Under the pieces are notes generated by a model, which ran no database searches, had not been told where the DNA came from, and worked only from the letters and a program-made list of their open reading frames with translations. 64,000 bases of DNA from Acidobacteriota bacterium. Lineage in GTDB: Bacteria; Acidobacteriota; Thermoanaerobaculia; Multivoradales; JBCCEF01. This document shows, piece after piece, positions 1 through 64,000 of this stretch (its first letter is position 1; the number at the start of each line of letters is the position of its first letter). The stretch covers positions 1-64,000 of the forward strand of contig JBCCHV010000037.1 in NCBI GenBank assembly GCA_039028635.1. The letters are read 5' to 3'. The position numbers and the translations under genes are program-made.

Positions 1-433
1 AGGGGGGCTAAAGGCGCCCCCCTCAGGCGCACGCACATGTCGTGCGCCTTCACCCCCGACCTCGGCGGCTTTGCCGCCGCCTCGCCCCTCGGGCTCGGGA
101 GCTCTCTAGGACCAAAGATGTCCCGAGTCAAGACTTCTTCAGCAACCTGCTAGCTGTCTATTTCGAGAGGGGCTACGGGCCCCTGACTGCGCGTCCCGGG
201 CTGAGCGCCCCTCTCCGGCCCAGGAAGCGTGGTTCTTGGGCCTCCTCTCCCGTCGCGGCGACTGAGCCGCCGCCGGGCCGGGAGCGCCCAGCCCTCTCGG
301 GCCCGGAAGCAGGTTGCCGATAAGGTCCTCAGCAACCTGCTAGCAAGAGCACCGGCCGCGACGCCTTGCGGCCCGCCAAGGCTTGCAATAACCTGCCCGC
401 TGCCCCATCCGCTCGAGCCCGACAGGAGACCCC
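1..433. other. Hairpin-rich non-coding region with two short repeats
   Basis: No convincing gene is seen before the aminopeptidase at 434. The stretch is a string of hairpins: arms at 1-7 and 17-23, a perfect 9-bp stem AGGCGCACG (25-33) against 41-49, and GGCGGC-ttt-GCCGCC near 64-78. It also carries two direct copies of CAGCAACCTGCTAGC (140-154 and 330-344). The second copy can fold with GCAGGTTGC at 309-317. The open frames that cross this stretch have atypical, Arg/Pro-rich composition and look like chance frames in GC-rich DNA. Confidence 0.6.
140..344. repeat. Two direct copies of the CTAGCAGG-family short repeat
   Basis: CAGCAACCTGCTAGC occurs at 140-154 and again at 330-344 in the same orientation, about 190 bp apart. 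The reverse complement of this core recurs at 1544-1562 and at both ends of the 26818-27020 element. This is seen directly in the sequence. Whether the 205-bp interval is one degenerate element or two independent copies cannot be told here. Confidence 0.7.
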
Positions 434-1558
434 ATGACCGATCCGCGCTACCAGCAGCTGGCCAAGAACCTCGTCCACTACTCCTGTGCCCTCGAGCCCG
501 GCGAGAAGGTCCTGATCGAGGCGATCGACATCCCCGAAGCCTTCACCCTCGAGCTCATCCGGACCGTCGGCGCGGCCGGCGCCATCCCCGTCGTCACCCT
601 CAAGAGTCAGGCCGTCTGGCGAGCCCTGATGCTGGCCGCCAGCGCGGAGCAAATGCAGCTCATCGGCGAGACCGAGGCCCATCGCATGAAGCAGGTCCAG
701 GCCTACATCGGGGTGCGCGGCAATCCCAACATCGCCGAATGGTCCGACGTGCCGAAGGACAAGATGAACCTTTACAACGACCTGTGCTGGCGGCCGGTGC
801 ACCTCGACATTCGCATCAAGGAGCATCGCTGGGTCGTGCTGCGCTGGCCGAGCCCGTCGATGGCACAGCTCGCCAACTGCTCGACGGAAGCTTTCGAGGA
901 CTTCTACTTCCGGGTCTGCAACCTCGACTACAGCCGCATGGCCAAGGCGATGGAGCCGCTGGTCGAGCTGATGGAACGCACCGACCGGGTGCGCCTGGTG
1001 GCCCCGGGGACGGACCTGCGCTTCAGCATCCGGGACATTCCCGCCATTCCGTGCGATGGCCGCGCCAACATCCCCGATGGCGAGGTGTTCACGGCCCCGG
1101 TGCGCGACAGCATCGCAGGCACCATCCAGTTCAACTCCCCGACCATCTACCAGGGCGTGGCTCACAACGACATCCGCCTGGAGTTCGAAAACGGCAGGAT
1201 CGTCGCCGCCAGCAGCAACGACACCGCCCACCTCGAGCAGGTTCTCGACACCGACGAGGGATCGCGTTACGTCGGTGAATTCGCCATCGGCTTCAATCCC
1301 CACATCACCACCCCGATGCGCGACATCCTGTTCGACGAGAAGATCGCCGGCAGCATCCATCTCACCCCCGGCAACGCCTACGAAGAGGCATTCAACGGCA
1401 ACCGCAGCCAGATCCACTGGGACTTGGTGTTGCGGATGGATCCGCAGGTGGGCGGCGGCGAGATCTGGTTCGACGACCGCCTGATCCGCAAGGACGGCCA
1501 GTTCGTCATCGACGAGCTCCTCGACCTCAACCCGGACCGTCTCCTAGCAGGCTGCTGA
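434..1558 (+). CDS. M29-family aminopeptidase (AmpS/PepS-like)
   Basis: A 374-aa protein that reads like an M29 metallo-aminopeptidase, a cytoplasmic enzyme that removes N-terminal residues from peptides. It begins MTDPRYQQLAKNLVHYS with the family phrase GEKVLIEA, has a central APGTDLRF stretch (the M29 equivalent of GTDL), and a C-terminal half with GEFAIGFNP and SIHLTPGNAYEE that resembles the metal-binding region. The length is somewhat short of the roughly 400 aa usual for the family. The start follows AGGAGA at good spacing. The last residues (LLAGC) and the stop are read out of a CTAGCAGGCTGCTGAGAAG repeat copy, so the original C-terminus may have been altered. It stands alone upstream of the BlaI/M56 pair. 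The family call is fairly firm; substrate preference is unknown. Confidence 0.85.
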   Translation: MTDPRYQQLAKNLVHYSCALEPGEKVLIEAIDIPEAFTLELIRTVGAAGAIPVVTLKSQAVWRALMLAASAEQMQLIGETEAHRMKQVQAYIGVRGNPNIAEWSDVPKDKMNLYNDLCWRPVHLDIRIKEHRWVVLRWPSPSMAQLANCSTEAFEDFYFRVCNLDYSRMAKAMEPLVELMERTDRVRLVAPGTDLRFSIRDIPAIPCDGRANIPDGEVFTAPVRDSIAGTIQFNSPTIYQGVAHNDIRLEFENGRIVAASSNDTAHLEQVLDTDEGSRYVGEFAIGFNPHITTPMRDILFDEKIAGSIHLTPGNAYEEAFNGNRSQIHWDLVLRMDPQVGGGEIWFDDRLIRKDGQFVIDELLDLNPDRLLAGC

Positions 1559-1562
1559 GAAG
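1544..1562 (+). repeat. CTAGCAGG-family repeat copy overlapping a stop codon
   Basis: CTAGCAGGCTGCTGAGAAG overlaps the last codons and the TGA stop of the M29 peptidase gene. It is directly followed by a small hairpin, AGCCGC-gtg-GCGGCT. It is nearly identical to both ends of the 26818-27020 element and is the reverse complement of the cores at 140-154 and 330-344. Confidence 0.8.
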
Positions 1563-1625
1563 CCGCGTGGCGGCTTGTTGGGAAAGGAGGTCCTGTTTGG
1601 GTCCCCTTGCTATGAAACAAGCATG

Positions 1626-1643
1626 GTGCTATTTTCGTAGCAC
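1626..1643. promoter_or_regulatory. Putative BlaI-type operator
   Basis: GTGCTA-TTTTCG-TAGCAC is a perfect 6-bp inverted repeat in the 103-bp gap between the aminopeptidase stop and the repressor start. It ends 18 bp before the ATG, beside GAGGAGG. BlaI/MecI repressors bind dyads in their own promoters, so autoregulation of the repressor/sensor pair is the natural reading. The arm sequence differs from the classical TACA/TGTA core. Confidence 0.55.
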
Positions 1644-1661
1644 AACAGAGGAGGACGCCCG

Positions 1662-2057
1662 ATGAGCGAACCGATCTACGACCAGTTGAGCCGCCGAGAG
1701 AGACAGATCATGGACATCCTGCTCGAGCTGCGCGAGGCCTCCGCCGAAACCGTCCGCGGCCGCCTCCCCGAGGCGCCGAGCTACTCGGCGGTGCGGGCGA
1801 TGCTGGTCAAGCTCGAGGAGAAGGGCGTCATCGACCACATCGAGCGCGACCTGCGCTACGTCTATCGCCCGGCGGTGTCGCGCCGAGCGGCGCAGCGCTC
1901 GGCCGCTTCCCGCCTGCTGAGGGTCTTCTACGACAGCTCCCTGGCCCAGGCCGTCCGTGGGCTGCTCGACACCAGCGCCGATCGCCTCTCCGACGAAGAG
2001 CTCGATCAGGTCGCCCGCATGATCGATCGAGAACGCCAGCGCCGGAGGTCCGAATGA
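1662..2057 (+). CDS. BlaI/MecI/CopY-family transcriptional repressor
   Basis: A 131-aa winged-helix repressor of the penicillinase-repressor family. The N-terminal part shows the family pattern LSRRERQIMDILLELREASAETVRGRLP, followed by SYSAVRAMLVKLEEKGVIDHI (recognition helix and wing). The C-terminal part is a dimerisation region (SDEELDQVARMIDRERQ). The start is preceded by GAGGAGG. The stop overlaps the start of the M56 sensor gene by ATGA (2054-2057), so the two are translated as a unit. In the known BlaI/BlaR1 pair the membrane peptidase leads to cleavage of the repressor and relief of repression. A dyad at 1626-1643 is the likely operator. No beta-lactamase gene proper is adjacent, so the regulated target may be only this pair or unlinked genes. 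Confidence 0.92.
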   Translation: MSEPIYDQLSRRERQIMDILLELREASAETVRGRLPEAPSYSAVRAMLVKLEEKGVIDHIERDLRYVYRPAVSRRAAQRSAASRLLRVFYDSSLAQAVRGLLDTSADRLSDEELDQVARMIDRERQRRRSE

Positions 2058-4318
2058 GCCTCATCCACCAACTCGGTCAGCTCTTCGCGGCCGAGCCCCT
2101 CGTCCGACTGCCGTTTCAAGCGTCCCTGCTCTTGATCGCCGCCTTCGCCGCGGCCTCGCTGCTGCGTCGACGCTCGGCGAGCACCCGCCACGGCCTTTGG
2201 CTCGCCACCGTTCTCGGTCTGTTGCTGCTGCCGGCAGCCACCCTCTGGTCACCATCCCTCGAGCTCGCGGTGCTACCGCCGGCGCAACCCAGCAAACCGA
2301 TCGAGTGGGCGCCCGTCGAGCCACAAGCTCCACCGCCGCCCCGCGAAGCCGCCGGCGTCCGGACACCGGCACCCGAGGCCACGACGGCCAAAGGGCCAAC
2401 GCGCCGGCCGGCCGGCGTCACCCTCGAGCAGGCCGCCCTCGCCCTCTACGGCGCCGGCGCCCTGGCGGTGGTTTTCTCCTTCGTCTTCGGCCTGGGCAGC
2501 GCCCGCCGCCTGGTGCGCCAGGCCAAAACGCCGGCAGCGGAGGCGGAGCTGGCGCTGCTCTTCGCCCAGCTCGCTGGACCGCGGGCGCGGGTCCGTTTGC
2601 TGATCAGCGAGCACCTCGAGGTGCCGATCACGGTGGGTCTCTGGCGACCCGCCATCCTCCTGCCAGCGGAAGCCGGGAGGTGGACGAAAGCGGCCCAGCG
2701 GCAGGCCCTGATCCACGAGCTGGCCCATATCGAACGGCGTGACTGGCTGGCCCAGGTGGTGGCGACCGTCGCCTGCGCCGCCTACTGGTTTCACCCCCTG
2801 GTCTGGCTCGCGGCGCGCCGCCTGAGCCTCGAGGCGGAGCACGCCGCCGACGATCGCGTTCTGCTCGGCGGTGCCGAGCCGACCCGCTACGCCGATCAGC
2901 TCGTCGCCCTGGCGCGGCGCCTTCGTCCCACCCCCGTCACCACCCTACCGATGGCCCGCCGCAGCCAACTTCCGGTGCGCGTGCGCTCCATCTTGGACTC
3001 GAAACAGAGGAGAACTCCCATGAATGAGCTCCGCAAGATCGCTCTCTCTTTGTTGTGCGTCGCCGTCGTCGGCCTGCTCGCCGGAGTGCGAGTCACCCCG
3101 GCGATCGCTTCCAGCGACGATTCCGGAATACTGCAAGCGGTGGCGTCCGGCGACGTCGCCGCCGCCGAAGCCCTGCTCGCCGAGGGAGCCGACGTCAACC
3201 TGCGGGTCGCCGGCCAGGGCACGCCGCTGATCGTCGCCGCCGTCGGCGGCAGCGAGGCCATGGTCGCCATGCTGCTCGATGCCGGCGCCGATGTCGGTCT
3301 CACCGAGACCGCCGGACCCCGCGGTCCGTGGCTGCAGCGCTCCGCCCTCACCACCGCCGCCGCCGCCGGCCATCTGGCGGTCGTCGACATGCTCCTCGAG
3401 GCCGGTGCCGAGGTCGATCTGGCGCCCCGCGGCGACGCCACCGCCCTGATCGAGTCGATCCGCTCGGGGCACCCGGACGTCGCCTATCGCTTGCTCGACG
3501 CCGGTGCCGATCCGGACAAGCGCATCGCCGGCGACGGCAGCCCCCTGATCGCCGCCGCCGCCCTCGGAGACCGAGATCTGGTCGCAGAGCTCCTGCGCCG
3601 CGGCGCCAAGCCCAACGGGAACGTGGCCGGCGACGGCAATCCCCTGATTCAAGCCGCTCGCCAGGGCAACTCCGAGGTCGTCGAGCTGCTGATCGCCTCC
3701 GGCGCCGAGGTCGAAGGTCTCAGTGACGGCGACGGCAGCCCCCTGATCCAAGCCGCGGCGCGCGGCGATCGCGCCCTCGTCGAGCAGCTCCTCGACGCCG
3801 GCGCCGACCCCAACCAGGCCGCCGAAGGCGACGGCAACCCGCTGATCCGGGCCGCGGCCGCCGGCGATATCGAGCTCGCCGAGGCGCTCCTCGATCGCGG
3901 TGCCGACATCGACCGCGGAGTCGACGGTGACGGCAATGCCATGATCCAGGCGGCGGCGCGCGGCGACCTCGCCATGCTCGAGGCACTGATCGCCCGCGGC
4001 GCCAACGTCAACCGCGGGGTGCGCGGCGACGGCAGTCCCTTGATCGCCGCCGCCGCCCGCGGTCACGTCGACGCCCTCGAGCTGCTGATCCGCTCCGGGG
4101 CCGAGGTCGACCAGGTGGTCAAGGGAGACGAAAACGCCCTGATCCAAGCCTCCGCCAGGGGTCATCTGGAGGCGGTTCAGTTTCTCCACTCGGCCGGCGC
4201 CGACGTCAACGCCCGAGTGCGCGCCGACGGCGAGATTCGCACCCCCCTCAACCGCGCCGAGCTCTTCGGCCACCAGGAGGTCGCGGCTTACCTCCGCTCG
4301 GCGGGAGCCCGTCCGTAA
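2054..4318 (+). CDS. M56 (BlaR1-like) membrane metallopeptidase with about 12 ankyrin repeats
   Basis: A 754-aa fusion. Residues about 20-64 give two membrane segments and about 128-150 a third. A cytoplasmic zinc-peptidase domain follows with HELAH at 221-225 and the M56 context ALIHELAHIERRDW and EHAADDRVLL. A further hydrophobic segment (near residues 325-345, beginning MNELRKIALSLLC) precedes about twelve ankyrin-type repeats of roughly 33 residues (LLDAGADPN-like) running to the C-terminus. Classical BlaR1 has a periplasmic penicillin-binding sensor there. Here the sensor position is filled by ankyrin repeats, so the stimulus is probably a protein or other ligand rather than a beta-lactam (inference). 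It is coupled to the upstream repressor by ATGA overlap. An alternative is that the ankyrin part starts separately at the ATG near 3020, which lies behind GAGGAGAA, as an exported protein. Confidence 0.85.
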   Translation: MSLIHQLGQLFAAEPLVRLPFQASLLLIAAFAAASLLRRRSASTRHGLWLATVLGLLLLPAATLWSPSLELAVLPPAQPSKPIEWAPVEPQAPPPPREAAGVRTPAPEATTAKGPTRRPAGVTLEQAALALYGAGALAVVFSFVFGLGSARRLVRQAKTPAAEAELALLFAQLAGPRARVRLLISEHLEVPITVGLWRPAILLPAEAGRWTKAAQRQALIHELAHIERRDWLAQVVATVACAAYWFHPLVWLAARRLSLEAEHAADDRVLLGGAEPTRYADQLVALARRLRPTPVTTLPMARRSQLPVRVRSILDSKQRRTPMNELRKIALSLLCVAVVGLLAGVRVTPAIASSDDSGILQAVASGDVAAAEALLAEGADVNLRVAGQGTPLIVAAVGGSEAMVAMLLDAGADVGLTETAGPRGPWLQRSALTTAAAAGHLAVVDMLLEAGAEVDLAPRGDATALIESIRSGHPDVAYRLLDAGADPDKRIAGDGSPLIAAAALGDRDLVAELLRRGAKPNGNVAGDGNPLIQAARQGNSEVVELLIASGAEVEGLSDGDGSPLIQAAARGDRALVEQLLDAGADPNQAAEGDGNPLIRAAAAGDIELAEALLDRGADIDRGVDGDGNAMIQAAARGDLAMLEALIARGANVNRGVRGDGSPLIAAAARGHVDALELLIRSGAEVDQVVKGDENALIQASARGHLEAVQFLHSAGADVNARVRADGEIRTPLNRAELFGHQEVAAYLRSAGARP

Positions 4319-4362
4319 GGCCCACGCCCTCAACCCGAAGTCTCCAAATGCGTAAGCTTGTT

Positions 4363-4468
4363 CAGCGGTGGTGCGAGGGGGAGCCTCGTCCACCGCTGAG
4401 CTCCGCTTCGCTCACAGCTCGGTTCGCCGCCCGCCCGGTAGGGCGGGGTCGGCGAGGCACCACCGCTG
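4363..4468. repeat. Inverted-repeat element upstream of the serine hydrolase
   Basis: Perfect 12-bp arms CAGCGGTGGTGC (4363-4374) and GCACCACCGCTG (4457-4468) enclose about 82 bp that contain further short inverted repeats. The right arm ends 11 bp before the ATG at 4480 and so lies next to the ribosome-binding site. It could be a small mobile element or a 5'-leader structure that hides the start. Confidence 0.6.
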
Positions 4469-4479
4469 GAGGACTTGCC

Positions 4480-6252
4480 ATGGCCCGATGGCTGATCGCC
4501 GCGTTCCTGCTTTTCCCGTCCCTTCCTACACTGGCGTCGGACCGCGTACCCGGCGATCGCTGGATGGCCTACGCCAACCCCGCCGAGGCGGGCTTCGACG
4601 TCGCCGCCCTGGCCGCTGCCGAGGAACGCTGGCGGGAGCTCTCGTCGTCGGCCTTCATGGTGATCGCCGACGGTGCCGTGGTCGCCTCCTGGGGCGAGAC
4701 CGATCGCCGCTTCATGTGCCACTCGGTGCGCAAGAGCTTCCTTTCGGCGCTCTACGGCATCTACTGGGATCGCGACCAGATGGAGCTCAACAAGACCCTC
4801 GCCGACGTCGGTATCGACGACCTCGGCGACGGCCTCCTGGAGAGCGAAAAACAGGCCCGGATCCTGGATCTGCTGAAAGCTCGCTCGGGCGTTTTCCACC
4901 CTGCCGCCTATGCCGGCCGCACCGACTCCCGGCCGCGCGGCAGCGAAGGTCCCGGACGCTACTTCGCCTACAACAACTGGGACTTCAACACCCTCGCGAC
5001 GATCCTCGAGAAGGAGACCGGTGACACCGTCTTCGAAGCCTTCGACGAGCACTTCGCCAGGCCCCTCGCGATGGAAGACTGGCGCCTCAGCGACGGCTAC
5101 TTCCACTACGAGCGAGACAAGTCCGAGCACCCCGCCTACCCCTTCCGCATGTCGGCCCGGGATGCCGCCCGCTTCGGGCTGCTGTTCGCCCGCGACGGAC
5201 GCTGGGGGGATGAGCAGATCCTGTCGCGCCAGTGGGTGCGGCGCAGCACCGCCCTCTACTCGAAGGACAACGAGCAGTTCGGCTACGGCTTCATGTGGTG
5301 GGTGGCCCTCGAGCCGCGTTTCGCCGAGCACGGCTTCGTCGCCGCCCGCGGCGTCGGCCGCCAGATGATCGTGGCGCTGCCGGACATCGACATGGTGATC
5401 GTCAACCGGGCCAACACCTATCGCGGCGAGGGCACCGAGTACCAGGAGCTGCTCGACCTGATGGAGATGGTGATCGCGGCGCGCCGCGGCGAGGCCGCCG
5501 ACAATCCGCGGCTGGTACCCCTCGGCGCGGCGAGCAAGGCGCTCGAATCAGCCCCCGGGCAGAGCTCCCTGGTCGCCGAGCTGGTCGGCGAGTACGCCTT
5601 CCCGCCGGCGCCCCTCGGTTTGCCGGAGCGCACCCGCGTCGAGGCCCGCAATCAGGACGGCCGGCTGATCATGCACTCCCCCGCCGCCGGCACCTTCGAG
5701 CACTTCCCGCAAGGCGGAGACTGGCTCCTCGAGGAAGACAGCTACGATCGCTACCGAGTGATCCGCGACGCTTCCGGGAAGATCGCCGGCGTCGCCGACG
5801 CCGACACCATCCTGCAGGGCGCCGTGATGGCGTCGGTACGCGGCGACGGCGCCACCGAGCGCCGCCTGAAGGCCCTGATCGCCGACGAGGAAGGCCTCGG
5901 GGTCGAGCTCGGCCGCACGCTCCTCGCCCTCTTCGAGCGCCCCAAGAAGACCGAGAAGGCGATTCGCGCCCTGATTACCGACCAGCGCCGGGGCGAGATC
6001 GAAGGGCGCATCAACGGCTTCGGCTACCGCTATCTCCAAGCCGACGCCCACCACAAGGCACGCCGAGTCTTCGAGCTCAATACCCGCCTGTTCCCGCAGG
6101 CCTACAACACTTGGGACAGCCTGGGTGAAGCCTGCATGATCCTCGGCGAGAAAGAAGAAGCGATCGCCAACTACCAGAAGTCCCTCGAGCTCAACCCGGA
6201 GAACGACAACGCCCGCGACCAGATCGCCAAGCTAAGGTCCGGCGACGGCTGA
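4480..6252 (+). CDS. Secreted serine hydrolase (class C beta-lactamase fold) with C-terminal TPR
   Basis: A 590-aa protein if started at the ATG behind CTGGAGGAC. This start gives a clean signal peptide (MARWLIAAFLLFPSLPTLAS); the frame is open further upstream but only through an inverted repeat. The N-terminal domain shows the SXXK nucleophile motif as S82-V-R-K85 in CHSVRKSF, a YXN-like AYNNWDFN, and the layout of class C beta-lactamase/6-aminohexanoate-dimer-hydrolase-type esterases. The third motif is not a clear KTG or HXG; GVGRQ may occupy its place. The last about 60 residues (NTWDSLGEACMILGEKEEAIANYQKSLELNP) are a TPR pair. It probably acts on amide or ester bonds outside the cytoplasm; the substrate is unknown. 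Its 3' end overlaps the convergent sulfatase gene by 21 bp. Confidence 0.85.
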   Translation: MARWLIAAFLLFPSLPTLASDRVPGDRWMAYANPAEAGFDVAALAAAEERWRELSSSAFMVIADGAVVASWGETDRRFMCHSVRKSFLSALYGIYWDRDQMELNKTLADVGIDDLGDGLLESEKQARILDLLKARSGVFHPAAYAGRTDSRPRGSEGPGRYFAYNNWDFNTLATILEKETGDTVFEAFDEHFARPLAMEDWRLSDGYFHYERDKSEHPAYPFRMSARDAARFGLLFARDGRWGDEQILSRQWVRRSTALYSKDNEQFGYGFMWWVALEPRFAEHGFVAARGVGRQMIVALPDIDMVIVNRANTYRGEGTEYQELLDLMEMVIAARRGEAADNPRLVPLGAASKALESAPGQSSLVAELVGEYAFPPAPLGLPERTRVEARNQDGRLIMHSPAAGTFEHFPQGGDWLLEEDSYDRYRVIRDASGKIAGVADADTILQGAVMASVRGDGATERRLKALIADEEGLGVELGRTLLALFERPKKTEKAIRALITDQRRGEIEGRINGFGYRYLQADAHHKARRVFELNTRLFPQAYNTWDSLGEACMILGEKEEAIANYQKSLELNPENDNARDQIAKLRSGDG

Positions 6253-7674
6253 GCCCTCGTCGGCCAGCACGGGCCAGGCGAGGGCGGGATCGTCGTGTTG
6301 TTCCATCCAGGCGCGGAGCTGTTTCTCCAGACGCTCCGCCGTCGCCCGATGGGCCGGATCCCGGATCAAGTTGTCGCCTTCTCGCGGATCCGCCTCGAGG
6401 TTGTAGAGCTCGCGCCCGCGGGCCTCGTCGCGAAACAGGATCAGCTTGTGGCGCGGCGTGCGCACGGCACGAAAGACCCAGGGGAGGAAGCGTTCGGTAG
6501 CCTCGTCGGACCACTCCGCAAAGGCCTCCGAAAACCCTTCCACCCGCGGCTGTCGCAAGGCCGGCAGGGCATTGCGCCCGGGCCAATGGGTCGGGATCTC
6601 CGCCCCCGACAGGGCGACCATCGTCGGCGGCAGGTCGAGGCCCGAAAGGGCGGCCTGGGAGGTGCCCTGGAACCCCGCCTGGGATGGCGCACGCACGATC
6701 AGCGGCACCCGTAGGGAACCCTCATAGGGCACCACCTTGCCGGCGGCCCCACGCGAGCCGATGCCGCGCTCTCCCATCATGAAGCCGTTGTCGCCGAAAA
6801 ACACCACCACCGTCGACTCGGCGAGGCCGGCCTCGTCGAGGGCCGCCAACACCCTTCCGACCTGCTCATCGAGGGCCGAAACGGCTTCGTAGTAGTGCAG
6901 CCAGTCGTTCATCTCGACATCCGTCGGGAAGCCCGCGGGCAATAGCTCGGCGATGGTCTTGGCGGCATAGAGCGCTTCGATGTGGGGCGGATTCGGCGCG
7001 AAGGGCCCGTGCGGCGCGGTGAAGGCCAGCCACAGCATGAAGGGCCCTTTCTGAGCCTGCTCACCGGTCAGAAAATCGATCGCCGAGTCGGCGAAGACCT
7101 CCTGGGTGAAGCCGGCGACCAGCTTGCGCTCGCGACTCTCGCCGTGGCAAAGGCGAGCCCCCTTGAATTTTTCGCCGCCGGTCGGCAACCACACCCGCGT
7201 CTGCGAAAACCCAACCTTCCAGGGGTCCGAAGCGAGGTGCCACTTGCCCACCAAAACGGTCTCGTAGCCTTGACCTCGGAGCAGCGACGGCACCGTCGGG
7301 AGGTCGCTGAAGGAATCGGGCCGGCGAGCCCGTGGCGCCTGGTTCTGATGGGCATAGGCCCCGTGCTGATGGGAGAGCAGGCCGGTGAGCAGCGAAGCGC
7401 GCACCGGCAAGCACTGCGAGACGCTGGTGGTCGCCTGCGGGAAATAGATGCCCTGCCGGGCCAGGCGGTCGAGATGGGGGGTATGCACCGCCGGGTTTCC
7501 CGCCGCCCCCAGGGCATCCCAACGGTGGTCATCGGAAGTGATGAAGAGGATGTTCGGCCGCTCGCTGGCAACCCGGTCCTCCCCTGCGTCCGCCTCGGCC
7601 CAGCCTCCCGAGTACACACAGGCGACGACCATCGCCCACACCGCCCAACCACGGGATCGCTCGCTCTGCACCAT
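6232..7674 (-). CDS. Secreted sulfatase (formylglycine type)
   Basis: A 480-aa sulfatase of the alkaline-phosphatase superfamily. The N-terminus has an export signal (about residues 10-30). RPNILFITSDDHRWD supplies the metal-binding aspartates. The activation motif C-X-P-X-R is present as C88-L-P-V-R followed by ASLLTG, so C88 is expected to be converted to formylglycine. STVVFFGDNGFMMGERG is the C-terminal metal site region (DNG). Family members hydrolyse sulfate esters of sugars or other organics; the particular substrate cannot be read. No formylglycine-generating enzyme lies in the window. The start has a strong AGGAGGTG five bases upstream. The gene is convergent with, and overlaps, the serine hydrolase. 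Confidence 0.92.
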   Translation of the reverse strand: MVQSERSRGWAVWAMVVACVYSGGWAEADAGEDRVASERPNILFITSDDHRWDALGAAGNPAVHTPHLDRLARQGIYFPQATTSVSQCLPVRASLLTGLLSHQHGAYAHQNQAPRARRPDSFSDLPTVPSLLRGQGYETVLVGKWHLASDPWKVGFSQTRVWLPTGGEKFKGARLCHGESRERKLVAGFTQEVFADSAIDFLTGEQAQKGPFMLWLAFTAPHGPFAPNPPHIEALYAAKTIAELLPAGFPTDVEMNDWLHYYEAVSALDEQVGRVLAALDEAGLAESTVVVFFGDNGFMMGERGIGSRGAAGKVVPYEGSLRVPLIVRAPSQAGFQGTSQAALSGLDLPPTMVALSGAEIPTHWPGRNALPALRQPRVEGFSEAFAEWSDEATERFLPWVFRAVRTPRHKLILFRDEARGRELYNLEADPREGDNLIRDPAHRATAERLEKQLRAWMEQHDDPALAWPVLADEGSAVAGP

Positions 7675-7804
7675 CGAATCACCTCCTGGACTTAGCCCGT
7701 CCTGCCATCGAGATTCCGCCCGGTGGTACGGCTTCGGAGAGGCCCTTGTCTAGGCCTCCAAGGCCCCGGCCTTCCCAGGCGGGGCTGATACCCTGGCTTC
7801 GGCG

Positions 7805-8797
7805 ATGCAACGTTTTCAGCTGCCTTTTCCAATCCGCCGACTCGGCTCGCTCGTCGGTCTCGCCCTGGGTGCCGTCGCGCTGCTCGGCGGCTGCGCGATC
7901 CATCCTCCGGATCACCAGAACCAACAGGTCGTCAATCGCGGCGAGGGCAAAGACGAGTGGTGGCGATCGTTGCCGCGCCCCGCCTGGCAAGCCTTCGAGA
8001 AGATCGACCAGTCCCAGGACTGGTTCGAGGTCTATCGCGTGCGGCCGGGGGTGTTGGCGATCTACGAGCCGGGCCAGTTCGAGGAGGTCATCTCCTACCT
8101 CGTCCTCGGCGATGAGCGGGCCCTGCTCTTCGACACCGGCCTCGGCATCGGCGACATGGCTCGCCTGGTCGGCGAGCTGACGGACCTGCCGCTGACGGTG
8201 GTCAACTCCCACAGCCACTACGATCACATCGGCGGCAACCACGCCTTCGACACGGTGCTCAGCCCGGCCACCGACTACACCATCGCGCGCGCCGAAGGCC
8301 TGGCCCACGAGGAGGTCGCGGAGTTCGTCGGCCCCGGCTGGATCTGGAAGTCGACGCCGACCGGATTCGCGCCGGAGAGCTACGCCATTCGGCCCTTCTC
8401 CATCCGCCGAACCCTGACCGACGGCGAGCGCCTCGACCTCGGCGGCCGGGTTTTGGAGGTCCTCCTGACGCCCGGCCATGCGCCGGACGCGCTCTGTCTC
8501 CTGGACCGCGCCAACGGCTTGCTGTTCGTCGGCGACACCTTCTACCTCGCCCCCCTCTACACCCACCTCGAGGGCTCCGATTTCGACCGCTACCTCGAGA
8601 CCACGCGCCGCCTCGCCACCCTCGAGCCGCAGGTCGAGTGGCTGCTGCCGGGGCACAACGTGCCGCTGGTGGAGAGTCACTACCTACTGCGCCTGCGCGA
8701 CGCCTTCGAGCGCATCGCCGGCGGCATGGAGCCGAGCGTCATCAGCGATGGCAACCGCGAGTTTCGCTTCGACGGCTTCTCGGTGATCACGAAGTAG
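7805..8797 (+). CDS. MBL-fold metallo-hydrolase, lipoprotein
   Basis: A 330-aa metallo-beta-lactamase-fold protein. The N-terminus is a lipoprotein signal with lipobox LGGC, so it is probably attached to a membrane on the outer side of the inner membrane. The metal motif HXHXDH is present as H136-S-H-Y-D-H141 in NSHSHYDHIGG. Further ligands are suggested by TPGHAPDALCLLD and by the aspartate in FVGDTFYLAPL. The fold covers hydrolases of many kinds (glyoxalase II, lactonase, phosphodiesterase, beta-lactamase), so the reaction is not assigned. The ribosome-binding site is weak. The preceding 130 bp hold the divergent promoter region shared with the sulfatase. Confidence 0.87.
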   Translation: MQRFQLPFPIRRLGSLVGLALGAVALLGGCAIHPPDHQNQQVVNRGEGKDEWWRSLPRPAWQAFEKIDQSQDWFEVYRVRPGVLAIYEPGQFEEVISYLVLGDERALLFDTGLGIGDMARLVGELTDLPLTVVNSHSHYDHIGGNHAFDTVLSPATDYTIARAEGLAHEEVAEFVGPGWIWKSTPTGFAPESYAIRPFSIRRTLTDGERLDLGGRVLEVLLTPGHAPDALCLLDRANGLLFVGDTFYLAPLYTHLEGSDFDRYLETTRRLATLEPQVEWLLPGHNVPLVESHYLLRLRDAFERIAGGMEPSVISDGNREFRFDGFSVITK

Positions 8798-8888
8798 GGC
8801 CTTCGACGCGCTTGATTCAACCGCTTCCGACGCAGTGCGTCAGCCTTCGGGACGGGCGCCCGACGCTGAGACCATAAGACAAGCGTAC

Positions 8889-8934
8889 TTGACAAGAAAG
8901 CCACTGCTCCATATCCTCCTTGATGTCAATGACA
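8889..8934 (+). promoter_or_regulatory. Sigma70-type promoter and dyad for the membrane protein/XRE pair
   Basis: TTGACA (8889-8894), a 17-bp spacer and TATCCT (8912-8917) form a good housekeeping promoter facing right. Immediately downstream, TGTCA-A-TGACA (8924-8934) is a perfect 11-bp dyad at about the transcription start, a natural operator position for the XRE regulator encoded by the second gene. AGAAGGAG follows before the ATG at 8961. Confidence 0.6.
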
Positions 8935-8960
8935 CTTGACTTCAGAAGGAGTCGGAAGCA

Positions 8961-9389
8961 ATGACCGAAGACCAAAAATCCTCTTGGTCGGACTGTGGCA
9001 GCACAACCACGGATCGCCGCAACGGCCGGGTCGTCAACCTCTGGATGTTCGCCTGGTTGCTTCCCTGGCTCGCCCTCAGCGTCGCAATCGAGAAAGAGTG
9101 GATCACTCACGGTTGGTGGGCGGCGGTCGCCGCCATCGCCACTGGCTTGGTGGGCCTGGGGACGGTGATGGCCTATCGACGTTTTCTGCGCGAGGCGGAC
9201 GAGCTGCGCCGCAAGGTCGAGCTCGATGCCCTCGCCATCGCCATGGGCATCGGCCTGGTCGTCGGGATCACCAGCTGGCCTCTGGCGCGCGCTGGCCTCA
9301 CCGATCTCGCCGAGGTCCCCAATCTGATCGTCGTGATGATGGTGACCTACAGCATCGCCGTCCTCGTGGGCATGCGGCGCTACTCGTGA
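8961..9389 (+). CDS. Small membrane protein of unknown function, paired with an XRE regulator
   Basis: A 142-aa protein with three to four predicted membrane segments: about residues 30-48, 50-68, 92-112 and 118-137. A basic/acidic linker (YRRFLREADELRRKVELDALA) lies in the middle. I do not recognise a specific family with certainty. The arrangement (small integral membrane protein followed by a short YozG-like XRE protein) is a common two-gene unit in bacteria, in which the XRE protein is thought to regulate the pair. It is preceded by a strong promoter and GAAGGAG, and its stop overlaps the GTG start of the regulator. The membrane protein could be the sensor or the regulated function. Confidence 0.75.
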   Translation: MTEDQKSSWSDCGSTTTDRRNGRVVNLWMFAWLLPWLALSVAIEKEWITHGWWAAVAAIATGLVGLGTVMAYRRFLREADELRRKVELDALAIAMGIGLVVGITSWPLARAGLTDLAEVPNLIVVMMVTYSIAVLVGMRRYS

Positions 9390-9607
9390 AAAACCGCCTC
9401 AAGGTACTGCGGGCCGAGCGCAACTGGACCCAAGCCCGCCTGGCCCAGGAGCTCGGCGTCTCGCGCCAAACGGTCAACGCCATCGAAACCGGCAAGTTCG
9501 ACCCCAGCCTGCCCCTGGCCTTCCGCATCGCCCGCCTCTTCGAGCTCGCCATCGAGGAGATCTTCGAGGATCGAGAGCCGAACCAACAGCGGTCGCTCGA
9601 GCGTTGA
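9386..9607 (+). CDS. Short XRE-family (Cro/CI, YozG-like) regulator
   Basis: A 73-aa one-domain DNA-binding protein, KNRLKVLRAERNWTQARLAQ followed by ELGVSRQTVNAIETGKFDPS. This is a classical helix-turn-helix of the XRE type with the short length typical of YozG-like proteins. The GTG start overlaps the TGA of the preceding gene (GTGA, 9386-9389), so translation is coupled. Its stop lies inside a 13-bp hairpin that appears to be the terminator. It probably binds the dyad at 8924-8934. Confidence 0.9.
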   Translation: MKNRLKVLRAERNWTQARLAQELGVSRQTVNAIETGKFDPSLPLAFRIARLFELAIEEIFEDREPNQQRSLER

Positions 9608-9625
9608 GCACTCGCTCGAGCGACC
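9591..9625. terminator. Hairpin terminator between convergent genes
   Basis: GGTCGCTCGAGCG (9591-9603) pairs perfectly with CGCTCGAGCGACC (9613-9625) over 13 bp with a 9-nt loop. The stem starts inside the last codons of the XRE gene and sits 24 bp from the stop of the convergent CARDB gene. There is no T-run, so it may act for both strands or only stabilise mRNA ends. Confidence 0.55.
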
Positions 9626-9648
9626 GAAGAGCTGAGGAACCAGCGTCC

Positions 9649-11808
9649 CTAAGGCGCGGTTCCCAAACCGGGGCAGATACCTACATTCCCACAAACGTCC
9701 GGGTGCCACCCCGGAGGTAGGCTCGCCGAATCGGGACAACGAGGCTGGTGAAATCCCCAACCGTTGGGATGATTACCGCTAGGCACGCAGGTTGAGCCAT
9801 CCGCCCTGACCCCTCTGCAAATCCACTGCGCGCCAGCGGATGGCGGGAAAACCGGATTGCTGTGCTCCAAGCACAGGGTTGCTCCAACCTCGTTGTTGGG
9901 CGCACCGGAGGTGCAAGGCAAACAGAGCGCCTCTTCAGCAAAATCCACAGTCACAAAGAAAGAGTTGTTCTCTTCCCTCGATTCCGCGACTTCCTCTGTC
10001 GGATCCATGGTCACGACCAGAGAATAGAGACCCGGGGCCCAGCCCACGAAGGAAAACTCTTCTTCGCGACTCGTCATCGCTTCGAGAGCATCCACCGGAA
10101 CGAGCTCATTGACCACATAGTTTCCTGTCGGGTCCAAGACTGCCAGCCGAACCTTCGTCTCCGATGCCGCCAGCGAACCACTGTTGACAGTGTCGAACGT
10201 CACCGTGACTCGTTCCCTTTCAACAGGGTGCTGCGGGCTGAAATCCAAATCTCGAATCCGGAAATCGATACCGGAAGTCGAAGCAGACACACCGATGAAC
10301 GAGATTTCCTTATAGTTGTTGTCTTCTCGACCTTCGAGCAACTCGTCGTGAGAATCGACAGTCACCTCGATCCGATTCGAGCCAAGGGCGACGCCGAATC
10401 CGGAGTCGAGCGAACGGACCACGAAGCTACGCTCCGCTCCCGAAGCCAGACTGCCCACCCATAGAACTGACTCGCGAGTCACTCCACCTCCGCTGAAGCG
10501 GAGTCTGAAGCGGGTGTTCGGAGCGACTGCAGGACCCAGGTTTCTCACCCGAAGGGTCGCATCCACCGACTCACCGGCTTCCGGAGAAGCAGGGCTATGG
10601 CTGAGCTCTGTGATCACCAGGTCGGGATCCAGAGGACTCCCCTCGCAAGGAGTGATAAGGGTTCCGGAAACAGCACGGTGACAAGGCGGGAAGAGCCATT
10701 CCACATGGTGAAGAGGCACTTCTTCTTCGTTCACGAATGGCAGCTGGTTCCCAGCGTCATCCGTGCAAACTGCCCACCTCTCACCATCGGTACACATCCT
10801 GCGTTTCCATCCCCAAGGGGAACCGATCCTGGGATAACGTTCGGAACACTCCGTGGCATATCCATCATCGACCTGAACACACTCAACGATCGGAATTCCG
10901 TCAACTCGAAATCCGACGACGAAACAGTGCGTCAGATTCCGCGGTTCACGTCCAATGCACTCCCAGCAGAGATCGAACCCGCCAATGCCCTGCTGGCAGC
11001 GGCATTCGTCCGTCACGCATCGCGGTGGCGGAGGTGGAGGCGGGGGCGGCGGAGGTTCGCCACCACCGGCCACTCGTGTTTCACATCGATCGAGATGTCG
11101 ATTGAACACTTGCGGATGAGGGCACTCGCAGACTCTCTTGGCTCGATTGTAAACCTGCCCCAACCGACAAGGCAACCGAGCCTCCGGAGTGAACGTCAGA
11201 ACAGAGTCGCGGGGAAGCAGAGAGTTCCAGTCGATCGTGAGATCCTTGATCGGCTGAGGAACAAAGAGAAGGCTGAGCTTCGCCTCGAATGCACCGGTCA
11301 CCCTGTAGCCGCCAGCTCGAAGGCCGGTCCAGGTATGGTCCACTTTGACGGTGCAATGATTCGGTCTTCCCCGAAATCTGGGCCCTGGCCTCACGGCGAA
11401 ACAGACGTCGGAATCGTTCGGCTGAGTCAATCCATCCAGCAGCTCGAAGAAATCTCGATAGATGTCGCTAAGGACACCACTCTCCTCGGGCTCGCTCTTC
11501 ATCGGTTCAACAAAACTATGGCTGGCACTGACCAAGAAAGCCCCGAGCTCCGGAGGATTGAGGAACACGATAAAGGGATAGATTCCCTCCAACGGTATGC
11601 TGGCCGAAGCTCTCTGATAGACGTCCCATTTTCCGTTCGTCTTGCCGTCGAAACCAAAGATCCCGTTGTCGAACGACTCGATCGGGCCCTCGGTGATCTG
11701 CATCACATACTGCGAGCGTGCAGTAGGGGGAGCGAAGAGCCACAACAAGACGACGAGCAACCCGATGGCCGGATGCGCAAACTTGGCGATTCGATGACCG
11801 AGGCGCAT
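9649..11808 (-). CDS. Large secreted protein with poly-proline linker, Cys-rich region and two CARDB domains
   Basis: A 719-aa protein. The ATG at 11808 gives a signal peptide (IGLLVVLLWLFAPPTARSQ) and overlaps the stop of the upstream gene by one base (TAATG), so it is preferred over the longer open frame. Order: N-terminal unknown domain with a few Cys (to about residue 245), a run of about a dozen prolines, a Cys-rich segment (CVTDECRCQQ, CWECIGRE), then two CARDB-type Ig-like modules (VITELSHSPASPEAGESVDA and DFRIRDLDFSPQHPVERERV, each ending in an acidic REDNN/REENN turn), and a Cys-containing C-terminal cap (CLPCTSG). CARDB modules are adhesion-like and found on extracellular proteins. 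No enzyme motif is seen. The G+C is clearly lower than in neighbouring genes, which suggests transfer. Its function is unknown. Confidence 0.75.
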   Translation of the reverse strand: MRLGHRIAKFAHPAIGLLVVLLWLFAPPTARSQYVMQITEGPIESFDNGIFGFDGKTNGKWDVYQRASASIPLEGIYPFIVFLNPPELGAFLVSASHSFVEPMKSEPEESGVLSDIYRDFFELLDGLTQPNDSDVCFAVRPGPRFRGRPNHCTVKVDHTWTGLRAGGYRVTGAFEAKLSLLFVPQPIKDLTIDWNSLLPRDSVLTFTPEARLPCRLGQVYNRAKRVCECPHPQVFNRHLDRCETRVAGGGEPPPPPPPPPPPRCVTDECRCQQGIGGFDLCWECIGREPRNLTHCFVVGFRVDGIPIVECVQVDDGYATECSERYPRIGSPWGWKRRMCTDGERWAVCTDDAGNQLPFVNEEEVPLHHVEWLFPPCHRAVSGTLITPCEGSPLDPDLVITELSHSPASPEAGESVDATLRVRNLGPAVAPNTRFRLRFSGGGVTRESVLWVGSLASGAERSFVVRSLDSGFGVALGSNRIEVTVDSHDELLEGREDNNYKEISFIGVSASTSGIDFRIRDLDFSPQHPVERERVTVTFDTVNSGSLAASETKVRLAVLDPTGNYVVNELVPVDALEAMTSREEEFSFVGWAPGLYSLVVTMDPTEEVAESREENNSFFVTVDFAEEALCLPCTSGAPNNEVGATLCLEHSNPVFPPSAGAQWICRGVRADGSTCVPSGNHPNGWGFHQPRCPDSASLPPGWHPDVCGNVGICPGLGTAP

Positions 11809-12770
11809 TACTGAAGCCCGTCCCAAGGGAGGTCCAGAGCCAAGCCTTGCCGAGCGATCTCGAGGAACTGTGCAGCGCCGACATCGGTGAGGTAAACCCG
11901 TGACACTCGCGAGCTGTGATGCCATTTCACCAGGAACTCGAGCAGACCCGAGCGCAGGGGCTCACCAAGCGAATCCACGATTGCCCTCGCGGCTGCATCG
12001 TCAATGTCCGTCGTCGCTCGCCGAGCCGCTGAGAGCGACTGCAACCAAGAGTCCTCGTCCAGAAGAACACTCCGCTCACCAAGGAAATCAGCTCTAAGAG
12101 CGACAATCGGAACCTCGACGGCCCCCCTGAAAGCTGCCGCATGGTCTTCGAGCTCTCGCTCGAGCACCAGCTCGAGTTCCGCCTGCAAGCTCATCAGCTC
12201 AGGTCCCGACAGACCATCCCGAGAGGGCTCAATGAGCCGAGCGAAGTACCCCTTCCTTTCCGCGTCGTCGGCTTCCAGATAGGCATCCGCAAACCGGATG
12301 ATGGCGCCACTCAATGGGAAGAGATCGGGCCGCTTCGCAACATCGGCCGAGATGACCACCGACGTCAGGAGAGAGCCACCATCGACAGGCTGGATATGCT
12401 CCACCGTAAGCCCGTACGCAATCTCGGCTCCATCGAGAGCCGAAGCGAGGTCCTCAACTCGAGTCTCGCGAACAAGAGCAGCAATCTCCTGCTCCCGCGC
12501 CAACGCCACGGTCCCTCGTTCACTGCCAAGCCACCACTCAGGGTTCTCGGTTCTCCAGGAACGGACCTCCTCATGCTGCCAATCGGTCAAGGATCGTCCG
12601 TAGAGCGCATCGCGGGTACGCCGCAAGTCGTCCTCAGATTGAGGAGGCTCGCTTGGCGAGCTGTCCCCTCGCAGGTCCTCCGGAATTTCATAGTCCGAAT
12701 CGAGCTGTCCCGAGGCGCTGGCCGAGAGTACTGAGAGCAGAAGAGCTGCCGCCAATACAGAAGTCTTCAC
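11808..12770 (-). CDS. Secreted protein of unknown function, operon partner of the CARDB protein
   Basis: A 320-aa protein. The GTG at 12770 is chosen because AGGAGAT precedes it and because it yields a short clean signal peptide (VKTSVLAAALLLSVLSASASG). The mature protein is acidic and mostly helical by composition. It contains PEWWLGSERGTVALAREQEIAAL and repeated Glu/Leu-rich stretches, and no motif that I recognise. It is coupled to the CARDB gene by TAATG. Base composition is the same low G+C as its partner. The pair reads as one secreted two-component unit; its job is unknown. Confidence 0.7.
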   Translation of the reverse strand: MKTSVLAAALLLSVLSASASGQLDSDYEIPEDLRGDSSPSEPPQSEDDLRRTRDALYGRSLTDWQHEEVRSWRTENPEWWLGSERGTVALAREQEIAALVRETRVEDLASALDGAEIAYGLTVEHIQPVDGGSLLTSVVISADVAKRPDLFPLSGAIIRFADAYLEADDAERKGYFARLIEPSRDGLSGPELMSLQAELELVLERELEDHAAAFRGAVEVPIVALRADFLGERSVLLDEDSWLQSLSAARRATTDIDDAAARAIVDSLGEPLRSGLLEFLVKWHHSSRVSRVYLTDVGAAQFLEIARQGLALDLPWDGLQ

Positions 12771-12805
12771 AGTCGGATCTCCTATTCGTGATGAACCTGA
12801 ACTGA

Positions 12806-12823
12806 CGACCAACAAGTTGGTCG
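12806..12823. promoter_or_regulatory. 18-bp perfect palindrome upstream of the secreted pair
   Basis: CGACCAACAAGTTGGTCG has 8-bp arms around AA and lies 35 bp upstream of the GTG at 12770 (leftward gene). It may be an operator, or a hairpin in the 5' leader of the two-gene operon. No cognate regulator is encoded next to it; the nearest is the XRE protein at 9386. Confidence 0.55.
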
Positions 12824-12824
12824 C

Positions 12825-12863
12825 CACCTTCAGTTCCAGCCCATCGACCGGGCACTGAAGGTG
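12825..12863. promoter_or_regulatory. 10-bp inverted repeat in the same leader
   Basis: CACCTTCAGT (12825-12834) and ACTGAAGGTG (12854-12863) are perfect inverted repeats with a 19-bp spacer, abutting the palindrome at 12806-12823. Together they would give two stacked hairpins in a leftward transcript, suggesting attenuation or a protein-bound leader. Confidence 0.5.
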
Positions 12864-13324
12864 ACCGACCTACACTGGTGAGGCGAGCAGCTTGATCTCG
12901 AAGGAGTCCCCAGAACGACAACCGCTACCTACTCAGGTCAGGCCGACCAGCATGAGTCTCGAGAACAGGCAGGTCGTTCGCAAGTTGTGGCACCTTGCGT
13001 GGCTATCGCAAGGCGCCCCGTGCCGACGCCGATTCCGCGAGCGGAGGCGAAAACGCTGGGCGAAGAGGGATTCGACGAAGCTCGAAGTCTTACCAGAGCG
13101 GGACCAAGACTTGCGAAGAATGGTTTTCGCCTTGCCTAGCCAGGGCATCGACCAAGGGTCTGAGTCTGACGGTCGGCTTCGTCGAAGTCGGTGGCTGGAG
13201 CGGCTCGATCGTGGCTCCGGGCATCTATCCGGTGACCTGCTTCCACAACGCCACCCACCAGGGCCGCACCTACTCGGCCGTCACCAGATCTTGTTCTCGA
13301 CCCCAACCTTCTGAGCTTTCGAGG

Positions 13325-13356
13325 CCGGCGGGCCCGCAGCCACCAGGGCCCGCCGG
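13325..13356. terminator. Strong GC hairpin after the ABC/M1 gene
   Basis: CCGGCGGGCCC (13325-13335) pairs perfectly with GGGCCCGCCGG (13346-13356) over 11 bp with a 10-nt loop. It lies just past the stop of the leftward ABC permease/M1 gene. No T-run follows on either strand. Confidence 0.5.
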
Positions 13357-13370
13357 TCGCCCACCAAACC

Positions 13371-16300
13371 TCAGAGGTCGATCATCGCCTTCGACCGCTG
13401 GAGCTGCAGCACCCGCGCCTCGGGATCGACCACCAACCGCTGCGGCTCGAAGGGTACGGTCCAGGACAGACGACGCCGTTCGCCGGCGCCGAGCTCGACC
13501 GCCGTCCGACCCTCGCGGAAGCCCTCCTCGGCGAAGCGTTCACCGACCTCGGCAGCGACCTCGACGGTGGCACGGCCGGTACCGACGTTCTCGAGCACGG
13601 CCTGCACCTGCCAGCTCCCGTCCTGAGCCACCACCTCGACCTCCTGGAGACGGTACTCGGGCAGCACCACCTCGAAAAACCACTGGTCGACGAGCGCCCG
13701 AAAGGCTTGCCTGTCGGCGGCATAGGGCTCCAAGAAGGCGAGGTAGTCGTGCAGGGCCGGATAGTCGCCGCTTTCGTGGTAGCGCTCCACGAAGGCGCGA
13801 ATGCCGGCGAAGGAAGCTTCCGGACCGAGATGGTCGTGCAGCATCCAGAGCGCCCAGCCGCCCTTCTCGAAGATCACCGTCTCGTCGCCGGGCCAGTGCT
13901 CTTCCGTCTCCACCAGAGGCCGCTCCGAGTCGAGGCGCCGGTTTCTGACATAGCGCTCTTCGAAACGCTTGGCGGTCTCGATGCGCCCCTGCGGACCCCG
14001 GATGTCTTCGAGCAGAACCAACGCCGAGAAGTGCGCCATGCCCTCGATCAAGACGTCGGCCCCGGGTCCCTCCCCCGGCACCAGCAGGTTGAACCACCAT
14101 TGGTGAGCGGCTTCGTGGGCCGTCACCAGAGAGGCCAAGCGGGAGTGGGGGTCGCTCTTGGTGAGAAAGCCGAGGCTCTCCGAGAACGGAATGTTGGTGG
14201 GAAAGCCCTGCGCGTTCTGAAGGTAGGCCGGGTACTCGCTGATCCGCAGCTCTTCCCAAGGGTAGGGGAAGAACCACTGCGAGAACTTTTCCCGCGCCTG
14301 CGCCAGGGTGTGCAGCATCTCGTCGACGTTGGCGTCGTGGGTCGGGTGATAGAAGATCGCCGCGCCGCCCTGCCGTCGCACCTCCCAGCGCCCGGCGATC
14401 AGGTTGAGGGTGCGCACCGGATAGTCGCTCTCCCACACCACCGTCGTCTGGCCATCCTCGGAGCGCGCCGCGGTCTTCACGCCCACCGAGTTGACCGTGT
14501 ACTCGCTCGGCGCCGTCACCTCGACCCGGGTGGTGAAGGCCCGCGAGTTGCCGGAGATGGGCTCGAGCTCTTGACGCCAGAAGTCCTTCGGGACTTCGGC
14601 CGGCTCCGGCCGATTCTCACGATCGACCCCGATCCAAGACAGGTAGCCGGGTAAAGGGATGAAGTCCGTTCCGCGCACCGACAGCAGCACGCCGGACGGC
14701 AGAACGAACTGAGAGGCTCCGCCGCCGTTGCGGGAGACACCTCGCGGGAACACCGAGCGGAAAGAGAAGTCCAAACGCCCTTCGCCCCCGGGCTCCAGAG
14801 GCTGCGGCGGTGTCAAGACGTGCAGACCGGAGCGATCTTCGGAGGCAATCTCCTCGCCGTTCCAACGCCAAGCGATGTTCTCGAAGGACTGGCCGACGGT
14901 GAAGGCCAGCCGCTCCATCGCCTGCGGAGTGTCGTTGACCAGCGAATAGAACCCCTGCATGTCGACGGACCGACCCGCCGGATCGAGGTCGAGGTCGAGG
15001 TCGACATGGGAGACCGCCGGCGGCCGGTAGTCCTTCCAGGTGGCGTAGTTCTGGCGCCAGTACTGCTTGGCGAGCTTCTCCGCCTGCGGGCCCTGGTAGC
15101 CATTGCGAATCTCGTAGGCGAGCACGCCCGACGCCAACACGGGCAGGAGCGCAACAGGAGCCAGCCGCAGCACCCGCCGCCCGAGGGCCCGCGCGCGGCG
15201 CCGTTGCGCCACCTGGACGACGTCCGTCTGGCGGCGAGCGAAGAGCTCGACGGCGAGGGCGGTGAAGAGCAGCGCCAGGGAGACCATCAGCAAGCGGTTG
15301 AGCAACAGGCCCCGACCGTGGAATGCGAAGGGACCGAGATCGGTCCAGGGAATGGTGCCCCAGAGATCCCAATTGGTGAGCCAGGTCATCTTGCCGCTGA
15401 CGTGGGCGAAGACGCTCGCCACCAGTGCCGAGATGCCGGCCGCGTAGGTCAAGTAGCGATTGCGCAGCAGGGCGAACAGCAGCACCACGAAGGCGTTCCA
15501 GACCAAGTAGGTGGGAAGGAGCACCGGCCCCCACACCACCAGCAGAGGCCAGAGCTCGAAGTGACCCCCTTCCTGAAAAGCGAGTATCGTGGCGCTGACC
15601 GCCAGGCAGCCGAGGATCAAGGCGACGGCGACCACGGCACCAGCCAGAGACCGTCCAACGAGCAGCGCAGCGGTGCCGACGGGCGAGCTGTAGAGCAGGG
15701 CGTCGAAGCGCGTCGTCTGGTCCCGCACCATCGCCTCGGTGGTGAAGAACAGCAGCACCAGGGCGAGCAGGAACCCCAGCATCTCGAGGGCGCCGACGGC
15801 GAGATTGCCGGCGGTCACCAACAGCGGCGCCCCCAACGGACCGCTGCGGCCGATGCCCTCTTCGAGCATCAAGGACATCACCAGCGGTAGCACCACGAAG
15901 ACACCCGGCTGAGCGACCAGCTCGCGCAGCTCGCCGACCAGCACGCGCCACATCGAGCGCATGAATCCGGGAGCCGAAACGGTCATCCGCAGATCGGCCA
16001 GGGGCTGCTCCGAGATCTTCGGCGCCACCCCCTCAGAAGACCGCCGCCACCAGCGCAAAGAGAATCGCCGAGGGACCGCCACCGCCCCGTGACGGCGGCA
16101 ATGGCGGATCGCAGCGACCACCGCCAGCAGCGGCACCGCCATCACCCACAGGCGATTGAGCCAGAAGGTGCTGTCGTAGGCGACGGCAGTGGTGTTGTAG
16201 AACTCTGCACCGCGATCCACCGTCAGGAGCGAGCCGCGCAGCCAGCGGAAGGCGGACGGGTCGAGCACCTGCAGCCAGCGGTCGACGGATGCCGGCAGCC

Positions 16301-16919
16301 AACTCGGATTGAAGCTCCAAAAGAAGAACAGACCGCTGAGGAACATCGCCGAAGGCACCAGAAAGGCCACCAAAGGCCGGCGAGTGCGCTCGCCGACGGC
16401 AAAGGAAAGAACCGCCACGAACCAGATCTGAGGAACCGCGAACAGCAGGGCCGGCACCAGGTAATTGGCCAAAGAGAAAGGTCCCCGCAGATCTTCACCA
16501 TGGCCGAGCTGCAGAATCGCCATCGCGAAGGCCACCTGCAGGGTCAAGGCCAAGGCGAGGGCCGCCAGCGCCCCTCCGAGCTTGCCGAGGATGTACTCGC
16601 TGGCCCTCAGGGGCGTGCTGTGCAGAAGCTCCGAGAGCTTGGCCTCGTCGTCCCGCACCACCGCCAGCCCCGACAGGATGCCGGAGAACAGCAGATAGCC
16701 GAGAAAACCGGTGACGATGAAGAGGTAGGAAAGGGCGTACTGCGAGTTCATGAAGGGCTTGACCCCGCCGATCGCCGACGAGCCCGTACCCAACATCGCC
16801 GAGGTGTTGAGGCTGGCGGTGAGGAAGAAAACGAGCAGAAGCAGAATCCAGAAGATCGGTGCCGACAGGTGACGGCGCAGATCCTGCCTCAGGACGGCGA
16901 ACAGGCGCTGGCCGCTCAC
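13371..16919 (-). CDS. ABC-2 type permease fused to an M1-family aminopeptidase domain
   Basis: A 1182-aa fusion. Residues 1 to about 575 hold two sets of membrane helices of the ABC-2 permease type (VLRQDLRRHLSAPIFWILLL at the N-terminus, and a second block after about residue 320). A last helix near 580-600 precedes a large extracytoplasmic gluzincin domain with HEAAH at 935-939 and a downstream glutamate in DVLIEGMAHF. The spacing from HEXXH to this Glu is 19 residues, one more than in typical M1 enzymes. Start is GTG and overlaps the TGA of the ATPase gene (GTGA), so both are translated together. The arrangement suggests that the exporter and the peptidase act on the same peptide. The substrate is unknown. 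Such fusions occur in several phyla. Confidence 0.9.
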   Translation of the reverse strand: MSGQRLFAVLRQDLRRHLSAPIFWILLLLVFFLTASLNTSAMLGTGSSAIGGVKPFMNSQYALSYLFIVTGFLGYLLFSGILSGLAVVRDDEAKLSELLHSTPLRASEYILGKLGGALAALALALTLQVAFAMAILQLGHGEDLRGPFSLANYLVPALLFAVPQIWFVAVLSFAVGERTRRPLVAFLVPSAMFLSGLFFFWSFNPSWLPASVDRWLQVLDPSAFRWLRGSLLTVDRGAEFYNTTAVAYDSTFWLNRLWVMAVPLLAVVAAIRHCRRHGAVAVPRRFSLRWWRRSSEGVAPKISEQPLADLRMTVSAPGFMRSMWRVLVGELRELVAQPGVFVVLPLVMSLMLEEGIGRSGPLGAPLLVTAGNLAVGALEMLGFLLALVLLFFTTEAMVRDQTTRFDALLYSSPVGTAALLVGRSLAGAVVAVALILGCLAVSATILAFQEGGHFELWPLLVVWGPVLLPTYLVWNAFVVLLFALLRNRYLTYAAGISALVASVFAHVSGKMTWLTNWDLWGTIPWTDLGPFAFHGRGLLLNRLLMVSLALLFTALAVELFARRQTDVVQVAQRRRARALGRRVLRLAPVALLPVLASGVLAYEIRNGYQGPQAEKLAKQYWRQNYATWKDYRPPAVSHVDLDLDLDPAGRSVDMQGFYSLVNDTPQAMERLAFTVGQSFENIAWRWNGEEIASEDRSGLHVLTPPQPLEPGGEGRLDFSFRSVFPRGVSRNGGGASQFVLPSGVLLSVRGTDFIPLPGYLSWIGVDRENRPEPAEVPKDFWRQELEPISGNSRAFTTRVEVTAPSEYTVNSVGVKTAARSEDGQTTVVWESDYPVRTLNLIAGRWEVRRQGGAAIFYHPTHDANVDEMLHTLAQAREKFSQWFFPYPWEELRISEYPAYLQNAQGFPTNIPFSESLGFLTKSDPHSRLASLVTAHEAAHQWWFNLLVPGEGPGADVLIEGMAHFSALVLLEDIRGPQGRIETAKRFEERYVRNRRLDSERPLVETEEHWPGDETVIFEKGGWALWMLHDHLGPEASFAGIRAFVERYHESGDYPALHDYLAFLEPYAADRQAFRALVDQWFFEVVLPEYRLQEVEVVAQDGSWQVQAVLENVGTGRATVEVAAEVGERFAEEGFREGRTAVELGAGERRRLSWTVPFEPQRLVVDPEARVLQLQRSKAMIDL

Positions 16920-17830
16920 GACGAAGCCTCCACCCGCCGGGGACCCGCCGTCTCGGCCTGCTCGGCCTGGCGCATGAGCACGAAGTAGGCGTCTTCGAGG
17001 GTCGCCTCGACCGGCTCGAAGCCCTCCGGAGGCTGCCCCGTGGGGAGATGCAAGCGCACCACGTTGCGCCCTTCGACGAGATGGGTTCGAGTCACCCGGA
17101 AGCGCTGTGCCAGCTCTTCGAGACGAGCCGCCGGCACCATCCCCTCGAAAACCCGCCCAGCGAGATCCTGCCGCGCTTGACCGGGAGTGGTTTGGAGCAC
17201 CAGCCGGCCCTGCCGAATAACCGCCAGCCGCGGGCAGAGGACGGCGACGTCCTCGACGATGTGAGTCGACAGCAGCACCGTGCGCTCCTCGGCGAGCTCC
17301 GAGAGCAGGCGATAGAAGCGCACCCGCTCTTCCGGATCGAGTCCCGCCGTCGGCTCGTCGACGATCACCAGGTCCGGATCACCGGCGATCGCCTGGGCGA
17401 TGCCGAGGCGCTGTCGCATGCCGCCGGAGTAGCCTTTGACCTTGCGCTCGGCGGCGTGGGTGAGATTGACCCGGGCCAACAGCTCGGTGCAGAGCTTCGC
17501 CAGGCCGGCCGGGGCCTCGACCCCTTTGAGGCGCAGCAGGTGGAGGAGCATCGCCTCACCGCTGAGGTGAGGATAAAAACCGAAATCCTGGGGCAGGTAG
17601 CCAAGGCGCGGCCAGATCAGCTCGGGACGGCCGGTGACCTCGACGCCATCCCAGAAAACCTGGCCGGAGGTGGGCTCGAGAAGACCGGCCAAGATCCTCA
17701 TCAATGTGGTCTTGCCGGAGCCATTGGGACCGAGCAAACCGAACATCCCGCGCGGCAACTCCAGTCGAATTCCCTTCAGAGCCGTCACGGATCCTGGATA
17801 CACCTTCACCAGATCTCGAATCTCGAGCAT
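16916..17830 (-). CDS. ABC transporter ATP-binding protein
   Basis: A 304-aa ATPase, the motor of the following permease/peptidase. Walker A is GPNGSGKTT (about residues 35-43), the signature is YSGGMRQRLG, and Walker B with catalytic Glu is LVIVDEPTAGLDPEE. The H-loop is in LLSTHIVEDV. A C-terminal extension of about 80 residues follows, as in drug/bacteriocin-type ABC-2 exporters. The start ATG has GGGAGGA at good distance. It is first gene of a two-gene operon, overlapping the permease gene by 4 bp. Confidence 0.95.
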   Translation of the reverse strand: MLEIRDLVKVYPGSVTALKGIRLELPRGMFGLLGPNGSGKTTLMRILAGLLEPTSGQVFWDGVEVTGRPELIWPRLGYLPQDFGFYPHLSGEAMLLHLLRLKGVEAPAGLAKLCTELLARVNLTHAAERKVKGYSGGMRQRLGIAQAIAGDPDLVIVDEPTAGLDPEERVRFYRLLSELAEERTVLLSTHIVEDVAVLCPRLAVIRQGRLVLQTTPGQARQDLAGRVFEGMVPAARLEELAQRFRVTRTHLVEGRNVVRLHLPTGQPPEGFEPVEATLEDAYFVLMRQAEQAETAGPRRVEASS

Positions 17831-18142
17831 GAGTCCTCCCCTCGCAATGTCTGATTTGCCTTGAGCGGTACCCGGCGACCAGCGCCGAAATATCGATCTC
17901 TACCTGACAGACGTCGGCCCTGGAGGGGTATTACCGCCCGATTCGGGAGATTGCCCGCGAGCGGCCGAAAAAGTATTCTTGCGCAACGACTGAAGGCGAA
18001 ATCGACCGGCGCCGGGGGAGGAACCACGCCATCGTGGTCACTCAAGCGAACCCAGGCGTCCCGCGGGCTGGCGGCAAATCACCAAGAGGTGGTCCGTCTG
18101 GCCTGGTACAGGATGGATCGACGAGCCACCAGGAGGAGCATC

Positions 18143-19585
18143 ATGTCCAAACCCGTGATCTATGTTCCAGGACTTCCCGCCAGCCACCTTCACGAGCGCG
18201 CCACCGAGAAGCGGATCTTCCTCTCTCTCGGCTTCAACAATCCACAGCTCGAAGGTCCGAATGACCTCGGCGCCCACGATCCGGTGCGTGCCGGCGAACC
18301 GATCCGCCGGGTGGCCAAGTTCCTCTTCTTCGACCTCGCCAAGCAGGCCGAGTCGCTCTACGACTTACTGGGGCGCTTCGGCATCAAGGCGACCCCCTTC
18401 GGATGGGACTGGCGACGACCGGTTTGGGACCTGGCCCGGCCCGACAGCGTGCAGCGGAAGCTCGCCGCCAAGCTCGCCGAGCTGCACCCACCGTCGGGAC
18501 CGCAGGTGACGGTGATCGTGCACTCGACCGGAGGCCTGGTACTGCGAGCCCTGCTCGAGCGGCAGCCCGATCTCTGCCGCCATATCGAGCGCGTCATCGC
18601 CTTCGGAGTGCCGTGGGCCGGCACCCTCAAGTCCCTGCGCTTCATCAACGGCCAGTCGGGCTTCGCCGGCATCGTTCCAGCGTCCCGAACCCAGAAAGTC
18701 CTGACCCGCTCGTGGGCCGCCTTCGACCTCCTTCCGCCGGATCCGACGCACCTGATCGACGGCAACGGTCCGCTGGCACTGACCTTTCGGCGAACGGCCC
18801 AGGGTGACCAACCGGCCAGCGCGCTGGTCGATCGAGACTGGATCAACAGCCTGCCTTCGGAGCTGCGAGCGGCGGCCGAGGAGCGCGCGGTTCGGGCTCA
18901 CGGTCACCTGGGCGCGCGACGCCCGCAGATCGACACCGCCGGTGAGCCCCTCGAGATCGTCAACGTCGTCGGCTGGGGCGCGGATACGGACGTCAGCGCG
19001 GAGCTCATCGGCCAGGGCACCGGTGCCCGCCTGGAGATTCGTTCATCGAAAGGCGACGCCACCCACGACGGCGGCGACAAGACAGTGCCGCGGCGCTCCG
19101 CCGCCTGGCTCGCCTCCGGCGACCCGGTGAACGTCCGCACCTACCACGTTCCGGTCGGTCGCCTCCCCTCGACTCGCAACCAGCCCCACAGCAGCCTGTG
19201 GAGCAATCCCGGCGGCATCAACCTGCTCGAGCACCTGTGCGGCAATCAGCCAAGTCTCGCCCCCTTCTGCTACGCCGCCATCGATGGTGACGACGCCGTC
19301 GCCGGCCAACCTTCGGTGCGGGTGCGCCTGGTCGCCCTGGCAGCCGACGGCTCGCCCCTGCCGGGCGCCAAGGTACGCACCCGCGGCCTGATCGGCGGCG
19401 ACTTCGGGCAAGACTTCCGGCCGGCCTTCGACGGCCGCCACATGATCACCCTCGAGCGGCAGAAGATCCCCCGCGTCGGCAACCCACCAGCGCCGTCGCG
19501 GGTGCGCCGCCTGCGCCTCCAGATCGGCTGGCAGGAAAACGGCCGGGACCGCTGGCAGGAGCGGCGCTTCCTGATTCCGGCCTAG
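18143..19585 (+). CDS. Alpha/beta-hydrolase, LCAT/lipase-like
   Basis: A 480-aa protein with the ATG placed behind AGGAGGAGCATC; the frame is open upstream but that part is without family character. It opens with KPVIYVPGLPASHL (oxyanion-loop region) and has the nucleophile elbow VHSTGG with S128. An Asp in DGGDKTVPRRS and a His in STRNQPHSSLW could complete the triad. The arrangement resembles lecithin:cholesterol-acyltransferase-type and PGAP1-like lipases. The last about 110 residues (VRVRLVALAADGSPLPGAKVRTRG) look like a beta-sandwich add-on domain. No signal peptide is seen, so it may be cytoplasmic or use another export route. Its stop lies in a short hairpin shared with the convergent racemase gene. 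Confidence 0.8.
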   Translation: MSKPVIYVPGLPASHLHERATEKRIFLSLGFNNPQLEGPNDLGAHDPVRAGEPIRRVAKFLFFDLAKQAESLYDLLGRFGIKATPFGWDWRRPVWDLARPDSVQRKLAAKLAELHPPSGPQVTVIVHSTGGLVLRALLERQPDLCRHIERVIAFGVPWAGTLKSLRFINGQSGFAGIVPASRTQKVLTRSWAAFDLLPPDPTHLIDGNGPLALTFRRTAQGDQPASALVDRDWINSLPSELRAAAEERAVRAHGHLGARRPQIDTAGEPLEIVNVVGWGADTDVSAELIGQGTGARLEIRSSKGDATHDGGDKTVPRRSAAWLASGDPVNVRTYHVPVGRLPSTRNQPHSSLWSNPGGINLLEHLCGNQPSLAPFCYAAIDGDDAVAGQPSVRVRLVALAADGSPLPGAKVRTRGLIGGDFGQDFRPAFDGRHMITLERQKIPRVGNPPAPSRVRRLRLQIGWQENGRDRWQERRFLIPA

Positions 19586-19610
19586 CCCGACCTGATCACC
19601 AGGTTTCTAG
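19582..19610. repeat. Short dyad between convergent stops, possible degenerate repeat copy
   Basis: The 29 bp between and including two TAG stops begin CTAGCCCGACCTGATCACC and end TTTCTAG, with ACCTG-atcac-CAGGT as a small hairpin. The first 19 bases match the end of the 38136-38319 element at all but three positions. It may be a reduced copy or a chance terminator. Confidence 0.4.
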
Positions 19611-20296
19611 GCGAGAGCCCAGTCGAGGGCCGCTTCGGCGTGCAGTCGAGCGGTATCGAAGAGCGGCAGGGACAAGTCGTCGGGACTGACCAGAAGGGTG
19701 ATCTCGGTGCAGCCGGCGATGATCCCTTCGGCACCGCCCCGGGCGAGCCGGGCGATGACCTCGAGGTAGGCCTGCCGCGACTCTCGGCGCACTTTGCCGA
19801 GGCAGAGCTCGTCGTAGATCACCCGATGGATGAGCTCCCGGTCGGCGGCTTCGGGAACCATCACCTCGAGACCCCGAGCCGCCAAGCGGTCGCGATAGAA
19901 GGCCTGCTCCATGGTGAATCGGGTTCCCAGCAGCCCGACCCGTCGCAGTCCAGCCGCCTCGACCCGGTCGGCGGTGGCATCGGCGAGATGGAGCAGCGGA
20001 ATCGAGATCTGCGCCGCCACCGCATCGGCGACCCGATGCATGGTGTTGGTGCAGAGAAGAAGAATCTCCGCCCCCGCCGCCTCGACTCGCGCTGCCGCAG
20101 CCGCCAGCAGCTCCCCGGCCTCTCGCCAGCGCCCGGCCACCTGCAGCCGCTCGACATCGTGAAAGTCGACGCTCACCAACACCAGGGAGGCGGAGTGGAG
20201 CCCTCCCAAGCGCGCCTTCACGCCTTGATTCAGAACCCGATAGTAGAGCTCCGTGCTCTCCCAGCTCATGCCGCCGAGGAGCCCGATGGTCTTCAT
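19607..20296 (-). CDS. Aspartate/glutamate racemase-family protein
   Basis: A 229-aa racemase of the Asp/Glu/hydantoin family. It begins MKTIGLLGGMSWESTELYYR, the usual start of aspartate racemase/YgeA-type enzymes, and has the two catalytic cysteines in LLCTNTMH (first half) and IIAGCTEI (second half). It is cofactor-independent and probably makes a D-amino acid or acts on a broad set of amino acids. The ATG at 20296 is preceded by AGGAGC; the longer open frame upstream runs into the M3 gene. The gene lies 26 bp after the M3 oligopeptidase and may share its transcript. Confidence 0.92.
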   Translation of the reverse strand: MKTIGLLGGMSWESTELYYRVLNQGVKARLGGLHSASLVLVSVDFHDVERLQVAGRWREAGELLAAAAARVEAAGAEILLLCTNTMHRVADAVAAQISIPLLHLADATADRVEAAGLRRVGLLGTRFTMEQAFYRDRLAARGLEVMVPEAADRELIHRVIYDELCLGKVRRESRQAYLEVIARLARGGAEGIIAGCTEITLLVSPDDLSLPLFDTARLHAEAALDWALA

Positions 20297-20322
20297 GCCC
20301 TGGCGCTCCTGGCGGCCCTGAC

Positions 20323-22482
20323 TCAGCCGGCGCTCGGCGCCGGGAAGCCGCGGTCGCGCATCAGCGCATCGATGCTGGCATCGCGACCACGGAACAGGCG
20401 ATAGGCCTCCGCCGGGTCGATCGCGTTGCGCACCGCAAACAGGTGCTCCACCAGCTTCGCAGCCATCTCCGGATCGTAAAAACCGCCCGGTGCCTCGGCG
20501 AAGGCCTCGGCCGCATCCGCCGTCAGGACGTCGGCCCACATATAGCCGTAGTAGCCCGCCGAGTATCCCTCACCGGAAAAGACGTGGCCGAAGTGCGGCG
20601 ACCGATGGCGCATCACGATCTCGTCGGGCATGCCGAGGGCCTGCAGCGTCTCGCGCTCGAAGGCATCGGCATCGAGGCCCGTCGGATCGGTGGTGTGGAA
20701 AGCCAGATCGACCAACGACGAGGCCAGATACTCGGTGGTGGCGAAACCCTGGTTGAAGGTCGCCGCCCGCTTGATCTTGGCCACCAGCTCGGCCGGAATG
20801 GGCTCGCCGGTCTCGGCGTGAACCAGATAGTTGTCGATCACCGCATCGGTCAACAACCAGCGCTCCAAGAGCTGGGACTGGAACTCGGTGTAGTCGCGCA
20901 CGCCGCCGTTGAGGGTCGGGTAGGCGACGTTCGAAGAGAGGGCGTGGAGGGCGTGGCCGAACTCGTGGAAGTAGGTCTCGGCATCGTCCCAGGAAAGCAA
21001 CACCGGCTCTCCTGGAGCGCCGGCGATGAAGTTCGAGTTGTTCGACGACAGCACCGTGACCTTGCCGTCGAAGGTCTCGTGACTGCGATAGCTGTTGGCC
21101 CAAGCTCCGGAACGCTTGCCCGAGCGGGCGAAGGGATCGAGGTACCAAAGACCGATGTGGTCGCCGCTCTCCCGGTCGGTCACCTCCCAGACCTTGACCT
21201 CGGGATGGAACACCGGCACGGAACCCTCCGCCACCGGCGTGAAAGCGAAGCCGAAGAGCTCACCGGCGACATAGAACATCGCCTCCCGCAGCTTGTCGAG
21301 CTGCAGATACTGCTTGACCTCGTCGGAGTCGAGGTCATAGCGGTCTTGGCGCACCTTCTCGGCGTAATAGCGGTAGTCCCAGGGCTCGATCGTGATGTCG
21401 GCTCCCGCCGCATCGGCGATCGCCTGCATGTCCGCCACCTCTTCCTCGACCCGCGCCAGGGCCGCCGGCCAGACCGCCTCGAGCAGAGCGCGAGCCTGCT
21501 CCGGAGTCTTCGCCATGCGGTTTTCGAGGCGCCAGGCGGCGTAGTTGTCGTAGCCCAACAGGCCGACGCGCTCATCCCGCAGCTCGAGGATCTTGGCGAT
21601 CAGCGCGTTGTTGTCGTGATCGTCGCCGTTGTCGCCGCGGCTGTAGTAGGTGCGCCAGACCTGCTCCCGCAGATCGCGACGATCGGAGAAGGTGAGAAAC
21701 GGATCCATCGACGAGCGGGTGTTCAGGATGGCGTAGCGCCCGGCCTCGCCTCGGCTCTCGGCCGCAGCGGCGGCCGCCTTCACCAGCGAGGCCGGCAAAC
21801 CGCTCAGGTCCGCCTCGTCGAGATAGAGCACGTAGCCCTCTTCGTCCGCCAGTACATTGTTCGAGAAGCGGGTGTGAAGCTCGGCGAGCTCTGTTTGAAT
21901 CGCCGCGAAGCGCTTTTTCGCAGCGCCTTTCAGGGTGGCACCGTTGCGCGCGAAGCTGTCATAGACCAGCTCCACCAACCGCCGCTGATCGGGCCGCAGA
22001 TCGGACTCTTCGAGCCCTTCGTAGATCGCCGCCACGCGCTCGAAGAGATTCTGGTTCTGAATGATCGCCGAGCGGTGCTGGGACTGCTTGGGCGCCACCC
22101 GAGACTGGATCTCGCGCAGCTCCGGTGAGGACAGGTTCGAGCGCCAGACTCCGAAGTAGGCGCCGACCCGACCGAGCGTCTCGCCGGAGCGTTCGAGGGC
22201 TTCGATGGTGTTCTCGAAGGTCGCTGCCTCGGAGCTGTTGGCAATCGCCTCGATCTCTTCCAGGTTCTCGGCCATGGCGGCATCGAAAGCGGGCTCGAAG
22301 TCGTCCAGCTCGACTTCATCGAAGGCGGGCACACCGCCGTAGGGACCGGTCCATTCCGCTAGGAGTGGATTCGACGAGGAGTCCTTCAACGCATCTCCTT
22401 GGTGTGAGCTCTGCTCGGCACAGCCGAGCATCGAGGTGAGTAGACAAGCGCTGACGAGACCGGCGAGTTTACGTCGTTCCAC
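20323..22482 (-). CDS. M3-family metallopeptidase (oligopeptidase/Dcp-like), lipoprotein
   Basis: A 719-aa zinc peptidase of the thimet oligopeptidase/peptidyl-dipeptidase group. The N-terminus is a lipoprotein signal (VSACLLTSMLGC), so it should sit at the cell envelope. The active site is H506-E-F-G-H510 in ETYFHEFGHALHALSS, with the third ligand region in GGVRDYTEFQSQLLERW. The C-terminal phrase GEGYSAGYYGYMWADVLTADA is typical of the Dcp branch. The start is GTG with AGGAG eight bases upstream. It likely degrades short peptides in the periplasm. The racemase gene follows at 26 bp. Confidence 0.93.
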   Translation of the reverse strand: MERRKLAGLVSACLLTSMLGCAEQSSHQGDALKDSSSNPLLAEWTGPYGGVPAFDEVELDDFEPAFDAAMAENLEEIEAIANSSEAATFENTIEALERSGETLGRVGAYFGVWRSNLSSPELREIQSRVAPKQSQHRSAIIQNQNLFERVAAIYEGLEESDLRPDQRRLVELVYDSFARNGATLKGAAKKRFAAIQTELAELHTRFSNNVLADEEGYVLYLDEADLSGLPASLVKAAAAAAESRGEAGRYAILNTRSSMDPFLTFSDRRDLREQVWRTYYSRGDNGDDHDNNALIAKILELRDERVGLLGYDNYAAWRLENRMAKTPEQARALLEAVWPAALARVEEEVADMQAIADAAGADITIEPWDYRYYAEKVRQDRYDLDSDEVKQYLQLDKLREAMFYVAGELFGFAFTPVAEGSVPVFHPEVKVWEVTDRESGDHIGLWYLDPFARSGKRSGAWANSYRSHETFDGKVTVLSSNNSNFIAGAPGEPVLLSWDDAETYFHEFGHALHALSSNVAYPTLNGGVRDYTEFQSQLLERWLLTDAVIDNYLVHAETGEPIPAELVAKIKRAATFNQGFATTEYLASSLVDLAFHTTDPTGLDADAFERETLQALGMPDEIVMRHRSPHFGHVFSGEGYSAGYYGYMWADVLTADAAEAFAEAPGGFYDPEMAAKLVEHLFAVRNAIDPAEAYRLFRGRDASIDALMRDRGFPAPSAG

Positions 22483-22672
22483 GGCATTCTCCTGCAGTCT
22501 GGGCGGAAGGTGAATGGACCTGAGCTGCTGTCAGAGGCTAACAGCTTCCGGCTGGCGTAGGAGCCAACTCAGCGAGCAATGCCTCGAAGTACGTGACGGG
22601 AGGCGCTCGAGTTTGGTAGCGGCGGACAAAACACCGCCTTCGGCGGCCGGGCGACGGTCGCTCAGGATCGGG
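22483..22672. other. Intergenic, between M3 promoter region and vapC end
   Basis: About 190 bp. It contains the dyad GCTGCTGT...ACAGC close to 22521-22545 and otherwise nothing that I can name. The M3 promoter must lie in this stretch, reading left. Confidence 0.4.
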
Positions 22673-23125
22673 CTAGCGCTCCCCCGTCGCCCCCTGCGAC
22701 CGCAGAGGATTGAGCCAACGCACCCCGGCGAAGCGGCCGAAGTCAGGATCCGCCGTGTGGACCACCCCCCGGCAGCGCCGGGCGATGGCAGCGATCTGAG
22801 CATCGGTGGTCAGGTTGCCGCCGGTGCCGGCCGCCTCGAGCCAGGCCAAGGCCCGGCGCAGATCGGCTGCCTCGGCCGGCAGGAAGACGCTCACGGAGCG
22901 CTCGAGCCAACGCTGCACATGATGCTGCGCCTCGCCGATGGTGAGCGGCCGGGCGAAGACCCGCTGGCTGGTCGCCAGCCGCACGAAGGCGAAGACCACC
23001 ACCGCACACAGCCCCACCGGCTGTCGACCCGAAAGACAGCTCTGCCACCAACGCGCCGCAGCGCCATGGAAGGGACCGTCGGCGTCATAGGCATAGAGCA
23101 ACAAATTGGCGTCGGGAACGATCAC
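22673..23125 (-). CDS. vapC: PIN-domain ribonuclease toxin, VapC family
   Basis: A 150-aa PIN-domain protein. It begins with IVPDANLLLYAYD, giving the first acidic residue of the nuclease site, has a central Glu in LTIGEAQ, and ends with NLTTDAQIAAIA and TADPDFGRFAGV, giving the remaining acidic residues. PIN toxins cleave tRNA or other RNA when not bound by their antitoxin. The start is GTG and overlaps the TGA of the antitoxin gene (GTGA), so toxin translation depends on antitoxin translation. The order antitoxin-toxin is canonical for type II systems. Confidence 0.9.
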   Translation of the reverse strand: MIVPDANLLLYAYDADGPFHGAAARWWQSCLSGRQPVGLCAVVVFAFVRLATSQRVFARPLTIGEAQHHVQRWLERSVSVFLPAEAADLRRALAWLEAAGTGGNLTTDAQIAAIARRCRGVVHTADPDFGRFAGVRWLNPLRSQGATGER

Positions 23126-23394
23126 TCGCCATCCCCGCGCAGTCGGCGAGTGAGAGCGAGAAAGCGCTCTTCTTCGAGCTCACCGGCGAGGTCGCTCAAG
23201 CGGGCGGGATCGAGACCTGCCCGCAAACCCATCGGTCGGGCCTCGACGACGAAGGCGTCTTCGTCATCTCGCGGACCCCGCAAACCGCGACGCAGAGCGT
23301 CGTTGAGGGCCTGCTTGAAGCTCACCTTGCTCTGCGCCATCGTTTCCCGGAGACGCTGGGCGACATCTTCTTCGAGGGTCACGGTCGTTCTCAT
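23122..23394 (-). CDS. vapB: VapB-type antitoxin (ribbon-helix-helix)
   Basis: A 90-aa protein starting MRTTVTLEEDVAQRLRETMA, a ribbon-helix-helix N-terminus, followed by SFKQALNDALRRGL and a less ordered C-terminus that should wrap the toxin. In-frame ATG codons three, and four, codons upstream are possible starts; the one at 23394 matches the family. The frame continues far upstream without a stop but is antisense to the M28 gene there. The promoter lies in an A/T-rich spot (23395-23440) with several TGATGACA-like half-sites, probably the autorepression operator. Confidence 0.85.
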   Translation of the reverse strand: MRTTVTLEEDVAQRLRETMAQSKVSFKQALNDALRRGLRGPRDDEDAFVVEARPMGLRAGLDPARLSDLAGELEEERFLALTRRLRGDGE

Positions 23395-23499
23395 GATTGT
23401 CATCATGTCATCAAATTTACTGACCATCAAGTAATCACAGAGCGCGCGCGACTCCTCTCGATCCTGGTAAGGTGTTCTGGGGGCCATGGAGAGCAATCC

Positions 23500-24885
23500 A
23501 TGCATCGTTCGAAGTTCCTTTCCGGTTTCGTTGTCGTTCTGACCCTCGGCCTGGCAGGCGGCGCGACCGCATCGGCCGAGCGCCTCGCCGTGCTCGATAT
23601 CGATGGCATCGGCCACCAGCGCCTCGAGGACCTCAAACAAGAAGACGGAATTCGCTGGTGGGTAGAGCTCGATCAAGAGCTCTTGGTCGCCGTCGAGGGT
23701 GACGATCTGCGGGTGTCGAGCAAGGCGTCCTTCGACATCGAGGGGCCGCTGTTCCTGGTGCGCACCGGTCACGGCCACCAGCTCGACGACCTCGCCGGTA
23801 CCCAGCGTCTGACCTCCGGCGGCGGCTGGGCGGTGGTCAGTGCCGCCGGTCGCGGCGAGTTGGAGGCTCATCTGCTCCATGAAGGCCACGCCGGCTGCGC
23901 CCGCCATCCGGGCGTTTTTCCACTTCGCCCCAACACGGTGCTCGCCCGCCAAGCCGCCAACGATCCACCGCGACTGGGAACGGTCTTCGATCCCGGCCTG
24001 CAAGACCTGGTCGATGAGGTCGATGCCGATCGCTGGTTCAACGATGCCTCGACCCTCGCTGCCTTCAACCGCTGGACCCGCGGTGGTGAGATCTTGCAGG
24101 CGCGGGACTGGCTGGTCGATCAGTTCGAGGCCGTCGCCGGTTTGGCTGTCACTACCGAAAGCTTCGCCGTCGGTGCCGACACCGGTTTCAACGTCATTGC
24201 GACTCTGCCGGGCACCAGCCAGCCAGACGACTGGCTGATCATCGGCGCCCACTACGATTCCGTCAGCCAGAACCCGAGCTCGGCCGCCCCCGGCGCCGAG
24301 GACAACGCCTCGGGCTGCTCCGGCGTGCTCCAACTGGCGCGCATCCTGAGCCGCCGCTCTCCCGCCGCGACGCTGATCTTCATCTGCTATGCGGGCGAAG
24401 AGCAGGGCCTCTTCGGCAGCACCGATCACGCCTCCAAGCTGGTCAACAGCGGCAACAACTCGAAGGTGCAGGGCGTCTTGATCATGGACATGATCGGCTT
24501 CACCGCCGACAGCGATCTCGACAGCCTGCTCGAGGCCAACAGCGGCAGCCAATCGTTGATCCAGCTCTTCGCCGACGCCGGCAATGCCTTCAGCGATCTC
24601 CGGATCGTGACCTCCCTGAACCCCTTCGGCTCAGACCACGTCCCCTACCTCAACCGCGGCATGAGAGCTCTGCTGGTGATCGAGAACGACTGGGACCAGT
24701 ACCCCGGCTACCACCGCACCTCGGATTTGCCAGCCAACCTCGACCGCGACATGGGGGGCGAGACCCTCAAGATGAACGTCGCCGCCATCGCCCACCTCGC
24801 GGGAGTGAACGCGACCAGCACGACGATCTTCGAGGACGGCTTCGAGAGCGGCAACCTCGGCGCCTGGACCGAGAGTGCGCCCTAG
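23500..24885 (+). CDS. Secreted M28-family zinc peptidase with GFESG C-terminal tail
   Basis: A 461-aa exported aminopeptidase-like protein. Signal peptide MHRSKFLSGFVVVLTLGLAGGATASA; a propeptide-like region follows up to about residue 190. The di-zinc site is seen in LIIGAHYDSV (H251, D253), AEDNASGCSG (bridging Asp), CYAGEEQGLFGS (Glu-Glu), DMIGF and GYHRTSD (last His). The C-terminus ends IFEDGFESGNLGAWTESAP, a tail found at the end of many unrelated secreted proteins in some phyla and thought to be a sorting or anchoring sequence; this role is not established. The gene is divergent from vapBC and convergent with the TPR gene. Confidence 0.92.
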   Translation: MHRSKFLSGFVVVLTLGLAGGATASAERLAVLDIDGIGHQRLEDLKQEDGIRWWVELDQELLVAVEGDDLRVSSKASFDIEGPLFLVRTGHGHQLDDLAGTQRLTSGGGWAVVSAAGRGELEAHLLHEGHAGCARHPGVFPLRPNTVLARQAANDPPRLGTVFDPGLQDLVDEVDADRWFNDASTLAAFNRWTRGGEILQARDWLVDQFEAVAGLAVTTESFAVGADTGFNVIATLPGTSQPDDWLIIGAHYDSVSQNPSSAAPGAEDNASGCSGVLQLARILSRRSPAATLIFICYAGEEQGLFGSTDHASKLVNSGNNSKVQGVLIMDMIGFTADSDLDSLLEANSGSQSLIQLFADAGNAFSDLRIVTSLNPFGSDHVPYLNRGMRALLVIENDWDQYPGYHRTSDLPANLDRDMGGETLKMNVAAIAHLAGVNATSTTIFEDGFESGNLGAWTESAP

Positions 24886-24928
24886 GGCCAGCAGGGTTTG
24901 TAGGCAGGCCGTAGAGACGGCCGAAACG

Positions 24929-26260
24929 CTAGGCCGACTGCTGGAAGGCGAGCTGGGGATCTCGCCGGGCGCGCTCGAGATACTGCGTCAAGTCGGCCAG
25001 CAGGCCCGTGGTGACGGCCTCTTCTTGCGCCGCTTGCTGGAGTAGCAGCAGCGCCGCGAGCGCTTCGCGATGAACCGCCTGCACCTCGAAGATGCCGCGG
25101 ATCTCCTCGGCGACCTCCACCACCTCACGCCGCCGACCTTGGCGCATCAGCACCGCCGCCAGCTCGAGGGAGACCAGGGCGGCATCGAAGGCTTTGCCTT
25201 CCGCGACGAAACCATCGCGGGTGGCGCGAAAACCTTCGGTCGCCTCGGCGAGCCGGTCGAAGCCGGCCGCGACCTTGGATTCGAGCCAGCTGAGGCGAAG
25301 TTGGGTCCACGGTTCCGGAAACTCCCGGTAGCGATGGCGGACCGCCGCGAGACCTTCTCGGGCTTCACCAAACTGCCCACCTTCGGCGAGATAGAACAGG
25401 CGATTGTGAATCGCGCAGAGGGAAAGGAACGGCTCCTGCAAGCCCTCGAGACAGCGCTCCGCCCTCTCGACGGCCGCGATCGCGCCTTCGAGATCACCGG
25501 TTTCCTTGTAGACGGTGCTCGCCGACAGCAGCGTCCGCGCCACACTCACCGGATCTTCGGCGAGCTGATAGAGCACTGCAGAACGACTGAAGAGAGCCTC
25601 ACTGGCGGAGAACCGACGCTGATCACAGGCCAGAATCGCCTCCAGCCAGTCGAGCTCGGCGAGGGCGAGGGAATCGACCAGCTGCTGCTGACGGGCCATG
25701 GCGCGAGCGGCATCGAGTCGGCGCCGTGCCTGCCGAAGCTCCCCATCGGCTCGCAGCGCATTACCGAGATGGGCCAGGGAAAGCACCATCAACTCTCCCT
25801 GGAATGGCGCCGGAATGCGGAGGGAAACCTCATAGGCGAGCTCTGAGAAATGACGGGCCTCGGCCGCGGCCCCCGGCAGGGCCGCCCGACAGTCGCGCAG
25901 CAGAGCCTCCGCCAGAAACGGACTGCGGAAGCGTCTTCGGGCCCGCTGGACGCGACCCAAGCGATCTCCCGGACCGAGCCGAAGCAACGTCTGGTAGTCC
26001 TCCCTCGACCGCTGACGTTCGTCGGACAGCTCCCGATGAAGGTCCGCCGAACGGCGGCGGACGCGAGCAAAAACATCGTCCATCGCGGCACCGTCGTCGG
26101 CGACCTCGGTCGGCTCGCGTTGGAATCGCAACAGTTCCTCGCGACAGGTCGGACAGATCTGAGAGAGGTGGCTCAGCACCCACTGAGTCACGCTCTCCGC
26201 ATCGACCTTGCCAGAATCAAGGGCGCGCAAGATTTCGGCGGTGATATGGATATCCGTCAC
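24929..26260 (-). CDS. TPR-like helical-repeat protein with N-terminal HX4CXXC motif
   Basis: A 443-aa protein with no signal or membrane segment. The GTG at 26260 behind GGGAGGA is preferred. The first about 45 residues contain VLSHLSQICPTCREELLRF, an HX4CXXC pattern like that of zinc-finger anti-sigma domains. The rest is a series of TPR-like helix pairs, e.g. GELMVLSLAHLGNALRADGE, SVARTLLSASTVYKETGDLEGAI and ALVSLELAAVLMRQGRRREVV. It is the last gene of the leftward sigma/anti-sigma/CHAT cluster, 104 bp after the small exported protein. It could be a cytoplasmic scaffold or a second sigma-binding protein. Function not known. Confidence 0.8.
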   Translation of the reverse strand: MTDIHITAEILRALDSGKVDAESVTQWVLSHLSQICPTCREELLRFQREPTEVADDGAAMDDVFARVRRRSADLHRELSDERQRSREDYQTLLRLGPGDRLGRVQRARRRFRSPFLAEALLRDCRAALPGAAAEARHFSELAYEVSLRIPAPFQGELMVLSLAHLGNALRADGELRQARRRLDAARAMARQQQLVDSLALAELDWLEAILACDQRRFSASEALFSRSAVLYQLAEDPVSVARTLLSASTVYKETGDLEGAIAAVERAERCLEGLQEPFLSLCAIHNRLFYLAEGGQFGEAREGLAAVRHRYREFPEPWTQLRLSWLESKVAAGFDRLAEATEGFRATRDGFVAEGKAFDAALVSLELAAVLMRQGRRREVVEVAEEIRGIFEVQAVHREALAALLLLQQAAQEEAVTTGLLADLTQYLERARRDPQLAFQQSA

Positions 26261-26364
26261 AAGTCCTCCCGATCGGTGTCCCCTGATATTGGGTGTGAGG
26301 AACTTCGAGTTTTCGTGACAAAAAGATCGCGCCGGCGCACCTCGAGCGACGCACCGGCGCTGTT

Positions 26365-26628
26365 TCAACGGGCCGCCACACCTCCCCCAGGATCCATCTG
26401 ACCTCCACCGTCATCTCCTTCATGGGTCGGCTCGCCGTTCCCCGTCGTCTCCTCCGGAGTCGAGCTCGAGCCCGCCCCGAAGGACTCCAGGAGGTTCGAC
26501 CAGAACAAGGCGAGACGACTCGACGGTGTCCTCGCTTCGAGCTCCGGAGCGCCGTAGAGCGAAAGCCCCAACGACGCCATGCAGACAATCAAGACGAGGA
26601 GAACGAGGTTGCGTGCACTTCTTCGCAT
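26365..26628 (-). CDS. Small exported protein with Gly-rich MDPGG tail
   Basis: An 87-aa protein. It begins with a signal or anchor segment (RNLVLLVLIVCMASLGLSLYG), then a short helical part (RLALFWSNLLESFG), then a low-complexity acidic/Gly/Thr tail ending GGGQMDPGGGVAAR. GGGGAG precedes the ATG at good spacing. It lies between the CHAT gene and the TPR gene, in the same direction. It has no cysteine pair or enzyme motif. Being exported and small and next to an exported CHAT protease, it is a natural candidate substrate or signal (inference). Confidence 0.7.
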   Translation of the reverse strand: MRRSARNLVLLVLIVCMASLGLSLYGAPELEARTPSSRLALFWSNLLESFGAGSSSTPEETTGNGEPTHEGDDGGGQMDPGGGVAAR

Positions 26629-26817
26629 AGTCCACTCCCCCTATGGACGGGTCGAAATGGGGGCTTCGATGCCCCTATCGCCCGCCGCCACTTAGAAGAG
26701 TGCCTCAAAGCGTAACGATTGCGTCAAGAAGCAAAAAAATCATCGGCCAACGACAGGCCGAGGGCGGCTTCTCGAGGCGATCCCATCTCGCGGAAGCCCC
26801 GATCCGCTTGCAGGCAG

Positions 26818-27020
26818 CTAGCAGGTTGCTGAGAAGCCTGCGACCGAGCACGCAAGGGCTCGGCGGCGAAGCCGCAAGACGGGGTGAGCCCCTGCGCGAG
26901 CCGCCGAAACCGCACTTTTTCGGGCCGGACCGCGCAGGCGAGGAGGCGCTCAGCCCCTTTGATAAACGGCAAGCAGCGCTGAAAAGCTCGCGAAGCGCGA
27001 CTTTCTCAGCAGCCTGCTAG
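26818..27020. repeat. 203-bp inverted-repeat element (MITE-like), CTAGCAGG family
   Basis: Left end CTAGCAGGTTGCTGAGAAG (26818-26836) and right end TTCTCAGCAGCCTGCTAG (27003-27020) are inverted repeats with one mismatch. The interior has further hairpins and no gene. The TAG stop of the CHAT gene is formed by the right end of the element. The same end sequence is found alone at 1544-1562 and in two copies at 140-344. No transposase is encoded; it would have to be moved in trans. Confidence 0.75.
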
Positions 27021-29797
27021 CGCAGCCAGCGGCGGCCGAGCAAGTAGGCGAGCAGCAGCACGAAGAGGAGAATCGTAATCATGATCGATCTCTGGTGACA
27101 GGCCCACCAACGGCGAGCCGGCGGTTGCTCGAAGGGCACGAACTCACCGTCTCCAAGCACCATGATGCCGGCCCAGGCCTCGACCGGCAGCCCCTCGCGA
27201 CGCAGCGCATCCTGGGTCTTGCCGAGGGCCTGGGCAACGGAGACGCCTTGCACCAGCTCGCGATAGAAAGAGGTAAAGAAATACTCCGCATGCGCATCCT
27301 GCAGGGACCAGTAACTACCGATGACCACACGCGCTCCCGCCTCGAAGAAGGCGCGCGCCAGGCCGAGGGGCCCCTCCCCCTGCAGGATGCGTCCGGTCGC
27401 ACCGCGGCAGGCCGACAAGACCACCATGTGCTGATCGAGATCGAGATCGACGATCTCGGGAATCGAGAGCCGCCCATCGTCGTCACCGGTCCCGGAGGTC
27501 AAGAGCACCGCCGAGCGCTCCGGCTGATCGCGATCGGTCATCGCATGGGTGGCGAAGTGAAGGATCTGGAAGTCCGAAGGCGGCGTTTGCTTCAGCCGCC
27601 CTTCGGTGGCCTCGGCTCCCATCCAGGCGCGGCTGCCACCACCCAGCACGCAGACGATCTCGCGACCCTCCCGCCGAGCATGGGGCAACGGACCGAGGTC
27701 CTTGCGCGCCAACACGCGCTCGAGCCTTTCCACCTGGACCGGCTCATCGCTGAGATCGGCAACCTGTAGCGGCACCGGATCGGCAAAGACCAGGGCTGGC
27801 GTCGCGAAGGGCGGCTCGGCCCGGGCTCGAGTCTGGCGCTGCTCGAACCAAAGGGTCGCCGAGGGCACCACCGAGAGGCTGAAGCGCTCGGTGATGGATC
27901 GCCCGTCGCCGAGCTCGACGAGGGCGAAGGGGAAGCGGTGGAGATTGCCATCGGGCACGATGGTGAGCTTGGTCACCTCCGGCGGCAAGGCCGCGATCGG
28001 CCCTGCGAAAAGCGACTCGGTCAGCGCCGAGAGAGGTCGCGGCAGCAATGGGTCGGCCGGCAAGTTGCGCTCGAAGAGATTGAGGAACATCCTCACTTGG
28101 TCCTCCACCTCGTCGCCGGACGGCAGACGGAAGATCTCGACGCTTTTTGGACGCAGAACCAAAGCCCAGGAGCCGCCGGCGAAGGATCCGTTGGCATAGC
28201 GATCCCGCGCCATCTGGAAGGTGAGCAGTGCTTCATCCGGCGCCATTCGCGCCTGCACCTGCCGGAGGTCCGGAATCAGTGCTTCCCAAGAGTCGTCCTG
28301 GCGGCGAGCCACGGGCCCCAACAGCTCCAGCAGATTCCGCGCCCTGACCCGTTCGGCGAGAACGAAAGCCTCCTCGACCGCCGCCGACGGCTCCAGCTCG
28401 GAGGTCGCCTGTGCGAGGAGGCGACCACTGACGGTGGCGTAAAGGCGACGCCAGACAGCGAACACTTCGGCTCGGCTGCCGCGGCTCTGCTGTTGCCGTC
28501 GAAGCTCTTCGATCTCCTGCAGATAGGCCTGCGACTTCGTCAGGGCATCCTCGAGGCCGCCCATTCTTGGTTCTTCCCAAACGACCTCGAGGGCATCCTC
28601 CAGCATGTTCAAGCGCACGCTGCCGCGCTGCCCGGCGAGCAAGGCCTCCACCTCGGCAGTACTGGCCTCGCCAGCCCTCGCCGCCAGCAGCGAGCTTCGG
28701 CAGTAGAGCGCCTCGGTCCTCGGCCGGTCGGCGGCGAGCTCGAGGCAACGCTCGAAGTCGGCTCGTCCGTCCTCCTTGCCACGCAAGCGCCCGAGCTCAT
28801 TCCAAGCCAACATCTCGAGACCGACGGATCCGGTCGCTTCGGCCAGCTCGACGATGCGCGCGAGCTTGGCTTCGAGATCGCCGATTTCTCCCTGCAGCAC
28901 CCGGAACACCACCTGGTCGTAGAGACTGCGAGCCTCGGTGCTGAGAGCGCCGTGCTCGCGCGCCCAATCGGCGAGCTCGCGCAGCACACCTTGCGCCGCC
29001 GCGTAGCGCCCCATCTCACCCAGCGCCTTGGCCAGAACGCTCAGGCTGGTGCGATAGACGTCGCGATCCAGGCCCGTCCGCGGCGCGACCGCGCGGATCC
29101 GCTCACAGGTTTCCTGCACACCCCTAAGGTCCTCACCGAGGCGGAATTGGCGCTCCGCCCGGAGTAAATCGAGCCGCAGGCAAGGCACGTCCGTCGAGCC
29201 GGCCTCGGGACACCTTTCTCCCAGAAAGCTCGCCAGCTGGCGCTCCCGCTGCTCCGCCTGGTCGAACCGACCGCGCGCCAGCTCGAGGCGCGCCAAGACG
29301 ATGTGGCAGGAAACCACTCCCTCGAGATCATCGGCGGCGCGGAACTCCGGCAGCAGGTCCAGGATGGCCGCGATCGTCCCAGCCCGGTCCGATCCATAGG
29401 TCAACAAGGCACGAAAGTACCGAGTCCATCGTGAGCTCGGCTCGGCGGCGAGTCGTGTGAGATAGAGCCGGCGGGCCTCCGGCCCGGAACGGGAGGCGCG
29501 GAACAGGCAGATCAAGCGCTCGCGACCGCCGGCCGCGTGGGCGTCACAGGAGGCCAAGGCATCGACCGCCGACGGCGCTTCGGCCTCGGCGGCCGCGGGC
29601 CTCGAGACCACCGAGGAGGCGGCGACCGCCAGGACCAGCCATCCGACCATGGTCGCGACTCGGAGACGACGCCAGGCGCCGAGCAAGCTGCGTCGGGCCG
29701 GCCTGCGCCCGCCCTGCGCCGCGGCGACGGACCGGCGCCCCTCGCCCTCCGAGGCGGCGTCCGCGAACCAGCTCCCGTCCCTCCCTGTCACTCCCAT
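27017..29797 (-). CDS. Exported TPR-CHAT peptidase with C-terminal membrane anchor
   Basis: A 926-aa protein. A long basic N-region with RRLRV is followed by a hydrophobic segment ending ASSVVSRPAAAEA (about residues 50-75), a signal peptide or anchor. The middle (about 90-480) is a set of TPR-like helical repeats. The C-terminal third is a CHAT domain: H751 in ILHFATHAMTD and C797 in VLSACRGATGRILQGEG form the caspase-like His/Cys pair, with GARVVIGSYWSLQDAHAEYF after it. The last about 25 residues (MITILLFVLLLAYLLGRRWLR) are a transmembrane helix. If the N-segment is cleaved, the peptidase faces the periplasm, unlike the cytosolic TPR-CHAT of type III-E CRISPR. The ATG has GGGAG upstream. 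The stop is formed by the right end of an inverted-repeat element. Confidence 0.88.
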   Translation of the reverse strand: MGVTGRDGSWFADAASEGEGRRSVAAAQGGRRPARRSLLGAWRRLRVATMVGWLVLAVAASSVVSRPAAAEAEAPSAVDALASCDAHAAGGRERLICLFRASRSGPEARRLYLTRLAAEPSSRWTRYFRALLTYGSDRAGTIAAILDLLPEFRAADDLEGVVSCHIVLARLELARGRFDQAEQRERQLASFLGERCPEAGSTDVPCLRLDLLRAERQFRLGEDLRGVQETCERIRAVAPRTGLDRDVYRTSLSVLAKALGEMGRYAAAQGVLRELADWAREHGALSTEARSLYDQVVFRVLQGEIGDLEAKLARIVELAEATGSVGLEMLAWNELGRLRGKEDGRADFERCLELAADRPRTEALYCRSSLLAARAGEASTAEVEALLAGQRGSVRLNMLEDALEVVWEEPRMGGLEDALTKSQAYLQEIEELRRQQQSRGSRAEVFAVWRRLYATVSGRLLAQATSELEPSAAVEEAFVLAERVRARNLLELLGPVARRQDDSWEALIPDLRQVQARMAPDEALLTFQMARDRYANGSFAGGSWALVLRPKSVEIFRLPSGDEVEDQVRMFLNLFERNLPADPLLPRPLSALTESLFAGPIAALPPEVTKLTIVPDGNLHRFPFALVELGDGRSITERFSLSVVPSATLWFEQRQTRARAEPPFATPALVFADPVPLQVADLSDEPVQVERLERVLARKDLGPLPHARREGREIVCVLGGGSRAWMGAEATEGRLKQTPPSDFQILHFATHAMTDRDQPERSAVLLTSGTGDDDGRLSIPEIVDLDLDQHMVVLSACRGATGRILQGEGPLGLARAFFEAGARVVIGSYWSLQDAHAEYFFTSFYRELVQGVSVAQALGKTQDALRREGLPVEAWAGIMVLGDGEFVPFEQPPARRWWACHQRSIMITILLFVLLLAYLLGRRWLR

Positions 29798-29861
29798 TCA
29801 GCTCCCTTCCCGCCTCGGCGAGAGTCGTTCGGTTCGTCCTTGGCGAGCCCTGGCGATCGGC

Positions 29862-30527
29862 CTAACTCACCTCCGAGGGCTGCCCTCCGAAGCGCTCCAA
29901 CAGCTCGCCGAGGCGCGGCTCCGCATAACCCTTGAGCGGCCTGTAGTCGGGGTCTTCCTCGACCCTCTTGGCCTCGGCGAGAAAGCGCCTTTTGTCGTCG
30001 ACAGCGCCGTCTCGCCAGCAGGCTTCGGCACGCAGCAGCCAGTAGGCGAGGATGAGGTCCTGATCGCTCTTGGAGACCGCCCCCAGGTCCTGCTCCTCGA
30101 GCCTCTCGATCAGCGGTCGCAGGTCTTCCCCTCCACACAGCGCAATCTCGAGATCGGCCAGCAAGAGTCGGCGAGTCTGGTCCTCGGCCAAGGCGTACTT
30201 CATCTTCGCCGCCTGAGAGAGCTGCTCCCGAGCTGCGTCGTGCCTCTCGCCACGCGCCAACATGCGAGCCCTCGCGACCTGACATCGGAAGGACTCCTGG
30301 GGATGGCGTTCTTGGTAGCCCGCACCGATGGCATAGAGCTGTTCCGAGAGCAGAAACTTCTCGATTCGATAGCAGTGATCGGCGACGTGCAAGAGGCACT
30401 CGAGGTGAAGGTCCGACGCCTCCACCACGACATGGGGCTCTTCCTCGTCAATCGTCACCCGCGCCGGTTTTCCGGTCGATTGGTGCGTTCCGGTCTTGTT
30501 ATCGGTAGTGTCCTCGAGATTCGTCAT
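29862..30527 (-). CDS. Helical-repeat protein of unknown function in the CHAT cluster
   Basis: A 221-aa soluble protein. The ATG at 30527 is chosen because GGGAAGGGAG precedes it. The first about 35 residues are polar and probably flexible (MTNLEDTTDNKTGTHQSTGK). The rest reads as alpha-helical repeats: ECLLHVADHCYRIEKFLLSEQLYAIG, then RARMLARGERHDAAREQLSQAA and AYWLLRAEACWRDGAVDDKRRF. No catalytic motif or export signal is visible. It lies 64 bp upstream of the CHAT gene and 68 bp downstream of the anti-sigma gene, so it belongs to the same transcript and could be an adaptor. Confidence 0.75.
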   Translation of the reverse strand: MTNLEDTTDNKTGTHQSTGKPARVTIDEEEPHVVVEASDLHLECLLHVADHCYRIEKFLLSEQLYAIGAGYQERHPQESFRCQVARARMLARGERHDAAREQLSQAAKMKYALAEDQTRRLLLADLEIALCGGEDLRPLIERLEEQDLGAVSKSDQDLILAYWLLRAEACWRDGAVDDKRRFLAEAKRVEEDPDYRPLKGYAEPRLGELLERFGGQPSEVS

Positions 30528-30595
30528 CGCAGCTCCCTTCCCTGATTCAACCGATGAGACCGCCCTGCAAGTCCATCCCTCCACAGAGCCGATCC

Positions 30596-31333
30596 CTACT
30601 TCGAAAGACCTTCGACGGTCTCCCCCTGGTTCTCACAGCAGGGAGAAGGTCCGAAGGTGAGATAAAACGTCGGCGATTCGATCACTTCACCAGCGGGCGT
30701 CTCCGCGACGACCCGCCACAAGAGCATCTCTCCGAGCACCAGCGCAGGAAGCTCGTCGAGACCCACGGTCAGCCGTGGCACCGTCAAACCGGACTCGCTG
30801 ATCACCGGCGCGAGGTCCTCGCGCTTGATCCAAACGCTGTAGAGAGAGCCCTCGGGAGCCCCCTCCCAACACAGCACGAAGGGCTGATGCAGCGGCATCG
30901 TCTCGCCGTCGAGAGGTGAGGAGATCTCGGGCTCCTCGCCGCGACTGACCACGTGATCAGGCCCCGGGCGCAGGTCATCCTGCGAGAAGAAGATGCCACT
31001 CAGAACCAGAACCAATCCCGCGGCGAGGGCCGCCGGCTTCAACCACTTCCGCCAACCCGGCCGAACCGGCTGCTGCGCCGCCTTGATCGCCTGCAGGTGG
31101 CCGGCGCAGCGCGGACATCTCAGAAGATGAGCCAAGACCTCGCGGGTTTCCTCGGGCGTTGTTTCGAGACGAGCCAGGCGCCAGAGAGTCTCGGCCCCAG
31201 GGCAAGAGGAAGCGACGCCCCCCTCTTCGCTCTCGGCACCGAGATCTAGCTTCGGATAGCGGTCATCGAGGCACTCGTGAAGGAAGTGTCGATAGGCCCG
31301 AGTCAGATCTTGCTGGGAAAGTCGCTTCGACAT
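30596..31333 (-). CDS. Zinc-finger anti-sigma factor, single-pass membrane protein
   Basis: A 245-aa protein. The N-terminal half contains EVLAHLLRCPRCAGHL, an HXXXCXXC zinc motif as in ZAS-type anti-sigma factors (about residues 68-80). One membrane helix follows (LKPAALAAGLVLVLSGIFF, about 97-115). The extracytoplasmic domain of about 125 residues (ISSPLDGETMPLHQPFVLCWEGA) looks like a beta-rich sensor. It follows the ECF sigma gene after a 359-bp gap and precedes the helical-repeat and CHAT genes. The expected role is to hold the sigma factor at the membrane until an envelope signal arrives. Confidence 0.82.
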   Translation of the reverse strand: MSKRLSQQDLTRAYRHFLHECLDDRYPKLDLGAESEEGGVASSCPGAETLWRLARLETTPEETREVLAHLLRCPRCAGHLQAIKAAQQPVRPGWRKWLKPAALAAGLVLVLSGIFFSQDDLRPGPDHVVSRGEEPEISSPLDGETMPLHQPFVLCWEGAPEGSLYSVWIKREDLAPVISESGLTVPRLTVGLDELPALVLGEMLLWRVVAETPAGEVIESPTFYLTFGPSPCCENQGETVEGLSK

Positions 31334-31692
31334 GGATTACAACGTCCTTCGTGAGATTAGTGAGCGCCGGGGCCTGCGGGATCGGAGAAACCACTTCTTG
31401 GGTCTTTCGGCCGGGGACCGAGGCGGCTGGGCCTTGCGTAAGCCCGATTGCGAAGTTCTTGACGTCTGGCGGCCAGGATTCCCTCGGGTCGATATCTCTC
31501 CGAGCTCCGGGAAAGCCCGTCGAACGGAGTGTGGCGCCCAGGGCGCAGAGTGCCCGACCTCGCCGGCAACCGGACCGCCGATCGGAGTCCGGAAGGCGAG
31601 GTTCCGCGGCGGCGCCGAGCGGCCCCGAGGGCACCGCAAGGCAGCGTCCGCCGTCGACCGACGGCACGCCGTAAAGCCTCGATAGGTAGCTC
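31334..31692. other. 359-bp gap between sigma and anti-sigma genes
   Basis: Several frames are open on both strands but none has a good start, ribosome-binding site or coherent composition. This is unusually long for a sigma/anti-sigma pair and could hold a sigma-dependent promoter for the anti-sigma/CHAT operon (reading left). I see no clear -35/-10 pair or terminator. Confidence 0.4.
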
Positions 31693-32301
31693 TCATGAGG
31701 GGCCGAAACCCTTCTCATGAAGACACTCCCGAAGCAGCTTTCGACCCGCCGTCAGGCGATTGTCGACCACCCGCTGGCCGAGACCGAGAACCTGGCGAAT
31801 CTCCCTCTGTTTGAAGCCCAGGATGTCGAGCTGCAGGACGTCGACCAGCTTGGGCCGACGCTGTGCGATCGCTGCCAGACATTCGTGGATCGCCCGGCCC
31901 AGGTCGCCCCGGGTCGGCGGCACGCGAATGCCCGGCGGCTCGATCGCGGGATCCAGCTCGGCTTCCCATCGACCCTTGCGCCGCCGGTCGATGACTTCGT
32001 TCTTGACCGTGGTGATGAGGTAGGCATCCGGGAGACGGCGGCGCTCGCGATCGTCGGAGTAGCGGCGGTGGATGCGCAGCCACGAGCTCTGCACCACATC
32101 TTCACGGTCGGATTCGGCGACCCCGAGCTTGGGCAGCAACCAGCGACCGATTCCGGTGAGCCGGCGGTAGGTCGAGCCGGCGGAGAGATCCGTCACGGCA
32201 CCCGAACCTCTCTTTGGAGGTGCGGTGGACCGACCTTCCTTTTCAGCCCGGCTCGATGGCGCAGTCCGCGACTCCTCGCCACTTGCCCTCCCCAGGGTCA
32301 T
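31693..32301 (-). CDS. ECF-type RNA polymerase sigma factor
   Basis: A 202-aa sigma factor. Region 2 is seen in LGVAESDREDVVQSSWLRIHRRY and LITTVKNEVIDRRRKGRW; region 4 in PKLVDVLQLDILGFKQREIRQVLGLGQRVVDNRLTAGRKLL. The ATG at 32301 has GAGGAGG nine bases upstream; a GTG 35 codons later (before TDLSAGSTYRR) is also possible and would remove a polar N-terminal tail. It heads the leftward cluster with an anti-sigma factor, a helical-repeat protein, a CHAT peptidase, a small exported protein and a TPR protein, so it probably controls them. Confidence 0.88.
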   Translation of the reverse strand: MTLGRASGEESRTAPSSRAEKEGRSTAPPKRGSGAVTDLSAGSTYRRLTGIGRWLLPKLGVAESDREDVVQSSWLRIHRRYSDDRERRRLPDAYLITTVKNEVIDRRRKGRWEAELDPAIEPPGIRVPPTRGDLGRAIHECLAAIAQRRPKLVDVLQLDILGFKQREIRQVLGLGQRVVDNRLTAGRKLLRECLHEKGFGPS

Positions 32302-32442
32302 CCGTCAGAGCCTCCTCACCACTACTAACGGCGGAGAGCACCGAATCCCTATTCACGAATGCCGCAAGACAGTCGCAACCAGGGTTGGGCGCCGGCAGAG
32401 CGATCGCCTCTCTGATCTTCGAATGACCCGAAAATACCGCAT

Positions 32443-32474
32443 GGCTCGGTCCAGAGGGGATCCCGAACCGAGCC
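32443..32474. terminator. Possible terminator after surE-like gene
   Basis: GGCTCGGT (32443-32450) and ACCGAGCC (32467-32474) are perfect 8-bp arms with a 16-nt loop, about 30 bp after the stop of the leftward SurE-like gene. There is no T-run. Confidence 0.35.
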
Positions 32475-32505
32475 GCCGGGCCCACGATCCGACCGGGGAA
32501 CCGGC

Positions 32506-33402
32506 TCATCGCTGCTGAGCCGCGGTCCGCCAAGCCGGCAGCTCGGGATCGTCCCGCAGCCAGTCGAGCAGGCGAGCGCCGTCGACCTCGTCGACGCGCA
32601 TCGGCACGACCACGATCTTGCCGTCCGAGTGCAAACTCTCGTCGGCCAGCGGCGACAACGACACCTCCCGCTCCACCATCGCGGCGACCTTCCAGATACC
32701 GGAGGCCTCGTCGGCCTCGAAGCGCGGTCCGCGTCGAAGCGGCGCGCGGTCCGCGATCTCGACCCCGTGTACCTCGTCCGGCGCCACCCGCGGGAGGCTG
32801 ACGGTGAGGTACTCTCCCGGCTTCAGATCCTGCACCACGCGGTGCTCCGTCAGCCGCACCACCCAATCGACGGACGCCTCGACGGCACCGGGGAGGTCGT
32901 CATCGAGGCCCGAGACGGCGATCGCCGGAATCCCCACCAGGGCCGCGATGCGCGCCGCCCCGATGGTGCCCGAAAACATCCAAGTGCCCCCCAGGTTGGG
33001 ACCGCCGTTGATGCCGGAGATCACCAGCGTCGGCGGCCGATCGCGCAGCATGCCCGCCAGGGCCACCACCACGCAATCTCCCGGGAAACCGTCGACGGCG
33101 AAGGCCTCGATTCCGCTGCCGAGATCTCGCCGCTCCACGGCCAAGGCGCCGGTGCGCGGAAAGCTCAGCGACGCACCGGTCCCGCTACGGTCCTCGGCCG
33201 GTGCCACCACCCAGGTTTCGGCCCGCGGCGCAAAGGCGCGAGCGAGGGCGATCAGCTTGGGATCGTCAATGCCGTTGTCATTGGTGATCAAGACTCGCGG
33301 CCGGACGGCCTCTTCGGCGGGCGCCGCCGCCAGCGGCCAAGCGGCCGTCATCGAAACCAGGGCGATAGACAGGACTCTCACTGTTCGGATGATTCGAGAC
33401 AT
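32506..33402 (-). CDS. SurE-like 5'/3'-nucleotidase, exported
   Basis: A 298-aa protein of the SurE survival-protein family, metal-dependent phosphatases of nucleoside monophosphates. The core is RVLITNDNGIDDPKL (the metal-binding NDNG/DD motif), APAEDRSGTGASLSF, and ISGINGGPNLGGTWMFSGTIGAA with the conserved Asn/Gly pattern. Unlike the usual cytoplasmic SurE it has an N-terminal export signal (VRVLSIALVSMTAAWPLAAAPA), so it probably works in the periplasm. The C-terminal about 50 residues are longer than in E. coli SurE. The ATG has GGAGGAG upstream. The LuxR gene lies upstream by 78 bp on the same strand. Confidence 0.88.
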   Translation of the reverse strand: MSRIIRTVRVLSIALVSMTAAWPLAAAPAEEAVRPRVLITNDNGIDDPKLIALARAFAPRAETWVVAPAEDRSGTGASLSFPRTGALAVERRDLGSGIEAFAVDGFPGDCVVVALAGMLRDRPPTLVISGINGGPNLGGTWMFSGTIGAARIAALVGIPAIAVSGLDDDLPGAVEASVDWVVRLTEHRVVQDLKPGEYLTVSLPRVAPDEVHGVEIADRAPLRRGPRFEADEASGIWKVAAMVEREVSLSPLADESLHSDGKIVVVPMRVDEVDGARLLDWLRDDPELPAWRTAAQQR

Positions 33403-33480
33403 GGGCTCCTCCAGAAAGTTGATGGCAGAAGCCTCGAACCTCGTTCCGCCTGGGTCAATCGCCCAAACGGGTGATTCGCC

Positions 33481-34365
33481 TCATCCTTCCGGGTGTTTCG
33501 CCCCCGAAGATCGGCTCATCCGCGAGATCAGCTCGAAACGGGAGCGCACGCCGGCCTTTTCGAAAATCGTTCGCAAATGGGTCTTCACCGTGTTCGGCGA
33601 GATGTGCAGCGTGGTGGCGATGTCCTTATTGCTGAGGCCGCGCGCCACCTGGTCGGCGACCTCGGCCTCGCGAGCGCTCAGCCCCCAGCCATCGGCCGCC
33701 TGCGGGCTCACGATCTCCTCCCCTCGCACCAGGGTCGAGACCATGACGACGCTGGTCAGGCAGTACCACAGCGGATACCAGCGCAAGCCCCAGCCCTCGC
33801 TCAAGAAAAGATCGTAGACAAACCCTGGCACGCCGATCAGCAGCAGGAGGGAAATGCGGTCGGCGAGGGGTCGTTCGGCTTCAGCGGATCGCCAGCGCGT
33901 CACCACCAACCACAGGGAGTAAGCCACGATGGCGAGCAGCACGCCGTCCTCGAGCCAGTCGCCCCGCTCGTCCCAGGGCGTCGAGCCCAAGACGTACTCG
34001 GTGAGGTGCTGCAGCACCAGAGTCGCCACCACCACACCGACCAAAACCCGCTCCCGGCGCGGCTCTCGGACCCGAAAAACCCGATGCAGCAGGAGTGGCA
34101 GCGTCAGCATGACGCCATAGAGGCCCACGATCGACTCGAGGTATCGGAAGACCTGCTGCGCCGCCGCCGAGATCACGCCTGGTGCCGTCTCACCGAAAGC
34201 CGACAACAGCGACGCCGTCACCATCACGCTGAGTGCGCCATAAAGCGCCAGAAAGCACCGCGATACGGCATCCCGCCGCCGCCAGGCCACGGCCAGGGCA
34301 ACCCCGAAGCACGCGACGCCGATCGCAAAGGACACGAACAGATAGCCCAGCCAATAGCCTTGCAC
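33481..34365 (-). CDS. Membrane-bound LuxR-type transcriptional regulator (7TM-HTH)
   Basis: A 294-aa regulator. Residues 1 to about 215 form six to seven hydrophobic helices (start [24 protein letters not shown]). The C-terminal about 65 residues are a LuxR/GerE helix-turn-helix: [45 protein letters not shown]. There is no receiver domain, so the membrane part itself should sense the signal. GTG start, weak ribosome-binding site. It may control the SurE-like gene that follows at 78 bp. Confidence 0.87.
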
Positions 34366-34474
34366 GGTCCCCGATGATAGCGCCGGGCGATGAGGCCAGC
34401 AGAGGACGAAGCTTGGGCAGCCCGAGTACAGGCCTCGAGGCTCCTGAGATGCTTTGATTCTGTGACTTAGGAAA

Positions 34475-34550
34475 TGGTGCCCAGGGGCGGAATCGAACCA
34501 CCGACACCATGATTTTCAGTCATGTGCTCTACCAACTGAGCTACCTGGGC
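34475..34550 (-). tRNA. tRNA-Phe (anticodon GAA)
   Basis: On the minus strand a full cloverleaf is visible. The acceptor 5' arm GCCCAGG pairs with CCTGGGC. The D-arm is AGCTCAGTTGGTAGAGCA. The anticodon stem CATGA/TCATG encloses loop CTGAAAA with anticodon GAA. The T-arm contains GGTTCGATTCC, and the 3' CCA is encoded at 34475-34477. It is 76 nt and has no intron. It stands alone. Confidence 0.97.
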
Positions 34551-34680
34551 ACTCGGGGCTGGCGCCCCGCGAACCCGCTTTCTACCAGGGTGCATCGGGC
34601 GAGTCAAGGGTTGCCGCCGCCGGGTGTCGGGCGGCTCGGACGGTCGTTCCGGACCGCTCCTGACAAGCTAGAATCGCGCC

Positions 34681-35457
34681 ATGACCCGGTGGAGCCTCAT
34701 TGCCGCTTTGACCCTCTTCGCGCTGCTCGCCGTCGCCCTGCCGGCTGCAGCCTGGACGCCCGACACGCAGGTGGTGATTGCTCGTGAGGCGGCGCGGCTG
34801 GCACCGCCGGATCTCGCCCGCCAGATCGCCAAGCACCCGCAGAAGCTGCGCGAAGGCGCCCTCGCGCCGTTTCAGGACGGCGATCCCCAGCGGCACGTCG
34901 CCAATCAGGACGGCAGCGGCCGCCTCGACGAGGTCATCGCGCAGGAGGTGGCGACGGCCATCGAGGCGATCGAGCGCCACGCCGCCTTCGAGGAAATCGT
35001 CTATCAGCTCGGCATTGTGGCCCATTACATGGCCGACGCCAACAACCCGCTCAACAGCTCCACCGCCGATCCTCAGGAAGGTCGCTACTTCGCCGATTTC
35101 GCCCGCTACCTGGAGAGCGCCGAGCCCCGCCTGCCGGTGATCTTCTACGGCTTCCGGCCGGGCCTCGAAAAGGAGCCGGACGCCACCGGCCTGGCGCGCA
35201 CCGCCCTGGGCCGTAGCCGCAACCTCTACCCGATGGTGGGACGCGAGTACCGCCGGATCTCGTTCGGCTCCGGTCGCAAGTCCTTCGACGACCGCTCGAC
35301 CGCCTTCGGCGTCGCGTCCCTGGCCTTCAGCCACGCCGTTGACGATGCCGCCCGGGTGATGCGCTACATCTGGCTAAAGGCCGGTGGCGGCGACTTTCGG
35401 CGCGGTCTGCCGGAAGGCGGCAAGCGACTTCTCCGCCTGCCGCGGGAGACGCGCTGA
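34681..35457 (+). CDS. Secreted protein resembling zinc-dependent phospholipase C / S1-P1 nuclease fold
   Basis: A 258-aa protein with signal peptide (SLIAALTLFALLAVALPAAA) and a mature N-terminus AWTPDTQ. A tryptophan right after the cleavage site and the motif GIVAHYMADANNPLN (HXXXD) are features of zinc-dependent phospholipase C and S1/P1 nucleases, where the mature N-terminal Trp is itself a metal ligand. Other candidate ligands are H-V-A-N and DGSGRLDE. The whole is mostly helical, which fits. The assignment is tentative, since overall similarity cannot be tested here. The ATG is used although the ribosome-binding site is weak. Confidence 0.6.
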   Translation: MTRWSLIAALTLFALLAVALPAAAWTPDTQVVIAREAARLAPPDLARQIAKHPQKLREGALAPFQDGDPQRHVANQDGSGRLDEVIAQEVATAIEAIERHAAFEEIVYQLGIVAHYMADANNPLNSSTADPQEGRYFADFARYLESAEPRLPVIFYGFRPGLEKEPDATGLARTALGRSRNLYPMVGREYRRISFGSGRKSFDDRSTAFGVASLAFSHAVDDAARVMRYIWLKAGGGDFRRGLPEGGKRLLRLPRETR

Positions 35458-35562
35458 CGCCGAACGGGATTCGGCGATATTCTTGAACGACGATTTCCGT
35501 TCGACCCCAACTCCCGGGCCGGTGAGGCACCACGCCGCCGGTTCCGGACGAGGAGAGCCGAC

Positions 35563-37112
<1,550 letters not shown>

Positions 37113-37116
<4 letters not shown>

Positions 37117-37231
37117 GTCGTCCTTCTCACCGGATCTTTCGGCGAAGAGTCGCTGGACTGCAGCCGTTCGATACTCAGCAGGACAGAGAGCTGCGGCGGC
37201 ACAGCGGAAGTTGGTGCGAAGTCCGCGCTAG
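37113..37231. repeat. Intergenic element sharing its end with the 38136-38319 repeat
   Basis: The interval between the purH stop and the stop of the convergent SRPBCC gene begins CTAGGTCGTCCTTCTCACC (37113-37131) and ends with CTAG at 37228-37231. The first bases match the reverse complement of the right end of the 38136-38319 element (CTAGCCCGGCCTTCTCACC) at 16 of 19 positions, and the next bases (TTTCG, AGAGTC) also recur. It seems to be a diverged member of the same family. No gene inside. Confidence 0.5.
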
Positions 37232-37710
37232 GTCTCGGAGAGGGCCGAGTCGAGCTTGTCGTAGCTCGCGTTCATGCCACTTTCCATGTCCGATTCGAGC
37301 ATCGTTCGGCGCGTCTCGGCATCGGGCAGGGTCATGCGCAGGGTCACGAGGGTGCCTCCCTCGACTGCCTCGAAGCGGGTTTCGACCCGGTTGTCCGGCG
37401 TCGGATCCGGCAGGTGCATGCGCTCGACGTGCACGATCTTGGAGAACGGAACGAGCTCGAGATACTCCCCGGTGAGCGAGAAGTCACCGCCCTGGCCGTC
37501 GCTCCACTCGAAGTGGATCCGCCCCCCGACCACCGGGTCGCTGATGCAGACCGTCATCGACCAGCCATCGGGCCCCAGCAGCCATTGGCGAATCAGCTCG
37601 ACCTCGAGGTGAGCTCGGTAAACCGCCTCCGGCGGAGCAGAGAATCGCCGGGTGATCAGAAGTCCCTGATCACCTTCCAGGGCCAAGGTCAGTTTTGATT
37701 CCGTGGTCAA
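37228..37710 (-). CDS. SRPBCC (AHSA1-like) domain protein
   Basis: A 160-aa protein of the START/Bet v1 superfamily: LLITRRFSAPPEAVYRAHLEVELIRQWLLGPDGW, then GGRIHFEWSDGQGG, FSLTGEYLELVPFSKIVHVE and TLVTLRMTLPDAETRR. It probably binds a small hydrophobic ligand. The start is set at TTG (37710), because AGGAGAC precedes it and because TTGA overlaps the stop of the ArsR gene; a longer frame to 37845 overlaps that gene entirely. ArsR-SRPBCC gene pairs are common, and the pair is assumed to be co-regulated by the ArsR protein. Confidence 0.87.
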   Translation of the reverse strand: MTTESKLTLALEGDQGLLITRRFSAPPEAVYRAHLEVELIRQWLLGPDGWSMTVCISDPVVGGRIHFEWSDGQGGDFSLTGEYLELVPFSKIVHVERMHLPDPTPDNRVETRFEAVEGGTLVTLRMTLPDAETRRTMLESDMESGMNASYDKLDSALSET

Positions 37711-38042
37711 AGGCTGTCTCCTTTTTCCCCAGCCAGATTGCCGGCCAGAAGCTCGTCCAACCGGTCGTAGTTCGCGGCGAAGGCGCTCCGTAGGGTTTCG
37801 AGCCACTCGTGAACCGGTGCCAGGCCGTTCGGAGCCAGCCGGCACGGTCGCCTGGCGCCATCGACCCGGCGAACGATCAGGCCGGCCGTTTCCAAGACCT
37901 TGAGGTGCCGCGAAATGGCGGGTTGGCTCATGGCGAAGGGTTCGGCCAGCTCCATCACGCCGACCTCACCGGCAGCCAGCCGCGCCAGGATCGCCCGCCG
38001 CGTCGGATCGGCCAGGGCAGAGAAGGTTGCGTCGATGTCCAT
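37707..38042 (-). CDS. ArsR-family (SdpR-like) transcriptional regulator
   Basis: A 111-aa winged-helix repressor: MDIDATFSALADPTRRAILARL, then MSQPAISRHLKVLETAGLIVRR with the recognition helix. The clusters of cysteines used for metal sensing in classical ArsR are absent, so it is not a metal sensor of the standard kind. It overlaps the SRPBCC gene by TTGA. The AT-rich promoter contains the dyad 38046-38061 directly before the start, the likely autoregulatory operator. Confidence 0.92.
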   Translation of the reverse strand: MDIDATFSALADPTRRAILARLAAGEVGVMELAEPFAMSQPAISRHLKVLETAGLIVRRVDGARRPCRLAPNGLAPVHEWLETLRSAFAANYDRLDELLAGNLAGEKGDSL

Positions 38043-38045
38043 GAC

Positions 38046-38061
38046 ATAACTCCCAAGTTAT
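38046..38061. promoter_or_regulatory. Putative ArsR operator
   Basis: ATAACT-CCCA-AGTTAT is a perfect 6-bp inverted repeat whose edge is 4 bp from the ArsR start codon. Further A/T-rich half sites (TATAAC, ATAATTTAT) follow at 38060-38077, where a leftward promoter is likely. Confidence 0.6.
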
Positions 38062-38135
38062 ATAACGCATAATTTATCTCTCGACAGGAACCCCTGTCAA
38101 CGCGTACTGCCAGAGAACCCGACAGGACTTTCGGA

Positions 38136-38319
38136 CTAGCCCGGCCTTCCCACGAGGTTGCCTGGCGAGAGGCCGTAGGTTCTTGAAGATGCAACGCATC
38201 CGTCGCTGACACGCCGCCGCCGTACTCGACGTACTGCGAGGAGAGCAGGCGACGAAAAACGAAGCAGATTCGGGGACAAACGGACTCGCAGCGAAAAGCT
38301 GGTGAGAAGGCCGGGCTAG
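38136..38319. repeat. 184-bp inverted-repeat element, CTAGCCCGG family
   Basis: Perfect 14-bp ends CTAGCCCGGCCTTC (38136-38149) and GAAGGCCGGGCTAG (38306-38319) enclose about 156 bp without a gene. The interior has a short dyad (TACTCGACGTA) and A-rich stretches (GAAAAACGAAGCAG). The TAG stop of the leftward response regulator gene is formed by its right end. A diverged relative lies at 37113-37231. Confidence 0.7.
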
Positions 38320-38957
38320 ATCAGGCCCAGCTCGAGGCCCTTGAGCACGGCTCGAGTGCGGTCGCGCACGCCGAGCTTCGAGAGGATGTTCGAGAGGTGG
38401 TTCTTGACCGTGCCTTCGGCGACGCCGAGGGCATCGGCAATCTCTTTGTTGCTGTAGCCACCACACAGGAAGCGCAGCACTTCGATTTCACGCTCGGTCA
38501 AGGGGTCCGGCGGGTCGAGGCTCGGAAAGCTCCAGTCGGCATCGCCGGCGGTGCGCAGGATGCGCTCGGTGAGGGCTGGCTGAATCAGGGTGCCGCCGCC
38601 GGCGACGGTGCGAATCGCTTCCGCCAGACGCTCGAGGGAGATGTCTTTGAGCAGGAAGGCGCGGGCGCCACGGCGGATGGCCTCGAGGGCGGCGGCATCG
38701 TCGTCGAAGGTGGTGAGCACGAGAGTCGGTGGGAGAAGCTCGGCGGCCCGCAGATCGGCGAGGACGTCGAGACCGTCCTTGCCGGGCATCCGCAGATCGA
38801 GCAGCAGGACATCCGGCGCCTGCTCTCGGATCAGCTCGACGGCACCTTCACCGTCCTCGCCCTCGGCCACCACCTCGATGTCGTCGAGGAAGCCGAGAAG
38901 CGTTCGGATGCCCTCCCGCACCAGGGTCTGGTCGTCGATCAGGCAGACCCGAATCAC
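38316..38957 (-). CDS. NarL/LuxR-family response regulator
   Basis: A 213-aa response regulator. The receiver domain has the acidic pair in VCLIDDQ, the phosphoacceptor Asp in VLLLDLRMPGKDG, Thr in LVLTTFDD and Lys in AFLLKDIS. The C-terminal LuxR/GerE HTH is LTEREIEVLRFLCGGYSNKEIADALGVAEGTVKNHLSNILSKLGV. It starts with GTG overlapping the stop of the histidine kinase (GTGA). The two form a DesK/DesR-like pair. The targets are not known; the divergent two-gene unit at 40260 is a candidate. The stop codon is supplied by the end of an inverted repeat element. Confidence 0.95.
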   Translation of the reverse strand: MIRVCLIDDQTLVREGIRTLLGFLDDIEVVAEGEDGEGAVELIREQAPDVLLLDLRMPGKDGLDVLADLRAAELLPPTLVLTTFDDDAAALEAIRRGARAFLLKDISLERLAEAIRTVAGGGTLIQPALTERILRTAGDADWSFPSLDPPDPLTEREIEVLRFLCGGYSNKEIADALGVAEGTVKNHLSNILSKLGVRDRTRAVLKGLELGLI

Positions 38958-40099
38958 CCGGTCACCGGCATCGAAACCCGGAGATCGAAGCCTGCCCCCG
39001 GGGAGGTGGCGGCTTCGAGGCGGCCACCGAGGGTCCCGAGGCGCTCTCGCATACCGGCCAGGCCGTGTCCCTCGCTCACCGCTCGGGCGCCACGACCATC
39101 GTCCCGCACCCGCAGCTCGACCTCGTCGGCGCGCGGCTCGAGGGTCAGCCAAACGTTGCGCGCCCGGGCGTGGCGCAAGCAGTTGGTCAGGGCCTCCTGG
39201 GCGCAGCGCAGCAGGGTGTGGGCCCGCTCCGGATCGTCCATGGTGAAGCCCTCCGGCACCTGGCGGTGGATGGCGGGCTGATCGATGCCCTCGCCGAGGG
39301 CGGCGAGCGCGCGCGAGAAATCGACCGTCGGCTCCTGGCGTAGGGTCGTCACCACCCGCCGCACGTCTCCGAGCAGCTGCTTGGCCTGACTCTGGGCCTT
39401 GGCGAGCTGCTCCGGCGCCGCCGCCGGCGTGCTGTGGCGTGCCGCCTCCAGGTTGAGGCTGAGGGCGGTCAGGCGGTGCCCCATGACGTCGTGCAGCTCG
39501 CGAGAGATGCGCAGGCGCTCGGCGGCCCGGCTGGTGTCCCCGAGCAGGCGGCGGGTCGAGAGCAGCTCGCCGTGGGCGCGCACCAGCTCCTCCCGCGCCT
39601 GACGCTCGCGCAGGGCGACCAGGGTCGAGTGGAGGGCGAACAGCTCGAAGCCGAGAAAGGCCCCGAACACCGTGGCCGTCTCGACCGGCCCCTGACTGGG
39701 CAACAAAATGGCCGCCATCAGCGCCGTCTGTCCGAAAAGCCAGGTCAGCGCCCAGCGCAAGGGCAGGACCTCCGCCGCAACCGCAGCGATGATCACCAGC
39801 AGCACACCGTGCAGCGAATTGGCCACCGCCACCGTCATGCCGAGGGCCGAGGCGGTCTGGATCGCCAGCAGAGTCCAGGCGATCCACTTGCTGCGACGCT
39901 CCACCCAGCAGGAGGAAACCAGCCAGAAACTGCCCACGTTGACCAACACCAGCGCGATCCACAGCAGGATGTTGGGCTCCGTGAGGTGCTCCGGATGACG
40001 CACCAGAACGGCCCAGACGGGCAAGCCAGCCACCACGCAGGTCAACAGGCCGGTCAACCGCATCAAGGGGCTCTCGGGATGGCGCGCGTCTCCGGGCAT
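38954..40099 (-). CDS. Membrane sensor histidine kinase (HisKA_3 type)
   Basis: A 381-aa kinase from the ATG at 40099 (in-frame alternatives at 40174 and about 40063). Residues about 15-155 contain five to six membrane helices. A coiled stretch (ALRERQAREELVRAHGELLSTRRLL) leads into the phosphoacceptor box RISRELHDVMGHRLTALSLNL (His in ELHD). The ATPase domain has QEALTNCLRHARA (N box), VRDDGRGAR and GHGLAGMRERLGTLGG (G boxes). It should phosphorylate the response regulator encoded by the overlapping next gene. No separate sensor domain is present, so the signal is probably detected in the membrane. Confidence 0.93.
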   Translation of the reverse strand: MPGDARHPESPLMRLTGLLTCVVAGLPVWAVLVRHPEHLTEPNILLWIALVLVNVGSFWLVSSCWVERRSKWIAWTLLAIQTASALGMTVAVANSLHGVLLVIIAAVAAEVLPLRWALTWLFGQTALMAAILLPSQGPVETATVFGAFLGFELFALHSTLVALRERQAREELVRAHGELLSTRRLLGDTSRAAERLRISRELHDVMGHRLTALSLNLEAARHSTPAAAPEQLAKAQSQAKQLLGDVRRVVTTLRQEPTVDFSRALAALGEGIDQPAIHRQVPEGFTMDDPERAHTLLRCAQEALTNCLRHARARNVWLTLEPRADEVELRVRDDGRGARAVSEGHGLAGMRERLGTLGGRLEAATSPGAGFDLRVSMPVTG

Positions 40100-40132
40100 G
40101 GCCGGAGTATAGGTCCCGCCGAAGACGCCGAC

Positions 40133-40180
40133 CATGTGCCAAAGGTCATGGCTCCGGCAGGCGACTTCCGGCACATGTGC
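40133..40180. promoter_or_regulatory. Dyads in the divergent promoter region
   Basis: CATGTGCC (40133-40140) and GGCACATG (40170-40177) are inverted 8-bp repeats, and GCACATGTGC (40171-40180) is itself a perfect palindrome. They lie between the histidine-kinase start and the divergent gene at 40260, which fits a binding site for the response regulator. Confidence 0.45.
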
Positions 40181-40259
40181 TCGCCGCCCGGACTCTCTAG
40201 GCTTGCCCTCGACGTCGCCGCCGATACCGGCGCCGACGAGTCATCAAAGGAGACACTCC

Positions 40260-40853
40260 ATGAATCGCCTCTTCGGCTTCGGCCTTTCCGCCTGCATCGT
40301 CTTCAGCCTCTCGATCGACGCTCAGCCGCCTCAGCTCGCCGAGATCGCCGCCTCCCTGCCACCCCTGGAGCGCACCGTCGAGGGCGTGATCCTACCCACC
40401 GACGGCACCGAGCCCTTCCGCTGGCACGACATCGCCGAAGGCGTCGAAGCCACTTCCAAGGATCAAAATCTCGAGGTCAGCTTTGCGATCCAGCCGGGCC
40501 AGGCGGCGGGCGCCTCCCTGATCGTGCCGGCCGGGACCCTCGAAGGACTCGACCATCTCGCCGTGACCACCCACGCCAGCCGAACCAGCACCCTGCAGAT
40601 CACGCTGCAGGACGGCGACGGCTTGGTCTACGCCTTTCCGCCCTTCCAGGTGCGCATCGGCAAGGGTCGCACCAGCCGCCTGGCCTTCGAAGAGCTGAGC
40701 CATTTCCCGCACCAAACCGAGGTGCCGGACTCGGGCTCCTTCGAACCCGCCGACGCCGTCATGCTGACGGTGGTCGACCTTTCCGGCTTCCTCGGCGGCG
40801 CCGCCGGCGACATCACCTGGACCATCGAGCGGCTGGCGGGGGTGGCTCCGTGA
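40260..40853 (+). CDS. Exported protein of unknown function
   Basis: A 197-aa protein with signal peptide (LFGFGLSACIVFSLSIDAQ). The mature part is probably a beta-sandwich: EVSFAIQPGQAAGASLIVPAGTLEG, TSTLQITLQDGDGLVYAFPPFQV and DAVMLTVVDLSGFLGG, a pattern reminiscent of carbohydrate-binding or jelly-roll modules. I cannot name the family. AAAGGAGA precedes the ATG. It is divergent from the histidine kinase and coupled to the following gene by GTGA. Possible target of the two-component pair. Confidence 0.7.
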   Translation: MNRLFGFGLSACIVFSLSIDAQPPQLAEIAASLPPLERTVEGVILPTDGTEPFRWHDIAEGVEATSKDQNLEVSFAIQPGQAAGASLIVPAGTLEGLDHLAVTTHASRTSTLQITLQDGDGLVYAFPPFQVRIGKGRTSRLAFEELSHFPHQTEVPDSGSFEPADAVMLTVVDLSGFLGGAAGDITWTIERLAGVAP

Positions 40854-41722
40854 ATGATCGCCGCTTCGGCGCCGCGATGCTCGCCACCTTCCTGCTGACG
40901 ACCGCCCTGGCCTTTCCGGCCGGCGGCAAGGACGAGACGCGATCCAAGCTCGCCGCCAGCGCCGAGGAAGCCTTCTTCACCGCCTTCGTTCAGCGTCCGG
41001 AGAAGCCCGAAGCGGCACTGCCGACGCTGACGCTGGCCTGGCTGCGAGATCGCGACGATGGCCGCACCCAGCTCCTCCTCGGCCTCAACCACCTCTGGCT
41101 GGCGGCCGAAGGGAGCCGCGCCGACCCACGCACCATCGAGCATCTGCTGCTCGCCGAGCGCTTTCTCGCGATGGCCGCCGAGAGCCTGCCGGAGGATCGC
41201 CGCATCCCGAGCTGGCTGGTACCGGCGCGCCTTTTCCTCGCCACCGGCGACGAGCAGAAGGCCCTGGTCGGCGAGCTCGAGGCGGCCTATCGGGAGGATC
41301 CGGTCTTTCATTCCTTCACGATGGCGCTGCTCGGCTTCGATCAGCCGGTGTCGAGCCCGGCCTTCCAACGCGGGCTCGAGGCCCTCCGCCTGGCCGGCCA
41401 ACGGGCCGACCTCGATGGCGACGACCCGAGCGCCCAAAACCGGCCCCACTGGCCGCACAACGTCGAGGGGTTTCTGACCTTCTGGGCCGACTACGAGCTC
41501 AAGGCGGGCCATCAGGAGCGCTCGCATGAGCTGCTCTTGACCACCCGCGCCACCGAGTCCTTCGAGCGCTGGCCCTATCGCGAGGAGGTCGAAGATCGCC
41601 TCGCCAACCTAGAGCTCTACGGCCGCCTCTACGCCAACGACGATCCTGCCGACGATCCGCCGGGACTATTTGGCAACGGCAGCCAGGACATCTCCTGCCA
41701 GGCCTGCCATCGCGGCTCATGA
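40850..41722 (+). CDS. Exported helical-repeat protein with terminal CXXCH motif
   Basis: A 290-aa protein. The GTG overlaps the previous stop (GTGA). Signal peptide MLATFLLTTALAFPAGG. The body is helical with TPR-like segments (HLLLAERFLAMAAESLPEDR, SWLVPARLFLATGDEQKALVGEL). The last residues, DISCQACHRGS, contain CXXCH, which is a covalent haem c site; a single such site at the very C-terminus is unusual, and chance occurrence or a zinc/redox role is possible. Unknown function. Confidence 0.7.
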   Translation: MNDRRFGAAMLATFLLTTALAFPAGGKDETRSKLAASAEEAFFTAFVQRPEKPEAALPTLTLAWLRDRDDGRTQLLLGLNHLWLAAEGSRADPRTIEHLLLAERFLAMAAESLPEDRRIPSWLVPARLFLATGDEQKALVGELEAAYREDPVFHSFTMALLGFDQPVSSPAFQRGLEALRLAGQRADLDGDDPSAQNRPHWPHNVEGFLTFWADYELKAGHQERSHELLLTTRATESFERWPYREEVEDRLANLELYGRLYANDDPADDPPGLFGNGSQDISCQACHRGS

Positions 41723-41744
41723 AGGCCGCCCCGGCAAAGGGGTG

Positions 41745-41771
41745 CAGCGGCTCCCCGAGGCGGAGCCGCTG
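41745..41771. terminator. Terminator between convergent genes
   Basis: CAGCGGCTCC (41745-41754) and GGAGCCGCTG (41762-41771) form a perfect 10-bp stem with a 7-nt loop. It lies between the CXXCH gene and the convergent acyltransferase gene and could serve both. Confidence 0.65.
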
Positions 41772-41785
41772 TCAGCCCCTCGGAC

Positions 41786-42445
41786 CTACAACGCCGGGGC
41801 GACGGGCAGAGCTTCGAAGCTCTCTTGCATGCCAGCGACCACCTGGCGAAAGACCCGATCACGCCGGCGCGCCAGGCGGTGGTAGGCGCGCGCCAGATCG
41901 AGCACCAGGATGATCCGCACGCTGCTGCAGTCGAGCTCGCCATAGCGATGGGTACCGATGCGCTCGAAGCCGAGCACCCGCGTATGGAAGTCGAGGGGAC
42001 AGTGGGGATCGCTCTCGAAGACATCGGTGATGAAGTGGGTATAGCCGCGCTCGACGGTCTCCGCCACCGCTACCTTCATCAGTTGCAGAGCCACCTCGAT
42101 GCGCCGCCGGTACTTGGGAAGGATCATGAAGCGACCGATGTCGGCGAACCGTCGTCCCTCGAGCACCCGATCGAAGTCGATATCGCGTTCGAACTTGAAG
42201 TCGAGCTCCGGCGGCGCCTCGAGGGGCGGATCGTAGAACAACCGGATCACCCCCGCCGGCTCATCTCCGACGCGGCACAGAAACCACGACGACCGGACAT
42301 TGCTCTCGAGGTCGCGCGGGATCTCGTCGTCGGCGCGGCGAATCCACTGCTTCTCCTGCTGAAAGACCTGCTCCACCACGGCCACGGCGTCCGCCCGATC
42401 GGACGGGTTGAGGATCTTGACCACCGAGACTTCTCGACGACTCAT
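41786..42445 (-). CDS. GNAT-fold acyltransferase, FeeM/N-acyl amino acid synthase-like
   Basis: A 219-aa protein. FADIGRFMILPKYRRRIEVALQLMKVAVAETVERGYTHFITDVFES has the order of the acyl-CoA/acyl-ACP-binding loop of GNAT-like enzymes, and the N-terminal part (VEQVFQQEKQWIRRADDEIP) resembles AHL-synthase and FeeM-type proteins. FeeM-like enzymes make long-chain N-acyl amino acids, and in known cases they sit next to a PlsC-like acyltransferase, as here: the ATG overlaps the stop of the PlsC-like gene (ATGA). The assignment rests on motif reading and context. Plain GNAT acetyltransferase is the alternative. Confidence 0.65.
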   Translation of the reverse strand: MSRREVSVVKILNPSDRADAVAVVEQVFQQEKQWIRRADDEIPRDLESNVRSSWFLCRVGDEPAGVIRLFYDPPLEAPPELDFKFERDIDFDRVLEGRRFADIGRFMILPKYRRRIEVALQLMKVAVAETVERGYTHFITDVFESDPHCPLDFHTRVLGFERIGTHRYGELDCSSVRIILVLDLARAYHRLARRRDRVFRQVVAGMQESFEALPVAPAL

Positions 42446-43242
42446 GATGACCTCCCTGGATTGGGATCGCAGATGGTTTCGCGGAACGGATCCGCGAAGG
42501 GATAGCTTTTCGAGCTCAGGTCCGCCAGTCGGTCCATAACGCGATGCACCACGGCACGGGTCAGGGAGCTGGCCGGTTTGTCGGCCCCAGCAACCCGACG
42601 CCGCTCTTCAGCGAAGTCCAGAGGAGCGCCGATCCGAACCTGAAGGCGACCGACCTTGGGCATCCGGCCGAGACGACGGGCAGCCGGAAACTCGAGACCG
42701 ACCGGGACAACCGGGTTTGCGGTCTGCAGAATGAGGTGGGCGATGCCGGGGCGGCCCCGTCGCAGGGCCCGCGGATTGCGATTGCGGGTGCCTTCAGGGA
42801 ACAGTCCGACGGATGCCCCCGACGCCAGCCTCCGCCGACAGCTTTCCACCACCGAGTCGTGACGATGAGCCTGCCGGTACTCTTCCCAGAGTCCCCAGCG
42901 CGCCCGCTTGCCGTAGACGGGCACCGGATCGCCTTGCCGCAGCAGCCAGCCGAGCACCGGAATCTGCAGGAACATCCAATCGACCACGAAGTGCACCGAC
43001 CTACCGCGACGCAGCTTGAGCAGCGCCGCCGACACCGCCAACGTCTCGAAGCTGTTGTTGTGGTTGAAGACGAAGATCGCCGGCCCGGTGACGCCGTTCA
43101 GACGCTCGGCACCTTCGACCTCGATGCGCCGACCGAAGAGAGACAAGACCAGACGCGCCAGCACCCGGCGGCGCCGCGGCTCGAGAAGGGGAAGGGGCAC
43201 CTTCCAACCGTGCCACCCGCGCTGAAGAATCTTTTCGGCCAT
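42442..43242 (-). CDS. PlsC-like 1-acyl-glycerol-3-phosphate acyltransferase
   Basis: A 266-aa protein from the ATG at 43242 (a GTG at 43305 in frame would add 21 polar residues). It has the LPLAT domain: motif I is NHNNSFE, in which the usual HX4D is HX4E; motif II region is DPVPVYGKRARWG; motif III is GLFPEGTRNRN with motif IV VVPVGLEF. The Asp-to-Glu change at the catalytic box is worth noting. It is coupled with the downstream FeeM-like gene. Together they may make an acylated small molecule or modify a lipid (inference). Confidence 0.8.
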   Translation of the reverse strand: MAEKILQRGWHGWKVPLPLLEPRRRRVLARLVLSLFGRRIEVEGAERLNGVTGPAIFVFNHNNSFETLAVSAALLKLRRGRSVHFVVDWMFLQIPVLGWLLRQGDPVPVYGKRARWGLWEEYRQAHRHDSVVESCRRRLASGASVGLFPEGTRNRNPRALRRGRPGIAHLILQTANPVVPVGLEFPAARRLGRMPKVGRLQVRIGAPLDFAEERRRVAGADKPASSLTRAVVHRVMDRLADLSSKSYPFADPFRETICDPNPGRSS

Positions 43243-43363
43243 CGCACCGTTCCCGTTCGGGTTCCAACTTCGCCGATGCCCGGAAACATCAGGTGGCGGC
43301 GCCACGGCAAGTCGGTGACCGCCGGCCGAGATGACCCTCGACGTCGAGTTTCAGCCCAACAAA

Positions 43364-43392
43364 AAAAGAGCCGCGCGTAGCGCGGCTCTTTT
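43364..43392. terminator. Bidirectional intrinsic terminator
   Basis: AAAAGAGCCGCG (43364-43375), loop CGTAG, CGCGGCTCTTTT (43381-43392): a perfect 12-bp stem flanked by an A-run on the left and ending in a T-run on the right. It lies downstream of the leftward bactofilin-like gene and works best for that strand, where the A-run reads as T-run. Confidence 0.85.
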
Positions 43393-43471
43393 GATCCTCC
43401 AACTACCGAAGGCCGAGGCCGCCGATTCGGCGACCTACGACCTGGCAGCAGCGAGCGGGTGGGAGGTTGCC

Positions 43472-45280
43472 CTAGTCGGAACGGCGATCGTCGCCCTCTT
43501 CCTCCGCGGGCTCGCCATCTCCAGGTGACGGATCGGCCTCCGAGCCTTCGGCCCCGGAAGTCCCGTCGTCGGGGTCTCCCTTCTCCGGCGGGTCGTCGCC
43601 GCCCGAGCCGAGGTCCGTTTCACCCACCGCCGTGGACTCCGACCCGTCGTCGGACGGCTCGGCCCGAGGCGGCGGTTCGTCCGATGGCGGATCGTCGTCC
43701 GGGTCATCGTCGCCTCTATCGCCTTCGGAAGTGCTGAACAGGTCGTCCTCCGGTGGCGCGATCGGTGACAGGGGCTCGAAGGGCGGCGGCACGGGCGGAA
43801 TCGGCGGTGCGGTGACCGCCGTCGAAGCCTTCGGTCCGGCGCCAAAGCGGGTCAGGATGACGGCCCCGAGGCCGGCGGTCACGGCGATGTACTGCACCAC
43901 CGCTCCGAAGAAGATCAAGATGATGCCGAAGAACTCTGCCGGACCTCCCAGGAAGGAGAGGAAGGTCCCCAGGATCATCCAGATGTGCAGGGCTCCGACC
44001 CCCACCAGACAGGCCTTGAAGCCACTGCCCAGGCTCCAGCCGAAGCGCTCGGCGAGACGATCTGCGAGCCAGCGCGCCGACGCGGCGTAGCCGAACAGCA
44101 TGCCGATGGCGAACAGGAAACCGACCACCGGCAGCAAGACCAACAGCGGGATTCCGATCACCGAGATCACCAAGATCAGGGCCGCCACCACCGCCAGGGG
44201 CACGATCAGGATCTCCGCCAGGAAACCGGCCAGGGCCGACTGTCCGGGCTCGGTGCGCAACTTCTGCTCGACCCGCTCGAGAGGTCGTGAGGCGACGATG
44301 CCGCAGATCCAGACCAAGATGGTGACGAAGAAGGCCCACAGCACCTGGCCGAAGAAGTCCCCGAAGCGCCGCGAACGACCGCTGTAGCTGTGACGGCGCT
44401 CTTCGCGGTCGAAGTCGGTCGAGAAGCCGCTGCCGCCGAAGAAGCGCGCCATCGAGACCTCGGAGACCACGCCGCCGACCTGCGAGCCGCTCTCGCGCCG
44501 CACCCGGCCACCGACACTGGTGACGTTGCCCTCGACATCGGCATCGGAGCCAAGATAGACCGAGCCGCCGACGGACACCACTTCGCCGCCGACCTGGCCG
44601 TCGACGTGGACCGAGCCACCCACGGCGAGGACATCCTGCTCGACCTCACCATCGACGGTGACCTTGCCACCGATCGCGATGGCTTGCTCGGCATACTCTT
44701 CGGCGCGCACCTTGACGCCGCTGCCCAGGCTCACTCGCTGGCCGAGGTCGACTCGGGACGAGCGCCGCGAACCTTCTCGATCGCGATCCCGCACCACCGC
44801 ATCGCGATCGCTCTCGGACGTTTCGTCGACAACCGGTTCGTCGGCGGCGGCGACCTCCTCTTCGTCCGCCTCGACCGGCACCGCGGCCGCTTCAGCCAAC
44901 GGCTCCGGCGCCGGCGGCGACTCGAGGCCAAGGGTCACTCGCCGTTCGCGCGGCGACTGGCCGAGGAGCTCGAGGACCGGCGCGGCGAGGGGACCGAGAC
45001 GCTCTTCGAGCTCGTCGCGATCGACATCCTCGCCATCGATCGCCACCTGGTCGCCGATGATCTCGATGGCGCGCACCGAGGCGTCGTCGGCGCGCGGCCG
45101 CAGCAGCAGCCCCGAGCGGGTCGGTAGGGCCTCGAAGACCTCGACCGTCGCGGCACCGGAGAGCGGCGCCTCGACCGCCTGCGATTGCGCCGAGAGCGAG
45201 GCCGCCAGGGCGAACAGCAACAAAAAGCACGACAACGTCCGCACTCCTCGGTGCGGAACGGAACTATGCAGTACCGACAT
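43472..45280 (-). CDS. Membrane protein with bactofilin-like (polymer-forming) repeats and acidic tail
   Basis: A 602-aa protein; the ATG at 45280 follows GAGAGGAG. Order: signal peptide (LSCFLLLFALAASLSAQ), a short N-terminal domain, an acidic linker, then right-handed beta-type repeats AIAIGGKVTVDGEVEQDVLA, VGGSVHVDGQVGGEVVSV, and VGGSVYLGSDADVEGNVTSVGG, as in bactofilins and related polymer-forming proteins. Five to six membrane helices follow (about 300-470), then a long Asp/Glu/Pro/Gly-rich tail of about 110 residues. The beta repeats would be outside the cytoplasm. It is the third gene of an ECF sigma operon and overlaps the preceding gene by 17 bp. Likely an envelope stress-related membrane protein, unproven. 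Confidence 0.78.
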   Translation of the reverse strand: MSVLHSSVPHRGVRTLSCFLLLFALAASLSAQSQAVEAPLSGAATVEVFEALPTRSGLLLRPRADDASVRAIEIIGDQVAIDGEDVDRDELEERLGPLAAPVLELLGQSPRERRVTLGLESPPAPEPLAEAAAVPVEADEEEVAAADEPVVDETSESDRDAVVRDRDREGSRRSSRVDLGQRVSLGSGVKVRAEEYAEQAIAIGGKVTVDGEVEQDVLAVGGSVHVDGQVGGEVVSVGGSVYLGSDADVEGNVTSVGGRVRRESGSQVGGVVSEVSMARFFGGSGFSTDFDREERRHSYSGRSRRFGDFFGQVLWAFFVTILVWICGIVASRPLERVEQKLRTEPGQSALAGFLAEILIVPLAVVAALILVISVIGIPLLVLLPVVGFLFAIGMLFGYAASARWLADRLAERFGWSLGSGFKACLVGVGALHIWMILGTFLSFLGGPAEFFGIILIFFGAVVQYIAVTAGLGAVILTRFGAGPKASTAVTAPPIPPVPPPFEPLSPIAPPEDDLFSTSEGDRGDDDPDDDPPSDEPPPRAEPSDDGSESTAVGETDLGSGGDDPPEKGDPDDGTSGAEGSEADPSPGDGEPAEEEGDDRRSD

Positions 45281-45779
45281 GAGACCAACTCCTCTCATTG
45301 GCAATCAGAGTGGCGAGCATGCGGAGCGCAACGGCCGCCAACACCAACATCGCGACCAGAGCCGCCGCCACCGGCGGCGCCTCGGTCAAGGCGACGATGG
45401 CGCTCGAGAATCCTGCCGCCGCCTCCCACAGGTCGACGGCACTTGCCACCCAACGGGCCATGGAAACCACCAAAGCGCTGAAACCGTCGACCACACCGGC
45501 CAAGGTGACCCGGGTCGAAACCTGCTTCAGCACGGCGGGCAAGAGCCCGGTGCCGAGTCCCAAGAGCACCAGACAAGCGACCAGCGGCAGGTGCCAGCGC
45601 ACCCGCCGGGGAACCGCCGCCGCCAACACCCGGTCGGTGAACCCCGGCGGTGGCGCCAGCATCGGCAACGCCGCGAAGACCTCGAAGAAGGCTTCGTCGG
45701 CCTGCCCGCGGCGATCGGCGGCCTCGTGGGCCAGCCAGCGCTCGAGAGCGTCCGGTGCTGGAGTGTGTCGTCTCGTCAT
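45264..45779 (-). CDS. Small membrane protein, probable anti-sigma partner
   Basis: A 171-aa protein. The N-terminal about 60 residues are soluble (PDALERWLAHEAADRRGQADEAFFEVFAAL), then one to three hydrophobic helices (WHLPLVACLVLLGLGTGLLP; AALVAMLVLAAVALRMLATL). There is no HXXXCXXC zinc motif. The position directly after an ECF sigma gene, with a cytoplasmic N-domain followed by a membrane helix, fits an anti-sigma factor, but no sequence motif proves it. ATG with GAGGAC upstream. Overlaps the next gene by 17 bp. Confidence 0.6.
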   Translation of the reverse strand: MTRRHTPAPDALERWLAHEAADRRGQADEAFFEVFAALPMLAPPPGFTDRVLAAAVPRRVRWHLPLVACLVLLGLGTGLLPAVLKQVSTRVTLAGVVDGFSALVVSMARWVASAVDLWEAAAGFSSAIVALTEAPPVAAALVAMLVLAAVALRMLATLIANERSWSHVGTA

Positions 45780-45841
45780 CGCTCTTCAGTCCTCTCCACC
45801 GAGCCCTACGGGTGCGCCGGGACGCGGGTTTCGCCGGAAGC

Positions 45842-46447
45842 TCACGAGACGATGCCCTCGTGCCCCCAACCCTGCCCTTGGAGGATCGCCATCAGCTCCT
45901 TGCGCGCCCGATGGAGATGGGTTTTCACCGTCCCCATGGGAAGCCCGGTGATCTCCGCGATCTCCTGATAGGCCAGCCCCTCCTGGTAGCGCAAAACGAC
46001 GATCTCGCGATACTCCGAACGCAACGCCCCGACCGCCGATTCCAACGCCTGGGCGAGATCCCCGCGCTGCGCCAGCTCGTCCGGCGCCCGCTGACTGTCG
46101 TCGACCAAAACGCTCGCCAGATCGGCTTCGTCCGGTGACGGGTTCTCCAACGCCACCAGCGCCAGGCTCCGCCGGCGCATGTGGTCGAGGGTGGTGTTGT
46201 GCGCAACCTTGAACAGCCAACTCGAGAACTTTCTCTGCGGATCGTATCGGTCGAGCTTGCGGAATGCCTTGACGAAGGTCTCCTGCGCTAGATCTTCCGC
46301 CAACACCGGGTCCCGCACCATGCGAGCGATCAGGCTGTAGACCGGACGCTGAAAACGCAGCAGGAGCTGCCGGTAGGCCTCCTGCGATCCTGCGCGGGCG
46401 GCCGCCACCAGCTCGGCATCTTCGTTCCAAGGGCTCTGTTCGTTCAC
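45842..46447 (-). CDS. ECF RNA polymerase sigma factor, RpoE/SigW-like
   Basis: A 201-aa sigma factor. Region 2: DAELVAAARAGSQEAYRQLLLRFQRPVYSLI, EDLAQETFVKAFRKLDRYDP and SSWLFKVAHNTTLDHMRRR. Region 4: EYREIVVLRYQEGLAYQEIAEITGLPMGTVKTHLHRARKEL. GTG start. The next genes encode a probable anti-sigma protein and the bactofilin-like membrane protein; the three form an operon of ECF-type envelope control. Confidence 0.95.
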   Translation of the reverse strand: MNEQSPWNEDAELVAAARAGSQEAYRQLLLRFQRPVYSLIARMVRDPVLAEDLAQETFVKAFRKLDRYDPQRKFSSWLFKVAHNTTLDHMRRRSLALVALENPSPDEADLASVLVDDSQRAPDELAQRGDLAQALESAVGALRSEYREIVVLRYQEGLAYQEIAEITGLPMGTVKTHLHRARKELMAILQGQGWGHEGIVS

Positions 46448-46653
46448 TCCCGGGGCTCCGGCGCATTCTACGTCGGACGGCGTGCCGAGTTCGTCGCCAC
46501 CGAGGCCCGGTTAAACTCAGACTTCACCCGGCCGGGGTGCAGCGGCGACGATCCGCGCCCCAGCGCCGCTTCGATCATGGTCCCGAACCCTCACCGCGAG
46601 GGTCGCGGGCTGTCGGGCCGCTCGCCCCGCGCGACCGCCCAGGAGGAAGCCTC
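46448..46653. other. Divergent promoter region
   Basis: About 205 bp between the leftward ECF sigma gene and the rightward chalcone-isomerase-like gene. It should hold both promoters. I see no clear consensus boxes; GGAGGAAG before the right-hand ATG is the ribosome-binding site. Confidence 0.4.
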
Positions 46654-47208
46654 ATGCGTCGTGCTTTCCTTTGCGCCCTCATCGCCCTCACCCTCGCCCT
46701 GCCGGCCCAGGCCGGCAAGCTCGCCGGCGTGACCCTGCCGGAGACCGTCCAGGTGGAAGGCGAGACCCTCGATCTGAACGGCATGGGCCTGCGCACCCGG
46801 CTGTTCATCAAGGTCTATGTCGCGGGGCTCTATCTCGCCGAGAAGAGCTCTTCGGCCGAGCAGATTTTGGCGACCGACGGCGCCCGCCGCCTCGACATGC
46901 ACTTCCTGCGCAGTGTCGGCTCGGGCTCCATCTGCGGCGCCTGGAACGACAGCCTGGCGGCCAACAACAGCAACCCTTCGGCCGAGCTGAAGGGTCAGTT
47001 CGAGGACCTTTGCCAGTGGATGGAAGACGTCGAAAAGGGCGACACCATGGTGTTTTCCTACTCGCCGAGCAACGGCACCCGCATCGAGGTCAAGGGTCAG
47101 GAGAAGGGAGTGGTGGCCGGCAAGACCTTCGCCGACGCCCTGTTCGCGAGCTGGATCGGCGCCGAGCCGCCGAGCGCCGACTTCAAGAGCAGCCTACTCG
47201 GCAAGTAG
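46654..47208 (+). CDS. Exported chalcone-isomerase-like protein
   Basis: A 184-aa protein with signal peptide MRRAFLCALIALTLALPAQA. It reads GVTLPETVQVEGETLDLNGMGLRTRLFIKVYVAGLYL, which is characteristic of bacterial chalcone-isomerase-like proteins (CHI-like), followed by LDMHFLRSV and FADALFASWIGAEPP. These bacterial members are not known to act on chalcones; they probably bind a lipid or small ligand in the periplasm. AGGAGGAAG precedes the ATG. Stands alone. Confidence 0.87.
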   Translation: MRRAFLCALIALTLALPAQAGKLAGVTLPETVQVEGETLDLNGMGLRTRLFIKVYVAGLYLAEKSSSAEQILATDGARRLDMHFLRSVGSGSICGAWNDSLAANNSNPSAELKGQFEDLCQWMEDVEKGDTMVFSYSPSNGTRIEVKGQEKGVVAGKTFADALFASWIGAEPPSADFKSSLLGK

Positions 47209-47233
47209 GGACGGTCTCAGGCTCTTCGAGGAC

Positions 47234-47265
47234 AAAAAAAGAGAGGAGCGCCTTGTGCGCTCCTC
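47234..47265 (-). terminator. Intrinsic terminator for the leftward SGNH gene
   Basis: GAGGAGCGC (47243-47251) and GCGCTCCTC (47257-47265) form a 9-bp stem with a 5-nt loop. On the minus strand the stem is followed by a run of seven T (AAAAAAA on plus at 47234-47240). So it ends leftward transcription from the SGNH-hydrolase gene. Confidence 0.8.
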
Positions 47266-47390
47266 GTTGGGAGGGATGAGAGGAGGGTTACCTCCCCGTC
47301 GAGAAGAACAGTACCAGAATGAATAGCAACGTGTCAATATAGAAAAATCACAGACCTGCTGAAAGGATCATCCCCGAAACTCCACTTTCT

Positions 47391-49034
47391 TCACTCCAGA
47401 GCCAACTGCAGGCGCCGGAATCGAACCGTCCAGAGCTCGCCTTCGGGCAGACGCCGACCGAGGCGGAAGATCAGCTCGTTGCGGCCCGGTCGGGTTTCCA
47501 GCTCCAGCACCTGCTGAAGCCGATCACCGACGGCCAGGTAGCGCCCGGCCATCACCTTCTCGTCGTTGAAGACAAGGCGCACGGGCAGCTCCGGCCGCAG
47601 ACTCTCGAGGTCGAACTCGAGCTTCAGCGGGCGCTCGCCGTCGGCCTCGAAGACCACCCGCATGTCTGGCGCCCCACCGTAGTGCTCAGCGCGCCGCCAG
47701 AGGTTCCACAGTCGCCGGGCCGCCAGGGGATGGGCCTCTGGACTGAGTAGATCGACCTTCCAAGGGACCGCGGAAGGAGGCGCCGCGGTGGTGAGCTCGG
47801 CCCGCCGCAGGGACTCGAGCAGCAGGCTCGCCACCGCCCGATGGCCCTGACTGTTGAAGTGGCGGTCCCGCACCCGGTTGGGCGGATAGTAGTAATCGCG
47901 CGGCGCCAGCTCACCGGCCAGGATCTCGTCGCGCAACGCGATCACCTCGGCCCCCAAGCTGCGCAGCTCCCGCTCCACCCGGCGAGTGCCGTAGTCGGGC
48001 ACCAGCTCGACGCCGTCGCGAGCCTGGGGCCAGTCTCCGGCAGCCCCCTTGCGATCGAGCCAGACGGTCTCGAAGGTTCCCGGAAAGGGAACGACGACGG
48101 CATAAAAGGGAATGTCTCGCTCGGCGAGCAGCTCCGCCATGCGCTCGAAGATCGCCTCCGTCACCCGCCAGCCCTCGCGCACCGCCTTGGGCTGCCGCGC
48201 CTCGGGGATCAGGGAATACAGGTTGCTCTGGAACTCGAGCCCGGAGCCGGCGGCCCAGACCTCTTCCAGGGAGCGCCGGCGCCGACCATCGCCGAGTTGC
48301 GGATCGAACACCCCCAGCCGCGCCTCGGGACCGCGCAGCCACTGGTTTTCGACCAAGCCGAAGAGCCGCGAGGCGCGGCGTAGGGACGCCCGCCTAGGGT
48401 TGGCCCAGCTGCGACCCAGACGACCGTCGCCACGATGGACCAGATAGGGACGGTGGAAATCCTGCCGGCCGCAGGTGTAGATCTGCCGCAGATTGTTGTT
48501 GCACAGGTCGTTGAAGGGCAGCACCTGGAGCACGACGATGTCCGGCTCGAGAGCCAGCACCTGATGCTCGAGCACCAACAGCTGCTGCGCCGTCCCCCAG
48601 CCGGAGACGCCGTAGTTGAGCACCTCCCAGTCTTCGCCCGAGTCCCTCAGCCAGGTGGACAGCAGGCCGGCGAAGGTCTGATGTCGCGGATAGGCCGCCC
48701 CGAGGGCGTAGGAATCCCCCAGAATGGCGAGCCGCCGGCTGCCCGGCGCCTTGGCTCGGGCCGGCGCCGCCGCAGTGCCTTCGGGGCTCGCCGCCTCGCC
48801 CCGGTCGGGATGGCGAAAGCCGTCCGCCGCCACGCCATCGATGCAGTCGTCGTCGCGGCAGCGGGTCGCCGCGTCGAGGGTCCAGCCGTAGCGCGAGTGG
48901 TAGCGAAAGTGGGGGCTGGGATTGAGATCGAAGGCGGTCAGCCGCAGACCCAACTCGGCGACTCCCAGGGAAGCCGCCAGGGAGCCGAGGAGCAACAGCA
49001 GCCGCGCCCGCCAGCTCACCGGTTTTCGAGTCAT
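47391..49034 (-). CDS. SGNH/GDSL-family hydrolase, membrane-anchored
   Basis: A 547-aa protein from the ATG at 49034 (MTRKPVSWRARLLLLLGSLAASLGVAEL, a signal-anchor). The catalytic Ser is in LAILGDSYALGAA (block I, GDS), block II is NYGVSGWGTAQQL (Gly) and the last block is DRHFNSQGHRAVA (Asp and His). The C-terminal about 130 residues (LKLEFDLESLRPELPVRLVFNDE) look like a separate beta-domain. These enzymes deacetylate or hydrolyse carbohydrate esters, often of envelope polysaccharides. The gene lies 7 bp downstream of uppP and close to the rml genes, which suits a job in cell-surface glycans (inference). Confidence 0.85.
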   Translation of the reverse strand: MTRKPVSWRARLLLLLGSLAASLGVAELGLRLTAFDLNPSPHFRYHSRYGWTLDAATRCRDDDCIDGVAADGFRHPDRGEAASPEGTAAAPARAKAPGSRRLAILGDSYALGAAYPRHQTFAGLLSTWLRDSGEDWEVLNYGVSGWGTAQQLLVLEHQVLALEPDIVVLQVLPFNDLCNNNLRQIYTCGRQDFHRPYLVHRGDGRLGRSWANPRRASLRRASRLFGLVENQWLRGPEARLGVFDPQLGDGRRRRSLEEVWAAGSGLEFQSNLYSLIPEARQPKAVREGWRVTEAIFERMAELLAERDIPFYAVVVPFPGTFETVWLDRKGAAGDWPQARDGVELVPDYGTRRVERELRSLGAEVIALRDEILAGELAPRDYYYPPNRVRDRHFNSQGHRAVASLLLESLRRAELTTAAPPSAVPWKVDLLSPEAHPLAARRLWNLWRRAEHYGGAPDMRVVFEADGERPLKLEFDLESLRPELPVRLVFNDEKVMAGRYLAVGDRLQQVLELETRPGRNELIFRLGRRLPEGELWTVRFRRLQLALE

Positions 49035-49041
49035 CGGCGGC

Positions 49042-49845
49042 TCACAGCAAGACCACGGCAATGATCCCACCGAGCACCAGGCGATAGATCACGAACAGCG
49101 ACAGGTTCTGGCGCTCGACCCAGCGCAGCAGCCAGCCGATGGTGAGATAAGCCGACCCGGCAGCGACCAGGAGGCCCAAACCCAAGCTCGGAAGGTCCGC
49201 CAGGGGGACCTCGCCCTGGACGATCTTGAGGCCGTCCCAGGCCGCCGCCAGAATGCCCACCGGAATCGCCATCAGAAAGGCGAAGCGTGCCGCCGCCGGC
49301 CGTCGGAAGCCCAGCAGAAGGGCCATCGAGAGGGTGATGCCGGAGCGCGAGGTTCCCGGAATCAGGGCGATCGCCTGGGCCAGCCCGATCCACCAGGCGT
49401 CGACCAGAGCGAGGCTGGCGAGGCGGCGATCGCGACGGCCGATGCGGTCGGCCAGGGCCAGGACCAGCCCGAAGCCGACAGTCGTCGCCAGGATCACCCG
49501 CGGGTCCCTCGCCACCGTCGCCACCTGATCCGCGAGCAGGAAGCCGGCGATCGCGACCGGCGCCGTCGCCAGCGCCCAGGCGAGCAGAAAATGACGCGCC
49601 GGCAGACCTTCGACATCGCCCCCCCCTTCGGCCAGCAAGCCCCGCACCAGTTGCGCCAGGTCGCGGCGGAAATACAGCACGACGGCCAGCAACGTACCGG
49701 TATTGGTAGCGACATCGAACGACAGCCCCTGGTCCGCCCAGTCGAGAAACAAGGGCACCAGGATGAGATGCGCCGAGGAGCTGATGGGCAGAAACTCGGT
49801 GATTCCCTGGACCAGGGCGAGGAGGATGACTTGCAGCAGGCTCAA
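49042..49845 (-). CDS. uppP: Undecaprenyl-diphosphatase
   Basis: A 267-aa integral membrane phosphatase of the BacA/UppP family, recycling undecaprenyl-diphosphate lipid carrier. Characteristic segments are LVQGITEFLPISSSAHLIL at the N-terminus and IPGTSRSGITLSMALLLGF in the second half, which contain the catalytic Glu/Arg/Ser residues. About eight helices. The start is TTG with a weak ribosome-binding site. The SGNH hydrolase gene follows at 7 bp; the rmlB gene is divergent. Confidence 0.97.
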   Translation of the reverse strand: MSLLQVILLALVQGITEFLPISSSAHLILVPLFLDWADQGLSFDVATNTGTLLAVVLYFRRDLAQLVRGLLAEGGGDVEGLPARHFLLAWALATAPVAIAGFLLADQVATVARDPRVILATTVGFGLVLALADRIGRRDRRLASLALVDAWWIGLAQAIALIPGTSRSGITLSMALLLGFRRPAAARFAFLMAIPVGILAAAWDGLKIVQGEVPLADLPSLGLGLLVAAGSAYLTIGWLLRWVERQNLSLFVIYRLVLGGIIAVVLL

Positions 49846-49959
49846 GGGATTTCTTCCGCGGCTCGTGGCGGCGCAGGGTGGCGGGCAGATTGTACGTCAG
49901 GCGCCGTCGTCGGTGGTGCGGCGGGCCCAACCGAAGGCGCCGCCGGTTCGATCGCTCGC

Positions 49960-49965
49960 TATACT
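49960..49965 (+). promoter_or_regulatory. Possible -10 box for the rmlBC-DUF4301 operon
   Basis: TATACT lies 57 bp before the rmlB start in the divergent uppP/rmlB region. A convincing -35 box at 17 bp is not seen. Confidence 0.35.
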
Positions 49966-50021
49966 ACGCCCCGCTCGAAAGAGACCTTTCCAAGATCCCC
50001 AGCCGGAGGACTTTAGACACT

Positions 50022-51095
50022 ATGCGAACCATGATCGTGACCGGAGGGGCCGGCTTCATCGGCTCCAATTTCGTCCGGCGCGTCCTCGACCGCGGCGACT
50101 GGCGCGTGGTCGTCTTCGACAAGCTGACCTACGCCGGCAACCTGGCCAATCTCGAGGCTTGCGACGAAAGCCCGAACTACACCTTCTTCGAGGGTGACAT
50201 CGCCGACCGCGCCACGGTGGGCCAAATCATCGCCGACTACCGGCCGACGGCGATTCTGAATTTCGCCGCCGAAAGCCACGTCGACCGCTCCATCGACGAC
50301 GCCAGCGACTTCATCCAGACCAACATCGTCGGCGCCTTCGAGCTCCTCGAAGGGGCCCGTCGGTACCACCGGGAAGGCGCCCCCGAGGATTTCCGCTTTC
50401 TGCACGTCTCGACCGACGAGGTCTACGGCAGCCTCGGCCCCACCGGCCTGTTCTCGGAGACCACGCCCTACGCCCCCAACTCGCCCTACGCCGCCTCGAA
50501 GGCTTCCGCCGATCACCTGGTGCGGGCCTACCACGAGACCCACGGGCTGCCGGCGCTGATCACCAACTGCTCGAACAACTACGGCCCCTATCAGTTCCCC
50601 GAGAAGCTCATCCCGCTGATGATCCTCAACGCCCTCGAAGGCAAGGATCTGCCGATCTACGGCGACGGCAGCAACGTGCGCGACTGGATCTACGTCGACG
50701 ACCACTGCGATGGCGTGCTGGCCGCCCTCGAAAAGGGCCAGCCGGGCGAGAAGTACAACCTCGGCGGGCGCAGCGAGCGCACCAATCTCGAGATTGTCGA
50801 CGGCATCTGCCAGGCTCTCGAGCGCTACGCACCGGCCGCCGACAACGCCGCCCTCGAGGCGCGTGGGGTGTCGGCCTACCTCGACCTCAAGACTTTCGTC
50901 CAGGACCGGCCGGGCCACGACCAGCGCTACGCCATCGACGACGACAAGGCGCGCCGCGAGCTCGGCTGGAGCACCCACTACGACCTCGACCGCGGCCTCG
51001 ACGCCACCGTACGCTGGTACCTCGACCACCGCCCCTGGTGCGAGGACATCCAGTCCGGCAATTACCGCCGCCAGCGCTTGGGAACGGGCGCATGA
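50022..51095 (+). CDS. rfbB: dTDP-glucose 4,6-dehydratase
   Basis: A 357-aa SDR-family enzyme that turns dTDP-glucose into dTDP-4-keto-6-deoxyglucose, the second step to dTDP-L-rhamnose. NAD site: [17 protein letters not shown]. Family phrases: [39 protein letters not shown] (with catalytic Asp-Glu), [22 protein letters not shown] (Tyr/Lys). Overlaps rmlC by ATGA. The first and last genes of the pathway (rmlA, rmlD) are not in the window. Confidence 0.97.
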
Positions 51096-51667
51096 AGGTA
51101 CGCACCACCAACCTCGAGGGGGTTCTGCTCTTCGAGCCCGTCGTCCACGGCGACGAACGCGGCTTCTTCCTCGAGACCTACCACCAGGGCAAGTACGCCG
51201 AGGCCGGCCTCGACGCCACCTTCGTCCAGGACAACCACTCGCGCTCCGGTGCCAGCATCCTGCGCGGCCTCCACGCTCAGCGCTGCCATCCGCAGGGCAA
51301 GCTGGTGCGGGCCGTCGAGGGAGCGATCTTCGACGTCGCGGTCGACATCCGCCGCGGCTCACCGACCTTCGCCCACTGGTACGGCACCGTACTGAGCGAC
51401 AAGAACTTCCGCCAGCTCTACGTTCCGCCGGGCTTTGCCCACGGCTTCTGCGTCATCGGCGAGTCGGCCCAGGTCGAGTACAAGTGCACCGACCTCTATC
51501 GGCCGGACGACGAGATCAGCATCCGCTGGGACGACCCGGAGATCGCCATCGACTGGCCGATTCGCGAACCGCGCCTGTCGCAGAAGGACGACGCCGGCGC
51601 CCAAACTCTGGCCGAGCTCGCCGAGCGACTACCGATCTACCCGAACGCCGCCGCCACGCCCACATGA
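51092..51667 (+). CDS. rfbC: dTDP-4-dehydrorhamnose 3,5-epimerase
   Basis: A 191-aa cupin enzyme, third step of dTDP-L-rhamnose synthesis. [35 protein letters not shown] (catalytic His), [17 protein letters not shown] (Asp) and [12 protein letters not shown] are the family marks. ATGA overlaps on both sides, with rmlB before and the DUF4301 gene after, so all three are coupled. Confidence 0.96.
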
Positions 51668-53121
51668 TGGACCTCGAGCTGACCGCCGGCGACCGCGAAC
51701 AGCTCGCTGCGGCCGGCATCTCCGAGGACGAAGCGCGCCGTCAGGTGGGGTTGCTACGGCAACCGCCACCGGCGATCCGCCTGGCCCGCCCGTGCACCCT
51801 TGGCGACGGCATCGAACGCCTCGCCGAGGCCGACCAGGGCCGCTACCTGAGGCTCGCCTCGCAGGCCGCGGCGGCCGGCCGGGTGACCAAGCTGGTGCCG
51901 GCGTCCGGCGCCGCCAGCCGCATGTTTCAAGGTCTCCAGAAGCTGCGCGAGGGCGGCGGCGCCAGCGCCGACGACGAGCGGTTCTTCACACAGTTGCCGA
52001 GTCTCCCCCTGGCGGGCGAGGTGTTCTCGAGGGTCGACCCTCGGGCCGACCGCCGGCAGATCCTCGATGCACTGCTCGGCGAGAGCGGCCTCGACCTCGG
52101 CCGTCAGCCGAAGGCCCTGATTCCCTTCCATCCCGGGGAGAGTGGCCCGGCCACGGCCTTCGAAGAGCACCTCGCGGAGGCTCTCGCCTACGCTCTCGAC
52201 GAAGGCGGCCGGGCGCGGGTTCACTTCACCGTCCAGGCGGACCACCAGGAGGCCTTCGAAAACCTCCTCGCAGGGGCCCGTGATCGCTGGGAAGCCAGCG
52301 GTCAGTCGATCGAGGTGAGCTTCTCCCAGCAGCATCCCGCCACCGATACCCTCGCCCTCGACGACAGCGGCCAGCCCTTCCGCCAGGCCGATGGCCGCCT
52401 GCTGCTGCGCCCGGGCGGCCACGGCGCCCTGATCGTCAACCTCGCCGACCTCGGTGGCGACCTGGTGTCGATCAAGAACATCGACAACGTCGTGCCGGCA
52501 AAGCAGAGCGGCCTGGTGGTGCATTGGAAGCGCCTCCTGCTCGGCCGCCTGGCCGAGCTCCAGGAGAGGGCCTTCGGCGCCCTCGAAGCCCTCGACGCAG
52601 GCGATCATCGCCTCGCCACGGAGGTCGTGGCGCACGATCTCGGGCAGCAAGCGCCGGCCGATCCGGAAGCCATGCGACAGCGGCTCGACCGGCCGCTGCG
52701 GGTCTGCGGCGTGGTGCGCAACCAGGGCGAGCCCGGAGGCGGTCCCTACTGGGTCCAAGGTTCCGACGGCCACACGTCCCTGCAACTCGTCGAAGCCTCC
52801 CAGGTGGCGGACGATCAGAAGCACCTGATCGCCGAAGGCACCCACTTCAACCCCGTCGACCTGGCCTGCGCCGTGCGCGACCGCCACGGCCGGCCCTTCG
52901 ACCTCGAGCGCTTCATCGATCCCGCCACCGCCTTCGTCGCTCCCAAGAGCCACCAGGGCCGGACCCTCACCGCCCTCGAACGCCCCGGCCTGTGGAACGG
53001 CGCCATGGCCGGCTGGAACACGATCTTCGTGGAGGTCCCGCTAAAGACCTTCGCCCCGGTCAAAACGGTCTACGACCTGCTGCGGCCCGAGCACTCGGGG
53101 AGTCGCGCCGAGGCACCCTGA
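51664..53121 (+). CDS. DUF4301-family protein, sugar-nucleotidyltransferase-like
   Basis: A 485-aa protein. [19 protein letters not shown] near residues 77-95 resembles the nucleotide-binding loop of sugar nucleotidyltransferases. Other marks are [28 protein letters not shown] and [24 protein letters not shown]. This suits DUF4301 proteins, whose function is not established. It starts inside the rmlC stop (ATGA) and so is co-translated with the rml genes. It may supply an activated sugar or sugar phosphate for the same glycan (inference). Confidence 0.8.
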
Positions 53122-53129
53122 GACGACAA

Positions 53130-53159
53130 AGGCCGGCCTCGGTTTCCCGAAGCCGGCCT
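53130..53159. terminator. Hairpin between convergent operons
   Basis: AGGCCGGCCTCGG (53130-53142) and CCGAAGCCGGCCT (53147-53159) pair at 12 of 13 positions with a TTTC loop. It lies between the DUF4301 stop and the glnA stop. No long T-run. Confidence 0.65.
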
Positions 53160-53180
53160 CGAATCCTCGCCCAAGAAGGA

Positions 53181-54593
53181 TTAGCTGTCGTAGTAGAGCT
53201 CGAACTCGTAGGGATGCGGCCGCAGGCGAAGCGGATCGACTTCGTGCTCGCGCTTGTAGCTGATCCAGGTCTCGACCACGTCCTCGGTGAATACACCGCC
53301 CTTGAGTAGGAAGTCGTGGTCCCTTTCGAGGGCGTCGAGGGAGTCCTCCAGACTTTCCGGCGTCTTGCGGAAGGTCGCCAGCTCCTCCGGCGTCATCTCG
53401 TAGATGTCCTGGTCGAGGGGCTCGCCGGGATCGATCTTGTTCTCGATGCCGTCGAGGGTCGCCATCAGCAGGGCCGCGAACAGCAAGTAGCCGTTGGCCG
53501 TCGGGTCCGGGCAGCGGAACTCGAAGCGCCGCGACTTGGGGGTTTTGCTGTACATCGGGATGCGCACTGCCGCCGAGCGGTTGCGCGCCGACATCACCAG
53601 GTTCACCGGCGCCTCGAAGCCCGGCACCAGGCGGCGGTAGGAGTTCGAAGTCGGCGCCGCGAAGGCGAGCAGGGCGTCGGCGTGCTTGAGCACGCCACCG
53701 ATGCCATGGAGCGCCATGTCGCTCAAACCCGCGTAGCCCTTGCCGGCGAACAGCGGCTTGCCCTTCTTCCACAACGACAGGTGGGTGTGCATGCCACTGC
53801 CGTTGTCCTCGAAGATCGGCTTGGGCATGAAGGTGACCGTCTTGCCGGCCGCCTTGGCCACGTTCTTGATGACGTACTTGAACCACATCATCTGATCCGC
53901 CATGTCGAGCAGCGGCAGCGCCTTCATGTCGATCTCGCTCTGACCGGCGGTGCCGACCTCGTGGTGATGGGCCTCGACGATCATGCCGAGGTCACGCATC
54001 TTGTAGACCATCTCGCCGCGCAGGTCGTGGTAGGTGTCCGTCGGGCTGACCGGGAAGTAGCCACCCTTGAAGCTCGGCTTGTAGCCCAGGTTCGGCTCCT
54101 CGATGCGGGCCGTGTTCCAGGCCCCCTCGACGGAGTCGATCTGGTACATGCCCATGTGCTGGCTCTGCTGGTAGCGCACCTCGTCGAAGATGAAGAACTC
54201 CGGCTCCGGGCCGATATAGCAAGTGTCGGCGAGGCCGATCTTCTTGAGGTAGTCGAGGCTCTTGCGGGCCACGAAGCGGGGATCGCGGGTGTACTGCTCA
54301 CCGCTCACCGGATCGACGATGTTGGCCAGCACGCTGATCGTGGGCCGGGCGAAGAAGGGGTCGATCTTGGCGGTCTCGGCCACCGGCACGGCGAGCATGT
54401 CGGAGACGTTGATCGCCTGCCAGCCACGGATCGACGAGCCGTCGAAGCCGACGCCGTCCTTGAAGGTGTCGTCGTCCCAGGTCTCGATCGGGAACGAGCA
54501 GTGCTGCCAGGTCCCGAGAAAGTCGGTGAACTTGAGATCGATCATCTCGGCGCCGTGTTTCTTCGCCATCTCGAAGAAGGCCTTGGTGCTCAT
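53181..54593 (-). CDS. glnA: Glutamine synthetase, class I (beta-like)
   Basis: A 470-aa GSI. Family marks are [54 protein letters not shown] (ATP/Glu site), and [15 protein letters not shown]. Tyr is present in the adenylylation loop ([11 protein letters not shown]), so adenylylation control is possible; no adenylyltransferase is in the window. The ATG has AGGAGA upstream. It lies 56 bp after the second GS gene, on the same strand. It fixes ammonium as glutamine in the cytoplasm. Confidence 0.96.
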
Positions 54594-54649
54594 GCCGCGC
54601 TCTCCTCTCAACTTCTCTCGTCAAAAAGTCCTCGGGGACCCGCGCCCCC

Positions 54650-55978
54650 TCAAGAAACTTCCAGATAACGCTCCCGCTCCCAGGGATGGACGTGGGAGAT
54701 GTATTCCTGCCACTCGCGGCGCTTCGCCGCCAGATACTGTTCTGCGATGTGGCCGCCCAAGGAGTCCTTCATCACCACGCTCTTGTCGAGCGCATCGAGG
54801 GCCTCCGAGAGATTCGCCGGCAGCACGTCGATCTTGAGACGGCGCTTCTCGCGGTGGCTCATGGTGAAGATGTTCTTGTTGACCGGCGGCCCCGGATCGA
54901 GCTCCTGCTCGAGGCCGTCGAGGCCGGCGGCGAGCATCACCGCCAGGGCGAGATAGGCATTGCATGCCGAGTCCGGCATGCGCACCTCGCAGCGCGTCGA
55001 GGGGCCGCGACGGGCCGGCACCCGCACCAAGGGGCTGCGGTTGCGGTCCGACCAGGCGATATTGACCGGCGCCTCGAAGCCCGGCACAAGGCGCTTGTAG
55101 GAGTTGACCAGGGGGTTGGTGATCGCCACCATCGCCCCGGCGTGGCGCAGGATGCCGGCAATGTAGCTCCGCGCCACGGTCGAGAGCTGGCCTTCCGCCT
55201 GCGAATCGAAGAAGGCATTCTCGCCAGCCTCGTCGAGCAGGCTCTGGTGCATGTGCATGCCCGAGCCGTTGATGCCGTAGATCGGCTTGGGCATGAAGGT
55301 GGCGTGGAGGTCGTGGTCGAGGGCGACCTTTTTGACCACGAAGCGGAAGTTGGCGATGCGATCGGCGCAGGCCACCGCGTCGGTGTGCTGGAAGGCGATC
55401 TCGTGCTGTCCCGGCGCCACCTCGTGATGGGCCGCTTCGATCTCGAAGCCCATCGTCTCGAGCTCGCCGACAATGGCCCGCCGACAGCGCTCGCCACGAT
55501 CGACCGGAGTGAGGTCGAAGTAGCCGCCGACGTCCGGCGTCTCCACCAACGTCCGACCGGCGTCGTCGCGCGGGAAGAGAAAGAACTCCGCCTCGGGGCC
55601 GCAAACCAGGCGCAGCCCGCGCGCCGCAGCGCGCTCCACCTGGCGCTTCAAGGTCCAGCGTGGGCAACCCTCGAAGGGCGAGCCGTCGGGTAGACGCACG
55701 TCGCAAATCACCCGCGCGACGCGCGATCCGTCCTCGCTTTCCCAGGGATTGAGCTTGAGGGTGGAGAGGTCCGGCAACAGCAGCATGTCCGATTCTTCGA
55801 GGCGGCTGAAGCCGAGAATCGATGAACCGTCGAAGGTGATCTCACCGGCGAAAGCCTTGGCGAACTGACGGCTCGGCACCTCGACATTCTTGAGGGTGCC
55901 CATGATGTCCGTGAACTGCAGACGGAGGAATCGGACGCCCTCTTCCTCACAAAGCTGAATTGCCTCTCGAATTTGCAC
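54650..55978 (-). CDS. Glutamine synthetase, class I (alpha-like)
   Basis: A 442-aa GSI starting at GTG 55978 behind GGCGGAGG. That gives the normal family start (VQIREAIQLCEEEGVRFLRLQFTDIMGTLKNVEVP) and a length of about 444 aa typical of the Bacillus-type alpha group; the open frame extends 32 codons upstream but that part is promoter. Other marks are FDGSSILGFSRLEESDMLL, GPEAEFFLF, EVAPGQHEI, NGSGMHMHQSLL and [15 protein letters not shown]. The adenylylation loop reads NKNIFTMSHRE with Phe for Tyr, so it cannot be adenylylated there. The promoter at 56009-56037 is strong. Confidence 0.95.
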   Translation of the reverse strand: MQIREAIQLCEEEGVRFLRLQFTDIMGTLKNVEVPSRQFAKAFAGEITFDGSSILGFSRLEESDMLLLPDLSTLKLNPWESEDGSRVARVICDVRLPDGSPFEGCPRWTLKRQVERAAARGLRLVCGPEAEFFLFPRDDAGRTLVETPDVGGYFDLTPVDRGERCRRAIVGELETMGFEIEAAHHEVAPGQHEIAFQHTDAVACADRIANFRFVVKKVALDHDLHATFMPKPIYGINGSGMHMHQSLLDEAGENAFFDSQAEGQLSTVARSYIAGILRHAGAMVAITNPLVNSYKRLVPGFEAPVNIAWSDRNRSPLVRVPARRGPSTRCEVRMPDSACNAYLALAVMLAAGLDGLEQELDPGPPVNKNIFTMSHREKRRLKIDVLPANLSEALDALDKSVVMKDSLGGHIAEQYLAAKRREWQEYISHVHPWERERYLEVS

Positions 55979-56008
55979 ATCAACCTCCGCCAAACGATCA
56001 ACGCGCAG

Positions 56009-56037
56009 AGAATAGTCCTGAAATGAATCCAAATCAA
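56009..56037 (-). promoter_or_regulatory. Sigma70-type promoter of the glutamine synthetase pair
   Basis: On the minus strand TTGATT (56037-56032), a 17-bp spacer, and TATTCT (56014-56009), ending 30 bp before the GTG at 55978. It is in a locally AT-rich patch. Upstream at about 56080-56115 are dyads such as TCTGCAG..TTGCAGA and CTCGAGAATTCTCGAAG that might bind a regulator. Confidence 0.6.
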
Positions 56038-56253
56038 GAGAAAAAATGCATATTGACTCGAGATCAGAGATCACTCTGCAGAAAATTGCAGAATCTCGAG
56101 AATTCTCGAAGCATCTCCGGAAAAGCCGCGATAGGGTGGCGACAAGCCCGCTACGATGGGTGGCCAGCAGATCCAGCGTCTGGAAAAGGCCGTAGGTACG
56201 GGGGAAGTCCGCGAGCGCTCGCCCGCGGGCTCTCCAGAGAGGAGATTGAACTG

Positions 56254-56970
56254 ATGTCGAATTCGGAGATCGAATCGGTCCCGGCTGCAGCCCCTGCGCG
56301 CTGGAAGACCGTTGGGAAGGGAATACTCGCCCTCGGCGCCGTCGCCGCCATCGTCTGGCTGGCGCGCGACGGCGAGGCCTACATCACGCAGTTCCGCAGC
56401 TGGGTCGAAACCCTCGGCGTTTGGGGGCCGGTGGTCTTCATCCTAGGCTACGCCGTGGCCACCGTCGCCTTCCTCCCGGGCTGGCTGTTGACGGTATCCG
56501 CTGGCGCTATTTTCGGGCTGACCCGCGGCACCCTGTTCGCCTTCAGCGGCGCCGTCCTGGGATCGTCCCTGTCGTTCCTGATCGCCCGCTACCTGGCGCG
56601 CGGCTGGGTCGAGAAGAAAATCGCCCAATGGCCCCGCTTCCAGGCCGTCGACCGCGCCATCGGCCGCGAGGGCGGCAAGATCGTCGCCCTGCTACGCCTG
56701 TCGCCGGTCTTCCCCTTCAGCCTCGGCAACTACGCCCTCGGCTTGACCAAGGTCAAGTTCCCGTCCTACCTGCTGGCTTCGCTGGCGATGCTCCCCGGCT
56801 CCCTGCTCTACGTCTACTACGGCAAAGTCTTCGGCGCCGTCGCCGAAGAGAAGGGGCTCACCGAGTGGTTGCTCCTGGGCGTCGGACTGGTCGCCACCAT
56901 CGCGGTGACCGCAATCATCACCAAGAAGGCCAAGCAGGCCCTGGCGGAGGAGGTCGAGGGCGATGAGTAA
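56254..56970 (+). CDS. TVP38/TMEM64-family membrane protein
   Basis: A 238-aa protein with about five helices. The SNARE-associated/VTT domain is visible: FILGYAVATVAFLPGWLLTVSAGAIFGLTRGTLFAFSGAVLGSSLSFLIARYLARGW, and RLSPVFPFSLGNYALGLTKVKFPSYLLAS. Members of the VTT/DedA group include lipid scramblases and transport-linked proteins. GAGAGGAG precedes the ATG. It overlaps the oxidoreductase gene by 8 bp. This gene order (TVP38 with a MerA-like flavoprotein) recurs in many bacteria and the two are fused in some. Confidence 0.92.
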   Translation: MSNSEIESVPAAAPARWKTVGKGILALGAVAAIVWLARDGEAYITQFRSWVETLGVWGPVVFILGYAVATVAFLPGWLLTVSAGAIFGLTRGTLFAFSGAVLGSSLSFLIARYLARGWVEKKIAQWPRFQAVDRAIGREGGKIVALLRLSPVFPFSLGNYALGLTKVKFPSYLLASLAMLPGSLLYVYYGKVFGAVAEEKGLTEWLLLGVGLVATIAVTAIITKKAKQALAEEVEGDE

Positions 56971-58477
56971 GACCATTGAAATGGCCCCCGGCGACCAGCA
57001 TACGGAACGCCTGATCGGCCATGTCCATCCGCCCAACTGGAAGAATCCGCAGCCCAAGGACCGCTATCACCTGGTGGTGATCGGCGCCGGCACGGCGGGC
57101 CTGGTGTCGGCCATCGGCGCCGCCGGTCTGGGGGCCCGGGTGGCCCTCATCGAGCGCCATCTGATGGGCGGCGACTGCCTCAACGTCGGCTGCGTGCCCT
57201 CCAAGGGTGTGATCAGCGCCGCCCGCGCTTGGCACCAGGTGCGCACCGCCGCCGAGCGCTTCGGCGCTCCCGCCATCGACGGCTCCGGCGACTTCGCCCA
57301 GGCGATGGAGCGCATGCGGCGGATTCGCGCCGACATCTCGAAGATCGACGGCGCCGCTCGCTTCCGCGACGCCGGCATCGACGTCTTCCTGGGCCAGGGG
57401 CAGTTCACCGGCCGCAACACCGTCGAGGTCGAGGGTCAGACGCTGCGCTTCCGCAAGGCGGTCATCGCCACCGGCGCGCGGGCCACGGCGCCGCCGATCC
57501 CGGGCCTCGCCGAAGCCGGCTATCTGACCAACGAAACCCTCTTCGGCCTCACCGAGCTACCGCGCCGACTGGCGATCCTCGGCGCCGGACCGATCGGCTG
57601 CGAGATGGCTCAGTCCTTCGCCCGCTTCGGCACCGAGGTCACCCTCCTCGACATGGCCGATCACGTGCTGATCCGCGAGGACGCCGACGCTGCCGAGGTC
57701 GTGCAGCAGGCCCTGATCCGCGACGGCGTGCGGCTCGAGCTCGGGGTCTCGATCACCGGCGCCAAGGTCGAGGGCGATACCAAAGTGCTCGAGTACCAGC
57801 GTGGTGCCGCCACCGGCCGCGCCGAGGGCGACCACATCCTGGTCGCCGCCGGCCGCGCCCCCAATCTCGACCTCGGCCTCGAAGCGGCCGGAGTCGAGGC
57901 CCACAAGCACGGCATCGTGGTCGACGACCGGCTGCGCACCAGCAACCCCAACATCTTCGCCGCCGGCGACGTGGCGTCGAAGTATCAGTTCACCCACGCC
58001 GCCGACGCCATGGCTCGCATCGTCATTCAGAACGCCCTGTTCTTCGGCCGCAAGAAGGTCAGCGACCTGGTGTTGCCGTGGTGCACCTACACCAGCCCGG
58101 AGATCGCCCACGTCGGCCTCTACGAGCAAGAGGCCAAGGACCAAGGGCACGAGGTCGACACCCTCACCCTGCCCCTCGACGATGTCGATCGCGCCCTCCT
58201 CGATGGCGAGGAGGAAGGCTTTCTGCGGGTTCACGTCAAGAAGGGGACCGACAAGGTCCTCGGCGCCACCCTGGTGGCGGAGCACGCCGGCGACATGATC
58301 GGAGAGCTCGCCCTGGCGACCACCGCCGGCATCGGCCTGGGCACCATCGCCGGCGTCATCCACCCCTACCCCACCCAGGGTGAAGTGGTGAAAAAGATCG
58401 CCGATCAGTGGAACCGCGGCAAGCTCACGCCGACAGTCAGCAAGCTGTTCAACTTCTGGTTCCGGCTGTTCAAGTAG
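56963..58477 (+). CDS. FAD-dependent pyridine nucleotide-disulphide oxidoreductase (MerA/LPD-like)
   Basis: A 504-aa flavoprotein. FAD-binding motif VVIGAGTAGLVSAIGAAGLG; the redox pair CX4C is in MGGDCLNVGCVPSKG; the NAD(P) site is LAILGAGPIGCEMAQSF; the second FAD motif NPNIFAAGDVA; the C-terminal dimerisation domain ends HPYPTQGEVVKKIAD (His of the partner active site). There is no N-terminal HMA domain nor the C-terminal vicinal Cys pair of mercuric reductase, so mercury reduction is unlikely. The substrate is unknown. Coupled with TVP38. Confidence 0.93.
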   Translation: MSKTIEMAPGDQHTERLIGHVHPPNWKNPQPKDRYHLVVIGAGTAGLVSAIGAAGLGARVALIERHLMGGDCLNVGCVPSKGVISAARAWHQVRTAAERFGAPAIDGSGDFAQAMERMRRIRADISKIDGAARFRDAGIDVFLGQGQFTGRNTVEVEGQTLRFRKAVIATGARATAPPIPGLAEAGYLTNETLFGLTELPRRLAILGAGPIGCEMAQSFARFGTEVTLLDMADHVLIREDADAAEVVQQALIRDGVRLELGVSITGAKVEGDTKVLEYQRGAATGRAEGDHILVAAGRAPNLDLGLEAAGVEAHKHGIVVDDRLRTSNPNIFAAGDVASKYQFTHAADAMARIVIQNALFFGRKKVSDLVLPWCTYTSPEIAHVGLYEQEAKDQGHEVDTLTLPLDDVDRALLDGEEEGFLRVHVKKGTDKVLGATLVAEHAGDMIGELALATTAGIGLGTIAGVIHPYPTQGEVVKKIADQWNRGKLTPTVSKLFNFWFRLFK

Positions 58478-58494
58478 CAGAATCCAAGAAAAGA

Positions 58495-58527
58495 AGGGGC
58501 CGGCCCGGCCGCACGCCGATGGCCCCT
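58495..58527. terminator. Hairpin between convergent genes
   Basis: AGGGGCC (58495-58501) and GGCCCCT (58521-58527) form a 7-bp stem with GC-rich inner pairs. On the minus strand it is followed by TCTTTTCTT, which suits termination of the leftward HD-domain gene. Confidence 0.5.
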
Positions 58528-59117
58528 CATTCTTCGAGGAGGCCGTCGCGCACGGCCGCCGCGAGACGCTCTTCCATATAGCGCCAGAGGGCCGGTGCGC
58601 CATCGCCGATCGGCCGATTGCGCTCCACCACCTGCTGCCGGCGGATGCCGTGGCGCTGCCAGGAGGAGCCCTCCGACGCCAGGTTGAGGAGCATCGGCTG
58701 CATGCGATCGAGGGCCACCGCGTAGCGCGCCTCGGGCGTTTCGCCGGCCTCGAACTCGTCCCACAGGCGGCGTAGGCGTTCCCCCTGGTCCGGCGGTAGG
58801 AGGCCGAAGATGCGATCGGCGGCGCGCTGCTCGCGAATTTCCTTGTCGCGGTTGGCCTCGGCGTCGTAGCAGAAGGTGTCGCCGGCGTCGATCTCCACCA
58901 GGTCGTGCACCAGCAGCATCTGCATGACGCGATCGAGGGCGAGGTCCTCACCGACCGCATGCTCGGCGAGAACGAACACCATCAGGGCGATGTGCCAGGA
59001 GTGCTCGGCCGAGTTTTCGCGCCGGGAGTCGTCCGTCAGGGTGGTCTGGCGCAGGATGGACTTGAGACGGTCGATCTCGAGAATGAACTCGATCTGCTGT
59101 TCGAGGCGGCTGCTCAT
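58527..59117 (-). CDS. HD-domain hydrolase, YfbR/5'-deoxynucleotidase-like
   Basis: A 196-aa HD-domain protein. Metal ligands are in ENSAEHSWHIALMVFVLAEHA (H of AEHS), LLVHDLVEIDAGDTF (HD) and the later Asp in YAVALDRMQPMLL. This is the pattern of YfbR/HDDC2-type phosphohydrolases that dephosphorylate (deoxy)nucleoside monophosphates. The ATG at 59117 is preferred since the open frame upstream is antisense to the next gene. Single gene. Confidence 0.88.
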   Translation of the reverse strand: MSSRLEQQIEFILEIDRLKSILRQTTLTDDSRRENSAEHSWHIALMVFVLAEHAVGEDLALDRVMQMLLVHDLVEIDAGDTFCYDAEANRDKEIREQRAADRIFGLLPPDQGERLRRLWDEFEAGETPEARYAVALDRMQPMLLNLASEGSSWQRHGIRRQQVVERNRPIGDGAPALWRYMEERLAAAVRDGLLEE

Positions 59118-59267
59118 GGCGCGATGATAACCGCCTTCGGGATAGCCCGGCGGGCCCCGACCGGCGTCGCCTTCCGGAGCCCCGAGCCGGCTTCCGAGGT
59201 GATCCTTCCCCGGGTCTCCCGCCACCCGCTCCGTGGTACCATCGCTGGCGCTCAGTCGCCCGGAACC

Positions 59268-60995
59268 ATGACCCCAAAGCCCCTCCCCAACAAGCTCGAA
59301 GCGACCTTCGAGGCCGCCGCGATGACGGCCCTTCTGGGGTTGTTTCTCGTCGCACCGCCGACCGCCGCCCAGGGCGAAGGGAGCTTCCGCGAAGCCGCCG
59401 ACAGCGGCCTCGCCTTCGTCCACACGACCGGCGCCAGCGGGGAGTTCCACTTCCCGGAGATCGCCGGTTCAGGCGGTGCGCTGATCGATTTCGATGGCGA
59501 CGGCGACCTCGACGTCTACCTGGTTCAAGGAACGACCCTGGGCTCCGCCTCCCCGCCCTCGCCCCGACCGAGTGACCGCCTGTTCCGCAACGACCTCGAG
59601 GTTCTGCCGGACGGTTCCCGCCGGCTGCGCTTCGTCGAGGTCACCAATCGGGCCGGCCTCTCGAAGGCCACCGGTTACGGCATGGGGGCCACCAGCGGCG
59701 ACTACGACGGCGACGGCGATCGCGACCTCTACATCACCAACTACGGTTCGAATCAGCTGTGGCGCAATCGCGGCGACGGTACCTTCGAGGAGGTCACGCA
59801 GCGGGCCGGTGCGGACGACCCCCGCTGGAGTGTCAGCGCCGCCTTCTTCGATGCCGACGGCGATGGCGACCTCGACCTCTACATCGGCAACTACGTCGCC
59901 TTCCAGCTCGCCAAGAAAGTCCCCTGCTTCGACGCCGCGGGCAAGCGCGACTACTGCGGTCCGACCTCCTACCCCGCCGAGCCCGATCGCCTGCTGCGCA
60001 ATCGCGGCGACGGCACCTTCGAAGACATCACCGCCGAGGCGGGTCTCTCCGGCGCCGCCGGCGCCGCCCTCGGCGTGGTGGCGACGGACTTCGACCACGA
60101 TGGTCGCACCGACCTGTTCGTCGCCAATGACGGCAGCATGAATTTCCTGTGGATGAATCGCGGCGGTGGGCGCTTCGCGGAGGAAGGTCTGCTGCGCGGC
60201 TGCGCCGTCAACGCCGATGGCCGCGCCGAGGCCAGCATGGGCGTCGACGCTGCCGACTTCGATCGCGACGGCGACGAAGACCTCTTCATCACGCACCTCG
60301 ACGGCGAGACCAACACCCTCTACCTCAACGACGGGGATGGCCAGTTCCTCGATCGTTCGACCGCCAGCGGCCTGGCCAATCCGAGCTGGAAGAGCACTGG
60401 CTTCGGCACCTCCTGGCTCGACTACGACAACGACGGCCATCTCGACCTGATGGCGGTCAATGGCGCTGTCAAGGCGATCGCCGAGCAGCGCCAAGCGGGC
60501 GACCCATTCCCCTACCGTCAGCCCAACCAGCTCTTCCACAACACCGGCGAAGGTCGCTTCGAGGACGTCAGCTCGTCGGCCGGCGAGGTCTTCGGCCTCT
60601 CCGAGGTCAGCCGCGGCGCCCTGGTCGGCGACCTCGACAACGACGGCGACAGTGACGTGATCATCACCAATGCCGAAGGCCCGGCCCGGCTCCTCCTCAA
60701 CACCGTCGGCCAGGACGCCTCGTGGGTCGGCTTCGAGCTCGCTCCGGCGCACCGCGCCCCGACCTCGCGCGTCGAAGTCCGTTTCGCCGATGGCGGCGTC
60801 CTCTGGGGACGCAGCCGAACCGCCGGCGCCTACGCCTCGGCGGGTGATCCAAGAGTGCTGCTCGGACTCGGCAAGGGCCGTGAGATCCGACAGGTGCTCG
60901 TGCATTGGGCCGACGGCCGCATCGAAGCCTGGCCGCCCCTCGCCATCGACGAGTACCATCGCCTCGAACGCGGGCGAGGGACCGTCGAACCGTGA
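59268..60995 (+). CDS. Exported FG-GAP/ASPIC-UnbV (CRTAC1-like) protein
   Basis: A 575-aa secreted protein (signal region AAAMTALLGLFLVAPPTAAQG; the in-frame ATG at about 59322 is an alternative start). It contains at least six FG-GAP-type repeats with calcium-binding DXDXDGXXD loops (DFDGDGDLDVY, DYDGDGDRDLY, DADGDGDLDLY, DFDHDGRTDLF, DFDRDGDEDLF, DYDNDGHLDLM, DLDNDGDSDVI), thus a seven-blade beta-propeller. The C-terminal ASPIC/UnbV domain is VEVRFADGGVLWGRSRTAGAYASAGDPRVLLGLGKG. Coupled by GTGA with a TPR protein, an often seen pair in Acidobacteriota. Probably a surface-exposed binding protein; ligand unknown. Confidence 0.9.
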   Translation: MTPKPLPNKLEATFEAAAMTALLGLFLVAPPTAAQGEGSFREAADSGLAFVHTTGASGEFHFPEIAGSGGALIDFDGDGDLDVYLVQGTTLGSASPPSPRPSDRLFRNDLEVLPDGSRRLRFVEVTNRAGLSKATGYGMGATSGDYDGDGDRDLYITNYGSNQLWRNRGDGTFEEVTQRAGADDPRWSVSAAFFDADGDGDLDLYIGNYVAFQLAKKVPCFDAAGKRDYCGPTSYPAEPDRLLRNRGDGTFEDITAEAGLSGAAGAALGVVATDFDHDGRTDLFVANDGSMNFLWMNRGGGRFAEEGLLRGCAVNADGRAEASMGVDAADFDRDGDEDLFITHLDGETNTLYLNDGDGQFLDRSTASGLANPSWKSTGFGTSWLDYDNDGHLDLMAVNGAVKAIAEQRQAGDPFPYRQPNQLFHNTGEGRFEDVSSSAGEVFGLSEVSRGALVGDLDNDGDSDVIITNAEGPARLLLNTVGQDASWVGFELAPAHRAPTSRVEVRFADGGVLWGRSRTAGAYASAGDPRVLLGLGKGREIRQVLVHWADGRIEAWPPLAIDEYHRLERGRGTVEP

Positions 60996-63064
60996 GCCGC
61001 CGGCGCCGATCGCTGCCCCGGTGGACCCTCGCCGGCCTGCTGGCGGCGGGCCTCGCCCTCGGGGCGGCGCCGATGAGCCGGAGCAGCATCTCCGACCCTC
61101 CCGCAGTCCAGACCCTTCCCCTCCTCGCCGCCTTACCCGCTGCCGATCTCGACGGCATGGAGCCGGCGGTCCAAGAGCAGCTCGAGAGCCGCATGGGAAC
61201 GCTCCGCCCACCGCCCTCTTCGGGGAATGCGGGCGAGCTGGCGCAGGCCTACGGAGAGCTCGGCGGCCTGTGCTTTCTCTACGACTTGCCGCAGGTCTCC
61301 AGCGTCGCCCTCGCCAACGCCCGCAGCCTCGACGGCGAGGACTTTCGATGGCCCTATCTGGCAGGTGTCGTCGAACAGAACAGCGGCGACCTCGACGCCG
61401 CCGCCGACTCCTACCGAACAGCGCTCCGCTTGCAGGAAAACTACCTCGCGGCCCGCATTCGCCTCGGCGAGACCCTCACCGAGCTCAACCGCCTCGACGA
61501 GGCTCGGGACGAGTTCGAGCGCGCCCTGGTCATTGCCCCTCGGACCGCCGCCGCCGAGCGCGGCCTGGGCAAGGTCGCGGCCGCCGAAAGCAAGTGGCAG
61601 CAGGCCTCGGAACACTTCTTTCGCGCTCTCGACCTCCAGCCCCAGGCGGCGGAGCTGCGCTATCCCCTGGCCCAGGCCCTGCGCCAGCTCGGGCGCGTCG
61701 ACGAAGCCAAGGAGCAGCTCGCCCTCTTCGGAAAGCAAGAGGTGGTGATGCCGGATCGGGTCCTCCTCGAGCTTCGTGGCCTGGTTCGCGGCGCCTCGGT
61801 GCATCTGATGCGGGGACGGCGAGCACAACGGCGCGGCAACCTCGATGCCGCCGTGGCCGAGTTTCGCAAGGCCATCGAGGCGGACCCGGAGAGCGCCAAC
61901 GGCTATGGCGCCCTGGGGGCCGCGCTCCGCCTGGCGCAACAAGGGGATGGCGCCATCGCCGCCTTCCGCCGCGCCGCTCAGCTCGAACCCGGCCGGGCGA
62001 GCCGCTTCTACGACCTGGGGGCCGCCTACCTCGATACGGGCAACGGCGCCGGCGCGGAGGAGCAAGCCCGCCAGGCTCTCAAGCTCGACCCGGAGCTCGC
62101 CGAGGGCCACCTCCTCCTCGGCCTCGGCCTGAGCCGGCAGGGGCAGCTCGAGGAGGCCCTCGCCGCCTTCGATCAGGCCGCCACCCTGGCACCGGACAAG
62201 TCCGAGCCGCGCTTCGAGCGGGCCATGGCGCTGCTCGCCCTGAGGAGAAACCCCGCCGCCATCGAGCAGCTCGACGAGCTGATCGCCCGCGACCCGCAGC
62301 ACGCTGCGGCGCGCGCCAACCTCGGCGTTCTGCTCGAAGTTCCCGACCCGGAAGCCAGTCAGGCGCACCTCCTGGCGGCCCTCGAACAAGGGCCGGGAAA
62401 GGCTCTGGCGGCGCGCTCGCACCTCTCCCTCGGCCGCATCGCCGAACGCCGGCAGGAGCTCTCGGTAGCCGTCGATCGCTACCACCAGGCGATCGCCGAA
62501 GACGCCTCCCTCGCCCCCGCACACCTGCGTCTCGGCAGCGTCCAAGCGCAGCAGGGAAAGCTCGAGGAGGCGATCGCCTCGTTCCGCACGGCTCTGGCCG
62601 AGAATCCCGCGCTGATCGTCGCCCGGCTCCCCCTCGCCTCCGCTCTCCTCGGCCTCGGCGACGACCAAGGGGCGCGCCGCGCCCTCGAGGGTCTCGAGCA
62701 ACCCCCTCCGGTGGCGGCTCATCTCCTCGGACTGATTCTCTCGTCCAGCCCACAGCCCGAGGCACGGGATGCCCGGCGCGGCCTGGAGCTGGCCCAGGAC
62801 GCCTTCCGCCGCACCCAGAGCCCGCTCTTCGGCCAGGGAGTGGCCATCGCGCTGGCGGCCAATGGCCGTTTCGAGGAGGCCGTCCGGGCCCAACAACGGC
62901 TGATCACGGCCATGGACCGCCAAGGCGGTGCTCCGCCCGAAGCGCAGGCTCGCCTCGCCACCTTCCGCGCCGGTCGCGCCGTCGTCGCTCCCTGGCAGGA
63001 CGACCGTCGGCTCATTCCTCCGCCCTGGTTTCCCCTGTCGAACAGCCCGAGGATCGCGCCTTGA
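60992..63064 (+). CDS. Exported TPR-repeat protein
   Basis: A 690-aa protein starting at GTG overlapping the previous stop (GTGA). N-terminal signal/anchor LPRWTLAGLLAAGLALGAAP. The rest is TPR repeats from end to end, for example EDFRWPYLAGVVEQNSGDLDAAADSYRTALRL, RIRLGETLTELNRLDEARDEFERAL, YGALGAALRLAQQGDGAIAAFRRA, HLLLGLGLSRQGQLEEALAAFDQAATL and HLRLGSVQAQQGKLEEAIASFRTAL; about twelve to fifteen units. It probably acts as a scaffold outside the cytoplasm for the FG-GAP/ASPIC partner. Confidence 0.87.
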   Translation: MSRRRRSLPRWTLAGLLAAGLALGAAPMSRSSISDPPAVQTLPLLAALPAADLDGMEPAVQEQLESRMGTLRPPPSSGNAGELAQAYGELGGLCFLYDLPQVSSVALANARSLDGEDFRWPYLAGVVEQNSGDLDAAADSYRTALRLQENYLAARIRLGETLTELNRLDEARDEFERALVIAPRTAAAERGLGKVAAAESKWQQASEHFFRALDLQPQAAELRYPLAQALRQLGRVDEAKEQLALFGKQEVVMPDRVLLELRGLVRGASVHLMRGRRAQRRGNLDAAVAEFRKAIEADPESANGYGALGAALRLAQQGDGAIAAFRRAAQLEPGRASRFYDLGAAYLDTGNGAGAEEQARQALKLDPELAEGHLLLGLGLSRQGQLEEALAAFDQAATLAPDKSEPRFERAMALLALRRNPAAIEQLDELIARDPQHAAARANLGVLLEVPDPEASQAHLLAALEQGPGKALAARSHLSLGRIAERRQELSVAVDRYHQAIAEDASLAPAHLRLGSVQAQQGKLEEAIASFRTALAENPALIVARLPLASALLGLGDDQGARRALEGLEQPPPVAAHLLGLILSSSPQPEARDARRGLELAQDAFRRTQSPLFGQGVAIALAANGRFEEAVRAQQRLITAMDRQGGAPPEAQARLATFRAGRAVVAPWQDDRRLIPPPWFPLSNSPRIAP

Positions 63065-63190
63065 GCGACGTGCCCCGCGCGACGGTGGCCGCTCCTTCGC
63101 ACGGCGGAGCCGATCCGCTCGTCACCGTCGAGACTTCGCGACCCGTGGCGACCTCTCATCACAACCAGAGACTTGCAGGACGCGACGACC

Positions 63191-64000
63191 ATGGCCGACC
63201 TCGGAATTCGTAGAGAAGACAAGAACGAGTGGGAGCGGCGCGTTCCCCTGACCCCGAAGCACGTCGAGATCCTGGTGCGGGAGCAGGGCCATCGCGTGAT
63301 CGTCCAGCCATCGGACATCCGGATCTTTCCGGATGACGACTTTCGCCACGCGGGAGCGCGAGTCGAAGACGATCTGAGCGCCTGCCGGGCGATCGTCGGC
63401 GTCAAGGAGATGCCGGCCGAGATGCTCGTCCCCGGCCCCTCGTACCTGGCCTTCTTCCACGTCATCAAGGGGCAGGCCTACAACATGCCGCTGCTGCGAC
63501 AGGCCCTCGACCAAGGCGTCACCCTGCTCGACTACGAGCCGATCGTCGACTCCAGCGGCCAGCGGCTGGTCTTTTTCGGCCGCCATGCCGGTTATGCCGG
63601 CATGATCGACGGTCTCTGGGCCCTCGGACAGCGCCTGGCGCAGGAAGGGGTCGCCAGCCCACTCCAGAAGGTGCGCCGGGCCTTTGCCTACGACACCGTC
63701 GAAGATGCTCGCGCCACCATCGCCCAGGAGGTCGGCCGCGAGATTCGCGAGCACGGCATCGACGCCGCCAGCCACCCGCTGGTGATCGGCTTCACCGGCA
63801 GCGGCAACGTCTCCCAGGGAGCCCAGGAGGTTCTCGACGAGCTGCCGGTGGTCGAGATCGCGCCGGAAGATCTGGCGACCCTTCTCGGCAAGGAAGAGCT
63901 GTCCCGACACAGCGTCTACAAGGTCGCCTTCCGGCGCCAGGACCGGGCCGATTTCGCTCGCTTCCTGCCCTACCTCACCATGTTGGTCAACGGCATCTAC
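63191..64000 (+). CDS. Lysine-ketoglutarate-reductase-like dehydrogenase (AlaDH/PNT family), cut by window end
   Basis: A frame open from the ATG at 63191 to the window end (270 codons, no stop). It starts MADLGIRREDKNEWERRVPLTPKHVEIL, the N-terminal substrate domain of the alanine dehydrogenase/PNT superfamily in the form seen in lysine-ketoglutarate reductase/saccharopine dehydrogenase. It continues YLAFFHVIKGQAYNMPLL, LVFFGRHAGYAGMIDGLWALGQRL and the nucleotide-binding loop GFTGSGNVSQGAQEVLDELPV. It may start lysine breakdown through saccharopine, or be a shorter related dehydrogenase; the part to the right would decide. The gap of 126 bp from the TPR gene has no clear promoter. Confidence 0.82.
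   Translation, partial: MADLGIRREDKNEWERRVPLTPKHVEILVREQGHRVIVQPSDIRIFPDDDFRHAGARVEDDLSACRAIVGVKEMPAEMLVPGPSYLAFFHVIKGQAYNMPLLRQALDQGVTLLDYEPIVDSSGQRLVFFGRHAGYAGMIDGLWALGQRLAQEGVASPLQKVRRAFAYDTVEDARATIAQEVGREIREHGIDAASHPLVIGFTGSGNVSQGAQEVLDELPVVEIAPEDLATLLGKEELSRHSVYKVAFRRQDRADFARFLPYLTMLVNGIY

Follow-up and report, generated by a model that had tools for sequence, protein, structure and literature searches.

A sigma-linked TPR-CHAT protease module and a neighbouring pair of putatively exported peptide and TPR protein, a candidate RRNPP-like signalling module, in an Acidobacteriota genome

The stretch of DNA analysed here (the window) comprises 64,000 nt of the contig JBCCHV010000037.1 (assembly GCA_039028635.1) of an Acidobacteriota bacterium of the order Multivoradales. 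The cluster under study (24929–32301) contains six genes, all located on the minus strand and following each other in the order given in the preliminary description. It is immediately flanked by genes encoding SurE and an M28 peptidase, and a search of the cluster for sigma-70-like promoters found none. The features are as follows, in the direction of the genes:

31693–32301, minus strand: ECF sigma factor (Sigma70_r2, 3.4e-8, and ECF models; core from about 32196)
30596–31333, minus strand: membrane anti-sigma factor (zf-HC2, 2.8e-4, ZAS; TM 98–116; C-terminal extracytoplasmic domain; orthologue alignment)
29862–30527, minus strand: helical (TPR-like), lineage-specific protein between anti-sigma factor and CHAT (TPR_14, E 0.096)
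27017–29797, minus strand: TPR-CHAT protease, 926 aa, exported, with a C-terminal TM anchor (PF12770, 2.7e-53)
26815–27025, no strand assigned: multicopy palindromic (MITE/REP-like) element between the CHAT and peptide genes (42 matches in own genome)
26743–26761, minus strand: terminator-like hairpin with a T-run, 5' of the peptide gene (hairpin scan)
26365–26628, minus strand: putatively exported propeptide, 87 aa (family membership, motif DNA, Shine-Dalgarno-like sequence)
26329–26360, minus strand: terminator-like hairpin between the peptide and receptor genes (13-bp stem + GATCTTTTTG)
24929–26260, minus strand: TPR regulator and putative peptide receptor, 443 aa, with an N-terminal anti-sigma-like zinc finger (TPR_12, 1.7e-5)
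26144–26248, minus strand: H5/H31/C36/C39, a ZAS-like zinc quartet in the TPR regulator (unchanged across 24 members of the family)

The tight spacing reported earlier holds for the gap between the anti-sigma and helical genes (68 bp) and for that between the helical and CHAT genes (64 bp with the CHAT start at 29797, about 211 bp if CHAT starts at an alternative ATG at 29650, giving 877 aa), and is not found elsewhere in the cluster; about 359 bp separate sigma from anti-sigma, and about 388 bp lie between CHAT and the peptide gene. The cluster is made up of two neighbouring modules: module B (27–32.3 kb), comprising the sigma, anti-sigma, helical and CHAT genes (genes 1–4), and module A (24.9–26.6 kb), comprising the peptide/TPR pair (genes 5 and 6). 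The preliminary description had proposed one sigma-controlled CHAT cascade of all six genes, with the 87-aa peptide as the substrate and the TPR protein as an adaptor. The adjacency of the genes on the same strand agrees with this proposal, as does the resemblance of the TPR parts of some CHATs to the TPR protein (the TPR-family profile matches CHAT ORFs), but the palindromic element, which is about 200 bp long and has inverted ends, and the terminator-like hairpin separate CHAT from the peptide and make one six-gene operon unlikely, hairpins of this kind being in themselves nothing unusual here (7 in the region vs 5.1 expected). Around related CHAT genes the neighbourhood recurs in part: the sigma and anti-sigma genes are found again, whereas neither the small peptide nor the Hx4CxxC-bearing TPR protein, both previously counted as parts of the CHAT system, adjoins any of these genes. 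No motif peptide was found near the other CHAT genes examined, and the peptides also accompany TPR genes at a long distance from all CHAT genes; in a genome of the same genus, the TPR protein and CHAT have their closest relatives on separate contigs. A six-gene CHAT system, which we regard as very improbable, was rejected on these gene neighbourhoods; the peptide and the TPR protein belong together, as a large family of their own.

The proposed link between sigma/anti-sigma and the exported CHAT, by contrast, proved to be a recurrent association, an ECF sigma gene being located within four genes of 14/20 CHAT loci examined in own genome, and the sigma/anti-sigma/CHAT arrangement was also found in other families of the same order. 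The CHAT protein has an N-terminal export signal and a predicted C-terminal TM segment (854–872) with a basic tail. Its His/Cys dyad (H702/C748 in the 877-aa numbering), the loss of which in orthologues had been named as evidence against the original proposal, is kept in 27/27 CHATs; a PDB sequence search with CHAT gave no match at E ≤ 1. The anti-sigma factor resembles Class I ZAS anti-sigma factors (zf-HC2) in having an Hx3CxxC finger (HLLRCPRC), one TM segment and an extracytoplasmic domain. The helical gene was also considered as a conserved member of the CHAT module and was rejected, with no homologue in the corresponding slot of related loci.

In the Csx29-Csx30-CASP-sigma system (Craspase, type III-E CRISPR), a TPR-CHAT protease is encoded together with an ECF sigma factor and an inhibitor (PMC10028731). 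Module B likewise has a TPR-CHAT protease, an ECF sigma factor and a sigma inhibitor, but the CHAT is exported and carries a C-terminal TM segment, and a membrane zinc-finger anti-sigma factor serves as the inhibitor; Cas7-11 (gRAMP), a CRISPR array or a CRISPR gene were found neither in the cluster nor directly beside it. ECF54-type loci have a conserved CHAT or subtilase in their context, and their regulation was proposed to proceed without an anti-sigma factor (PMC8999054); module B shares with them a CHAT adjoining an ECF sigma and differs in possessing a canonical membrane ZAS (zf-HC2) anti-sigma factor. We infer the CHAT substrate by analogy: the periplasmic CHAT would be anchored beside the membrane zinc-finger anti-sigma factor of the ECF sigma and, on an envelope signal, would most likely cleave the outer domain of the anti-sigma factor (or a partner), as Csx29 cuts Csx30, and the sigma factor would be freed.

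The TPR gene of module A is present in 22 copies in its own genome, and several genomes contain 20–30 copies. In this and related Acidobacteriota, TPR copies are paired with small, putatively exported ORFs which share the motif [ED]xG[PS]x[MIL]DP[ND]G, often present in tandem copies. Of the 21 TPR-family genes of own genome, 12 have a motif-bearing, putatively exported ORF no more than 1 kb away vs 4/327 other genes (Fisher p = 8.9e-14), two of these four being peptides in a TPR locus and two representing one antisense ORF of the window; the figures for other genomes are 26/44 vs 2/79 (p = 8.4e-13), and a strict test, upstream only, gave 5/19 vs 0/406 (p = 1e-7). The pairing of peptide and TPR genes is firmly established by these counts; receptors and peptides co-vary weakly (Mantel r = 0.18, p = 0.01). 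When the whole phylum was searched, members of the TPR family turned up in the order of the window alone, and since only six candidates per genome were scored with a strict cut-off, the absence of the family beyond this order is not proven. No description of the peptide family was found in the literature or in family libraries, and the literature on RRNPP, CHAT-sigma and Acidobacteriota peptides contained no prior description.

Among 53 motif units, G is present at position -4 in 51, [MIL] at -1 in 45 and [DN] at +2 in 39; D, P and G were fixed in the search pattern. Two to four motif units are present in 12/33 precursors, and one precursor has nine. In 33 pairs, the median propeptide length is 102 aa and the median gap to the receptor gene is 139 bp; the genes of the window pair are directly adjacent, with a gap of about 105 bp. 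The propeptide N-termini are hydrophobic and signal-like, as judged by hydrophobicity, the XRE-type copies being leaderless; there are also variants of 32–34 aa without a signal peptide and Cys-flanked variants (GC[HY]IDP[NDY]GGC). An attenuator- or terminator-like hairpin is present in 8/29 peptide-TPR gaps vs 0.1 expected. The window propeptide consists of a signal/hydrophobic N-terminus, an aromatic helix (LALFWSNLLESFG), an acidic linker and a degenerate tail, GGGQMDPGG, in which the motif is weak in form (MDPGG); the motif DNA occurs once in the window vs 0.04 expected, and a Shine-Dalgarno-like GGGGGAG precedes the ORF. A chance ORF, which the poor codon statistics might suggest, was rejected because the peptide belongs to a family and because of the motif and pairing statistics.

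For the TPR protein, GTG 26260 (443 aa) is the most likely start, in preference to TTG 26368, since relatives align from the former. Its zinc finger (HLSQICPTC) is related to the Class I ZAS finger (hhalign profile probability 98% with membrane anti-sigma zinc fingers), but the TPR proteins differ from this class in being soluble, with a TPR superhelix joined to the ZAS in place of a TM segment and periplasmic sensor. AlphaFold2 modelling predicted a TPR superhelix (pLDDT 86.6), the best bacterial structural matches of which are Rap/NprR (Z 20–22 over about 300 residues); the XRE-TPR model matches phi3T Rap best, with LGN level with it. Eukaryotic LGN scores equal to or above Rap, and since LGN/Pins comes first or nearly first in the structural search, the fold alone does not prove the identity of a pheromone receptor; TPR superhelices bind many different ligands. 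The TPR-family profile reaches RapF at 4e-9, with generic TPRs scoring better. An ECF sigma gene is located directly 5' of the TPR gene in five cases (Pfam-confirmed in L133), most zinc-finger TPR genes being without an adjoining ECF sigma. The XRE helix-turn-helix is found only in paralogues (L143, L145, L146 and L147, and fused to the TPR in L177), where an XRE gene can lie directly upstream of the TPR gene.

The tandem core units and the Cys-flanked variants would also suit secreted RiPP- or bacteriocin-like products with the TPR protein providing immunity or dedicated regulation, and related Thermoanaerobaculia, including UBA5704, are rich in biosynthesis (PMC13083261). However, gene lists, unsystematically annotated, contain no recurrent modification or ABC-export gene beside the pairs, the precursors appear to have Sec-type signals and not RiPP leaders, and the ECF/XRE partners indicate regulation, so this reading is unlikely. 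A chaperone role is common among TPR proteins, and the TPR protein might be a cytoplasmic chaperone or secretion partner, not a receptor, of an exported surface or matrix peptide whose DPNG motif would serve at the cell surface or in Ca binding; the nine-unit precursor could then be structural. This is considered quite unlikely, as ZAS, ECF and XRE are transcriptional parts and the short variants are ill-suited to a matrix protein. Toxin-antitoxin loci often contain small hydrophobic or Trp-rich peptides and XRE partners, and the numerous paralogues per genome would agree with a toxin-antitoxin or other regulatory pair, where a TPR protein with an XRE or anti-sigma part neutralises or controls a toxic aromatic hydrophobic peptide; conservation is, however, seen in the hydrophilic C-terminal motif and not in the hydrophobic part, which leaves very little room for such a pair.

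The best explanation, with the balance tilting modestly in its favour, is that of two neighbouring modules independent of each other, one providing RRNPP-like peptide signalling and the other a sigma-linked periplasmic CHAT. The RRNPP peptide quorum-sensing systems described belong to Firmicutes and to mobile elements of this phylum (PMC10075063, PMC9765709), and the RRNPPA systems also include tandemly duplicated propeptides (PMC11343458). As in RRNPP(A) systems (Rap, NprR, PlcR, Rgg, PrgX, AimR), a small, predictedly exported propeptide adjoins a TPR protein, the window protein (443 aa, TPR_12, superhelix model) falls within the 250–500 aa of TPR-containing receptors, and an XRE helix-turn-helix is fused or adjacent in paralogues. 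Unlike in RRNPP systems, the host is a Gram-negative acidobacterium, the system being known here from sequence and models; the window copy has an anti-sigma-like zinc finger and neither an N-terminal XRE HTH nor a Rap-like 3-helix bundle; and there are ECF sigma partners, a DP[ND]G signature common to paralogues and the high copy number in several genomes.

For the RRNPP-like module, we infer export, processing, uptake, peptide binding and sigma binding. The propeptide would be exported by Sec, processed to a short segment surrounding [ED]xG[PS]x[MI]DP[ND]G and, as is assumed, re-imported across two membranes; it would then sit in the groove of the cytoplasmic TPR superhelix and alter the output domain of this protein. 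The output of the window copy would be the zinc-finger (ZAS) domain holding an ECF sigma factor; in paralogues, an ECF sigma factor or XRE DNA-binding protein encoded next door would take this role. The terminator between the genes may keep the peptide high and the receptor low. The module would thus operate like Rap/NprR/PlcR quorum sensing, in a Gram-negative host and with an anti-sigma output. Perhaps, with the balance just short of even, the pairs represent an undescribed Gram-negative peptide-pheromone family, with 20–30 parallel pairs in one Acidobacteriota genome, whose secreted peptides govern switches of the TPR-anti-sigma, TPR-ECF and TPR-XRE kinds. If true, intracellular peptide signalling would no longer be confined to Firmicutes, an expanded set of RRNPP-like pairs occurring in a Gram-negative phylum of soil and marine habitats, and it would gain an anti-sigma output, with a peptide motif that is directly testable.

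All six genes of the preliminary description lie on the minus strand in the order given there, and their assignments hold for the ECF sigma factor (Sigma70_r2, 3.4e-8), the membrane zinc-finger anti-sigma factor (zf-HC2, TM segment 98–116), the exported TPR-CHAT protein (PF12770, 2.7e-53, carrying both an export signal and a C-terminal TM segment) and the last gene product, a TPR protein whose HX4CXXC motif reads HLSQICPTC. The reported tight spacing is found for anti-sigma, helical protein and CHAT, and nowhere else in the cluster. The CHAT–peptide gap contains a palindromic element, which has 42 matches genome-wide, and a terminator-like hairpin, of a kind about as frequent as in shuffled sequence.

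24.9–26.6 kb, minus strand: Module A, 87-aa exported peptide and zinc-finger TPR protein
26815–27025: palindromic element of ~200 bp, MITE/REP-like, some genome matches being at contig ends
27–32.3 kb, minus strand: Module B, ECF sigma, anti-sigma, helical protein and TPR-CHAT

The neighbour of the sigma gene (window 32506–33402) encodes a SurE-family protein that seems to carry an export signal; SurE is typically cytoplasmic.

The same genome (6.3 Mb) has 25 CHAT matches, 24 of them above the Pfam cut-off; four of the 25 lie within one 26-kb stretch of contig C6. An ECF sigma gene stands at most four genes from CHAT in 14 of 20 loci examined, usually accompanied by a zinc-finger TM protein. 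In related genomes, sigma and/or anti-sigma genes accompany the closest CHATs in several families of the order, and the His/Cys dyad is retained (H702 and C748 in 27/27 aligned CHATs); the outer domain of the anti-sigma is conserved in related loci, and most close CHAT relatives share the C-terminal TM segment. The helical gene is not a recurrent member, the slot between anti-sigma and CHAT being without a conserved helical gene in related loci. Module B is best read as a periplasmic CHAT controlling, or controlled by, its membrane anti-sigma; by analogy, the anti-sigma (or a partner) is its putative substrate. Of the systems characterised so far, Csx29 comes closest: this TPR-CHAT cleaves Csx30, the inhibitor of CASP-sigma (PMC10028731); a role for CHAT proteases has been proposed for ECF54 too (PMC8999054).

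The peptide, formerly regarded as a CHAT partner, has its only good relative among 59 genomes of the order directly upstream of a TPR-protein paralogue, away from CHAT. The TPR family numbers 22 copies in the own genome and occurs in 34 of the 59 genomes. Small ORFs around its genes mostly share a signal-like N-terminus (called from hydrophobicity), an aromatic helix and, at the C-terminus, a [ED]xG[PS]x[MIL]DP[ND]G unit. With genes called by a simple codon-bias caller, on which the 1-kb windows rest, a motif-bearing ORF lies within 1 kb of 12/21 TPR genes versus 4/327 other genes (p = 8.9e-14) in the own-genome loci, and of 26/44 versus 2/79 (p = 8.4e-13) in other genomes, fetched independently using the TPR sequence alone as query. 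The named relatives are MAGs of Acidobacteriota (Thermoanaerobaculum, Holophagales UBA5704, gp7) and one labelled Deltaproteobacteria. Receptor–peptide co-variation is weak. Attenuator-like, terminator-type hairpins occupy 8 of 29 peptide–receptor gaps (0.1 expected), including that of the window, and would favour peptide output over receptor.

Two to four motif units occur in 12 of 33 precursors upstream of TPR genes. The clearest multi-copy precursor, an exported 196-aa ORF with nine (E/D)HGPR[IV]DPNG units (L144:4481–5056 on own-genome contig C34; also in locus L125), is convergent with a TPR-family gene. Cys-flanked GC[HY]IDP[NDY]GGC variants, in two copies in L178, L180 and L183 (Holophagales UBA5704), are possibly disulfide-looped peptides; leaderless 32–34 aa variants, MW..ILE[LI]LG...NPG[AI]DP[ND]G, are convergent with XRE-TPR genes. 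At L143:2411–2956, ~3 kb from an XRE-TPR pair, two overlapping ORFs of opposite orientation each contain several DPNG-type units. Pfam searches revealed no family for the peptides, apart from one weak match of the nine-unit ORF to a repeat domain, and NCBIfam none over cut-off.

Residues H5, H31, C36 and C39 are invariant across 24 aligned TPR-family members, whose N-terminal profile aligns with the zinc fingers in the CHAT-locus membrane anti-sigmas (hhalign probability 98%, pairwise E 2.9e-13). An ECF sigma gene directly precedes the zinc-finger TPR gene in L100, L103/L133 (Pfam-confirmed in L133), L162 (twice) and L182; finger-less paralogues follow an XRE gene in L143, L145, L146 and L147, and in L177 an XRE HTH is fused to the paralogue. 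A 69-aa ORF overlapping a zinc-finger TPR gene start (L132:7145–7354) resembles ECF sigma region 2 only, with no Pfam match, and a TPR-family ORF at L099:2624–4381 has two successive N-terminal zinc-finger motifs. The AlphaFold2 model of the window TPR protein (pLDDT 86.6) matched LGN first (Z 24.5), then Rap/NprR (Z 20–22, ~300 residues); for the fused XRE-TPR model, phi3T Rap was the top match, tied with LGN.

Most features published as the signature of RRNPP (Rap/NprR/PlcR-type) peptide quorum sensing are present in Module A, namely a small propeptide, adjacency and a TPR receptor of 250–500 aa, but the window TPR protein has no HTH or 3-helix bundle. In a sequence profile search RapF was reached at 4e-9, with generic TPRs scoring better. 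Module A probably works like RRNPP, without being classed as a member: the precursor would be exported and trimmed, the product taken up again by the cell and bound in the groove of the TPR protein, which may then release or capture an ECF sigma (or XRE) as output.

Follow-up and report, generated by a model that had tools for sequence, protein, structure and literature searches.

A predicted exported and membrane-anchored TPR-CHAT protein of Acidobacteriota and Myxococcota, encoded beside an ECF sigma factor and a putative Fn3-type anti-sigma factor

The locus and its genes

The window analysed here is a stretch of 64,000 nucleotides from the genome of an Acidobacteriota bacterium (contig JBCCHV010000037.1). 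Positions 27017..29797 of its minus strand encode a protein of 926 amino acids (P0001), the target of this analysis, with a signal-like N-terminus, TPR-like repeats, a CHAT domain and a C-terminal membrane helix. PF12770 is the sole CHAT match in the protein (E 2.7e-53) and extends over residues 587-883 (27149..28039, minus strand), aligned to positions 2-289 of the 289 in the profile. The catalytic residues occupy the aligned positions, the codon of H751 lying at 27545-27547 and that of C797 at 27407-27409, both on the minus strand.

The N-terminus of the protein consists of RRLRV, a hydrophobic run (ATMVGWLVLAVAASSVV) and an AxA-type region; the export segment corresponds approximately to residues 38-72 (LLGAWRRLRVATMVGWLVLAVAASSVVSRPAAAEA; 29582..29686, minus strand). 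The annotated ATG at 29797 has the best Shine-Dalgarno-like sequence, with a TTG at 29686 as the alternative; because residues 1-37 are unconserved and disordered, the start is perhaps internal. In the AlphaFold model (mean pLDDT 80.2, pTM 0.77), TPR-like helical hairpins starting at the cysteine pair C84/C97 fill residues 77-493 (28319..29569, minus strand) and are followed by the CHAT fold and a terminal helix at residues 894-925. The TPR repeats noted in the preliminary description are borne out by these hairpins, the Pfam match being weak (TPR_12, E 0.0013, below the cut-off). The final 22 or so residues form a hydrophobic helix (approximately 904-921; 17-residue sum of -4.3 on a Hessa-type scale) and a basic tail, GRRWLR (together 27020..27088, minus strand), identified by hydrophobicity, the AlphaFold model and conservation in the clade described below. 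The export segment, the intact H751/C797 pair and the C-terminal helix are thus all confirmed. PADLOC reported just a weak similarity to BovA, in the CHAT part, and a contig scan of genomes with the target as a single-protein query gave no match. The source genome (6.28 Mb) contains 25 CHAT matches, 24 of these above the cut-off.

Upstream of the CHAT gene, on the same minus strand, lie in order a sigma factor gene, an anti-sigma factor gene and an orphan TPR-like gene. The first encodes an ECF-type sigma factor (31693..32301, Sigma70_r2 E 3.4e-8), with the start, according to the gene model, probably at 32196. The product of 30596..31333 is a putative membrane anti-sigma factor. It has a zf-HC2-like domain with the motif HLLRCPRC (E 0.00028; 21.3 bits, just under the cut-off of 22.2), and its AlphaFold model (mean pLDDT 78) comprises helices at residues 47-87, a membrane helix at 99-117, a linker of low confidence and a confident beta-sandwich at 137-228, the structural matches of which are largely fibronectin type III (Fn3) domains. 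The orphan TPR-like protein (29862..30584) had matches in the source genome alone among the 40 genomes searched; its gene fills the slot that in most relatives is held by a gene for a small exported protein.

Conservation of the two hydrophobic segments

In a tree of 136 CHAT domains, the target falls within a clade of 52 rows (SH-aLRT 100), which spans Acidobacteriota and Myxococcota. For counting, clade members were defined by a score of at least 290 bits with the clade-CHAT profile and compared with 92 other CHAT proteins, a class that includes a few truncated clade members. Ten loci on contigs already counted (L077, L079, L080, L081, L083, L088, L090, L091, L093 and L095) were excluded as repeats, as were one short fragment and CHAT matches below 90 bits. 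By our own helix and signal callers, heuristics that rely on hydrophobicity values rather than SignalP or a topology HMM, a C-terminal membrane helix is present in 49 of the 51 complete clade C-termini compared with 7 of 89 in the other CHAT proteins, and a signal-like N-terminus in 44 of 48 clade members compared with 55 of 82; the helix threshold was 2.0 in the first survey and 2.5 in the clade counts. On sigma-factor ORFs, which served as the control, the signal caller gives 3 positives out of 42. The catalytic dyad is universal in the clade (65 of 65 members keep His751 and Cys797), and 109 of 110 other CHATs keep the equivalent residues.

Both segments are retained in relatives that are only 24–35% identical to the target. 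The preliminary description proposed to compare them across orthologues, which could have lost both; both recur, and no clade member is devoid of the two. Among the 52 rows of the tree clade, the helix is found in 47 and absent in three, with two rows left unscored. The sequence of L062, a clade member without the helix, ends at the CHAT domain and has a lipobox signal instead; L052, a protein of the source genome, lacks the helix but has a signal peptide; and in L073, which was scored as lacking the helix, it is marginal. An independent phylum-wide set shows the helix in 11 of 12 clade CHATs and a signal in 7 of 12; of the five signal misses, L246 has a clear signal by eye and the rest start beyond the scanned range. 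The membrane helix has been gained more than once among CHAT proteins; helix-bearing rows outside the clade include four from related genomes and three from Bacteroidota. A separate CHAT group in Bacteroidota (L111, L143 and L147) has a C-terminal membrane helix and no Fn3 anti-sigma gene nearby.

Predicted topology

The extracytoplasmic, tethered topology that was initially suggested for the target is supported as a prediction by the N-terminal signal, the C-terminal helix, a cysteine pair and a charge bias. Net positive charge was compared between the windows of 12 residues that flank the C-terminal helix: the side after the helix carries more in 45 of 49 clade members, the two sides are equal in four, and the side before it carries more in none; in the phylum-wide set, the side after the helix carries more in 8 of 11. 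The target is among those with equal charges, three basic residues being read from the sequence on each side, so that its orientation is deduced from the N-terminal signal and from the relatives. The cysteine pair that follows the signal (C84/C97 in the target) occurs in 41 of 44 clade members, compared with 5% in random segments, and would fit an oxidising compartment. Judging from these features, the target is very probably an exported protein that stays anchored in the cell membrane.

Two variants of this scheme were considered and discarded. A sorting signal in place of an anchor is not apparent: no tail matched any model above the cut-off, neither the NCBIfam models for PEP-CTERM, MYXO-CTERM and others (0 of 10 C-terminal tails) nor those of Pfam (0 of 9 CHAT tails). 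Export by the Tat route was rejected as there is no recognisable Tat motif; RRLRV we take to be an ordinary Sec n-region.

The premise that the TPR-CHAT effectors known so far are soluble proteins of the cytosol does not hold, given that DdvA (see below) is a transmembrane protein with a TPR-CHAT part and that export signals are common in the set examined, with 22 of the 55 signal-bearing CHAT proteins outside the clade having signals of the lipobox type. The assumption of cytosolic bacterial TPR-CHATs is corrected accordingly. Eight TPR-CHATs of the source genome (L041, L048, L050, L051, L053, L054, L055 and L056) resemble lipoproteins, with a lipobox seen by eye after the signal, and exported CHATs therefore appear to be common in this lineage.

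Linkage to the sigma and anti-sigma genes

Of the 53 clade CHATs, 43 have an Fn3-type anti-sigma gene (at least 50 bits) no more than 6 kb away; in 37 of these loci it is upstream and co-oriented, and in six it is divergent. The remaining 10 CHATs, some of them at contig ends, have none within this distance. A sigma gene is likewise near 43 of the 53. The same gene order is found in Myxococcus eversor, M. qinghaiensis and Corallococcus, and among 76 evenly drawn genomes of the Myxococcus/Corallococcus family, a match at E <=1e-60 was obtained in 29, and in 23 of these E was below 1e-150. The proposed link to a membrane anti-sigma factor is therefore supported by gene linkage conserved across two phyla, and what seemed an oddity becomes a testable module that is present in culturable Myxococcus and Corallococcus.

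The association is also seen when the search starts from the anti-sigma factor. In 40 related genomes, this search gave 43 matches of at least 50 bits; 41 of these loci were examined, with a CHAT gene close by in 36 and absent in five, two of the five being on contigs shorter than 9 kb. Across 199 genomes of the phylum, there were 53 matches, and 27 of the 40 loci inspected have a CHAT gene, mostly directly adjacent to the anti-sigma gene, with several of the misses cut by contig ends. By chance, a random place would lie within 10 kb of a CHAT gene in about 8% of cases (25 CHATs in 6.28 Mb); the profile used for these searches (A3) was built from CHAT-linked anti-sigmas and favours CHAT-linked matches. 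Both within the clade of the target and beyond it, Fn3-type anti-sigmas are nearly dedicated to a CHAT neighbour. In one related genome (G021), L066, a clade CHAT with neither a sigma nor an anti-sigma gene beside it, is on a different contig from L157, a sigma/anti-sigma pair that has no CHAT neighbour; the two might pair in trans.

A signal-peptide protein is encoded between the anti-sigma and the CHAT in 24 of the 37 same-strand loci. When six of these small intervening proteins from relatives were scanned for homology, two had BTRD1 (polyglycine hydrolase-like) repeats (L049, 8577-9572; L059, 9542-10597), with no match otherwise. The intervening proteins of L049 and L060 (4421-6561) have in common an ESxLGxDHDGPLxP-like C-terminal end. 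In 18 loci outside Myxococcaceae, no shared ECF promoter upstream of the sigma genes scored better than shuffled sequences; the G+C-rich motif matches within Myxococcaceae are, we think, due to relatedness.

Relation to DdvA, Craspase and other systems

A fold search with the target places Csx29 first (7y9x_B, Z 20.8; 8eey_B, E 3e-14) and DdvA next (8rw5, Z 20.1, 595 residues aligned at 15% identity). With the clade CHAT profile, the best sequence match in the PDB is DdvA (8rot, E 8.9e-11), a chain of 991 amino acids in which the CHAT is aligned at 855-985 with the His and the Cys retained. DdvA of Myxococcus xanthus (PDB 8rot, 8rw5), the ECF partner of which is DdvS, is a solved transmembrane anti-sigma factor with a TPR-CHAT part; beyond its chain length, the title of the entry and the alignment, we infer the domain layout. 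According to a review, DdvS controls a defence island that consists of CBASS and type III-B CRISPR-Cas.

DdvA and the target share the TPR-CHAT fold over most of their length and, as predicted for the target, a coupling with an ECF sigma and with a membrane anti-sigma function, but DdvA is a single chain, whereas the target locus encodes the anti-sigma and the CHAT as separate genes: the CHAT chain contains no anti-sigma domain, which belongs to the gene at 30596-31333. In addition, this anti-sigma has an Fn3-like domain of its own, and a separate signal peptide and C-terminal anchor are predicted for the CHAT chain. Because Csx29 and DdvA are the closest solved fold relatives of the target, the locus looks like a split DdvA.

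According to PMC10028731, Csx29 cleaves Csx30, an inhibitor of an ECF sigma factor. The TPR-CHAT fold and a regulatory logic directed at an ECF sigma are common to Craspase and the target locus; unlike the target, with its export signal, anchor and putative transmembrane anti-sigma, Csx29 acts with Cas7-11 and RNA. Neither Cas7-11 nor a CRISPR array stood out among the genes inspected around the target and its relatives. The NCBIfam Csx29 model matches 12 of the 20 members of the A2 set (best 4e-12), of which the target is member 1, and does not match the target at E 0.01 nor at E 1. Since two TPR-CHAT/ECF couplings are known, one cytosolic and RNA-guided and the other with a membrane anti-sigma, the target locus would be a third layout, with anti-sigma and CHAT on separate chains, both predicted to span the membrane or to be anchored in it. 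The fused form, DdvA, is already solved; what is new is a CHAT, predicted to be exported and anchored, with a dedicated, separate anti-sigma. A literature search, for the most part confined to papers accessible without subscription, returned none that describes an exported CHAT encoded separately, next to an ECF/anti-sigma pair.

Two further comparisons can be drawn. Separase shares the caspase-like fold and the helical array (Z 17-19), with the catalytic motif aligned, but is eukaryotic, much larger and only about 12% identical. The site-1 proteases of anti-sigma factors (DegS/RseA and the RsiW system), the protease fold of which is unrelated to CHAT, would be functional counterparts if the target CHAT cuts the anti-sigma. 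Craspase has itself been likened to site-1 proteolysis of anti-sigma factors (PMC10028731).

Possible mechanisms

From the computed features, conservation, linkage and folds, we infer a topology and a partnership. The target is fairly probably a membrane-held, envelope-side partner of the adjacent ECF/anti-sigma pair, a split DdvA, in which the action of the CHAT leads to the release of the sigma factor. The protein would be exported by the N-terminal signal and then held in the inner membrane by the C-terminal helix, so that the TPR array and the caspase-like CHAT domain face the outside of the cytoplasm. Sensing of an envelope signal probably falls to the TPR part, in many cases perhaps via the small exported protein encoded alongside in relatives. 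The CHAT, with its intact dyad, would then act either on a partner or on that portion of the anti-sigma which lies outside the cytoplasm, so that the sigma factor is released.

A narrower version of this partnership is tentative. It makes the periplasmic CHAT, tethered to the inner membrane, the site-1 protease for the dedicated Fn3-type anti-sigma in Acidobacteriota and Myxococcota, that is, an envelope counterpart of Csx29-Csx30-sigma and a split DdvA with interchangeable anchors (a C-terminal helix or a lipid). Should the CHAT indeed cleave the anti-sigma, separase/caspase-like proteases would start transmembrane transcriptional signalling in bacteria, and Craspase, DdvA and envelope stress responses would become linked. 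A candidate cleavage site in the anti-sigma linker, R131, was rejected. This residue sits at the edge of the low-confidence stretch of the model, mostly with a spacing of 26 to the Fn3 tryptophan, and is present in all 43 clade-linked anti-sigmas, in 17 of 19 linked to other CHATs and in all 5 unlinked ones. It is equally kept in 13 of 13 phylum-wide anti-sigmas without a nearby CHAT and is therefore not evidence for cleavage; its conservation is probably structural.

The linkage could also arise if the CHAT is an output, i.e. if the ECF sigma induces the CHAT, which then cleaves other envelope or secreted proteins, for instance the small exported protein of relatives. The frequent signal-peptide protein between the two genes favours such an arrangement, and the six divergent loci fit simple co-regulation; against it stand the near dedication of the Fn3-type anti-sigma to CHAT neighbours even beyond the clade, the DdvA fusion, which argues for physical coupling, and the target locus itself, which has no exported protein at that place. 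We regard this reading as possible but doubtful. Slightly less credit goes to a CHAT that is a non-proteolytic sensor or co-inhibitor: given that DdvA joins the TPR-CHAT and a transmembrane anti-sigma in one chain, the TPR-CHAT may sense without cutting, bind the anti-sigma at its Fn3 domain and report a ligand by conformational change, as perhaps occurs within DdvA. The search of the anti-sigma linker, which found no cleavage site, agrees with this, but the invariance of the dyad in the clade is hard to explain if catalysis is unused, even though nearly all other CHATs keep it too. A cytosolic protein, or hydrophobic segments that are incidental, is very improbable: the CHAT proteins of Craspase are cytosolic, but both segments persist in distant relatives from two phyla, the signal caller seldom fires on sigma-factor ORFs, and the cysteine pair follows the signal.

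The downstream exported peptide and TPR gene

Downstream of the CHAT gene, the minus strand encodes an exported peptide of 87 amino acids (26365-26628), which had been put forward as a possible CHAT substrate, and, directly following it, a TPR protein with a CxxC-type N-region (24929-26368). Neither is retained as a part of the CHAT module: the TPR gene has 22 copies in the source genome, and the peptide pairs with this different, multicopy TPR family, so that its candidacy as a substrate is not supported. Among 23 loci of the multicopy TPR gene that were examined, 12 have an upstream ORF for an exported peptide of 77-117 amino acids, and 11 of these 12 peptides contain [M/I/L]-D-P-x-G near the C-terminus. 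Rap-Phr systems are pairs of a TPR receptor and an exported peptide, and the layout of the 87-residue peptide and the TPR gene recalls them.
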